This document shows, in pieces, positions 1 to 35,198 of a stretch of 35,198 nucleotides of DNA; position 1 is the stretch's first letter, and the number at the start of each line of letters is the position of its first letter. Under the pieces are notes generated by a model that was not told the origin of the DNA, did no database searches, and saw only the letters and a list, made by a program, of their open reading frames with translations. The position numbers and the translations under genes were made by a program. The stretch comes from a candidate division WOR-3 bacterium (GTDB lineage Bacteria > Hydrothermota > Hydrothermia > Hydrothermales > JAJRUZ01): positions 1 through 35,198 of the forward strand of contig JBDRZP010000021.1 in the NCBI GenBank assembly GCA_039804025.1, given 5' to 3'.

Positions 1-105
1 TCTTGAAAATTTTGTTTTTAGATCAACCTCATGAGGCAAAACATTACTTTTACCTGGTAATATTAAAACATCATCAAAGGTTAAAGCTTTTTCAAAATTT
101 CTCAT
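1..105 (-). CDS. guaB: IMP dehydrogenase, N-terminal fragment (cut by window edge)
   Basis: Only the first 35 codons are present, reading leftward from an ATG at 105-103 and running off the window edge. The peptide contains ALTFDDVLILPGKSNVLP followed by HEVDLKTKFS. This is the characteristic start of IMP dehydrogenase (consensus ALTFDDVLLxP...VDLxTxxT). The enzyme oxidises IMP to XMP with NAD+ in guanine nucleotide synthesis. The gene is divergent from tamB with only 24 bp between the two ATGs, and no Shine-Dalgarno precedes the start. The identification rests on the N-terminal motif alone. The CBS domains and the catalytic loop lie outside the window. Confidence 0.85.
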   Translation of the reverse strand, partial: MRNFEKALTFDDVLILPGKSNVLPHEVDLKTKFSR

Positions 106-129
106 TTTTATTTATAATATAAAATTGAA
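106..129. promoter_or_regulatory. Shared divergent promoter of guaB and tamB
   Basis: The 24-bp gap holds one nearly symmetric AT box. Read rightward it gives TATAAT at 113-118, 11 nt before the tamB ATG. Read leftward it gives TATTAT at 119-114, 8 nt before the guaB ATG. If these are -10 hexamers, transcripts would start 2-5 nt before each ATG, so both mRNAs would be essentially leaderless. No clear -35 is visible, and its place would lie inside the neighbouring gene. Confidence 0.5.
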
Positions 130-3100
130 ATGAAAGTCAAAAGGCTTTTGATATTTTTCTTGGTTTTAATCTTTATTTGTATTTTAATCTGTATTTCTTA
201 TAACTTTGCAATATGGAAAACTAAAAAAGATATAGAAAAGAGATTGGAGGAATTTTTAATTGAAAATGTTGAAATAGAGGGATCACATATAGATCTTTCC
301 GGTTTTTATTTTAAAAATTTAAAAACAAGGTGGTTTCAAATAAAAGGATTTAATCTGGATTTTAATCTTTTTGCTCTTGTTTTTTTTAAAAATGCAGGAT
401 CACTTGATGTTGAGTATGTAGAACTTAACCTTGATTCCCTAATAAGTTTTGTAAATAAAAAGTTAAAATTAGAGAAAAAAGAGGAGAAGGAAAGTATAGG
501 AACTTTAATTCTATTTATTGATAATGCTTTAATTAGAAAAATTAAATTAACTTATAGAAACCGTGAATATTTCTTAGAAAATTTTAAATTTTCATTAAAT
601 ATACAAGGAGAGGAATACCAGATTAAAACTTTTTTTACTTCTCCTTCTATTTATAATCTTATATGCGAACTAAGCATTTTAGGAAAAGGAAAATATGTTA
701 GAATTTTTACAAAAAACTTTAAAAGCGAACTTTTTGAATTCAATTTAAAAGCAGATCTAAAGGAAAGAAATTTTTTAATAGTACTCAATGATTCTAAGAT
801 AAAAAATTATTTTATAAAAAATGCTTATATAGAGGGAAGTTTTAATGAAAATGTTATAGAAATTAAGAGAATGGATGTTATTTCTGATATTTTTAATATA
901 ACCACAAACTTTAAGTTTAAAGATAATACTCTTAAGGGTTTCTTACAGGGTTCTTTTGTTTTTGATAATATAAAATCGAGCATTAAAAGTAATTTTTTTA
1001 TTGATATTAAAAGAGAAACTTTTTCTGGAGATATTTTATTAACTGATTTTATTTACAAGGATTTTAAATTTAATAAAATTTTTTACAGAGGAAGTATATC
1101 TAAAAATTTTTACTTTGACCCAGATTCTTTTGATATAAGGTCAGATTTTTTAGAAAGTTTCGGTAAGAAAGAAGAAGAAGGTATAACTTTTAAAATTGAG
1201 AAAATGTCACAAGAAATCTTAAAAAAATTAAATTCTTTAAATTTTATAAATAAGTTTGATTTAAGTGCAATAGGTTCAATCAGGATAAAAGAAAAAGATT
1301 TTGATATGATAGCGCAGGGAATTGTTAAAGATATTTTGATTAAAGATTTTCTAATAGATACTCTTAATTTTACTTGTTCAAGAAATGAGGGAATTAACAA
1401 TGTTAATTTTTATTCCAAAGAATTGAATTTTAAAGGTGTTAAAATGTCTTTAGATTTATTAGGACTATTTTTTTCTGATTTTGACAGTATAAATTTTATT
1501 TTAAAGGGAATTTTTCCTTTTTTAGGTAGTATTGAAGAAGAGGGAGTTTTTATTAAAAAGGACAAAAGAGAAAAGATTAAATTAAATCATGGATTTTTAA
1601 TTTTGAGTCCTTCTATTGATATTTCATTTGATTCGTTAAAATTTTTAAATGGGTTTTCAAAAATAAAAAAGGAAAATGAATTTTTTTATTTTAATCTTAA
1701 GGAAGGTGATTTATCCTATATTCCTTTTCTGGATTTGAAAGGAGAATTAAATTCTGAGGTTAGATTTAAAATAGAAGGCAATTTTCCGGTTCTAGTAGAT
1801 GGTAAAATAAACGTTAAGAATTTATTTTATAAATTTCTAAACATAGATACCTTTAATTTTTCTTTTATAAGTAGTAGAGATTCAATCAAAGGCAATGGGT
1901 ATTTCATAAGTAATAGAAAAGCCGGTAAGTTGAATTTGGATTATCATAAAGAAAATTACAATTTTGAAATATATGGAAATGACTTTAATATTAATGACTT
2001 TAATATTTTTGTAAAAGACTTATTTAATCTTGAAAAGGGTGATTATGATTTTAATTTTAAAGGAAATATAAAAAATAAGAAATTTGATTATATTGCTGAG
2101 GTAAATTGTGAAAATGTTTCTGGTGTATTTTATCCAGTTGCATTGAATTTTAACAATACTCATATTTACCTTGTTTTCAGAAATGATACTTTTCTTTATG
2201 ATTTTACAGGATTAAGTGGAAATGGAAGATTAAGAGGAAGTGGTATAGGAAAACTTGGTCTTGATGGAAACGGTTTTAGTGTTAGTGGTAAGGTTAGTTT
2301 AAGAGAAGTTGATATTTATCCCATACCAAATATAGAGGCTGATGTAAATGGTGAAATAGTTTATAAAGAGGATCAGAGAGGTCTTTATATAGAGGGTGAG
2401 CTTTTGATAAATAAAGCTTTTATTTATCCATATTTTGAGGAAGAGGCTTTAAATAGATTTTCTAAAACAAGTATAAATTTAAACCTAAAGGGAGAAAACA
2501 TTTTTATAACAAGTGAATATTTAAATGCTGAATTGAGAGGTAATCTTTCTATTTTATCTCCTGATTTTACGAGGAAAGTTTTTAAAGGAAGGTTTGATGT
2601 CAAAAGGGGAAATATTTTCTATTTGGGAAGAATTTTTGATATAAGGGGAAATTCTTATGTGGAATTGAAAGGTGAGGACAAGTTTGATCCAGAGCTTTTT
2701 ATTGAGGCTGAAACCTATTATTTTAATCCTGTGAATAGGGAGAAAGTAAAAATTATAGTAATAACAAAAGGGAAATTATCTGCACCTCAATTTTCTTTAA
2801 GGTCTGATCCTCCAGTTTATACTGAAACAGAGTTATTTAAGATGCTTACCTTTGGTTCAGAATTAATTGGCTCAAACCTTATTGAGGGTACAGTTTCTAC
2901 GGAAATCAGGAAAAGGTTAAAAATTAAAGAACTCTTAATAACAGGTCTTTTAAAGGGTGATCCTGTATTTACTGTTGGAACATATGTTAGTGAAAAGGTG
3001 TATCTTAAATATTCACAAGCACTTTATAATCCTTCGAGGAATCTTTATCTTATAAAATATTTTATTTTACCTACTCTTTCAATTTATACAGAAAAAGATG

Positions 3101-3147
3101 AAAAAGGTAGTTTACAGAGTGGTTTAGAATTTGAATTCCGTTTTTAA
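130..3147 (+). CDS. tamB: TamB-like inner membrane/periplasmic protein (translocation and assembly module)
   Basis: The 1005-residue protein has an N-terminal signal anchor (about residues 5-27), a very long beta-rich middle, and a C-terminal TamB/DUF490 domain. The C-terminal signature is clear: an RGNIFYLGRIFDIRGNSYVE-type segment, then DPELFIEAE, then SDPPVYTETELFKMLTFGSEL near the end (family consensus SDPPLsxxEilxlL-fG). TamB proteins span the periplasm. They support assembly of outer-membrane proteins and, as AsmA-like bridge proteins, phospholipid transport to the outer membrane. No TamA/BamA partner is in the window. The gene is shorter than E. coli TamB (about 1260 aa). The start is the first ATG after the TATAAT box and has no SD. 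The middle is too divergent to subdivide. Confidence 0.85.
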   Translation: MKVKRLLIFFLVLIFICILICISYNFAIWKTKKDIEKRLEEFLIENVEIEGSHIDLSGFYFKNLKTRWFQIKGFNLDFNLFALVFFKNAGSLDVEYVELNLDSLISFVNKKLKLEKKEEKESIGTLILFIDNALIRKIKLTYRNREYFLENFKFSLNIQGEEYQIKTFFTSPSIYNLICELSILGKGKYVRIFTKNFKSELFEFNLKADLKERNFLIVLNDSKIKNYFIKNAYIEGSFNENVIEIKRMDVISDIFNITTNFKFKDNTLKGFLQGSFVFDNIKSSIKSNFFIDIKRETFSGDILLTDFIYKDFKFNKIFYRGSISKNFYFDPDSFDIRSDFLESFGKKEEEGITFKIEKMSQEILKKLNSLNFINKFDLSAIGSIRIKEKDFDMIAQGIVKDILIKDFLIDTLNFTCSRNEGINNVNFYSKELNFKGVKMSLDLLGLFFSDFDSINFILKGIFPFLGSIEEEGVFIKKDKREKIKLNHGFLILSPSIDISFDSLKFLNGFSKIKKENEFFYFNLKEGDLSYIPFLDLKGELNSEVRFKIEGNFPVLVDGKINVKNLFYKFLNIDTFNFSFISSRDSIKGNGYFISNRKAGKLNLDYHKENYNFEIYGNDFNINDFNIFVKDLFNLEKGDYDFNFKGNIKNKKFDYIAEVNCENVSGVFYPVALNFNNTHIYLVFRNDTFLYDFTGLSGNGRLRGSGIGKLGLDGNGFSVSGKVSLREVDIYPIPNIEADVNGEIVYKEDQRGLYIEGELLINKAFIYPYFEEEALNRFSKTSINLNLKGENIFITSEYLNAELRGNLSILSPDFTRKVFKGRFDVKRGNIFYLGRIFDIRGNSYVELKGEDKFDPELFIEAETYYFNPVNREKVKIIVITKGKLSAPQFSLRSDPPVYTETELFKMLTFGSELIGSNLIEGTVSTEIRKRLKIKELLITGLLKGDPVFTVGTYVSEKVYLKYSQALYNPSRNLYLIKYFILPTLSIYTEKDEKGSLQSGLEFEFRF

Positions 3148-3149
3148 AT

Positions 3150-4325
3150 CTATTTTTTAATTTTGAGGTCTGAAGCTATTGTATCAAAAAATTCCCCTAT
3201 GAATTTTAATCTTTCATCATTTCTTATTCTATCAGAAAATTCAAGGAAATATATAAGTAGGATACCAAAAAATAAAGACAAAGATAACCCTCCAAGTAAA
3301 ACTATAATTCTTTTTGGTTTTCTGTTATACTTTGAATACCCTGGCTTTGAAACTATGCTGAAAAAGGGGATATCCTTTGAGGCTTCAATTTTTGTTTTTT
3401 CAAGTTCATTCAAAAGAGTCTGATATACTTCAGAAAGGGCTTCAATTTTTCTCCAGAGCCTCATTAATTTAACACTTACTTCTGGAACTGACTTAAGTGA
3501 AAGTCCGAATCCTGCTCCGAACCCCTTTTTATTTTCCCCTTTCTCTATTTTTTCTATTTCTTTTTTAAGTTCAAAATATTTCTTCTTAGCTCTTTTAACT
3601 TCAATATCATTTGTGTCCTTTATTACCGATAATATTGTTTTATATTCAATTTCAGCTTCAATTTCTTCTTTTTTTAGTTCTGTGTATCTGGGAAATACGC
3701 TTTTAAACTCCTCTTCTATACTATGTACACCGTATTTTAATTTCGTTGTTTTGAATGTGTCTTCAACTGCTTTTAATTCATTTTCAATAGCAATAAACTT
3801 TTCCCTCATCAGACTTTCTCTTTTTTCATAAAACTGGTTGTGAATTTTTTTTACAAAATTTTCAAGATTATTTAATATTTCATTTAAAACTTTAACTCCT
3901 GTTTCAGGATGTTTATAAACAAAAGTAATATTTACCATTCCATCTTCAGCCACTCTGACTTCGTAATGATCATTAAACTTTTTAACTGCCTCTTCTATAT
4001 ATTTTGCCTTAAAAGTATCAATGAGGTTAAGTTTTATAATCATTGGAACTATAACTTCTCCCTTTTGGGCAAGTGAAGCAAGAATGTCAGAAGGAGTTAT
4101 ATAAGAACCAAAACTTATAGGTATGTTTTCAAGTAATCTTAAATATTCAGAAGGAAGAGTTTGACCCCTTGCTTCGATCTGGTAGGGCATTAAAGTAGTA
4201 CTTATAATATATTTTCTTGGTATAAAAAAGGAGACAATTAAAACAGTTACTGTGGAAAGTATAAAGAATATGTAAAAAACTTTTCTCCATTTTAAAAAAG
4301 TTTCAAATATTATTTTGAATCCCAT
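3150..4325 (-). CDS. Wzz/GNVR-type polysaccharide chain-length determinant protein
   Basis: The 391-residue membrane protein has the polysaccharide co-polymerase layout. There is a transmembrane helix near residues 14-35, a large periplasmic region rich in charged helices with coiled-coil character (about 150-260), and a second helix at about 340-361. The second helix is preceded by the proline-containing KPGYSKYNRKPKR segment typical of Wzz proteins. The short C-terminal tail has no Walker motifs, so there is no fused BY-kinase. Such proteins set the chain length of O-antigen, capsule or exopolysaccharide. The start overlaps the end of the upstream export gene by 16 bp. The stop lies 2 bp from the tamB stop, tail to tail. 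No polymerase or flippase is nearby, so the polymer is unknown. Confidence 0.8.
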   Translation of the reverse strand: MGFKIIFETFLKWRKVFYIFFILSTVTVLIVSFFIPRKYIISTTLMPYQIEARGQTLPSEYLRLLENIPISFGSYITPSDILASLAQKGEVIVPMIIKLNLIDTFKAKYIEEAVKKFNDHYEVRVAEDGMVNITFVYKHPETGVKVLNEILNNLENFVKKIHNQFYEKRESLMREKFIAIENELKAVEDTFKTTKLKYGVHSIEEEFKSVFPRYTELKKEEIEAEIEYKTILSVIKDTNDIEVKRAKKKYFELKKEIEKIEKGENKKGFGAGFGLSLKSVPEVSVKLMRLWRKIEALSEVYQTLLNELEKTKIEASKDIPFFSIVSKPGYSKYNRKPKRIIVLLGGLSLSLFFGILLIYFLEFSDRIRNDERLKFIGEFFDTIASDLKIKK

Positions 4326-4969
4326 GGTATTATTACTATGTCTCCGTTTTCAAGATAAGGGTTCTGCGAGATATCGCCTGATTTAAAGTATTTTTCTATT
4401 TGAAGAGTATCAATTTTGTTTTCTCTTTTTAAAAAAATAACTTTAATTTCCTCATTGATGCCAGCGTCTTTTAAAAGTTCTGAAACTCTTTTTAAACCTT
4501 CAACATGGTAGACTCCTCTTTTACCTTTTTCTCCTACCAAATGAACTTCAATTGGTGCAATTTCAGCAAGAAAAACTTTTACCATGGTTCCTTCAAATTT
4601 TTCTTGTATTTTTTTATTTATTTCCTCTTCAATTTCCTTTAAAGTTTTACCTGCAACTTTAAAGAAACCGAGGTTGGGGCCGCTTACTTCTGTAAGGGGT
4701 TCTGTAAGGGGTGAAGATGAAAATTTCAATGATGTTGGTGTTGTAATTATCCAGATTTCACCTGTATTAGTAACCTGCTGAATATAAACTTGATTATAGG
4801 TCCCCAAAAAAATTATATTGAGGATATCACCCTTTCTTATTTTATAGTTTTCAGGAACCATATAAGCCTTTGAACTTGAAATATAAGGTATAAATTTTGA
4901 AGGAACTTCATAGTATATTATTTTTTGTGTTTCTGATGTAATTTGAGCGATGAAAAATAATAAAATCAT
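4310..4969 (-). CDS. Wza-like polysaccharide export protein (Poly_export/SLBB)
   Basis: This 219-residue protein has a short hydrophobic N-terminus (ILLFFIAQI), suggesting export. The Poly_export motif YKIRKGDILNIIFLG lies near residue 43, followed by the beta strands of that domain. A SLBB-type segment (PIEVHLVGEKGKRGVYHVEG) starts near residue 130. The C-terminus ends in ENGDIVIIPW, the usual 'GDxIxVP' closing motif. Wza-family proteins form the outer-membrane export channel for capsule or exopolysaccharide. This one is small (E. coli Wza is about 380 aa), has one SLBB repeat, and lacks an obvious lipobox Cys. It overlaps the chain-length gene by 16 bp. There is no SD; a TAAAAT box at 981-976 (of 4976-4981) sits 6 nt upstream of the ATG. 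Confidence 0.8.
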   Translation of the reverse strand: MILLFFIAQITSETQKIIYYEVPSKFIPYISSSKAYMVPENYKIRKGDILNIIFLGTYNQVYIQQVTNTGEIWIITTPTSLKFSSSPLTEPLTEVSGPNLGFFKVAGKTLKEIEEEINKKIQEKFEGTMVKVFLAEIAPIEVHLVGEKGKRGVYHVEGLKRVSELLKDAGINEEIKVIFLKRENKIDTLQIEKYFKSGDISQNPYLENGDIVIIPWDSK

Positions 4970-5008
4970 AGATAGATTTTATGGAAAAATTTTTCTTAAA
5001 ATCAAAAA
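4970..5008. promoter_or_regulatory. Divergent promoters of the polysaccharide pair and mtnA
   Basis: In this 39-bp gap a TAAAAT hexamer lies 6 nt before each ATG, at 4997-5002 on the plus strand for mtnA and at 4981-4976 on the minus strand for the export gene. With normal -10 spacing, +1 would fall on the A of each ATG, giving fully leaderless mRNAs. There is no Shine-Dalgarno on either side. TAAAAT is common by chance in DNA this AT-rich, so the support is the repeated spacing and not the motif alone. Confidence 0.45.
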
Positions 5009-6040
5009 ATGAAAAATATTCCAGATCCTTTAATTTTTAAAAATAATTCTCTTTTAATCCTTGACCAAAGAAAGCTTCCTCAAAAGGAGACTTATTTTGA
5101 AGCAAGAAGTTATTCTGATGTTAAAAAAGCAATTAAAGAAATGATTTTAAGAGGTGCTCCTTTAATTGGTATTGCAGGTGCTTATGGAATTTTACTTGGA
5201 CTCAAGAGGAATTTTAAAATTGATAATTTTTATAAAATGAAAGATGAACTTCTTTCTTTAAGAAAAACAGCTTATAATTTGAATTTTATACTTTCTTATT
5301 TGGAAGAATTAATTAAAAAAGGGGCAGAATATAAGGAACTTTTGAGAGAAGTTGAAAGAATTTTTGAGAAAGAAAAGGAAAGATGTGAGAAAATAGGTGA
5401 AAACGGATACAAGATATTTAAGGGTAATAAATACAAGAGAGTTTTAACGCATTGCAACACAGGAAAACTTGCTACAGGAGGTATTGGAACTGCTTTAGGT
5501 GTTATTTATAAATCGCGGAAAAATATTGAACATGTTTATGTAACTGAAACAAGACCTTATTTCCAAGGAGCAAGATTAACTTCTTATGAACTACATAAAT
5601 CTAAAATTCCTTTTACAATTATAATTGACAGTATGGCATCTTTTCTGATGTTAAAAGGAGAAATTGATGCGGTTATAGTTGGTGCTGATAGAATAACAGA
5701 AGATGGGTATGTTGCAAATAAAATAGGAACTCTTTCACTTGCTATTTCAGCGAAAGAATATGGTGTTCCATTTTATGTTGCAGCTCCAGTATCTACCATA
5801 GATTTTAAATTAAAAGGTATGCAAAATATTCCAATTGAGACAAGAAGTGGAGAAGAAGTTAGGGGGTGGGGAAAAACAAAATGGGTCCCAAAAGATTATA
5901 AAATTCTTTATTATTCTTTTGATTTAACTCCTCCTAATTTGATAAAATTCATAATTACTGATGTGGGGAATTTTAAACCTGAAGAAATAAAAATGGTTCA
6001 AATCCAACAAAAAAGGGAGGAGCTTTTAAATGCCAAATAA
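5009..6040 (+). CDS. mtnA: S-methyl-5-thioribose-1-phosphate isomerase
   Basis: The protein belongs to the eIF2B-like isomerase family and interconverts methylthioribose-1-phosphate and methylthioribulose-1-phosphate in methionine salvage. The sequence shows RGAPLIGIAGAYG at 48-60 (the family RGAPAIG motif), the active-site Cys149 in THCNTGKLATGGIGTALG, and the catalytic Asp227 in VGADRI, followed by NKIGT. At 343 residues it has the usual length. Paralogous ribose-1,5-bisphosphate isomerases and eIF2B subunits share the fold, but this Cys/Asp pair and the N-terminal domain favour MtnA. The last 11 bp overlap the downstream RAM-domain gene. No other methionine salvage gene is in the window. 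Confidence 0.92.
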   Translation: MKNIPDPLIFKNNSLLILDQRKLPQKETYFEARSYSDVKKAIKEMILRGAPLIGIAGAYGILLGLKRNFKIDNFYKMKDELLSLRKTAYNLNFILSYLEELIKKGAEYKELLREVERIFEKEKERCEKIGENGYKIFKGNKYKRVLTHCNTGKLATGGIGTALGVIYKSRKNIEHVYVTETRPYFQGARLTSYELHKSKIPFTIIIDSMASFLMLKGEIDAVIVGADRITEDGYVANKIGTLSLAISAKEYGVPFYVAAPVSTIDFKLKGMQNIPIETRSGEEVRGWGKTKWVPKDYKILYYSFDLTPPNLIKFIITDVGNFKPEEIKMVQIQQKREELLNAK

Positions 6041-6290
6041 GCATTATGCTTTTGTTTTAATAAAAGTTCAACCTGGAAAAGTTCCTTCTGTTGCTCAAAA
6101 GCTTTATAATATAAATGAAGTAAGGGAGATTTTTATGGTTACAGGTCCTTTTGATATTCTTGCAATTGTTGAGACTGATAACTATGAAAGACTCGGTGAT
6201 ATACTTGCAGAAGAAATTCAAAAAATTCAGGGAATAGAAGAAACGCAGACTCTTATGGCTTTCAGAACATATAAATATCTAGAAAGATGA
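6030..6290 (+). CDS. Stand-alone Lrp/AsnC ligand-binding (RAM) domain protein
   Basis: This 86-residue protein corresponds to the C-terminal RAM/ACT-like domain of Lrp/AsnC regulators. It contains AFVLIKVQPGKVPSVAQKL, VREIFMVTGPFDILAIVETD and a C-terminal TLMAFRTYKY strand, matching the beta-alpha-beta-beta-alpha-beta pattern with the conserved VTGxxDIL motif. It has no helix-turn-helix, so it should not bind DNA alone. It may act as a small effector-sensing oligomer or partner a full-length regulator; that is inference. A strong SD (GGGAGGAG, 6015-6022) lies 7 nt before the ATG, inside the end of mtnA. Its stop overlaps the start of the next gene (ATGA). Confidence 0.85.
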   Translation: MPNKHYAFVLIKVQPGKVPSVAQKLYNINEVREIFMVTGPFDILAIVETDNYERLGDILAEEIQKIQGIEETQTLMAFRTYKYLER

Positions 6291-8020
6291 AAAAAATATT
6301 TTTTTTTATTTTTTTTCTGAGTTTTTTTCTTAATGCTACAATAACAAATTTTGTAATTACTCCTTCTAATTTTACAGTTGGTGATATTGTGACTATTTCA
6401 GTAACAGCTGATCAGGACGGTCCTATTTCATTTTTTATTGCAAATAGTAACAATTTAATTTCGCCAAATACCGGAAATATAATAGGAGGAGTCTATCAAG
6501 GTCAACATAGAATTTTTAAAGCAGGTAGAGATTCAATCTATGTAGCAGGTATACCGGGTAATGCTTATAGTAATTCTTTTCTGGCTAATCCAAAACCCCC
6601 AAGCAGAATTTTATTATTATTCAATACCCAAAGTCATCTCCCGGGAGACAGTTTAAATAAGGGGAGAGGTTCAATTAATTTACCAATTTTTCCAGTTGGT
6701 CAGAATGTAAATTTCACTATAAAACTTACAGATATATATTACAATGAAAGTTCGTATTCAGATACTTTAAAGGTAAACCTTTATACAGATGACCCTCATG
6801 CAACTATTTCAAATACAATTTCTTTTTTACCGGGTGAAACTTCAAAAACTTTTTCCGCAGTTTTCAGGAGAGCAACAATGCCTTACCAGTTTACCCCCTC
6901 TGATAGAAGAATATTAAGGGGGGTTCCAAGCAATCCCAATTTTAGAGGAGATACAGTTAGATTTAACACAAATTCTCCTTATTTTCATGTTCAGGCTGGT
7001 AATTATTCAAAGCTTCTGATACTGGAAAATTGGGATTCATCAGGTATAAGGATAGGTGAACAATTTGATCCAGGAAATTTTAATTCAGGGAAAATCCAGA
7101 AGCTTAAACCCCACCCTTCTGGCTCAAATTTCTGGCTTGAAGCACTTGCCTGTGATTATTATTACAACAGGGTTGTTGGCAGTAATCTTCAGGTTACCTT
7201 AGAGTTTGAAACACCACTTCCACAGGGTAGCTCAGTTACTCCCAATATTGTTAATTTAAATGATGGGAGAGATACCTTTACTATAAATATTTCTACTTCT
7301 GGCATTTATTCTTGCTATTTGAATGATAGTGGAAATAGCATACAAAGTGGGGAAGAATTACTTGATATAAGAGGAAGCTTTTATAATATAACGGTTGATC
7401 CTGATACAATTCTTTCCTGTACTCAACTTTTTAGATTTATTGTTAGATATTATGATGCTTCAGGTAATCAAACAAACTCAAATCAAAAGATATTTTTAAC
7501 TCCTGTTTTTTCCTCAAATTTGAACCAGCGGGCCTCAGGTTTTCTTTCTGATTCACAAATTCAGTTAAATCAGGGTATTGCTGATATTTATCTTAGATAT
7601 TGCACCCAGGCTTCAAATGAGGTAATAAAGATAAAAGTGACAGATGAAATTGGGACAGCACCCTTTTATTCGGAACCCATATATGTAAATAGTTTTGTAT
7701 CAATGAGTGATACTTTTATAGTTTATCCTAACCCTTTTGGTAATGTTGAGTATGGTGGGGTAAAATATGAACAGCTTAAAATAGAGTTTTACCTTCCGGA
7801 ACCATCAGATGTTGAAGTTTTTATTTATGATTTATTTGGTCACCCGGTGAGAAAATTTAAACTTTTGACTCTTACATCTGGCAAACATGTTATAACCTGG
7901 GATGGAAAAAATGAGTCAGGTAAAAGGGTTGCAAGTGGTGCTTATGTTTTAATTCTTAATGCAGTAAAAGGTGCAAGGACTGTTTATAAAAAAAGAAAAA
8001 CAATTTCTGTGATATGGTGA
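6287..8020 (+). CDS. Secreted beta-sandwich protein with C-terminal FlgD/T9SS-like module
   Basis: The 577-residue protein starts with a clear signal peptide (MKKIFFFIFFLSFFLNA). It then has Thr/Ser/Asn-rich beta repeats of Ig- or Big-like character with no motif I recognise. The last 95 residues or so form a FlgD-like/T9SS type A-like module: a FIVYPNPF start, then VEVFIYDLFGHPVRKF, then HVITWDGKNESGKRVASGAY. In Bacteroidota and related phyla such modules terminate exported surface proteins. A sorting role here is inferred, since no secretion system genes are in the window. It overlaps the next gene by 7 bp and is the first gene of the envelope cluster. The biological role is unknown. Confidence 0.65.
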   Translation: MKKIFFFIFFLSFFLNATITNFVITPSNFTVGDIVTISVTADQDGPISFFIANSNNLISPNTGNIIGGVYQGQHRIFKAGRDSIYVAGIPGNAYSNSFLANPKPPSRILLLFNTQSHLPGDSLNKGRGSINLPIFPVGQNVNFTIKLTDIYYNESSYSDTLKVNLYTDDPHATISNTISFLPGETSKTFSAVFRRATMPYQFTPSDRRILRGVPSNPNFRGDTVRFNTNSPYFHVQAGNYSKLLILENWDSSGIRIGEQFDPGNFNSGKIQKLKPHPSGSNFWLEALACDYYYNRVVGSNLQVTLEFETPLPQGSSVTPNIVNLNDGRDTFTINISTSGIYSCYLNDSGNSIQSGEELLDIRGSFYNITVDPDTILSCTQLFRFIVRYYDASGNQTNSNQKIFLTPVFSSNLNQRASGFLSDSQIQLNQGIADIYLRYCTQASNEVIKIKVTDEIGTAPFYSEPIYVNSFVSMSDTFIVYPNPFGNVEYGGVKYEQLKIEFYLPEPSDVEVFIYDLFGHPVRKFKLLTLTSGKHVITWDGKNESGKRVASGAYVLILNAVKGARTVYKKRKTISVIW

Positions 8021-9285
8021 TTATAAATTTTTTAAATTTGATTATCTTCGGAACCTGGGGAGTCCCGGGTTCCTTTATGCTCCATGCTCCAACAGCAAGA
8101 ATTTTTTCACTTGGTTCATCATATACTGCTCTTACCGGTGATCCTGCTTCAATTTATTACAATCCTGCTGGTATTGCTGAATCAAATCCACAAGAAATAC
8201 AGTTTTCAAATAGTCCCTTACCCCTAGGTGGACAGTATGGCTGGTTATCCTATGTTAGACCAACTTTGAAAATTGGAAGTTTTGGTTTTGCTATATTATT
8301 TATCAATTCAGGTAAAATACAAATTGTAGATCCAGATGGAAGATTTGGAGGAAATTTTAACCATTTTGAATCTGCACTTTATTTTTCCTATGCAAGGGAA
8401 TTTTCAAAATATCTTGACATGGGATTGTCGTATAAATTACTTTATAAAACTATTTCAAGGTATGCTTCAATAGGTCATTCCTTTGATTTTGGATTTATAA
8501 TTTTCCCTGAAAATATTTATAAAATAGGTCTATCTCTTGTTAATGCAGTGAATGTTCCTTACAAACTTATTGAGGAATCTGAAGAAATCCCCTTAACTAT
8601 AAGAACCGGGTTATCATCAAATCTATTTGAAGGGAAATTGAATTTACTTTTAGACTTTTTCTCTATTACTGGCTGGAATGAGAACTTTTATTCTTTTGGG
8701 ATAGAATATTACCCGATTGACTTATTTTCTTTAAGAATAGGAATTTCGAAGTATAATTTTACAGCAGGTTCAGGTGTTTTCCTTAAATTACCCGGTAAGA
8801 AAATAGGAATTGATTTTGGTGGTGCTTATCAGTATGAGAGTAATGGTTTATTTCCCTTGACAGGTTTTATAACCTTATGGTTTCAATTTGCTGGCTTTAG
8901 AGTTGAGGTTTCTCCTAATGTCAGGGTGTTTTCGCCGAGGTCAAGAGAGAACAATATTTTAAGGATAGACCTTTTTACGCAAGCAAAGCATGAAATTGAA
9001 AAATGGCAATTTGTTATTAAAGATTCTAAGGGAGAAATAAAGAGAATTTATAAAGACTTTGGAGAACCTGCTAAGGAACTTTTATGGGATGGAAGAGATG
9101 ACCTTGGAATTCTTGTAAGTGACGGATCCTATTATTATGAATTTAGAGTTGTTCAAAAGGACGGAAGCGTTTTAACTGATTCAGGATTTCTTGCGGAGGT
9201 AAAAACCCTGGGTCCAAAAGGTGAAATTTTTTATAGAGAGAAGGGTAAGGTTTCAGAAGAAAAAGAAGAAATTGAACAAAAATGA
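8014..9285 (+). CDS. PorV/FadL-like outer-membrane beta-barrel with C-terminal FlgD-like module
   Basis: The protein has 423 residues. The N-terminal region carries the PorV/UPF0164/FadL-type signature: ARIFSLGSSYTAL, then DPASIYYNPAGIAE at about residues 43-56. Alternating aromatic/hydrophobic strands typical of a 14-strand barrel follow up to about residue 300. A FlgD-like domain comes next (IEKWQFVIKDSKGEIKRIY, then LLWDGRDDLGILVSDGSYYY), and a charged tail ends the protein. The domain probably sits in the periplasm, or at the surface if the protein behaves like T9SS PorV; the sequence cannot settle this. The start overlaps the previous stop, and the short hydrophobic N-terminus (VIINFLNLIIFG) would serve as the signal peptide. 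The gene is part of the envelope cluster. Confidence 0.7.
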   Translation: MVIINFLNLIIFGTWGVPGSFMLHAPTARIFSLGSSYTALTGDPASIYYNPAGIAESNPQEIQFSNSPLPLGGQYGWLSYVRPTLKIGSFGFAILFINSGKIQIVDPDGRFGGNFNHFESALYFSYAREFSKYLDMGLSYKLLYKTISRYASIGHSFDFGFIIFPENIYKIGLSLVNAVNVPYKLIEESEEIPLTIRTGLSSNLFEGKLNLLLDFFSITGWNENFYSFGIEYYPIDLFSLRIGISKYNFTAGSGVFLKLPGKKIGIDFGGAYQYESNGLFPLTGFITLWFQFAGFRVEVSPNVRVFSPRSRENNILRIDLFTQAKHEIEKWQFVIKDSKGEIKRIYKDFGEPAKELLWDGRDDLGILVSDGSYYYEFRVVQKDGSVLTDSGFLAEVKTLGPKGEIFYREKGKVSEEKEEIEQK

Positions 9286-12065
9286 TTAATACAATCTTAA
9301 AACTAATTTTTATAGGTGTTTTATTTTCTCCTCAGGAAATTAAGCTTATTGAAGATGCAGAGACACTTTTTCATGAAGGTTTATACCAGGATGCTATCCA
9401 GATGTATGAAAAGGCTCTGAAAACAAATTTAGGAAAAGAGATGAGAAGAGAAATTTTTTACAGGATTGGTGAATGCTATTTCAATCTTGGAGATTATCAG
9501 AAATCCCTCAGTATATTTGAAAAATTGGAGGAAGAATCCTTTAAAACCTATATTTATCCAGAGGTTTTATATGCACTTGGAATTATTCACCTTGCTTTAG
9601 GCCATTATGACAAAGCAAAATTTTATCTGATTGAAAAGATAAAAGAGTTTCCTTCTTATGTGTCAGATATAAGAGTTAATGAAGGGCAGGGTATTTATTA
9701 TTTTACTCAGGAAATTTATGAAAGTTCTTATGAAAAATTAAAGAATGCAATAAGTGGAGTGGGAATTTTTTATAAGGGAATGACGCTTTCAAGATTGGGA
9801 AAACCAGTAGATGCTCTTAAAGAATTTAAGAAAATTCAGATTTTATATCCTTTTACTCCACTTGCAGAATATGCTGCGTATGTTTCAGGAGAAGCAATGT
9901 TTATAAATAATGATTTCACAGGTGCTTTAAACCTTTATCAAAAATTTATTGAATCTTTCGGTACTTCCCCCCTTGTTGACTATGCAAAATATAAAATAGG
10001 CGTTTGTCTTCTTCATCTGGGAAATAAAGCCCAGGCTCTTACATATTTAAATTCCCTTCTTGGTCACCCTGATGAAATTCTTGTTGCGCACTCCTATTTG
10101 ATGGGTGGAATTGCCTTAAGGGAAATGGGAGACTATGAAAAAGCAATTAAGTATCTTTTAAAAGCAGCTTTTGATTTCCCACAAGTTGGTTCAGCCCCAC
10201 TTGCTCATATGGAACTTGGAAAAACATATTTACTGACCGGTAATAAGGAACAGGCCTTAATAACCTTTAAACAACTTTCAAATACTTATATGACAGGTGA
10301 ATTTTCTGGCATAGGAGATTATCTTACAGCAAGTATTTTATACAGGGATAAAAGGATACTTGAAGCCCGGTTTCAGCTTGAAAATTTGATTAAATATTAT
10401 CCAAAGTCATATATTTTGCCTGCTGCATATGTTCTTTTGTTAAAGTGTATGATTGATTCAAGAGAAACAAAGGAAGCAATAGTTAGAGGAGAAGAATTTT
10501 TAAAAAGTGATATTTATAAACTCGATGGAATAAATAATAGCTACGCTGAGAAATGGATCGCAAGGTTAAAATTGATGCTTGCTGAAGCTTACTATGAAGA
10601 AAAAGACCTTGAGAAGGCTACAAAATACTATGAAGAATTAATTGAGAGTGGAGACCCTGATATTATGGCAGAGGTTTTTAATGGTCTTGGCTGGTGTTAT
10701 CTGGAAAGTGAAAGATATGATGCAGCAATTCAAAAATTTGATGTTGTTATTTCTTCATATCAAAAAGATACACTTGCACTTACTTCTTCCCTTTTTGGTA
10801 AAGGAGTGGCAATTTATAATTCTTGTGCTCTGTTGCAGGAAGAATTACAGAGAGGAGAAAGGTTTAAAAGTGCGGCGTTTACTTTTAAAGAAATTGTGAG
10901 GTTTTATCCTTCATCTTTACTTGCACCAGCTGCTTTGTTTTACGCTGGTGATGCTTTTGCAAAAGCAAATCTTTATGGAAATGCAGTTCAGGAGTGGGAG
11001 GCAGTTCTTTCGGAGTATCCTGGAACAAAGTATGCTGGATATGCTGCCTACTGGCTTGGTGATACTTATTTTAGAGCAGGTGAGCTTGAAAAAGCTGTAT
11101 CTTATTTCAGAATTCTACTTGAACAGTATCCTGAAAATGATCTTGTAAGAGAAGGTTATTTAAGGCTTGCTTCAACCTATTACACAATGAAGGATTATGA
11201 TAATGCAAGAGATATATTAAAAAAGTTTCTTTCAGTTTTCCCGGATGATTCTCTGGTAAAAGATGCTAAATCACTTTTAGAACAGGTTTATTATTTTAAA
11301 TCTGAAAAGGAGCCTGAAAGAATTGAGGATTATGCAAAAGAATTTCCGGAAAGTGAACTTCTCGCTCAGAGACTTTATAATGAAGCAGCTACACTCTACA
11401 ATAATAAAAAATATGAAGAAGCGATTGAAAAAGCAAAGAGGGTTATACTATTGTTTCCATCATCTATTAATGCGGCAGAGGCTCAAAAAATTGTCATTGC
11501 TTCTTATGGTTCATTAAATAATTTTAAAGCAATGGCGGAGGAAGCTGAAAGATTTGTCCAGTATTTTCCTGAACATGAAGAGGTTCCAACAATGTTAAAA
11601 GTTGAAGCCCAGGGTTTGATTCAGGAAGAGAATTATGTAAAGGCAAATGAAGTTCTTGATAAACTGATTAGAAACTATTCTTCTTCTCCTGCTGCAAAGG
11701 AAGGTATTATTTTGAAAGGGGAAGTTTTACTTAACCTTGGTAAGCTAAGAGAAGCTATTAAAACTCTTGAAGAGATTTCTCCGACTGAAGAATATGCATC
11801 AAGATATTATTATCTTTTAGGAGAGGCTTATAATAAACTTGGCCAGATTGATAAAGCCATAAGTTATTATTTATCACTTTTAAAATTTGGAGATATAGAT
11901 GATATTTATAGAATAAAGGGTTTATATACTTTGGCAAGCCTATACCAGATTAAAGGTGATTTGAAAAATGCTGCACAGATTTATGAAGCAATAGCACAGG
12001 TAACAAGTGACCCAGCTATAAAAGAGGATGCTCTATCAAGAGCAAATCTTTTGAAGAAACAATGA
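9282..12065 (+). CDS. Large periplasmic TPR-repeat protein (YbgF/BamD-like repeats)
   Basis: The 927-residue protein has a short hydrophobic N-terminus (ILKLIFIGVLFSP), likely a signal sequence. The rest is built of tetratricopeptide repeats throughout, for example YRIGECYFNLGDYQKSLSIF, AAYWLGDTYFRAGELEKAVS and YYLLGEAYNKLGQIDKAISY. The repeats have the 'F-P-S-S/A-A-Y-LG-y-a' style found in YbgF/CpoB and BamD. It starts in ATGA overlap with the PorV-like gene and lies 34 bp upstream of the ExbB/TolQ gene. In Tol-Pal operons a TPR protein (CpoB) accompanies TolQRAB, so an envelope scaffold linked to the downstream motor is plausible. The size is several times that of CpoB. Exact partners cannot be read from sequence. 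Confidence 0.75.
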   Translation: MINTILKLIFIGVLFSPQEIKLIEDAETLFHEGLYQDAIQMYEKALKTNLGKEMRREIFYRIGECYFNLGDYQKSLSIFEKLEEESFKTYIYPEVLYALGIIHLALGHYDKAKFYLIEKIKEFPSYVSDIRVNEGQGIYYFTQEIYESSYEKLKNAISGVGIFYKGMTLSRLGKPVDALKEFKKIQILYPFTPLAEYAAYVSGEAMFINNDFTGALNLYQKFIESFGTSPLVDYAKYKIGVCLLHLGNKAQALTYLNSLLGHPDEILVAHSYLMGGIALREMGDYEKAIKYLLKAAFDFPQVGSAPLAHMELGKTYLLTGNKEQALITFKQLSNTYMTGEFSGIGDYLTASILYRDKRILEARFQLENLIKYYPKSYILPAAYVLLLKCMIDSRETKEAIVRGEEFLKSDIYKLDGINNSYAEKWIARLKLMLAEAYYEEKDLEKATKYYEELIESGDPDIMAEVFNGLGWCYLESERYDAAIQKFDVVISSYQKDTLALTSSLFGKGVAIYNSCALLQEELQRGERFKSAAFTFKEIVRFYPSSLLAPAALFYAGDAFAKANLYGNAVQEWEAVLSEYPGTKYAGYAAYWLGDTYFRAGELEKAVSYFRILLEQYPENDLVREGYLRLASTYYTMKDYDNARDILKKFLSVFPDDSLVKDAKSLLEQVYYFKSEKEPERIEDYAKEFPESELLAQRLYNEAATLYNNKKYEEAIEKAKRVILLFPSSINAAEAQKIVIASYGSLNNFKAMAEEAERFVQYFPEHEEVPTMLKVEAQGLIQEENYVKANEVLDKLIRNYSSSPAAKEGIILKGEVLLNLGKLREAIKTLEEISPTEEYASRYYYLLGEAYNKLGQIDKAISYYLSLLKFGDIDDIYRIKGLYTLASLYQIKGDLKNAAQIYEAIAQVTSDPAIKEDALSRANLLKKQ

Positions 12066-12076
12066 GTTCAATTCTC

Positions 12077-12082
12077 TATAAT
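12077..12082 (+). promoter_or_regulatory. Possible -10 box for the ExbB/TolQ motor genes
   Basis: TATAAT lies in the 34-bp gap between the TPR gene and the ExbB/TolQ gene and would place +1 about 11 nt before the ATG. There is no Shine-Dalgarno in the gap. An internal promoter is possible, but read-through from upstream is equally likely given the tight cluster. Confidence 0.3.
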
Positions 12083-12099
12083 AAAGAATTTATTTTAAA

Positions 12100-12741
12100 A
12101 TGATACTCGGACAACCTATATTAAAATTAGCTTTAAACCCCTTTATGTTAGTTTTAGAAATTGCCTCACTAATTGCTCTATGGGCAATAATTGATAGATT
12201 ACTTGCATACACCAGGCTTTCAGAAAAAGAGGAACAGAAATTTATTGATAGAACAAAGATGCTTATAGAAAAAGGAAGGTTTGAGGAATTGAAAGCTTTC
12301 AGTTCAGCTATTAATAGACCATTCGCAAAGGTAGTTAATCTTCTTGCAGAGAATATTCAATATCCAAAAGAGGTTCTGGAATCAGTCTTGGAAAGCGCTT
12401 TGATGCTTACAAGACTTGAACTTTCAAAAAAACTAAATATTCTTGGAACAATAAGTTATATTGCTCCACTCCTTGGTCTTCTCGGGACAGTGGTTGGGAT
12501 AATACAGGCATTCTATTCAGTAGCTAAGATGGGGGCAACAGTAGGACCTGAAGCTATGATGGAAGGTGTTGCTATTGCTCTTTTGACAACAGCTCTTGGT
12601 ATTATTATTGCAGTCCCCTGTGCTATAATGTATAATTATTTTAGGAATAAAATTGAACATCTTATGGCAAGAATTGAAGTTTCTGCTGAAGAAATTATGA
12701 ATTTTATGATTTATGTTAAAGAACAAAGGGAAAAAGTTTAA
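12100..12741 (+). CDS. exbB: MotA/TolQ/ExbB proton channel family protein
   Basis: The 213-residue protein has the TolQ/ExbB plan: a first transmembrane helix at about 13-36, a cytoplasmic loop with charged helices (40-110), and two helices at about 113-140 and 155-180. Family motifs are present: APLLGLLGTVVGI at 122-134 and EGVAIALLTTALGIIIAVP at 155-173. They include the pore threonines Thr130 and Thr163/164. ExbB/TolQ pentamers with an ExbD/TolR dimer use the proton motive force to energise TonB or TolA. The downstream genes are two ExbD-like proteins and a TonB-like protein, so the assembly is complete here. TolQ and ExbB cannot be told apart by sequence alone. Confidence 0.9.
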   Translation: MILGQPILKLALNPFMLVLEIASLIALWAIIDRLLAYTRLSEKEEQKFIDRTKMLIEKGRFEELKAFSSAINRPFAKVVNLLAENIQYPKEVLESVLESALMLTRLELSKKLNILGTISYIAPLLGLLGTVVGIIQAFYSVAKMGATVGPEAMMEGVAIALLTTALGIIIAVPCAIMYNYFRNKIEHLMARIEVSAEEIMNFMIYVKEQREKV

Positions 12742-13160
12742 TGAAAAGAAAAAAGGGGTTTTTAAAAGAAAGTGATTTTGAAATAGATTTAACACCTGCA
12801 ATAAATATCGCTTTAATTTTAGTTCTAATTTTTATAACAGGCGCGGTTACAATATTTCAGACTTGGCTTACTGTTTCTTCACCTAAAGTGAGAAAAGCTC
12901 CAAATGTTCAAGAACAGACTATGGCAGAGTTTAAAGTAAATATTCATCTTTCAGCTGATGGGAACATTCTATTGAATGAAGAGCCTGTGAGTTTCAATAA
13001 ACTTGATTCTTTACTTCCCTATTTACTTATAAGAAGTGCAACTGGACTTGTTCTTGTGAGTGCTGATTCACAGGTAGAACACGGAAAAGTAGTAGAAATT
13101 ATTGATCTTGCAAAACAAAAAGGAGCAAGGGAAGTTGCTTTATTAAAAAGGGTAAGATGA
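12741..13160 (+). CDS. exbD: ExbD/TolR family protein, first copy (membrane Asp replaced by Asn)
   Basis: The 139-residue protein has a short cytoplasmic start, one transmembrane helix (about 21-40) and a periplasmic ExbD/TolR fold ending in a VSADSQVEHGKVVEIIDLAK segment (family aDxxvxyxxvvxvmd). The helix motif reads DLTPAINIALILVLI. The residue that is normally the proton-carrying Asp (TPLIDV in ExbD) is Asn22. The neighbouring second copy keeps its Asp. This copy may therefore be a structural subunit that needs the other to form a functional heterodimer; that is inference. It overlaps the ExbB/TolQ stop by 1 bp (TAATG) and lies 1 bp before the second copy. Confidence 0.88.
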   Translation: MKRKKGFLKESDFEIDLTPAINIALILVLIFITGAVTIFQTWLTVSSPKVRKAPNVQEQTMAEFKVNIHLSADGNILLNEEPVSFNKLDSLLPYLLIRSATGLVLVSADSQVEHGKVVEIIDLAKQKGAREVALLKRVR

Positions 13161-13161
13161 A

Positions 13162-13590
13162 ATGAATAATAATGAGTTTGCCAAAATTAATGTTACACCT
13201 TTGTGCGATATTTCCTTTACACTTTTACTTACCCTTATGATTGCAACTACATACCTTTCTGTAAAACAAGCTCCTTTCAGAGTGATATTACCTGATGTTG
13301 AAACTGTTGAGCCAAGAGGTGCAGATGTTGTTACACTTGATATAGATGAAAAAGGTGAAAAAATTGCTATTAACGGTAAAATAGTGTCATGGGATAATTA
13401 TATAGGTATTTTAAAAGGAGAGGCGGAAAAAGATCCATATAAGCTTTTACTTATTAGAGCAGATAAAGGAACTCCTCATGGGATTGTTATGAGAGTTTTA
13501 TCTGAGATTAAAAAATTGAATAGTGAACTCAGTATGGAGAATAAAGAAGGATTTAATAAGATTGCATTTGGAACAAGGAAGAAAAAATGA
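13162..13590 (+). CDS. exbD: ExbD/TolR family protein, second copy (membrane Asp retained)
   Basis: The 142-residue protein has the motif AKINVTPLCDISFTLLLTLM, with the conserved membrane Asp at position 16. A single transmembrane helix and a periplasmic domain follow. The periplasmic domain contains LLIRADKGTPHGIVMRVLSE, the usual RxDxxxxxxxvxxvl element. It pairs with the ExbB/TolQ channel to convert the proton gradient into motion of TonB or TolA. The first and second copies are clearly diverged (139 and 142 aa), which suggests an old duplication with divided roles. The stop overlaps the TonB-like start by 4 bp (ATGA), consistent with translational coupling. Confidence 0.9.
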   Translation: MNNNEFAKINVTPLCDISFTLLLTLMIATTYLSVKQAPFRVILPDVETVEPRGADVVTLDIDEKGEKIAINGKIVSWDNYIGILKGEAEKDPYKLLLIRADKGTPHGIVMRVLSEIKKLNSELSMENKEGFNKIAFGTRKKK

Positions 13591-14627
13591 AAGTAACAAC
13601 TACAAAAGCATATAAGTATATTTATAAAACCCCAAGATATTCAGACCATGTAGGTCTTATAATCTCAATAATAATACACATAATCATATTTTTACTTCTA
13701 CTTTTAAGACAGGAGATATATACAGAAAGAACTTCCCTTTCTGTTACTTTAATAGAGGAATCAAAAAAGAGAGAAGCAGAGAAAAAGGAAGTTTCAAAGG
13801 AGGAAAAGAAACCCGGCCCCGAAGTTAGGCATAAACCCAATTTATTTGCGGCAATTCAACACACAATAGAAAAACCACCTCCGCTTCCAAATATAAATAT
13901 AAAACAAAGAATTGAAGCACCTAAAATTGAAATTTCAAGAAAATTGCCAATAGAACCCGGTCCAATTGTTCCTTTGAAAAACATAGAGATAAAGTCCGTA
14001 ACAGAGGAAATAGGTCCTCAGGCAAAAATAGATTTAAAATCTCTTAAAACAGAGGAAACAGGAATTGGTTCTGAAATAGTTGTAGGTCAGGGTGTAGCAA
14101 CATCAGAAATATTAAAAAGACCTGCCTATAAGCCAACGGTTGATATATCAAAACAGGTTGCTGAAGCTGGACTTGGCACAGGTGGAGCTGCCCCATGGGG
14201 TCCTGGTGGAGGAAGTGGTGGAGCTTATGGAAGTGGAAGGATAGAGCTGAAAGTTAAAGCAGAGGAACCTCCGCCACCTCAACCAGTGACCTCTCCTTCT
14301 GTTTCTTTAAGACCTGAAACAAAGAAAAAAGAAAAAAAAATAGAAGTTGAAATTTCAGGCTCAATAGCTGGTAGGAAAATTTTGAATAAAATTATACCCC
14401 AGTATCCCTCCTGGGCAGCTGAAAGAGGTGTTCAGGCAGTTATTACCTTAAAGGTTGAAGTAGAACCTGATGGAACTGTTAGAAGGAATGTTCTTGTTAT
14501 AGGCACAAGTGGTTACCCAAACTGGGATAATATTGTTAAAGAGGCGGTTCTTTCTTGGAAATTTGAAGCATTACAAGAAAAAGTTATTCAATCAGGTTAT
14601 ATAACTTTTAAGTTTGTTCTTGAATAA
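13587..14627 (+). CDS. tonB: TonB/TolA-like energy transducer
   Basis: The protein has 346 residues. A cytoplasmic N-terminus is followed by one transmembrane helix (about 22-40, containing IISIIIHIIIFLLLLL, with the His typical of TonB helices). A long periplasmic linker rich in Lys, Glu and Pro includes a Gly-rich stretch near residues 195-212 and a PPPPQP segment. The C-terminal TonB domain covers about 255-346: IIPQYPSWAAERGVQAVITL, then VEPDGTVRRNVLVIGTSGYP and AVLSWKFEAL. That matches the TonB consensus 'P.YP..A...G..G.v.l...v..dG.v'. It is coupled to the upstream motor genes. Its outer-membrane partner is not identifiable; no TonB-dependent receptor is in the window. Confidence 0.88.
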   Translation: MKVTTTKAYKYIYKTPRYSDHVGLIISIIIHIIIFLLLLLRQEIYTERTSLSVTLIEESKKREAEKKEVSKEEKKPGPEVRHKPNLFAAIQHTIEKPPPLPNINIKQRIEAPKIEISRKLPIEPGPIVPLKNIEIKSVTEEIGPQAKIDLKSLKTEETGIGSEIVVGQGVATSEILKRPAYKPTVDISKQVAEAGLGTGGAAPWGPGGGSGGAYGSGRIELKVKAEEPPPPQPVTSPSVSLRPETKKKEKKIEVEISGSIAGRKILNKIIPQYPSWAAERGVQAVITLKVEVEPDGTVRRNVLVIGTSGYPNWDNIVKEAVLSWKFEALQEKVIQSGYITFKFVLE

Positions 14628-14633
14628 AAGAAT

Positions 14634-15491
14634 ATGAAAAGAATTTTTAAACTTTTATTTTTAATAGCTTCTTTAAATATTTATGGTCAGGGAACTCAAA
14701 CACCCCAGGAGGAAGTGGAAATAAAAGGTAAGTTCAAAGGTAAAATCAAGGAGAGAAAACCCATATGGAACCTGACCTTTGACCTTTTTGATGCAGCATA
14801 CGAACCTTTCGAAAATAAAGGTTATATCTTTGATAATAGATTTGGAAAAGGGATAATAAAACCTCCTCTTCCTTCTCTTGCTTCAGAAGAGTTAAGAAAA
14901 CCATGGCTTCAAAGTATAGTTCAGGGAGAAGTTGGAATATTTTATCCCTTTTACGGAAGAGATGTTAAAACCTGGAAACTTACCATACTTGATGCAAAGG
15001 GTAACATCTTTAGAGTATATTCAGGAGAGGATGAACCTCCTTCAAAAATTAAATGGGATGGTAGAAATGAAAAAGGGGAAATTTTAGATGTGAGTCTTTT
15101 ATATTTCTATACTGCTGAGGTTCAGGATGAGGCAGGAAATATTGTAAAAACACCTGAAAAATCCATTAAACTTTCAGGAATTCTCTGGCAGGATGGTGTG
15201 AACTGGATAATATCAATTGACGGAAATGAAGTTTTTGAAAAAAACTCAAGTAAAATAAAAAATTATAGTCTTTTGGAAGAAGCGAGAAGTATCATTAAAG
15301 AAAAGGCTAAGGTGAAGGTAGAAGTTATAGTTTATGGTCAGAATCCTGAACTAACAAGAAAAAGATTCGAAACACTGATAAATGATTTGAGAGAAAATTT
15401 AAGAATACCAAAAGGAAAAGTCATTTACATGGAAGGATACTTTAAAAGAACAGGTTATGAGACCTCGAGAATTGATTTTATTATACTTTGA
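14634..15491 (+). CDS. Exported protein with FlgD-like module and divergent OmpA-like C-terminus
   Basis: The 285-residue protein begins with a signal peptide (about 1-19, ending NIYGQ). Residues about 100-180 form a FlgD-like module (VKTWKLTILDAKGNIFRVYS, then IKWDGRNEKGEILDVSLLYF, then VQDEAGN) that resembles the C-terminus of the PorV-like barrel in this cluster. The last 95 residues or so (SIDGNEVFEKNSSKIKNYSL to GYFKRTGYETSRIDFIIL) resemble an OmpA/Pal peptidoglycan-binding domain: a 'vlFe..ssklk' start, a 'R...l...L...gi....i...Gy' end, and a weakened core. If so, it would be the Pal-like end of the motor system. The match is weak because the usual TD and LSxxRA motifs are altered. Confidence 0.55.
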   Translation: MKRIFKLLFLIASLNIYGQGTQTPQEEVEIKGKFKGKIKERKPIWNLTFDLFDAAYEPFENKGYIFDNRFGKGIIKPPLPSLASEELRKPWLQSIVQGEVGIFYPFYGRDVKTWKLTILDAKGNIFRVYSGEDEPPSKIKWDGRNEKGEILDVSLLYFYTAEVQDEAGNIVKTPEKSIKLSGILWQDGVNWIISIDGNEVFEKNSSKIKNYSLLEEARSIIKEKAKVKVEVIVYGQNPELTRKRFETLINDLRENLRIPKGKVIYMEGYFKRTGYETSRIDFIIL

Positions 15492-15494
15492 AAG

Positions 15495-16082
15495 TTAAAT
15501 ATTTCTTAAAAGTATAAACCCACCTATTAAAAGTATAATAAAAATCACAGTTAACAAATTGAAATACTTATCTATAAAGTCCTTTATTTCTCTACCGAAA
15601 ATTTTTAAAAGAGTTGCAATAGTAAAAAATCTTAAACTTCTTGATAAAATAGATGCTAAAAAAAATATAAAGATGTTTATTTTAAATACACCTGCCGAAA
15701 CTGTAAAAACCTTATAAGGTATTGGTGTAAAACCAGCTGTAAAAATTGCAAGAAAGGAGTTATTATGATATAGAATGCTAACCCTTTCAAATGTATGAGC
15801 TGAAAAAACATAAGAAAAAAAGAAATCTTTTGTTAATTCCCACAATCTATATCCTATAGAATAACCAACCAAACCACCTGTGACAGAGCAGATTGAACAT
15901 AAAAAGGCAAAAAAAAGGGCTTTTTTTCTATTCCCCAAGCACAAAGCCATAAGGAGAGGATCTGGTGGAACAGGGAAAAATATGGCTTCTATTGATGAAA
16001 AGAAGCATAAAGCAATAGGGCCACTTTTTCTATCTGCCCAGCTTAATACCCAGTTATATAATTTTTTAAGTATTTTAAACAT
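15495..16082 (-). CDS. DedA/YqaA-like (VTT domain) membrane protein
   Basis: The 195-residue polytopic protein contains FFSSIEAIFFPVPPDPLLMA near residues 28-47, which is characteristic of YqaA/DedA-type VTT proteins (E-x-x-xxPxPxD). A second re-entrant motif follows, FTAGFTPIPYKVFTVSAG, at about residues 116-133. Four or more membrane segments are evident. VTT/DedA proteins act as lipid scramblases or transporters, for example for undecaprenyl phosphate or phosphatidylethanolamine; the substrate here is unknown. It is convergent with the OmpA-like gene (3 bp apart) and divergent from uvrA. A TATAAT box lies 12 nt before its ATG on the minus strand. Confidence 0.8.
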   Translation of the reverse strand: MFKILKKLYNWVLSWADRKSGPIALCFFSSIEAIFFPVPPDPLLMALCLGNRKKALFFAFLCSICSVTGGLVGYSIGYRLWELTKDFFFSYVFSAHTFERVSILYHNNSFLAIFTAGFTPIPYKVFTVSAGVFKINIFIFFLASILSRSLRFFTIATLLKIFGREIKDFIDKYFNLLTVIFIILLIGGFILLRNI

Positions 16083-16147
16083 TTTAAAAATGGAATTATA
16101 ACTTATGTAGTGAATTTTTTTAAAATAAAAGTTATAATATTTTCTTA
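16083..16147. promoter_or_regulatory. Divergent promoters of the DedA-like gene and uvrA
   Basis: In this 65-bp gap, TATAAT at 16133-16138 lies 9 nt before the uvrA ATG. TATAAT on the minus strand (16100-16095) lies 12 nt before the DedA-like ATG. Predicted leaders are about 3 and 6 nt. Neither side has a Shine-Dalgarno. -35 elements are weak. No SOS (LexA) box is recognisable upstream of uvrA. Confidence 0.5.
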
Positions 16148-18931
16148 ATGAAAAGTGAATTTATAAAGGTTTACGGTGCTCGGGAACATAATCTAAAAAA
16201 CATTAATGTGTTTATTCCCAAAAATAAACTTGTTGTAATTACAGGGATTTCAGGATCCGGAAAATCCTCCCTTGCCTTTGATACATTGTATGCAGAAGGT
16301 CAGAGAAGATACCTTGAATCCTTATCCTCTTATGCAAGACAGTTTATAGGTAAGATTGAAAAACCAGATGTGGATCTTATAGAGGGCCTCTCACCAGCAA
16401 TTGCAATAGAGCAAAGAAAGGTTCAAAAGAATCCAAGATCAACTGTAGCCACAGTTACAGAGATATACGATTATCTGAGACTTTTATTTGCAAGGATAGG
16501 AGTTCCTTATTGTCCTGAATGTGGAATAAAACTTTCAAAAAGCACAGTTGATGAAATAGTTGATGTTATATTAAAAAGAAAAAATCATAAGGTAATCATA
16601 CTTGGTCCTCTTGTTAAGGGAAGAAAAGGTGAGTATAAAAATTTGTTTGAGAGATTAAGAAAACAGGGTTGGTCAAGGGTCAGGGTAAATGGTTCTATAT
16701 ACGAATTAAATGAAGTTCCAGAACTTGATAAAAACAAAAAACATAACATTGAACTTATTATCGACAGATTAATTATTAAAGAAGATGCAAGACCAAGAAT
16801 TGCAGAATCTATAGAGAATGCTTTCAAATACGGTGAAGGAAGGGTAATTGTATATTATTTAGATGATGAAAAAGAAGAAATATTTTCAGAGTCACTCAAA
16901 TGTCCTAAATGTGATTATTCTCTTCCAGAACTTGAACCAAGATTGTTTTCCTTCAATTCTCCCTATGGAGCCTGTAAGGAGTGTCATGGACTTGGTTTTA
17001 AAAGTGAGATAGATTCTGAACTTATAATAAATCCCCATATTTCAATACTTGAAGGTGCGATAAGACCAATAGGTGAACCCTACGGTTCTCTTTATTATAA
17101 ACTTTCTAATCTTGCCAGAAGATTTAGAACTTCTCTTGATAAACCATGGAAAGATTTACCAGAAGATTTTAAGAAAAGAGTTCTTTTTGGTGATGAAGAT
17201 TACTATGATTTTGAAGGCATAATTCCCTTTCTTTTAAGGAAATACGAAGAAACAGAATCTGGTTATGTTTTAGAGGAAATTGAAAAGTATATTGTCAAAA
17301 AAATATGCCCTGAGTGTAAGGGAGCAAGGTTAAATAAAAGTGCACTTTCTGTAAAAATTAAGGATAAGAATATTTACGATTTAACTAAAAGTGATGTAAA
17401 AAGTGCAAAGGAATTTTTTGAGAACTTAGATTTAAGTGAAAGAGAAAGATTGATTGCAGAAAGGATAATAAAGGAAATATATGCAAGGTTATGTTTTCTT
17501 GATGATGTTGGACTTTACTATCTTACCCTTGATAGAACAATGGAGACTCTCTCAGGAGGAGAAGAGCAGAGGGTAAGACTTGCTACCCAGATAGGAAGTG
17601 GTTTAACAGGTGTTTTATATGTGCTTGATGAACCTTCTATAGGTCTTCACCCAAGGGATAATGAAAAACTTCTAAATACCCTTTTAAAGTTAAGGGATTT
17701 AGGTAATACAGTTTTAGTTGTAGAACATGATGAACTCACTATAAAACTTGCTGATTATATAATTGATCTTGGTCCTGGAGCAGGTGAGGATGGGGGTTAT
17801 GTAGTTGCTCAGGGTAGAGTTGAAGATGTAATGAATTCTCCTGATTCAGTTACTGGAAAATATTTAAAGGGAGAGTTAAAGATAGAAATTCCTGAAAAAA
17901 GAAGAGAACCAGGTGATAATTGGTTAATTCTTGAAGGAGCAAGGGGATTTAATTTAAAAAATATCACTTTAAAGATACCTCTTGGACTTTTTGTATGTAT
18001 AACTGGGGTATCAGGTTCAGGAAAAAGTACGCTTATTATTGAAACTCTTTATAAGGCACTTAGAAGAATGCTCTATAACTCACCTGAAATTCCTGCACCC
18101 TATGATTCAATAAAAGGAATAAGAAACATTGATAAGGTTATAAACATTGATCAATCACCCATAGGTAGGACTCCAAGATCAAATCCAGCAACCTATACAG
18201 GTCTTTTTACACCAATAAGAGAACTTTTTGCCTCTCTTCCTGAAAGTAAAATGAGAGGATATAAACCGGGTAGATTTTCTTTCAATGTTAAAGGCGGAAG
18301 ATGCGAAGCCTGTGAAGGACAGGGTTACAATATTATTGATATGCTTTTTTTACCCAGTGTGCATGTTCCCTGTGAAGTTTGTAAAGGAAAAAGATACAAT
18401 AGAGAAACTCTTGAAATAAGGTATAAAGGGAAAAATATAGCAGAAGTTCTTGATATGTCTGTTAAAGAAGCTTACGAATTTTTTGAAAATATTCCCCAGA
18501 TCAAAAGAAAACTGGAACTTTTAATGAATGTTGGACTTTCCTATATTAAACTTGGACAACCTGCAACAACTCTTTCAGGAGGGGAGGCTCAGAGAATAAA
18601 ACTTGCAAAAGAATTATCAAAGGTAGCTACTGGAAAAACTCTTTACATTCTTGATGAACCAACAACCGGACTCCACCTTGATGATATAAAAAAACTTCTC
18701 AATGTTTTACAGCTACTTGTTGATAAAGGTAACACTGTAATAGTAATTGAACACCAACTTGATATTATAAAATCAGCTGATTGGATAATTGACCTTGGAC
18801 CAGAAGGAGGGGATAAAGGCGGCTACATTGTAGTAGAAGGTCCACCCGAAAAAGTCGCAATGTGCGAGGAATCTCACACAGGTAAATTTTTAAGAAAAAT
18901 TCTAAAAATTGAAGAAAAAGTAAAATTATGA
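16148..18931 (+). CDS. uvrA: Excinuclease ABC subunit A
   Basis: UvrA is the ATP-dependent damage-recognition subunit of nucleotide excision repair. This 927-residue copy has both ABC modules. The first has Walker [10 protein letters not shown] (about 33-41) and signature [12 protein letters not shown]; the second has Walker [10 protein letters not shown] (about 620-628) and signature [12 protein letters not shown]. All Cys pairs are intact: C122/C125, C252/C255 with C276/C279 (zinc module of the UvrB-binding region), a [10 protein letters not shown] element near 385, and C719/C722 with C742/C745. The length matches E. coli UvrA (940 aa). It starts without an SD and ends in ATGA overlap with nadC, so repair and NAD genes appear co-transcribed. 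uvrB and uvrC are not in the window. Confidence 0.97.
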
Positions 18932-19782
18932 AGAAAATTTATAATTTTATTGGAAGAGAAGAACTTTTAAAAATTGTAAAAAATGCATTAAAGGAGGATA
19001 TAGGAAAAGGAGATATTACAAGTAAATTAATTTTTAAAAATAATGAAAAGGCAAGATTTTATTTGATCTCAAAAAATAAAGGAATACTCTGTGGCACAGA
19101 AATTTTTAATCTTGTTTTTAAAGTTTTAAATAAAAATATAAAAATTGAATGGTTTAAAAATGAGGGTGAATTTATAAAAAAGATGGAGAAAGTTGCTAAG
19201 TTAGAGGGAGAAATAAAATCAATATTAAAAGGAGAAAGGGTTGCTTTGAATTTTATTTCTCATCTTTCAGGAATTTCAACACAGGTTTATAATTTAAAAA
19301 AGATAGGGGGAGATTTAATAATCAGGGATACAAGAAAAACAATTCCGCTTTTAAGAAAACTTCAAAAATATGCAGTTTATGTTGGAGGAGGTGAAAATCA
19401 CAGAATGACCCTTTCAGATGGCATTATGATAAAGGATAATCATAAAAAATTAAAAGGCTTAAAAGAAATTTTAGAAATTGTAAAAGAAAAAAAACTTGAA
19501 AAAAATACAATTTTAGAAGTAGAAAATATAAAAGAATTAAAACTCGCCCTTCAATACGGAATAAAATACATCATCCTTGATAATATGAAAATTAAAGAGA
19601 TAAAAGAAGCCCTTAAATTAAAAGATAATAATACCTTTCTTGAAGCAAGCGGTAATATAAATTTTAAAAATATTGAAAAATTTAAAAACCTTGGAATAGA
19701 TGCAGTTTCTTGTGGTTTTTTAACCCATTCTGTTAAAAGTTTTGATTTTTCTCTTGAAGCAGAGGAGGTTATAAATGGATAA
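18928..19782 (+). CDS. nadC: Quinolinate phosphoribosyltransferase (decarboxylating)
   Basis: NadC converts quinolinate and PRPP to nicotinate mononucleotide in de novo NAD synthesis. The 284-residue protein contains the diagnostic stretch [18 protein letters not shown] followed by [20 protein letters not shown], then LEVEN and [12 protein letters not shown], and near the end [11 protein letters not shown] and GIDAVSCG. These provide the family's phosphoribosyl and quinolinate contacts. The start overlaps the uvrA stop (ATGA), and the end overlaps nadA by 8 bp. NadC and NadA together make NaMN from iminoaspartate and dihydroxyacetone phosphate. The iminoaspartate producer (nadB or aspartate dehydrogenase) is not seen here. 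Confidence 0.96.
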
Positions 19783-20719
19783 AGAAACAAAGGAAAAAAT
19801 TGAAAGGATACTTGAGTTAAAGGAGAAAAAGAATGTTTTGATTCTTGCTCATAATTATCAAATTCCTGAAATTCAGGATATTGCTGATTTTGTTGGAGAT
19901 TCTTTAGGACTTTCTCAAAGGGCAAAGGAAGCTGATAAACCCTTAATAGTTTTCTGTGGTGTTCTTTTTATGGCAGAAACAGCCAAAATTTTGAATCCTG
20001 ACAAAAAGGTTCTTATTCCGGATTTAGAGGCAGGTTGCTCACTTGTTAATAGTATAACACTGGAGGAATTAAAAAAATGGAAGGAAAAACATAAAGATGC
20101 TGTGGTTGTTGGTTATATAAACACTTCTGCGGAGGTTAAGGCAGAGTGCGATTATATATGTACTTCAAGTAATGCAGTAAAAGTTATTGAGGCAATTCCA
20201 GAGGATAAAGAAATTCTCTTTTTGCCTGATATGTTTCTTGGTTTTTATATTCAATCAAAAACTAAAAGAAAAAATATTCATATATGGCCTGGAGAATGTC
20301 ATGTTCATGCAGCAATTAGGCTTGAGGATATAAAAAAAGCCCATTCTGAACACAAGAATGCGGAACTTTTAATACACCCCGAATGTGGATGTTCAACTTC
20401 CTGTATGTTTCTTGTTCAAGACGGAACAATAAAAGGTGAAATTTTATCAACAAGTGGAATGATAAAATATGCAAAAAATTCTAATTCTCAAGAGTTTGTT
20501 GTTGCAACAGAAATAGGAATTTTGCACCCTTTAAGAAAATCATTGCCCAATAAAAGTTTTTATCCTGTAAGTGAGAATGCAATTTGTGAATATATGAAAA
20601 AAATTACAGTTGATAAATTATTAAAGAGTCTTGAAGAGGAAATATATGAAGTTATTGTTCCAGAAGAAATTATGGAGAAGGCACGAAAGGGTATCGAGAG
20701 AATGCTTTCAATATGTTAA
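19775..20719 (+). CDS. nadA: Quinolinate synthase
   Basis: NadA condenses iminoaspartate with dihydroxyacetone phosphate to quinolinate using a [4Fe-4S] cluster. The 314-residue protein shows AHNYQIPEIQDIADFVGDSL at 25-44 and the three cluster Cys expected for the compact NadA type: C88 (DLEAGCSLVNS), C174 (GECHVH) and C271 (ENAICEYMKK). HPECGC at 201-206 is also present. The size matches the short thermophile-type enzymes. A strong SD (GAGGAGGT at 19762-19769) inside the end of nadC precedes the ATG, unlike the SD-less operon heads. It is convergent with the response-regulator gene (10 bp apart). Confidence 0.96.
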   Translation: MDKETKEKIERILELKEKKNVLILAHNYQIPEIQDIADFVGDSLGLSQRAKEADKPLIVFCGVLFMAETAKILNPDKKVLIPDLEAGCSLVNSITLEELKKWKEKHKDAVVVGYINTSAEVKAECDYICTSSNAVKVIEAIPEDKEILFLPDMFLGFYIQSKTKRKNIHIWPGECHVHAAIRLEDIKKAHSEHKNAELLIHPECGCSTSCMFLVQDGTIKGEILSTSGMIKYAKNSNSQEFVVATEIGILHPLRKSLPNKSFYPVSENAICEYMKKITVDKLLKSLEEEIYEVIVPEEIMEKARKGIERMLSIC

Positions 20720-20729
20720 AAACTTAAAA

Positions 20730-21077
20730 TTAAAGTTCTCCTACTTTTTTCAAAAATTTTTCTAATTCACTTAAGGAAACCGGTTTTTCAATAAAATTGA
20801 AATTTTTTCCTTCTACCAGACTTCTGTTACCAGTTATAAAATAAGTCCTCTTTTCAAGTCCTGGAAAATTTTCTTTTATATAATCATAGATTTCAAGTCC
20901 ACTTATATCTGGCATTGTTATATCAAGTAAAATGAAATCAGGAGTTTTTTTCTTTAAAGAATTTTCAAAATCTTTAAAATTTCTGAAACTGTAAACCTTA
21001 AAATTTAATTTTTCAAGCATCTTTGATATTACAAAAGAAACCAATTCGTCATCATCAAGGTAAAAAACATTTTTCAT
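20730..21077 (-). CDS. Single-domain response regulator (CheY-like receiver)
   Basis: The 115-residue receiver domain has no output domain. All phosphorylation-site residues are in place: acidic pair D8/D9, phosphoacceptor D52 (FILLDITMPDISG), T82 (YFITG) and K98 (FIEKPVS). No histidine kinase is in the window. The closest signalling gene is the giant Ser/Thr kinase/sigma-54 activator upstream on the same strand, separated by a 16-codon ORF and a hairpin. A functional link is suggested by position only. A TAAAAT box 6 nt before the ATG predicts a leaderless transcript, so it may also be expressed independently. The start is the only ATG consistent with a complete beta-1 strand. Confidence 0.9.
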   Translation of the reverse strand: MKNVFYLDDDELVSFVISKMLEKLNFKVYSFRNFKDFENSLKKKTPDFILLDITMPDISGLEIYDYIKENFPGLEKRTYFITGNRSLVEGKNFNFIEKPVSLSELEKFLKKVGEL

Positions 21078-21128
21078 AAATAAATTTTAAAAAAATTAAA
21101 TTTGAAAATCAAAAATTTTTGATTTTTT
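21078..21128 (-). promoter_or_regulatory. Promoter region of the response-regulator gene, with a perfect 22-bp palindrome
   Basis: On the minus strand TAAAAT (21089-21084) lies 6 nt before the ATG, so +1 would be at the ATG itself. A perfect AT-rich palindrome (arms AAAATCAAAAA / TTTTTGATTTT, 21105-21126) covers positions about -28 to -49, where a -35 would lie. It could be an operator or, since T-runs follow it on the minus strand, a second weak terminator. AT richness makes such palindromes more likely by chance. Confidence 0.4.
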
Positions 21129-21140
21129 TGTGTAAATAAA

Positions 21141-21177
21141 TAGAACACCCCCCTAATCTAAATTTGGGGGTGTTCTA
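21141..21177 (-). terminator. GC-rich hairpin, probable intrinsic terminator after the 16-codon ORF
   Basis: A perfect 12-bp stem (TAGAACACCCCC at 21141-21152 pairs with GGGGGTGTTCTA at 21166-21177) has a 13-nt loop. Read on the minus strand it starts 23 nt after the stop of the short ORF and is followed by TTTATTTACA, a moderate U tract. In the plus direction it is followed by AAATTTTTATT, so it may work both ways. Apart from the tRNA it is the only GC-rich stem I noticed in the window. Confidence 0.75.
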
Positions 21178-21200
21178 AATTTTTATTAATTAATTTTTTA

Positions 21201-21251
21201 TTAGAAAGAAGGAGGAAGAGGATCTGGTGGGAGGATTGGTCCTTTTTTCAT
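21201..21251 (-). CDS. Candidate 16-residue proline-rich micropeptide
   Basis: ATG at 21251-21249 through TAA at 21203-21201 encodes MKKGPILPPDPLPPSF. I do not recognise the peptide. Evidence that it is translated: the sequence TAAGGAGGTT (21266-21257) is an almost perfect Shine-Dalgarno, 7 nt from the ATG. The ORF sits alone in a 277-bp gap. A 12-bp hairpin terminator follows it, and a candidate sigma-54 promoter precedes it. Six of 16 residues are proline, with a PPD triplet known to stall ribosomes lacking EF-P. It has no signal peptide or membrane segment. Possible roles are a signalling peptide for the TPR-containing regulator upstream, a regulatory leader peptide, or a small effector. 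It could also be the start of an untranslated RNA with a fortuitous SD. Confidence 0.55.
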   Translation of the reverse strand: MKKGPILPPDPLPPSF

Positions 21252-21256
21252 TTTAT

Positions 21257-21266
21257 AACCTCCTTA
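21257..21266 (-). promoter_or_regulatory. Strong ribosome binding site of the micropeptide ORF
   Basis: TAAGGAGGTT on the minus strand is complementary over nearly its whole length to the 16S rRNA anti-SD. The spacing to the ATG is optimal at 7 nt. It is among the strongest SDs in the window and contrasts with the SD-less starts of most operon-leading genes here. Confidence 0.7.
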
Positions 21267-21297
21267 TTTAAATATGGATTTGAACCAATTTTTAATT

Positions 21298-21313
21298 TGA
21301 AAAATTTGTTCCA
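21298..21313 (-). promoter_or_regulatory. Candidate -24/-12 (sigma-54) promoter for the micropeptide ORF
   Basis: The minus strand reads TGGAACAAATTTTTCA. Aligned to the RpoN consensus TGGCACN5TTGCA it has the right spacing, an intact TGG, and two mismatches (C to A in the -24 element, G to T in the -12 GC). Predicted +1 is near 21287, giving a 36-nt leader that carries the strong SD. The adjacent upstream gene encodes a GAFTGA-bearing sigma-54 activator. The -12 G is normally well conserved, so this is a candidate only. Confidence 0.4.
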
Positions 21314-21354
21314 GATTTAATAAACAAAAAAATTAACTGAATAACAAAAAGATA

Positions 21355-24300
21355 TTAAATTTTTAGAATTTTGTAAGATTTGAGTTTCTGTATTAGATTT
21401 TGTCTTGATATTTTTAAAATTTTTGCTGCTTTTGATTTATTCCAGTTTGTTGATTTTAAAACTTCAATAATATAGTTCCTTTCCATTTCTTCAAGGGATA
21501 AAAATTTTTTCTCGGTTTTATATTTTCTAATCTCTTCTTTTAAATTTGAGGGGGTTATTATATTTTCTTCTTTCAAATTTAAAACAGCGCTTTCAAGAGT
21601 ATATTTTAACTCCCTTACATTACCAGGCCATTCGTAGTTATAAATACAATCCCATGCTTCCTTACTTAATTTTATTTTCCTTTTTATTTTTAATCTGTCT
21701 TTTATTTCTTCAAGAAAGTGGTTAACAAGATAAGGTAGATCATCTTTTCTTTCTCTTAAAGGTGAAATATAAAGGGAGTATCCTTTAAGTCTATAATAGA
21801 GGTCTTTTCTTATCTCTCCCCTTTCGACCTTTTCTTCAATTTCAGGAAGACTTGTTGCTATAACCATTACATCAATATCCTTTTCAACAGGGGAACCAAG
21901 GGGTCTTATCTTACCAGTATCAAGAAATCTGAGTAATTTATCCTGAAGGGAAAGGGGTATTGATTCAATATTTTCAAGAACAATTGTTCCACCATTTGCC
22001 TTTTCAATAAGTCCAATTTTATCTTCAAAGGCACCTGTAAAAGCTCCCCTTTTGTATCCAAAAAGTTCGCTTTCTGCTAGTGTTTCAGGAACTTCATTAA
22101 AGGAAAAGAAGATAATTGGCCTATTCTTTCTTATACTTATTTTGTGTATTGTTTCAGCAATTAAGGTTTTGCCTGTTCCTGTTTCTCCAATAAGAAGAAT
22201 GGGAATGGGTTTTTCAAGGTCTTTTATTTTCTCTATAAAATCATTTATCCTTTCTAAAAACTTTCTTGAACCAACTATTTCTCCAAGTTTTTCAATTTTT
22301 CTTATTTTTTCCTCAAGGGTAATTTTTTCTTCCTCAATTTTTTCAATAAACTTATTTCTAATATAGGATATTGAGAAAATTTCAGTTAAAATATTTAAAA
22401 TTTCAAAATCATCGGATGTAAATTCCCTTTTTGTTTTTGAATCAAGGTAAATGGCTCCAAGTAGTTTATCTTCATAGAAAAATGGAATACAGAATATTGA
22501 CCTTATCCTGTATTTTTGAACACTTTCTTTTGTTTTAAAACTATCGTCCATTAAAGTATCAGGAACATAAAAATGAATTCCCTTTTTAGTCGTATTAAGA
22601 ACAGAACTCAGTGATATATCAATTATATCCCTTCCTATGTCCTTTTTATAAAGTCCATAAGAAACTTTAATTTCAAGATGTTTATCCTCACCTTCACTTT
22701 TCATAAATATCATTCCCCTTTCCATTTCAGTTGCCTTAACAATGATTTCTATTGTTTTTTTCAAAAATTCTTCTTCCTTGTTATAGTTTAAGGAGTATAA
22801 AAGATAATTTCTAAAAATTTTCCACTTTTTGTCCTCAATTATTTTCCCAAAAGAAACATAAGAAAGTAATTCTTCTCTTATAAGTGAAAGTTCCTTTCTC
22901 AAAAATTCTTCTTCCTGTGTTTCATAAAGTTTTGTGATAAAGTTTTGAAGTTTGGGAATAAAACCCAGTTTTGTTATTTCACTTTTCTCAAAAACAATAA
23001 AAAAGAGTTTAAAAAATATTATAAAATCCTTTATAAATCTCTCATTATTTAAAAAATTTTTAGATTTTTTTAAAAATGTTTCAAGGTATTCAAAGGCTTC
23101 AATTTTTTTATTCTCCTTTATACTTTCTAAAAAATAAAATAAATTTTTAAAACAATCTGTATAATCTGAGGAAAATGTAATATTCTCATATTCTTTTTTA
23201 ATTTCTTTCAATTTTTCTTTATTTTTTATATTTAAAAGATATTCAAATAAAATTAAAACTTTTATTCTCTCAAAGTTTTCAGTTTTTCTCTCATATTCCA
23301 TAAGTTCTTTTTCTATTCTTTTAAATTCTTCTAAATTCCTATTAAGAGCCAGAAATAAAAGATATTCTTCCATAAATTTTTTTCTGTATAAAAAATTTGA
23401 AACTCTATTTAGGTTTTCCATCATCTTTTTTAAAAAAATATCAAATTTTTTATTTTCTGAAATTCTTAAATATTTTAAATATTCAACAAGTGTATCTATT
23501 AATTTTGTATAAATCCTATATTTTTCAGATAATTCAATAGCTCTCTCATAATACTGGGAAGGGTCTTCTTTTATAAGTCTCCTGTAATCAGCTTCCACAC
23601 TTAAAATATAAGGTTCAAAAATCGGAAGGTTTAAACTTTTATTAATTATATCTAACTTTTTTTTAATATTTGTGAGAAAGTTTAAATTTTTTTTATCTTT
23701 GTAATATCTAAATTTAATGAATTCAAAATAAAGTAAAATATAGGGGAAAATTCTCGCAGCCTTATAAAAGCTTTCAAATCTCTCCTGAATATACTGAATT
23801 GCTTTTTCTTTTTTACCTGTTAAATAAAGAAACTCAATGTAATAAAGTAAATAAAGGTAACTTCTGTAAGTCGGCCCCATTTTTTTTGAATAATAAAAGG
23901 CTCTTTTATAGGAAAGTTCTGCTTTTGTTGAATCCCCTTTCATTTCATAATAAGCTCCCTCAATTCTGTAATACATTGATATATTTGGAAAATCACGGGG
24001 ATCGTAAAAATTTCTTTTATATTTTTTTAAAACTTCTTCAAGTTCTTTAATTTTAAAAGTATTTATAAGTGCAAGACCTTTTAAAAGAAGGGATTCCTTG
24101 TCATCTTCATCTTTTAAAATTTCGTAACTCTTTTCAAAATCTCCTTTAATGTAACAGTAATAAGAATAAACTAATTTATAATCCTTTTCTGATATATCTT
24201 TTAAAAGATTTAAAACTTCCTCAAATTTTTTATCTCCTTCACCTATAAGAAAATAGGAGTAATATTTTAAGATTCTTGGAGGTATTCTTTTAAGTTCAAT

Positions 24301-26055
24301 ATCTTCTGACAGTCTTTTGAAAAATTCAAAAAGAATTTTTGGGTTTACTCTATAGAGATTCTCTAATTCTTCCTCTATCAGGTATAATTCAGAATAATCT
24401 TTATTTTTTAATTTTGCTAAAGTATAAATTAATTTTCCTTCAATGGAAAGTTCTTTAATATCTTTAAGATTTTTTAAAATTTTTTCATATGGGATATCCT
24501 TTTTAAGGTCAATAAGAGGAACTGAAAATTCTCCACTTCTCTCTATAAATCCCCTTTTTGTAATTTTTTCTATTGTTTCATATCCAAAAATTTTTTCAGT
24601 TTCCTCTATCTTTAGTTTTCCAAAAATATTAAGAGTGGATAAAAGATCTTCTTCCTCAGGACTTAAAAGTTTTTCTCCTTTAATTTTCCTTTCAATATCT
24701 TCTATATTCTTTGAAGATTTTAAAATTGAAAAGATATTTTTTAAATTACCTTTTTCTATTCTTATGATGTTTCTCAATAGTTCTGGTTTTTCAAAAGTTA
24801 AGGGGTTATTTTCAAGATAAATATATATTCTCTCCTCAGAAGGTTTTTTTAAAATTATCTCTTTTCCTTTTAAAATATGACTCCCTTCTTCTATCAATAT
24901 AATTAAGTTTTTAAATTCCTTTACTTCTTTTAAACTTTCAAGGAAATTTAGAAATTCCTTTTTATGGAATAATGGGTCTGTTATTACGAGAAGATACTTT
25001 TCTTTTTCTCTAATATTAAGAAGATGATATGTTATAAATGTATAAAGGTTTTCTTCTGGAAAAGAAAGATAGGGAATTTTTCCACCATCAATAAGTAAGG
25101 AATTTATTTCCTCTTTAATTTCTGAATAAATTTTTTTTAGGAAAAAGGTTTTTCCACTTCCTTTTTCCCCTTTTAAAAGAATAATTTCCCTTTCTTTATC
25201 CTTTATTTCCTTTAAAATTTCCTTTTTTATTTTTTCTCTGTCTTTTTCAATAAATTCAAGGTCAAATGTATAAAAAACTTTTTCATTGAATATATTTTCC
25301 ATAATCCAACTTGCAGACTTTCTTTTTTCAGGATCCCTATTTAGGGTTATATTTAAAAATTCCTTCCAGAACTCTTCTTTTACCTTATCTTTCCACCCTT
25401 CATCAAGAAACAAGCTTTTATATTCCCTGTAATTATCAATTTTTATTCCAGTAAGAATTTCAAAAGTTATTACACCAAGGGAAAAGACATCGGACTTATG
25501 GGTATTATTTTTACCTTCTAATACTTCAGGAGCAGAATAGAGTGGTGTCCCCCTTGAAAAGGATTTTTTTTTATGAGTGGCAAGCCCAAAATCAGAGAGA
25601 ACAGGATATTCAGATTCCTCTGATGGGAAAAGAATATTCTCGGGTTTTAAATCTGAATGAACAATAATATTTTTCTCAAGATAAGAAAGGGTATCAAGAA
25701 TATTTCTAACTAATTTTTTTAAATCCTTTATATTATTTTTCTCTATCCTTTCTCTTAAACTCCCTCCCTTTAAATATTCAAGAATAAGAACAGATTTATA
25801 ATCTGGATAAAATAAAAAATCATAAGTTTTAATAATACCGGAATGATTAAGGTTAAAAAGTAGATAAAATTCTTTATAAAGTTCTTTATGATTTGTATAG
25901 GGCACCTCTTTTATGACTAAATTTTTTCCTCCTGGTTCTTCACCAAGATAAACCTTTGTTTTTTCTGTTTCATATAAAACTTTAATCCTTTTTATTATTC
26001 CATCTATTTCATAACTCCATACTTTACTTTTTAAATTTTTAGAAAGTTTATTCAT
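21355..26055 (-). CDS. Giant Ser/Thr kinase - AAA ATPase - TPR - GAF - sigma-54 enhancer-binding regulator
   Basis: This 1566-residue cytoplasmic regulator has, in order, five parts. A eukaryotic-type kinase (about 18-255) has Lys49, HSDLKPEN at 133-140 (HRD changed to HSD), DFG at 155-157 and APE at 175-177. An STAND/AAA-like ATPase has Walker A GEKGSGKT (296-303) and VITD near 360. A long alpha-helical TPR-like region covers about 540-1080. A GAF domain covers about 1095-1235. A sigma-54 activator AAA+ domain (about 1260-1483) has GETGTGKT at 1290-1297, GAFTGA at 1337-1342, Arg1416 and WPGNVREL at 1476-1483, and a Fis-type HTH ends the protein. The AAA+ Walker B reads IVLENI instead of LFLDEI (E1361/N1362). 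The gene lies 21 bp after the fumarase subunit, has no SD, and is followed by the micropeptide ORF. It probably activates an RpoN promoter in response to ligand or phosphorylation signals; the target is not proven. Confidence 0.9.
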   Translation of the reverse strand: MNKLSKNLKSKVWSYEIDGIIKRIKVLYETEKTKVYLGEEPGGKNLVIKEVPYTNHKELYKEFYLLFNLNHSGIIKTYDFLFYPDYKSVLILEYLKGGSLRERIEKNNIKDLKKLVRNILDTLSYLEKNIIVHSDLKPENILFPSEESEYPVLSDFGLATHKKKSFSRGTPLYSAPEVLEGKNNTHKSDVFSLGVITFEILTGIKIDNYREYKSLFLDEGWKDKVKEEFWKEFLNITLNRDPEKRKSASWIMENIFNEKVFYTFDLEFIEKDREKIKKEILKEIKDKEREIILLKGEKGSGKTFFLKKIYSEIKEEINSLLIDGGKIPYLSFPEENLYTFITYHLLNIREKEKYLLVITDPLFHKKEFLNFLESLKEVKEFKNLIILIEEGSHILKGKEIILKKPSEERIYIYLENNPLTFEKPELLRNIIRIEKGNLKNIFSILKSSKNIEDIERKIKGEKLLSPEEEDLLSTLNIFGKLKIEETEKIFGYETIEKITKRGFIERSGEFSVPLIDLKKDIPYEKILKNLKDIKELSIEGKLIYTLAKLKNKDYSELYLIEEELENLYRVNPKILFEFFKRLSEDIELKRIPPRILKYYSYFLIGEGDKKFEEVLNLLKDISEKDYKLVYSYYCYIKGDFEKSYEILKDEDDKESLLLKGLALINTFKIKELEEVLKKYKRNFYDPRDFPNISMYYRIEGAYYEMKGDSTKAELSYKRAFYYSKKMGPTYRSYLYLLYYIEFLYLTGKKEKAIQYIQERFESFYKAARIFPYILLYFEFIKFRYYKDKKNLNFLTNIKKKLDIINKSLNLPIFEPYILSVEADYRRLIKEDPSQYYERAIELSEKYRIYTKLIDTLVEYLKYLRISENKKFDIFLKKMMENLNRVSNFLYRKKFMEEYLLFLALNRNLEEFKRIEKELMEYERKTENFERIKVLILFEYLLNIKNKEKLKEIKKEYENITFSSDYTDCFKNLFYFLESIKENKKIEAFEYLETFLKKSKNFLNNERFIKDFIIFFKLFFIVFEKSEITKLGFIPKLQNFITKLYETQEEEFLRKELSLIREELLSYVSFGKIIEDKKWKIFRNYLLYSLNYNKEEEFLKKTIEIIVKATEMERGMIFMKSEGEDKHLEIKVSYGLYKKDIGRDIIDISLSSVLNTTKKGIHFYVPDTLMDDSFKTKESVQKYRIRSIFCIPFFYEDKLLGAIYLDSKTKREFTSDDFEILNILTEIFSISYIRNKFIEKIEEEKITLEEKIRKIEKLGEIVGSRKFLERINDFIEKIKDLEKPIPILLIGETGTGKTLIAETIHKISIRKNRPIIFFSFNEVPETLAESELFGYKRGAFTGAFEDKIGLIEKANGGTIVLENIESIPLSLQDKLLRFLDTGKIRPLGSPVEKDIDVMVIATSLPEIEEKVERGEIRKDLYYRLKGYSLYISPLRERKDDLPYLVNHFLEEIKDRLKIKRKIKLSKEAWDCIYNYEWPGNVRELKYTLESAVLNLKEENIITPSNLKEEIRKYKTEKKFLSLEEMERNYIIEVLKSTNWNKSKAAKILKISRQNLIQKLKSYKILKI

Positions 26056-26076
26056 TAAATTAACTTTTTATTTGTC

Positions 26077-26919
26077 CTAAAGAATAACCTCCTCTCTTCT
26101 GTCTGAATGGCATTGTATATTAACTGCTACTGGTAAAGATGTAATGTGGCATGGATAAGTTTCAATATGAACATCAAGGGCTGTTATTCTGCCTCCAAGT
26201 CCCATAGGTCCTATTCCAAGTTTATTGATTTCTTCAAGCAATTCTTCTTCAAATTGTGCATAAAAGGGGTCAGGATGCCTTTGGCCAAGTGGTCTTATGG
26301 TTGCTTTTTTAGCAAGGAAAGCGCTATACTCAAAGGTTCCTCCTATACCAACGCCTACAACAATTGGAGGACAGGGATTAGACCCAGCCTTTTTCACTGT
26401 TTCAACTACAAATTTTTTAATACCTTCTTTTCCTTCTCCAGGAAGAAGCATTTTAAAGGCACTCATATTTTCACTTCCGCCACCTTTTGGTTCAAGAATT
26501 ATTTTTAGTTTATCCCCCTTAACAATATCAAAATGAATAACAGGGGGAGTATTGTCTCCTGTATTTTTCCTTCTTAAAGGGTCTTCAACAATTGATTTTC
26601 TTAAATAACCTTCAGTATAACCTCTCCTTATACCTTCAATAAGAGCATCCTTTAGAGAACCTCCTTCAATTTTAACATCTTCGCCAATTTCTACAAATAA
26701 AACAGCAAAACCTGTGTCCTGACATAAGGGTTTTGAATCCTCTCTTGCAACTTCAATATTTCTTAATATCTGGGATAATATTTCTTTACCGAAATCGGAT
26801 TCTTCTTTTTCATAGGCTTTTTTTAATGCTTCTACCACATCTGGTTTAAGTTCATGGGTTGCTCTTATGCACATATTTTTTACTTCTTCCACTATTTTTT
26901 CATATTTTATAACTTTCAT
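26077..26919 (-). CDS. Class I fumarate hydratase (or tartrate dehydratase-like), alpha subunit
   Basis: The 280-residue protein matches the N-terminal half of [4Fe-4S] class I fumarases. It contains PLCQDTG (C66), [38 protein letters not shown] (C183) and [13 protein letters not shown] (C270). The three Cys have family-like spacing for the cluster. Two-subunit class I enzymes need a beta subunit, usually encoded directly downstream; here the next gene is the giant kinase, so the partner must be elsewhere. L(+)-tartrate dehydratase TtdA belongs to the same family and cannot be excluded, though fumarase is likelier in such an organism. A good SD (GGGAGGGA) overlaps the end of ymdB, and the gap to ymdB is 1 bp. 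Confidence 0.88.
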
Positions 26920-26920
26920 T

Positions 26921-27769
26921 TTATCCCTCCCTTAGTTTTATAACATTATAATTATAATCCGAAAATTCAATTTTAAGAAAAAACTCATTGTTTATTTTTC
27001 TTATTTGAATTCTATTTATTCTATGGCACATAAAATTATCTTTTCTTATTTCAATTAAACAGGCATCAAGTCCCTCATTTAATTTGGCAGGCTCAAAGGC
27101 ATAGGGAATACCTGTCAAAAACCTCTCTATAATTGGTTCTTTTTCCCCGCCAATTATAGAATCAAAACTTCCTGTCATACCAACATCGGTTATATATCCT
27201 GTTCCTTTTGGTAAAATAACATTATCAGAAGTTTGAATATGGGTATGTGTTCCTACAACAGCACTCACCCTTCCATCTGCATAAAATCCAAAGGCAATCT
27301 TTTCAGAGGTTGCTTCAGCATGAAAATCCACTATAATTGGTAATTTAATTTTTTTTAAAACTTCATCAAGTTTTCTAAAGGGACAGTCAATTGGATTCAT
27401 AAAAACTCTTCCCATTAAATTTACCACATAAAGTTCTATTCCGTAGATATTGAATTTTGCAAAGCCTCTTCCCGGAACTGTATCAGGATAATTAAGCGGT
27501 CTTAAAATATTTTCTTTTGTATCTATCCATCTTAAAACTTCTTTTTTATCCCATATGTGATTGCCACTTGTAAGACAATTTACACCACAATTTACTATCT
27601 CATTATAAATCTTTTCTGTTATTCCATTTCCATGAGCAGCATTTTCAATATTTGCAATAATAAAGTTAATTTTGAAATTTTTTTTTATAAGAGGCAAAAA
27701 TTTTTTTAATGCAATTCTTCCTGCCTTACCTACAATATCACCTATAAAAAGTATATTAAGGGTATCCAT
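26921..27769 (-). CDS. ymdB: YmdB-family metallophosphoesterase
   Basis: The 282-residue protein has the YmdB/TIGR00282 metallophosphoesterase signature: ILFIGDIVGKAGR (metal ligand D11), NIENAAHGNGIT (E42/N43), SGNHIWDKK (N70, H71), VDFHAEATSEK and GTHTHIQTSDN. Members hydrolyse cyclic nucleotides (2',3'- and 3',5'-cNMP). In Bacillus YmdB influences developmental decisions and RNA turnover. The function in this lineage is unproven. It overlaps the start region with the end of udg by 14 bp and lies within the rpoZ-coaBC-udg-ymdB run. Confidence 0.92.
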   Translation of the reverse strand: MDTLNILFIGDIVGKAGRIALKKFLPLIKKNFKINFIIANIENAAHGNGITEKIYNEIVNCGVNCLTSGNHIWDKKEVLRWIDTKENILRPLNYPDTVPGRGFAKFNIYGIELYVVNLMGRVFMNPIDCPFRKLDEVLKKIKLPIIVDFHAEATSEKIAFGFYADGRVSAVVGTHTHIQTSDNVILPKGTGYITDVGMTGSFDSIIGGEKEPIIERFLTGIPYAFEPAKLNEGLDACLIEIRKDNFMCHRINRIQIRKINNEFFLKIEFSDYNYNVIKLREG

Positions 27770-28403
27770 TCATATAAATATTTTTTGCCAAAAGAAGGTC
27801 TCTTAAAAGAAGTTCTTCTTCTTCTGGATTTTTTAAAATTCTTGAAGGATGAAGAGTTATCACAACTTTAATGTTTTTATAATCATATACAAGACCCCTT
27901 TCTTTTTTTACTGAGATTTTTTTACCTGTCAATACATAGGAGGCATATCTTCCCAGTGCAACTATCACCCTTGGCTTTATTATTTCAATCTGTTTTTCTA
28001 AAAAGGGAAAACACATTTTTAACTCATTTTCTTCAGGATCTCTATTCATTGGTGGCCTACACTTTATTGTATTCATTATATAAACTCCTTCTCTTCTTAT
28101 TCCTGCTTTTTTCATTATTTCATTTAATTTTTTACCAGCTTTTCCAACAAAGGGAAGACCCTTTTTATCCTCTTCCTGACCCGGTGCTTCTCCAACAAAA
28201 ACAAATCCTGTAAAAGGATTCCCGTCCCCAAAAACTGTGTTGGTTCTTGTTTTATGTAAGGGACATCTTTTGCATTTAGAAACTCTTTTTTCCAATCTCT
28301 TTAAGACTTCCTCTACCTTCAGATAATCTTTTTCAAGTATTATCTCCTTTTCGCCAATTAATTCTTTTAAATAGAAAAAAATATCATAAGCACTTACTTT
28401 CAT
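27756..28403 (-). CDS. udg: Family 4 uracil-DNA glycosylase ([4Fe-4S])
   Basis: The 215-residue protein removes uracil produced by cytosine deamination and is typical of thermophiles and many uncultured bacteria. It carries the four cluster cysteines C44, C47 (CKRCPLH), C115 (IKCRPPMNRDP) and C131. It also has the family 4 active-site motif GEAPGQEED at 71-79, PFVGKAG, and the C-terminal TLHPSRIL. The N-terminal 35 residues are poorly conserved. It abuts coaBC (start at the base before the coaBC stop region) and overlaps ymdB by 14 bp, so it is clearly part of the operon. Confidence 0.93.
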   Translation of the reverse strand: MKVSAYDIFFYLKELIGEKEIILEKDYLKVEEVLKRLEKRVSKCKRCPLHKTRTNTVFGDGNPFTGFVFVGEAPGQEEDKKGLPFVGKAGKKLNEIMKKAGIRREGVYIMNTIKCRPPMNRDPEENELKMCFPFLEKQIEIIKPRVIVALGRYASYVLTGKKISVKKERGLVYDYKNIKVVITLHPSRILKNPEEEELLLRDLLLAKNIYMNGYP

Positions 28404-29570
28404 TTAAATAATCTCTGAAATTTTTTTGACAATTTCAAAAGCTCCTTTAACTTTTGGTACATTCCCGAAGTCAAATACCTTCTTGTCTTCTGTTATAATT
28501 TTAAGGTCAATAAAATCCGAGGAAATGGTTTGAATTGTATTTAAAATTATTAAATCAAGATTCTTTTCTTTCAGTTTATTGTAAGCAACTTCAATATCAG
28601 GCTTTTCTTCAAGTGCAAAACCGATAAATTTTGTTTTATTTTTTAACTTTGAAATTTCCTTTAAAACATCTACATTTTTCTCAAGTTCCAAATTCAATTT
28701 TTCTATATTTTTCTTTATTTTACCCTTAAATTTTACTTTGGGTTTAAAATCAGATAAGGCAGCACACATTATAAGAGCATCATAACTTTCATTTATAAGT
28801 TCTTCTTCCAGTATCTTTAAAAAATCACCGGTACTTTTAACTCTTATAACATCTGATGGAACTTCAAAATCTGTTTTACCTGCTATAACTTTTAATCTGG
28901 ATCCTGTCATTTTTAAAACTTTATAAAGGGAAAAACCCATTTTACCAGAAGATTTATTTGTAATAACTCTTACATCGTCTATTTCTTCTTCTGTTCTTCC
29001 AAAGGTTAATAAAATTTTTTTACCTTTTAGTTTATTTTTGATTTCAATAACTTTTTCGATTTCTTCTAACAATTCCTCTGGTTCTTTGAGTCTCCCTTTT
29101 CCTACGGTTAAATCTGACATTTCGCCTTCAATGGGTTCAATAACATAAACCCCCATATTTAAAAGATTTAAGAGATGTTTTTGAAGAATTTCATTTTCAT
29201 AAAGGGTTGGATGCATACAGGGTGCAACTATTTTAGGAACAATTGCAGAATGAAATAAAAGGGATAAAAGATCATCGGCAAGACCAAGGGAAGCTTTTGA
29301 TATGAAATTAAAAGAAGCAGGAATAACAGCGATTAAATCACATTCCCTTGACAATTTTATATGTAAGGGAATTTTATTCTCTTCAAGTTCAAACATATCA
29401 TAATAAACTTTTTCGTTTAAAAGAGATGTAAGGGATAGAGGAGTAACAAAATTAAGTGCACTTTTTGTTAAAACTGGGATTACCCTGTGTCCTTTTTTTA
29501 ATAAAAGTCGTCCAAGTTCTATTGATTTAAAAGCTGCAATACTTCCGGTTATACCTAATATTATTTTCAA
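28404..29570 (-). CDS. coaBC: Bifunctional phosphopantothenoylcysteine decarboxylase / phosphopantothenate-cysteine ligase
   Basis: CoaBC performs two steps of coenzyme A synthesis. The N-terminal flavoprotein half (about 1-175) starts ILGITGSIAAFKSIEL and keeps His70 (LHIKLSRE) and GLADDLLS. The C-terminal CoaB half starts at about 182 and is canonical: TFGRTEEEIDDVRVITNKSS, then AALSDFKPK, then IGFALE. The decarboxylase motifs are odd. The usual PAMNxxMW reads PCMHPTLY (His120 in place of Asn), and the LACGxxGxGRM loop reads MSDLTVGKGRL (Asp153 in place of the catalytic Cys). The ligase is secure, but decarboxylase activity is uncertain. Position next to rpoZ is the classic rpoZ-coaBC arrangement, with a 4-bp overlap. 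Confidence 0.9.
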   Translation of the reverse strand: MKIILGITGSIAAFKSIELGRLLLKKGHRVIPVLTKSALNFVTPLSLTSLLNEKVYYDMFELEENKIPLHIKLSRECDLIAVIPASFNFISKASLGLADDLLSLLFHSAIVPKIVAPCMHPTLYENEILQKHLLNLLNMGVYVIEPIEGEMSDLTVGKGRLKEPEELLEEIEKVIEIKNKLKGKKILLTFGRTEEEIDDVRVITNKSSGKMGFSLYKVLKMTGSRLKVIAGKTDFEVPSDVIRVKSTGDFLKILEEELINESYDALIMCAALSDFKPKVKFKGKIKKNIEKLNLELEKNVDVLKEISKLKNKTKFIGFALEEKPDIEVAYNKLKEKNLDLIILNTIQTISSDFIDLKIITEDKKVFDFGNVPKVKGAFEIVKKISEII

Positions 29571-29782
29571 ATTGCTCCCTTTCTTATCTCAATCTCACCC
29601 TTTTCATATTGTTTTAGAGCATCAATAATTGATTTTTTCCCAGGTGAATCTATACCTGTTCCAAAAAGTTCTTTTAGTATTTTTCTTGTTTCCTTCATAA
29701 TAATAACAAGACCTTTAAACTTGTTTGGTTCTCTTTTTAAAATATCTTCTATTGCATAATCTCTTAAATTTTCCTTTTGCAT
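29567..29782 (-). CDS. rpoZ: RNA polymerase omega subunit (short)
   Basis: The 71-residue protein contains AIEDILKREPNKFKGLVIIM near the N-terminus, comparable to the omega motif 'VEDxLxxVxNRFxLVxxA'. It ends with KSIIDALKQYEKGEIEIRKG, comparable to 'kp..iAL.EIa.GkI'. Omega aids RNA polymerase assembly and, in many bacteria, ppGpp binding. The next gene is coaBC, the usual partner of rpoZ, which supports the call. The middle is divergent (KETRKILKELFGTGIDSPG replaces the usual 'RArqL' helix). It starts 17 nt after the tRNA-Lys 3' end on the same strand and has no SD. Confidence 0.72.
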   Translation of the reverse strand: MQKENLRDYAIEDILKREPNKFKGLVIIMKETRKILKELFGTGIDSPGKKSIIDALKQYEKGEIEIRKGAI

Positions 29783-29799
29783 TTTTTAAAAGTAAATTA

Positions 29800-29872
29800 T
29801 GGGCCGTCCGGGATTCGAACCCGGGACCCCTGGATTAAAAATCCAGTGCTCTGCCTGCTGAGCTAACGGCCC
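29800..29872 (-). tRNA. tRNA-Lys (anticodon UUU)
   Basis: On the minus strand the 73-nt sequence folds as a standard cloverleaf. It has a 7-bp acceptor (GGGCCGT/ACGGCCC) with discriminator A, a D arm GCTC/GAGC, an anticodon stem CTGGA/TCCAG with loop TTTTTAA (anticodon TTT), a 5-nt variable loop, and a T arm CCGGG-TTCGAAT-CCCGG. CCA is not encoded. It lies 17 nt upstream of rpoZ on the same strand, so it is probably the first element of the rpoZ-coaBC transcript. Confidence 0.97.
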
Positions 29873-29896
29873 GAGTTTTTTATTATAATATTTATT
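29873..29896. promoter_or_regulatory. Symmetric divergent promoter of tRNA-Lys and cdd
   Basis: The 24-bp gap contains TATTATAATAT. Rightward, TATAAT at 29884-29889 lies 7 nt before the cdd ATG. Leftward, TATAAT at 29887-29882 lies 9 nt before the mature tRNA 5' end. Predicted leaders are about 1 nt for cdd and about 3 nt for the tRNA. The two -10 boxes overlap, as at guaB/tamB. Confidence 0.55.
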
Positions 29897-30304
29897 ATGG
29901 AAAAAATTCAAGAGGAAATCTTTAAACTTTATAAATTGGCTTGTAATATAAGGAAAAAAGCTTATGCTCCTTATTCAAATTTCAAGGTTGGTGCGGCTTT
30001 GAAAACTAAAAAGGGAAAAATATATACAGGTTCAAATATTGAAAATTCTTCCTTTGGTTTAACTGTATGTGCTGAAAGAATTGCCATTTTTAAAGCTGTA
30101 AATGATGGAATAAGGGAGTTTGATTTTATAGCAATATGTGCAGATAAGGAAGTTTTTCCCTGTGGAGCTTGTTTACAAGTTATGAATGAATTCTCCCCTG
30201 AAATGAAAATAATATTAAAAGTAAATAAAAAGATAAAAGTATATAAATTAAAGGAACTTTTGCCTTTTGGTTTGATAAAAATTTTTTCTTATAATAAACT
30301 ATGA
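29897..30304 (+). CDS. cdd: Cytidine deaminase
   Basis: The 135-residue homotetrameric-type cytidine deaminase has AYAPYSNFKVGAAL at 22-35, GSNIENSSFGLTVCAERIAI (zinc Cys58, catalytic Glu60) and PCGACLQV (zinc Cys89 and Cys92). The size matches the B. subtilis enzyme (136 aa). It deaminates cytidine and deoxycytidine to uridine forms in pyrimidine salvage. The usual PCGxCRQ has Leu in place of Arg, which in tetrameric enzymes contacts the zinc thiolates; activity is still likely. It heads the cdd-lapA-lapB-mutS-lpxD run and has no SD. It overlaps lapA (ATGA). Confidence 0.93.
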   Translation: MEKIQEEIFKLYKLACNIRKKAYAPYSNFKVGAALKTKKGKIYTGSNIENSSFGLTVCAERIAIFKAVNDGIREFDFIAICADKEVFPCGACLQVMNEFSPEMKIILKVNKKIKVYKLKELLPFGLIKIFSYNKL

Positions 30305-30654
30305 CTACTATCCGATTAATATTTGGGCTTTTCATCTTTTTTTTTCTACTTTTCATTTTTTTACAAAATGCTGAGGAGAGAGTTAATTTATACCTTTTAA
30401 AGTATTCCTTTAATGATATTCCCCTCTTCTGGGTGATTTTCTTTTCCTTTCTTGCTGGTTCTATTTTTGTTATTCTTCTTGCAATTTACCAGGAGATAAA
30501 ATTCAGATGGCGACTTTTTAGAAAGGATATTGAAATAAGTAATTTAAAAAAGGAAATAAATGAGCTGAGGAAAATGATCGCTGAAGAAACAGGTTATAAA
30601 GAAGTAAGCCCAGAAGAATCTGAAAAAAGAGAAAATTTTTCTGAAGAGGAATAA
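30301..30654 (+). CDS. lapA: LapA-domain inner membrane protein
   Basis: The 117-residue protein has two transmembrane helices (about 5-22 and 41-64). The first ends in FLQNAEERVNLYLL, the LapA/DUF1049 pattern 'QN...v.l.ll'. A charged coiled-coil tail follows (70-97). LapA works with LapB in LPS assembly and in control of LpxC turnover in enterobacteria. Here the next gene is a recognisable LapB, so the pair is conserved. It overlaps the cdd stop and lies 2 bp before lapB. Confidence 0.85.
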   Translation: MTTIRLIFGLFIFFFLLFIFLQNAEERVNLYLLKYSFNDIPLFWVIFFSFLAGSIFVILLAIYQEIKFRWRLFRKDIEISNLKKEINELRKMIAEETGYKEVSPEESEKRENFSEEE

Positions 30655-30656
30655 AA

Positions 30657-31658
30657 ATGAGATTTCTGTTTTTTAGGAAAAACTTTACACTTGAAAAATT
30701 AATCAAAAGATTTAAAAAGGGAAAAGAGTTAGATTTTGAGGAGTATTTAAAGCTTGGTGATTACTATAGAGAGAATGGATTTTATGCAAAAGCTTTGAGA
30801 ATACATTTAAGCCTTGATATAAAAAAAGACCTAACAGAACTTCAAAGAGCAAAACTTGACAAATCCATCGGGCTTGATTACCTGAATCTTTATCAATTTA
30901 AAGAAGCAATAAATCATCTTTTAAAAGCAGATAATTATTTTAAAGGTGAAGATGAAGAGGTAAGAAATGCTCTCTTAAGAGCCTATGAATTTTCAGGTGA
31001 CTGGGATTCTGCCTGTGAACTTAAAAAGGAGATTTTTATCTCAAATAAAGTTTATTCTGATGAAAAAATGGCTCTTTATTATTTATATGCAGCTGAAGAC
31101 CTTTTAAAAAGAGGGAATTTAAGAAAAGCGAAAAAATTTGTAAGAGAAGCTTTAAAACTTAATGAACATATACCAGAAGCTAATTACTTTCTTGCAGAAA
31201 TTGAGGAAGATTTGATAAAAAAACTTGAATATTATGAAAAGATAGCAGATAGATTTCCTTATCTTGTATACAGAAAGCTTGTTAAACTTAAAGAAAAGTT
31301 TTATGAAGAAGGAAAAATGGAAGAACTATTTGATTATCTTAGAAAAAGTGAAAGTTTATATCTTAAAGCCTTCCTTGTGCCCTTTTTGATTCAAAAAGGT
31401 GATTATGAAGAGGCAAAAAGTATTATAAAAAATTTAAGTTCAGAAAAGGATGAAATTTTTTTAAATCTTATTCTTTTAATACCAGCAGTAGAACTCAACT
31501 ATGAAGAGGAAATAAAAAAACTTACAGGAAAAATAGAAAGAGATTTAAAACAGATTTCATTTATATGTACAAGTTGTAAAAAGGAGTATACGGAATATAG
31601 ATTTCGTTGTGAAAACTGCGGGAAAACAAGAAAACTTGTTCTTAAAATAAAAATTTAA
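30657..31658 (+). CDS. lapB: LapB (YciM)-like TPR protein with C-terminal rubredoxin-type zinc domain
   Basis: The 333-residue protein contains the LapB-like first repeat (YYRENGFYAKALRIHLSL; in E. coli RGEVDRAIRIHQTL). Further TPRs follow, then a C-terminal metal-binding knuckle with C304, C307, C318 and C321 (FICTSCKKEY, then FRCENCGK), the hallmark of LapB. LapB tunes LPS synthesis by presenting LpxC to FtsH in E. coli. The N-terminus (MRFLFFRKNF) has no membrane anchor, unlike E. coli LapB, so it may rely on LapA for membrane attachment; this is inference. The stop overlaps the mutS start by one base (TAATG). Confidence 0.87.
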   Translation: MRFLFFRKNFTLEKLIKRFKKGKELDFEEYLKLGDYYRENGFYAKALRIHLSLDIKKDLTELQRAKLDKSIGLDYLNLYQFKEAINHLLKADNYFKGEDEEVRNALLRAYEFSGDWDSACELKKEIFISNKVYSDEKMALYYLYAAEDLLKRGNLRKAKKFVREALKLNEHIPEANYFLAEIEEDLIKKLEYYEKIADRFPYLVYRKLVKLKEKFYEEGKMEELFDYLRKSESLYLKAFLVPFLIQKGDYEEAKSIIKNLSSEKDEIFLNLILLIPAVELNYEEEIKKLTGKIERDLKQISFICTSCKKEYTEYRFRCENCGKTRKLVLKIKI

Positions 31659-34147
31659 TGGAATTAACTCCTCTTTTAAAGCAGTATCATAAAATCAAAA
31701 AGGAGTACTCTAAAGAACTTCTTTTTTTCAGAATGGGAGATTTTTATGAGCTATTTTATGAGGATGCAAAAATAGCAGCAAAGGAACTTTCAATAACATT
31801 AACTTCTAAACCTTTTGGTAAAAATTTAAGAGTTCCACTTGCAGGAGTTCCTGTTAAGGCTGCTGAAAGTTATATAAAGGAATTATTAAAAAAAGGTTAC
31901 AGTGTTGCTATTTGTGAGCAGGTTGAAGAAGGAAAAGAACTTATGTTAAGAGAAGTTGTTGAAGTTTTAACACCTGGAACTGTTACTTTACCCTCTTTGC
32001 TTTCACCAGACCAAAATATTTTTATACTATCTTTCTATCCCTCCGATAAATTATTCGGAGTTGCTTATGCTGATATCACTACAGGTGAGCTTAGAGCAGG
32101 TCTGTTGGAAAAGGATGATTTTTATAATTTTATTCACAGTTTAAATCCTAAAGAAGTTCTTGTTCCTCAAGATTTTGAATTAAATGGTTTTATAACAAGT
32201 AGTTTTGATAAAAATCTCTATAGCATTGATACTGCAGAAGAAAGAGTAAAAAATTTTTTTGGTGTAAATAGTGTAGAAGGCTTTGGTTTAAAAAAGGACA
32301 TTAGCTTAATTAGCCTTTCTCATTTGCTTGATTATCTTGTTATTAAAAAAAAATCAGGGCTGGAGCACTTAAGACTTAAGGTTCTTGAAAGAGGAGATTT
32401 TTTAATTCTTGATTCCATTACAATAAAAAATCTTGAAATAGTAGATAAAATTCACCCTGAAAGTAAATCCTTATTTGAAGTAATCAATTTTACAAAAACA
32501 GGAATGGGAGCAAGACTTTTAAAAAAAAGTCTTCTCTTTCCCTTACAGAATAAAGAAAAAATTGAAAAAAGATACGAAGCTGTTAAAGAACTTGTTGAAA
32601 AGCCTTTTTTAAGAAAAACAATTTCTGAAATTTTATCCGATTTCATAGATTTTGAAAGAGTTCTATCACGGATTGTAAAACTTAAAGCACCACCATCAGA
32701 AGTTTATAAACTTTCAAACAATTTTTTTGAATTAGCAAAACTTAAAGAAGCTCTTTCAACTTGCACAAGTGAATTATTACTTGAAATATATGATAATTTA
32801 CACGATTTAAGTGATTTAGCAAATGTTATTCAGAGCTATTTAAAAGATAATCCTTCAAATCCCGGTGAAGGCAATTGTATCAGAGAAGGTATTTCAGAAG
32901 AACTGGATGAATTATTAGAGTTAAAAAATAATTCAGCAAAAAAATTAAAAGAAATAGAAGAAAGAGAGAAGGAAAGGACAGGTATTCCTAATCTCAAGGT
33001 TAAATACAATCAGGTAATGGGCTTTTTTATAGAAGTAACAAAATCCTATTTAGACCGTGTTCCATCAGATTATATCAGAAAACAAACCTTGACCCAGGCA
33101 GAAAGATTTGTTACAGAGGAGTTAAAGAATCTTGAACTAAAAATACTTTCAGCTGAGGAAAGAATAAAAGAAATTGAAAATTATCTTTATGAAGAACTTT
33201 TAAAAAAAATTAAGGAGGAAAAGGATAAAATACTTGATATTTCTGAGAATATTGCTTTGCTTGACCTTTTGCTCTGTTTCTCAGAAGTTGCAATAAAATT
33301 CAATTACAAAAAACCTGAAATAACCCGTGAAAAAGAGATTATATTAAAAAATTCAAGGCATACTGTTGTTGAGCATACAGTATCTGAATTTGTTCCTAAT
33401 GATATTGTGATGACTCCTGATAAATTTTTTGTTTTAATTACAGGACCAAATATGGGTGGCAAATCGACCTTTATAAGACAGGTTGCCTTATGTGTTATAC
33501 TTGCTCATGCAGGATCCTTTATACCTGCTGAGGAAGGGAGAATAGGTCTTGTTGATAGAATTTTTACGCGGATTGGAGCATCAGATGATGTAGCAAGGGG
33601 TATCTCAACTTTTTATGCTGAAATGCTTGAAGTAGCCCAGATTTTGAATAATGCTACAGAAAAAAGTTTAATTTTACTTGATGAAATTGGAAGGGGGACT
33701 TCAACCTATGATGGCCTCAGTATTGCCTGGGCTGTCTCTGAGGATATAATAAAGAGAATTAAGGCAAGGACACTTTTTGCAACTCATTACCATGAACTTA
33801 CAACACTCGCAGAGAATTATGCTGAAATTAAAAATTTATATACCCAGGTAAAAGAATGGGAAGGTGAGGTTATTTTTTTTAGAAAAATACTTGAAGGTTC
33901 AATGGATAGAAGTTACGGAATTTATGTTGCAAAACTTGCTGGAATACCTAAACATGTTGTGGAAAGAGCAAGGGAAATTTTACAGAATTTAGAAAGTAAA
34001 AGGAAAGTTCTTAAATTTAATAAAAAACAGCTTGAACTTTTTGAAAAACCTGATATTTTAAGGGAATTTATTGAAAAAATAAATCCTGATGAAATTTCTC
34101 CCAAAGAAGCACTTGAAATTATTTATAAATTGAAAAGTTTAAAATAA
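31658..34147 (+). CDS. mutS: DNA mismatch repair protein MutS
   Basis: The 829-residue MutS1-type protein has the mismatch-reading Phe-x-Glu motif in [11 protein letters not shown] (F29-Y30-E31), the connector and lever domains, the clamp region, and the ABC ATPase. The ATPase has Walker [10 protein letters not shown] (about 596-604), [20 protein letters not shown] and [10 protein letters not shown]. The C-terminal helix-turn-helix dimerisation region is short. It recognises base mismatches and small loops and recruits MutL, which is not in the window. It is translationally linked to lapB by a 1-base overlap, and its stop lies 31 bp before lpxD. Confidence 0.97.
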
Positions 34148-34178
34148 GGTTCAAATCCTTTTTTCTTTATTAATTCAG

Positions 34179-35168
34179 ATGAAAATAAAAGATATAGCAG
34201 AAATTTTAAATGGTAAAATTTTAGGTGACCCTGAATTAGATATAAAGGGAGTTTTACCACCTGAAAGAAATGAGGAAGGCTATATTTCTCTCGTATATGA
34301 TAAAAAATATGAGGGAAAAAGTTTCTATGCGGTTATCACTAAAGAAGATTTCCTTAGGGACCTTAAATTTGAAGCAGCAATAATTGTTGATAGTCCAAAG
34401 GAAAAGCTTATTAAACTTTTAAGTTTATTTGAGGAAAAAGATGAAGAAAGATTTCTTATGCATGAAACATCAATTATTTCAAAAGATGCTGAAATTGAAA
34501 AGGATGTTTATATTGGTCCATACTGTGTTATTGAAAAAAATGTAAAAATAAAAAGGGGTGTAAAGCTTTTAGCCTTTGTTTATGTTGGAAAAAATTCTTT
34601 TATTGATGAAAACACAATTATTTATCCTTTTGTTTCAATAGAAAAAAATGTAAAGATTGGAAAAAGATGTATTATCCATTCAGGAACAGTTCTTGGTTCA
34701 GATGGTTTTGGGTATGAAAAGATAGGTGAGAAAATTGTAAAGATTCCTCAAATTGGTTTTGTTCATATAGATGATGATGTAGAAATAGGTGCAAATGTTT
34801 GTGTCGACAGGGCTGTAATGGGAGAAACTTATATAGGGAAAGAGGTTAAGATTGATAACCTCTGTCAGATTGCTCACAATGTAAAAATTAATGAAAGAAC
34901 AATAATTGCATCACAAACAGGTATAGCAGGAAGTTCTGAAATTGGGAAGGATTGTTTGATAGCAGGTCAGGTTGGTATAAAGGACCATGTAAAAATAGGT
35001 GATAGAGTTATTTTAACAGCACAAACTGGTGTGAGTAAGGATGTTCCTGATGATAAAATTTATTCAGGTTATTTTGCAAGAGAACATAAACTTGTTTTAA
35101 AGGCTATGAATATACTATATGAATTACCACTTTACTGGGAAAAATTAAAAAAGCTTGTGAAGGAATAA
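34179..35168 (+). CDS. lpxD: UDP-3-O-(3-hydroxyacyl)glucosamine N-acyltransferase
   Basis: LpxD adds the N-linked acyl chain in lipid A synthesis. The 329-residue protein has an N-terminal uridine-binding domain (about 1-100) and a left-handed beta helix of hexapeptide repeats (about 105-290: [20 protein letters not shown] and onward). It also has the LpxD core [19 protein letters not shown], and the catalytic His233 in CQIAHNVKI. The C-terminal helix ([20 protein letters not shown]) matches the LpxD trimer tail. Its presence is direct evidence for an LPS-type outer membrane. The short gap after mutS has no SD; TTTATT is a weak -10-like box 7 nt before the ATG. Confidence 0.95.
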
Positions 35169-35198
35169 ATTGTCTTGAATATTTAAGCTTTTGAAAAT

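Follow-up and report, generated by a model that had tools for sequence, protein, structure and literature searches.

A tandem ExbD/TolR pair with one membrane aspartate, missing from opposite partners in different lineages of the WOR-3 phylum

Introduction

What becomes of a proton-driven motor when one of the two tandem ExbD/TolR genes next to its ExbB gene encodes a protein without the membrane aspartate (Asp) that carries the proton? This question is raised by a window of 35,198 nucleotides (the whole stretch of DNA that was analyzed), which constitutes one of the 47 contigs of a 2.12-Mb genome of WOR-3, which we take to be the same group as Caldifarciminota. According to the cited passages of work on ExbD, TolR and MotB, two helices lie in the pore with their Asp residues in unequal surroundings (PMC12215075, PMC12965293), and in current models the protonation passes between these two residues with every step of 36 degrees (PMC12905483; PMC9389320). 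The models for ExbBD, TolQR and MotAB thus use ten ions per turn, and according to a review a turn on five ions could be explained only by a model that is new altogether (PMC9389320).

Results

Organization of the locus

The genes in question lie on the forward strand. An ExbB/TolQ subunit of 213 aa (12100..12741; PF01618, 103.3 bits), whose alignment contains both conserved pore threonine regions (GTV and TT), is followed by two ExbD/TolR genes that lie at the coordinates given in a first-pass annotation, one base apart and on the same strand. We refer to copy 1 as α (12741..13160, 139 aa; PF02472, 74.7 bits, cut-off 25.4) and to copy 2 as β (13162..13590, 142 aa; PF02472, 69.2 bits, cut-off 25.4); the ExbB, α and β genes nearly overlap. 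Downstream are a gene for a TonB-like protein of 346 aa (13587..14627), which has an N-terminal membrane helix with an SxxxH motif that was spotted by eye and a TonB_C domain (PF03544, 35.3 bits, cut-off 24.6; TIGR01352, 39.6 bits, cut-off 27.1), and a gene for an exported protein of 285 aa (14634..15491) with a FlgD-Ig-like domain (weak PF13860) and a divergent OmpA-like C terminus, whose homologue at locus L227 matches PF00691 at an E value of 8e-6, slightly below the cut-off. Upstream of ExbB lies a gene for a tetratricopeptide repeat (TPR) protein of 927 aa (9282..12065), whose weak similarities to PorW/SprE, YbgF and BamD can all three be accounted for by the TPR repeats. It is preceded by a gene for an outer-membrane barrel of the PorV/PorQ family with a FlgD-like Ig tail (8014..9285, 423 aa; NF033709, 90.5 bits, cut-off 90). 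In ExbB proteins of families f3 and f9 (for instance at L089 and L085) an Asp is present directly past the GTV region (GTVDG), which the ExbB of the window does not have.

The missing aspartate of copy 1

Copy 1 reads DLTPAINIALILV, with Asn22 (codon AAT, 12804..12806, forward strand) in the place of the proton-carrying Asp, and copy 2 reads NVTPLCDISFTLL, with Asp16 (codon GAT, 13207..13209, forward strand) as the sole proton-carrying Asp of the pair; both assignments agree with those made earlier. When a profile of copy-1 homologues was compared with solved structures, Asn22 of α aligned to Asp25 of Escherichia coli ExbD (6tyi) and to the Asp of TolR (9ddm), and the membrane Asp for proton coupling is hence absent from α and present in β. 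A sequencing or base-calling error at Asn22 was considered and rejected: another genome of the genus also carries Asn at this site, in a 98% identical copy, and a third carries Ser. The AlphaFold2 model of α (mean pLDDT 73, pTM 0.47) contains a single helix, residues 18-39, with Asn22 near its start. From there the chain continues through a disordered linker into a periplasmic domain of the ExbD type, which Foldseek matched best to solved ExbD domains of E. coli (8pek, 8p9r). The single-chain model of β resembles it (pLDDT 75, helix 12-34).

Distribution of the aspartate among α/β sets of the phylum

A first search, in which each copy was used as query against 60 relatives and the ExbD proteins were then extracted, yielded 37 genomes (the own genome plus 36) with an α/β-type pair. 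Exactly one Asp was found in 36 of the 37: copy 1 was Asp-less (Asn or Ser) in 10, and in 26 it was copy 2, where the site held Gly, Cys, Ser or Asn; genome G051 had both Asp. For the full census, a copy-1 profile was run against 147 genomes of the phylum and the loci were then retrieved. The α profile had hits in 93 genomes. From these, G066, G140 and G145 were removed because they score as other ExbD, and G146, whose locus was not retrieved, was likewise left out of the count; addition of G041 from the first search resulted in 90 genomes, with 93 α/β loci. The letters at the α and β positions were D/G in 26 loci, D/C in 26, N/D in 15, D/A in 14, D/D in 4, S/D in 3, D/S in 2 and D/N in 2, leaving one α without an adjacent β. 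In this last case (G076), the β gene, which encodes Gly, is located on another contig than ExbB-α, before a gene that looks TonB-like. With G076 resolved in this way, a β was found for every α locus (93/93), across many families. Counting this unlinked β raises the number of sets with exactly one Asp from 88 to 89 of the 93; both Asp are present in four, and none of the 93 is without any. The Asp has been lost from α in 18 sets (Asn or Ser; α-lost) and from β in 71 (Gly, Cys, Ala, Ser or Asn; β-lost). It should be noted that in G041 (L094, 684-1089) α is split into two frames beside an intact β (Cys) and ExbB, reflecting either an assembly error or a real disruption.

These numbers bear on the earlier proposal that the pair forms an Asp/Asn heterodimer, which would have only one site to protonate. 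The presence of one Asp per set in 89/93, and the fact that opposite partners are affected, fit this proposal better than expected; the shared ExbB pentamer is the part that we infer. Asn as the lost state proved too narrow a description, since besides Asn the site may hold Ser, Gly, Cys or Ala, and what is kept in the orthologous pairs (89/93) is one Asp per set and not the Asn of copy 1, the α of 75 of the 93 sets having Asp. The first-pass annotation had regarded copy-1 orthologues with Asp as evidence against its proposal, yet in 71 of these 75 sets it is copy 2 that is Asp-less, so that an Asp in copy 1 is not diagnostic. As copy 2 has usually lost its Asp wherever copy 1 has one, the single-site idea gains support instead.

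The one-Asp pattern is established within the 147 genomes of this phylum, over which the pairs were surveyed, and may or may not be confined to it. A named scan beyond the phylum covered 47 loci, of which six were of the WOR-3 type, at least five of them being the loci of G004, G049, G051, G055 and G139. The remaining 41, which come from Aeromonas, Myxococcota, Desulfobacterota and further groups, have a single ExbD with Asp in the stretches retrieved.

History of the losses

With the Asp column removed, 94 ExbD proteins gave a maximum-likelihood tree in which the first copies all fall into one clade, with or without Asp (support 100/100), and the second copies into two (99/97 and 97/95). The α of G051 groups with the first copies though it is the second gene in order. 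We also considered that a swapped gene order might pose as reciprocal loss, and rejected this: copy 1 of the window matches the first copies of other lineages at E values of ~1e-17 to 1e-31 and second copies far more weakly, in line with the support of 100/100 for the α clade. On the basis of this tree, α and β are two distinct, ancient ExbD paralogue families. Asp was taken as the ancestral state because it is present in each of the 20 further ExbD proteins of the tree.

A second tree was based on the concatenated pairs of 91 of the 93 loci, leaving out G041, with its split α, and G076, whose β was found later. The β-lost loci constitute one side of a branch supported by 100/100. The four D/D loci form a single clade (100/100), even though they come from three families (f12, f21 and f30), which suggests that the D/D version of the locus may have moved between lineages. 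This clade adjoins the α-lost loci of f12, f17 and f24, and the α-lost loci therefore need two changes. The Asp was thus lost at least twice, once in each paralogue, and more often if it was never regained. It follows that the 93 loci are not 93 independent tests, the reciprocity representing few events; because the loss events are few, the case rests less on the number of loci than on the reciprocity together with the further signs described below. The D/D sets are those of L046/L228, L169, L176 and L207.

ExbB-α fusions and divergence of the membrane helices

Eight genomes, which belong to families f12, f17 and f24 (G040, G045, G057, G136, G137, G138, G143 and G144; loci L078, L084, L087, L168, L178, L186, L199 and L201), encode an α with Asn or Ser that is fused to a second ExbB in an open frame of 363-377 aa. 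The order at these loci is a separate ExbB, then ExbB2-α, then a β with Asp, and in G144 the Pfam domains MotA_ExbB and ExbD were found on one chain. The join is topologically sensible because the C terminus of ExbB and the N terminus of ExbD are both cytoplasmic. As the fusion tethers the Asp-less helix to a subunit of the ring, it suggests that this helix sits at the pore. In three of the four D/D loci there are two separate ExbB genes, one ahead of each ExbD.

The membrane helices of α and β share an identity of 0.26 in the 18 α-lost sets and of 0.24 in 69 β-lost sets, versus 0.77 in the four D/D sets. As a control we used another tandem ExbD pair of these bacteria (IPTASMADIAF type). With the position left free, both Asp are present in 22/22 genomes, a sample drawn from loci of high-scoring ExbD matches and not a census; the mean helix identity is 0.79 over 31 pairs, which were picked by a motif requiring Asp and 22 of which come from the same genomes as the former sample. 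Since helix identity is ~25% in one-Asp sets and ~78% in two-Asp pairs, the loss of a single Asp appears to accompany an axle of two different helices. The freed site changed its letter seven times among the 69 β-lost rows and twice among the 18 α-lost ones, and the retained Asp changed in neither group (0 and 0).

Discussion

Alternative readings of the one-Asp sets

The reading that we prefer, and to which we assign a probability of roughly 0.6, is that α and β form an obligate 1:1 heterodimer in the pore of the ExbB pentamer, which would provide the motor with one protonatable Asp instead of two. Its main rival, which we consider unlikely and nevertheless worth serious attention, is that the Asp-bearing chain forms an ordinary two-Asp homodimer in ExbB, the Asp-less chain being an accessory outside the pore, such as a periplasmic anchor, a contact to TonB or peptidoglycan, or an assembly factor. 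The location of the G076 β away from ExbB-α would fit such an arrangement, and homodimers are described as the rule for ExbD, TolR and MotB in the cited parts of two papers (PMC12215075, PMC9389320). However, it leaves unexplained why α is Asp-less in some lineages and β in others, and never both, and why the Asp-less α retains its membrane helix (residues 18-39), is acid-free past the site in 18/18 cases and is fused to ExbB in eight genomes.

We regard as improbable that two homodimeric motors share a pool of ExbB, the Asp-less one being inactive, dominant-negative or non-rotating and serving to tune the number of active motors. Both chains are of the ExbD type in sequence, each with a predicted membrane helix, and mixed stator pools, which are known in flagellar motors, would be a precedent. 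Such a pool would not, however, require reciprocal loss or the joint divergence of both helices, and the nearly overlapping genes, in the order ExbB-α-β, point to equal dosage.

The remaining two explanations have very little left in their favor. That the Asp-less copy is a decaying duplicate, for which the loss of a key residue is the one argument, is already contradicted by its dN/dS ratios according to Nei-Gojobori, which are 0.090 versus G002 (few changes) and 0.078 versus G001 (synonymous sites near saturation), compared with 0.182 and 0.071 for β, by its retention across many families, and by the α of the genus relative, which is 98% identical over 139 aa; these values show purifying selection on the Asp-less α, which is conserved over its entire length. 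That the proton site has shifted to another acid of the same helix or to ExbB is as hard to maintain: 10 of the 69 β-lost helices do have an acid at +12 or +15 and the ExbB of f3 and f9 has one beside GTV, whereas all 18 α-lost and 59 of the 69 β-lost helices are acid-free within 18 residues past the site, the exceptions lie toward the helix end, and next to GTV, the residues to which the ExbB check applies, the window's ExbB is free of acids. For the α-lost clade, with an acid in 0/18, a shift within the ExbD helix is contradicted.

A motor with a single site

If α and β indeed share one pore 1:1, the neutral residue of the Asp-less chain would mimic a permanently protonated site, and the single Asp would cycle between the ExbB subunits. 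The motor might then make five 72-degree steps per turn, using five protons, or rock rather than rotate; the heterodimer, its stoichiometry and the step size are all matters that we infer. With a neutral residue in place of one of its two Asp, the ten-step cycle could not run as drawn. A more far-reaching version, which we put forward tentatively and would not favor over its negation, is a half-sited rotary motor in which an αβ axle with one Asp and a fixed neutral partner turns in 72-degree steps at five protons per revolution (or moves back and forth), and where, in the fusion lineages, a heteromeric ring of four ExbB and one ExbB-α is covalently tied to the axle and cannot rotate freely. 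If true, this would break the two-site turnstile model. Against a single site stand the four D/D loci, since a two-Asp set thus exists in the same family, and the two-site turnstile proposed for 5:2 motors, which has no obvious one-site working cycle (PMC9389320). Expression from one mRNA is not required, since the G076 β is unlinked from ExbB-α.

That lineages differ in which of the two partners is disabled calls into question the idea that a 5:2 motor turns by means of two sites. A phylum in which one site has been removed from either chain, and never from both, constitutes a natural experiment on the five-ion question, and on whether a 5:2 motor works with one site or without full rotation. 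Moreover, α and β would be a genetically marked heterodimer, in which the halves of the axle can be distinguished.

Relation to known systems

The TonB-ExbB-ExbD and TolA-TolQ-TolR systems of E. coli share with the α/β locus the protein families, the pore threonine pair and a TonB-like transducer with an SxxxH helix; they contain a homodimer of one ExbD or TolR, with two Asp, and we know of no barrel/TPR operon of the kind described here in these systems. The ExbB-ExbD1-ExbD2 sets of Xanthomonas and others, which are arranged in tandem, are alike in that two ExbD paralogues are named beside ExbB and TonB. Closer to hand, the IPTASMADIAF-type pair of the same genomes also consists of two adjacent ExbD beside ExbB and TonB, and differs from α/β in that both Asp are retained (22/22) and the membrane helices are near-identical (31 pairs, mean 0.79).

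The nearest known case is AglQ/AglS. The AglR-AglQ-AglS system involved in gliding and sporulation of Myxococcus xanthus resembles the α/β set, as far as the cited sections describe it, in combining a single subunit of the ExbB/TolQ type with two of the ExbD/TolR type, the machine at large including TPR and outer-membrane partners, and the same sections state that it is unknown whether AglQ and AglS form homodimers or heterodimers (PMC9389320; PMC3169522). Both AglQ and AglS are described there with the conserved Asp (PMC9389320), whereas α/β has just one, the comparison being one of descriptions and not of Agl sequences. In the open-access literature we found no description of a one-Asp ExbD/TolR/MotB heterodimer, which, with subscription journals mostly outside the scope of the search, is no proof of novelty. 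GldL-GldM, the 5:2 proton motor of type IX secretion and gliding, is brought to mind by the PorV/Q-like barrel in the α/β operon and by SprA-like proteins in the genome; the section cited reports no conclusive sequence homology between GldLM and other 5:2 motors (PMC9389320).

A possible link to the cell envelope

A link between the α/β motor and type IX-like secretion is perhaps indicated by the PorV/Q-family barrel, by the product of the gene directly upstream of the barrel (6287-8020), 577 aa long and with a C-terminal domain that resembles the T9SS type A sorting domain (TIGR04183, 23.3 bits, cut-off 23), and by the SprA-like proteins. SprA (TIGR04189) has matches in 145 of the 147 genomes of the phylum, in 130 of them above the curated cut-off, G000 being included with a best E value of 2.7e-40. 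A GldM model matched 0/147 genomes, in a search in which no positive control rang. However, α occurs in 90 of the 147 genomes versus 145 for SprA, and G003, among other nearly complete genomes, has SprA without α. The α/β motor is thus not present wherever SprA is, as a role as T9SS motor would need, and we keep this role as a lead only, since SprA occurs in many genomes without α/β. Reviews describe the T9SS as specific to Bacteroidetes; SprA-like proteins are nonetheless found throughout this phylum.

The best reading of the gene neighborhood is that the α/β motor would drive an envelope machine composed of the PorV/Q-like barrel, the TPR protein, TonB and the OmpA-like protein, the TonB-like protein passing force to the envelope parts. 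The comparison covered eight stretches, in which the sizes of the genes and the ends of their sequences were inspected and a few genes were searched with Pfam. In the D/D genome G051, the TPR and barrel genes are absent directly upstream. To the extent that the contigs cover it, the order barrel, TPR, ExbB, α, β, TonB and FlgD/OmpA-like recurs in lineages of all three kinds (α-lost, β-lost and fusion): a long gene lies 5' of ExbB in most relatives inspected, a barrel-like gene lies upstream of the locus in most of those whose contigs extend there, and the FlgD-Ig/OmpA-like gene comes after the TonB gene in relatives too. Elsewhere in the window, the reverse strand (21355-26055) encodes a protein of ~1566 aa that combines a Ser/Thr protein kinase with an ATPase region, a GAF domain, a sigma-54 activator and a Fis-type HTH.

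Follow-up and report, generated by a model that had tools for sequence, protein, structure and literature searches.

Peptide-based quorum sensing in which the peptide is read by an intracellular receptor is known mainly from Firmicutes and from their phages. To our knowledge there is no sigma-54 version of such sensing, none having been found in the literature searched, nor did that search find literature joining sigma-54, a kinase-type activator and a proline-rich peptide. The RRNPPA receptors, with RopB and its leaderless communication peptides closest in concept (PMC10518010), nevertheless offer a useful comparison. What is alike is a small open reading frame (ORF), led by a Shine–Dalgarno (SD) sequence, lying beside a large regulator, along with the occurrence of both signal-sequence and leaderless peptides within one family and of TPR in the regulators of relatives. 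The regulator of the window (i.e., of the whole 35,198-nucleotide stretch of DNA analysed here, from a candidate division WOR-3 bacterium) is, however, an activator of the sigma-54 AAA+ type that combines kinase, STAND-like, GAF and Fis-type HTH parts, and the peptides of its module are proline-rich rather than short and hydrophobic and are found outside of Firmicutes. The window activator, that is, given its content of kinase, GAF, sigma-54 AAA+ and HTH_8, is not an RRNPPA (Rgg/PlcR-type) member.

A different comparison is with sigma-54 promoters that lie next to the gene of an enhancer-binding protein. The window shares with these a TGG at -24, the spacing, RpoN and a GAFTGA activator, and relatives share near-consensus sites with upstream tandem palindromes as well, but the -12 element of the window has TC, no enhancer palindrome is visible there, and the target is a micropeptide. 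Similarly, the activator resembles PspF- and NtrC-type proteins in possessing Sigma54_activat, an AAA lid, HTH_8, GAFTGA and Walker A, but it differs in having ~1250 extra N-terminal residues and in its Walker B (residues around 1360), where DE is replaced by EN in the window and in the relative G003 and by DQ in G004. The promoter by itself is of a known kind, while the module of activator plus peptide appears to be undescribed in the literature searched. The reading that is favoured here, and with reasonable confidence, has the window site serving as sigma-54 promoter to a micropeptide gene that is transcribed alone and that the adjoining activator controls as a local target; the further step, more tentative, is that the peptide would then signal back. 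Coordinates are collected in Table 1.

Table 1. Features of the activator–micropeptide locus, in positions of the window
Feature	Position	Strand	Description
Activator gene	21355..26055	minus	1566 aa; from domain search; collinear with TPR-bearing relatives
Candidate sigma-54 type -24/-12 site	21298..21313	minus	TGGAACAAATTTTTCA; read directly, with shuffle test and relatives
Predicted transcription start (+1)	21287	minus	Placed from the sigma-54 layout with C15 (21299) as -12; 12 nt after the -12 base
11-mer	21276..21286	minus	GGTTCAAATCC; identical in the leaders of the window and G003, the predicted mRNA 5' end in both
Shine–Dalgarno	21258..21265	minus	AAGGAGGT; strong, kept in relatives
Micropeptide gene	21201..21251	minus	MKKGPILPPDPLPPSF; 16 aa, proline-rich, without signal sequence
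GC-rich hairpin 3' of the micropeptide gene	21141..21177	minus	-21.4 kcal/mol, z -4.2; terminator-like, with the T tract broken
Stand-alone response-regulator receiver gene	20730..21077	minus	115 aa; same position in G003

Read along the minus strand, the site consists of TGGAAC (21313–21308), AAATT (21307–21303) and TTTCA (21302–21298). Relative to TGGCACN5TTGCA it displays two mismatches (C4 to A and G14 to T); its TGG is unaltered and its spacing correct, exactly as the first-pass annotation had described it, and the span marked there, 21287–21313, is the site plus the spacer to +1. The start that had been predicted is reproduced on the sequence as well, as is a leader of 36 nt, running from that predicted +1 to the ATG at 21251 and holding the strong SD. 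The intergenic region in which the site is found is 103 bp, with the activator gene ending upstream at 21355, i.e., 41 bp before the site.

A site with two mismatches might simply be a chance match within AT-rich intergenic DNA. By mismatch count alone it indeed is weak and not above chance, with 620 sites of no more than two mismatches found over the whole genome (2.12 Mb) versus 138 for the reversed pattern. Scoring was done also with an approximate weight matrix over a 374-kb sample (340 kb of own-genome stretches plus the window), where 206 sites score at least as high as the window site, only eight of them intergenic and four no more than 250 bp ahead of a gene on the same strand. Ranked with such a matrix, as had been proposed, the site comes first in its own interval and is one of the few highest-scoring intergenic sites of the sample. 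As the best site in its own intergenic region it has p = 0.004 versus dinucleotide shuffles, and the peptide strand there scores 9.1 versus -3.6 for the opposite strand. The expectation that the site be better than random AT-rich DNA accordingly stands by shuffling of its own interval but not by mismatch count. With that p-value, the strand bias, a conserved position and recurrence across the family all speaking against it, a match by chance is very improbable.

The genome does encode rpoN (136.8 bits, an open frame of 460 aa, with TRREVCKLRKEM as its RpoN box region), which the proposal of a sigma-54 promoter had presupposed. The same genome uses TGGAAC before a pilin-like (prepilin-like) gene (TGGAACAGTTTTTGCT) and before an HdrC-like (heterodisulfide-reductase-like) gene (TGGAACAGAATTTGCA), both belonging to the L163:15895 / L063 sites, and also before a second micropeptide (TGGAACAAAATTTGCA), these three sites ranking among the best seen in that genome. 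As A at position 4 is normal for this genome, i.e., its native -24 box being TGGAAC, effectively only T14 deviates in the window. The second micropeptide, MEGLSKKTGAGGGPGLE..., is encoded elsewhere (L165:112-212, on contig C11, minus strand, after hypE), with a sigma-54 site that is better than that of the window, an SD and an upstream GTCTCAttGAGAC palindrome. Its counterparts are MKGLSKKTGAGGGPGLEGNYFSIPDQ in G002 and MGGLLKTGAGGGSSFIIF, located elsewhere and with TGGAATGAAAATTGCA, in G003; it is a member of a separate, Gly-rich sigma-54 micropeptide family.

Considering the two elements separately, the GG at -24 of a TGGCAC-like box is present in the window site, as TGGAAC. The GC at -12 of TTGCW is absent, the window having TTTCA, with C kept, G changed to T, and the spacing correct. 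At that -12 position 26 of the 27 good sites of the family set have G, and the window has T. Sigma-54 promoters of E. coli also are known to deviate from the -12 consensus (PMC12316311).

A close comparison is with G003, which is of the same family and which has an activator 46% identical to that of the window. Its gene order is as in the window: activator, site (TGGCATAATTTTTGAA), the 11-mer of Table 1, SD, peptide, terminator and receiver. As to the conservation of TGG and of the -12 element that the first-pass annotation would look for, TGG and the element layout indeed are common to both, but the -12 differs (TC in the window, GA in G003). An 11-mer as GC-rich as this was held in common by none of 2000 shuffle pairs. 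That 11-mer resembles a tRNA T-loop arm; fold analysis of the window leader hairpin gave no significant or stable structure. The G003 peptide is a prepropeptide, MKKLIALIALVGLIFAGVMHINVVKKASAKGIVVCDGVEPDSGPILPPPDPLG, and its C-terminal GPILPPPDPL approximates the whole of the window peptide after MKK, so that the window peptide looks like the same gene minus its signal-sequence segment. A DNA pattern for PPDPLPP also was looked for in 60 relatives, where all eight other matches were chance frames, and the peptide family consequently is traced by position rather than by sequence.

That the neighbouring gene encodes a GAFTGA enhancer-binding protein, as had been claimed from the translation, is borne out, with GAFTGA lying inside a sigma-54 AAA+ domain. 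N-terminally the activator has a protein kinase (41–254, with HxDLKPEN and DFG), a STAND-like ATPase (275–383) and a long helical/TPR-equivalent region, and C-terminally a GAF (1095–1229), the sigma-54 AAA+ domain (1265–1427), an AAA lid (1434–1516) and HTH_8 (1520–1561). Pfam TPR was not detected in the window activator, though four relatives (P0004, P0006, G111 and G089) do have it in the corresponding region, and profile comparison finds the window and G003 activators to be collinear with eight TPR-bearing relatives over 1506 columns (E 1e-130). The own genome has seven matches to the activator query, and the activator profile search found the activator itself in neither of the other two genomes of its genus.

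Most relatives keep the Walker B DE, as do the own genome's other activators. Changes at E108 of PspF nearly abolish ATP turnover (PMC3419264), yet PspF with E108Q remains able to remodel sigma-54 polymerase and does so best when the DNA is pre-opened (PMC4132715). Variants at -12 are found alongside the altered Walker B motifs, i.e., TC in the window, GA in G003 and TTTCA in G004. This alteration of -12 and Walker B together, in the window's lineage, suggests a slow-ATPase activator that is matched to an easier-to-open promoter. A slow ATPase and a loosened -12 may, that is, have arisen together, decay being the sober alternative. The window copy, from that different perspective, would be a decaying remnant with its sigma-54 module unused and its site either a degenerate fossil or read by another form of polymerase. 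The broken -12, the Walker B EN, the lack of a visible enhancer and the absence of the module from sister species all could be so viewed, and a window peptide that has lost the signal sequence seen in G003 likewise means that the locus could be decaying. The activator ORF is intact over 1566 aa, however, and retains Walker A, GAFTGA and HTH; neither the SD nor the micropeptide ORF is broken; TGG and the leader element are conserved with G003; and the promoter scan of the window found no sigma-70-like pair on the peptide strand before the micropeptide gene. Decay thus is unlikely, and it is quite probable that this particular site is in use.

It is upon comparison with relatives that the case for the site rests, and by that comparison the first-pass annotation very probably is right. 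The window switch, particularly, is probably real because distant relatives within the phylum have the same switch, the same activator neighbour and similar peptide genes. An activator profile search of 147 phylum genomes resulted in about 40 kinase-type loci for which the DNA downstream could be read. A proline-rich small ORF (SD-led, with at least five prolines in 16 residues) is found downstream of 28 of 40 kinase-type activators versus none of 27 ordinary ones (Fisher p 1e-9), though as these loci are related by descent the counts are not of independent events, and the motif count described below was done on a set thinned to 26. Families f3 and f9 have no detectable RpoN and no such activator. 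Scanned twice, the named genome collection yielded no family member, the best match, on a CSSED10-310 contig, being a kinase-type protein without a sigma-54 domain, and a search of the defence library resulted in domain-level matches only.

The peptides themselves take various forms. Many relatives have a signal sequence plus a short proline-rich tail, e.g., ...VDPRPPGVPRPPGVPRPPGIYGIGGGR (G146) and ...APKPPQPPPLPPDD (G087). Downstream of the G004 activator come a signal sequence and a run of AGPIKKPYPPLPPYATVQDSSGQDD repeats, downstream of the G013 activator comes MKVGTRNGIPIDMPGSPRPPWVADGIPIDMPGSPRPPW, and the G111 peptide has four DGIPHPPKPVPPTQ-type repeats; tandem core repeats are seen in G004, G013, G111, G115 and G146. 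Leaderless peptides of 16–21 aa, which are window-like, include MDGIVPILPPPRPAPPVK (G058), MFGVFVPPPPLPCPPK (G110), MDGYPIPPKPGPLPDPPSQG (G119) and MNDSFPILPQPGPIAPPLGI (G124), with short peptides lacking a signal sequence recurring in families f1, f8, f13 and f22.

Promoter motifs were scored in 32 intergenic regions, each taken from the activator stop to the SD-led ORF. A same-strand -24/-12 site with a shuffle p < 0.05 is present in 27 of these, the peptide strand outscores the opposite strand in 29, and for 24 of the 27 sites the start codon follows the -12 base at 26–60 nt. When gapped triplets are counted in the thinned set, without recourse to a matrix, TGG-N8-TTG is found 11 times versus 0.7 expected, TGG-N9-TGC 10 times versus 0.4, and GCA-N6-TTG 11 times versus 0.5. 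These triplets are among the most enriched and are the -24/-12 element. In close pairs of loci, the -24/-12 boxes and the peptide frame are conserved amid otherwise divergent intergenic DNA.

One relative, G013 (L081 / L075), departs from this pattern. Its activator has DAFPGA for GAFTGA and is missing the usual arginine-finger stretch, and before its peptide gene there is no -24/-12 site (score 0.3, p 0.93) but, by eye, a sigma-70-like TTGACA-N18-TAAAAT. The sigma-54 contact and the sigma-54 site thus seem to have been lost together, in an apparent switch away from sigma-54, and this joint loss supplies a natural comparison that makes the idea directly testable.

Upstream of the site, perfect palindromes with arms of at least nine are present in 10 of 31 regions (shuffles: mean 1, maximum 3), examples being AAGTGTAACAAAATGTTACACTT, in several copies, and AAGTGTGTCATTTTGACACACTT. 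In G145, G146 and G089 the degenerate palindrome occurs nowhere in the genome but at the module locus; in G045 and G090 most copies are at that locus. In the clusters examined that include a -24/-12 site, the distance from the start of the last palindrome to the start of the site is 107 bp in G045 and 82 bp in G089 and G090, a fixed spacing that includes second targets near a receiver gene and near a small gene that reads as LSm-like. With palindromes nearly confined to the locus, and at fixed spacing, the activator most simply would be a local regulator devoted to the peptide gene. The earlier supposition that such a protein may drive the gene next to its own finds support here, in the relatives' tandem and nearly locus-private palindromes with their fixed promoter distance. 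Enhancer palindromes could not be recognised in the window, in G000 or in G003; at the spacing of relatives, a window enhancer would fall inside the 3' coding end of the activator. A palindrome spanning the window promoter (21282–21311) was considered and rejected, i.e., is not claimed as an enhancer, because it is not kept in G003. G045 (L190, L191) has the palindrome-plus-TGACACGCTTTTTGCT cassette three times, with receiver genes following the second copy and a lipoprotein-like gene following the third, these three cassettes together being a predicted small local regulon.

What the relatives supply, by sequence, is a conserved module, a promoter motif and palindromes. A mechanism may be proposed in which RNA polymerase–sigma54 would be parked at the -24/-12 site, with some cue to the kinase, helical/TPR or GAF parts then causing the AAA+ ring to assemble. 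The GAFTGA loops would open the parked polymerase, giving rise to a monocistronic mRNA and from it the proline-rich peptide. In most relatives that peptide has an export signal sequence, often with single or repeated proline-rich cores behind it. The peptide most likely would finally be sensed in turn by this activator, as a feedback ‘signal’, making for a sigma-54 counterpart of receptor/micropeptide quorum-sensing pairs. This quorum-like reading is suggested by the tight activator–peptide coupling, by the near-private enhancers, and by signal-sequence and leaderless forms that resemble receptor–peptide systems. That the peptide is a signal which the activator reads is plausible, though we give it slightly less than an even chance.

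The main rival accepts the module as real but views the peptide as an effector instead, i.e., as a secreted structural, adhesive or antimicrobial product, with the activator answering some other cue via its kinase or GAF. Many cues could be readable by so giant a kinase/GAF sensor, and in some loci a large secreted protein replaces the small peptide (261 aa in G138, 392 aa in G044 and 775 aa in G051). Leaderless forms of 16–21 aa, as found in several families, hardly are structural exported proteins, however, and the palindromes, and hence the regulon, are nearly locus-confined, as would be expected of a self-contained circuit. An effector role accordingly is a serious contender, albeit one with appreciably less than even chances.

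Returning to the peptide as signal, a broader version may be offered only tentatively: a phylum-wide form of cell-to-cell signalling in which proline-rich peptides, secreted or leaderless, would be sensed by a kinase–TPR–GAF sigma-54 activator that induces its own peptide gene, the window representing a slow-ATPase, easier-promoter variant. What is at issue is a dedicated sigma-54 activator, with enhancers and a promoter, beside tiny proline-rich genes across an uncultivated phylum, genes which probably are overlooked by ordinary annotation and which provide one concrete candidate ligand–receptor pair per genome.

Downstream of the micropeptide gene, the hairpin of the window was not called in a terminator scan, and G003 has a clean terminator where the window has this hairpin with its broken T tract. 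The order of proline codons, strong hairpin and receiver gene would fit an ORF that is an attenuator leader peptide, its proline codons governing read-through into that gene. The peptides of relatives have signal sequences and repeats, however, the downstream genes vary by lineage, and the receiver gene is preceded by a sigma-70-like pair that ends 6 bp before its ATG and that probably is its own promoter, so that attenuation is quite improbable. The receiver gene is also the one gene for which the first-pass remark on leaderless first genes nearby was looked into. In families f18 and f30, the peptide gene is followed by one for a small protein, KMLDGTRYKGEIAYQDEKMVVL, that reads from its sequence as LSm/Hfq-fold-like (L195:1230-1433, with ORFs of 64–67 aa in L124, L128, L130 and L133), and in G089 this LSm/Hfq-like gene has palindromes of its own along with a near-perfect sigma-54 site, TGGCACAAATTTTGCT.
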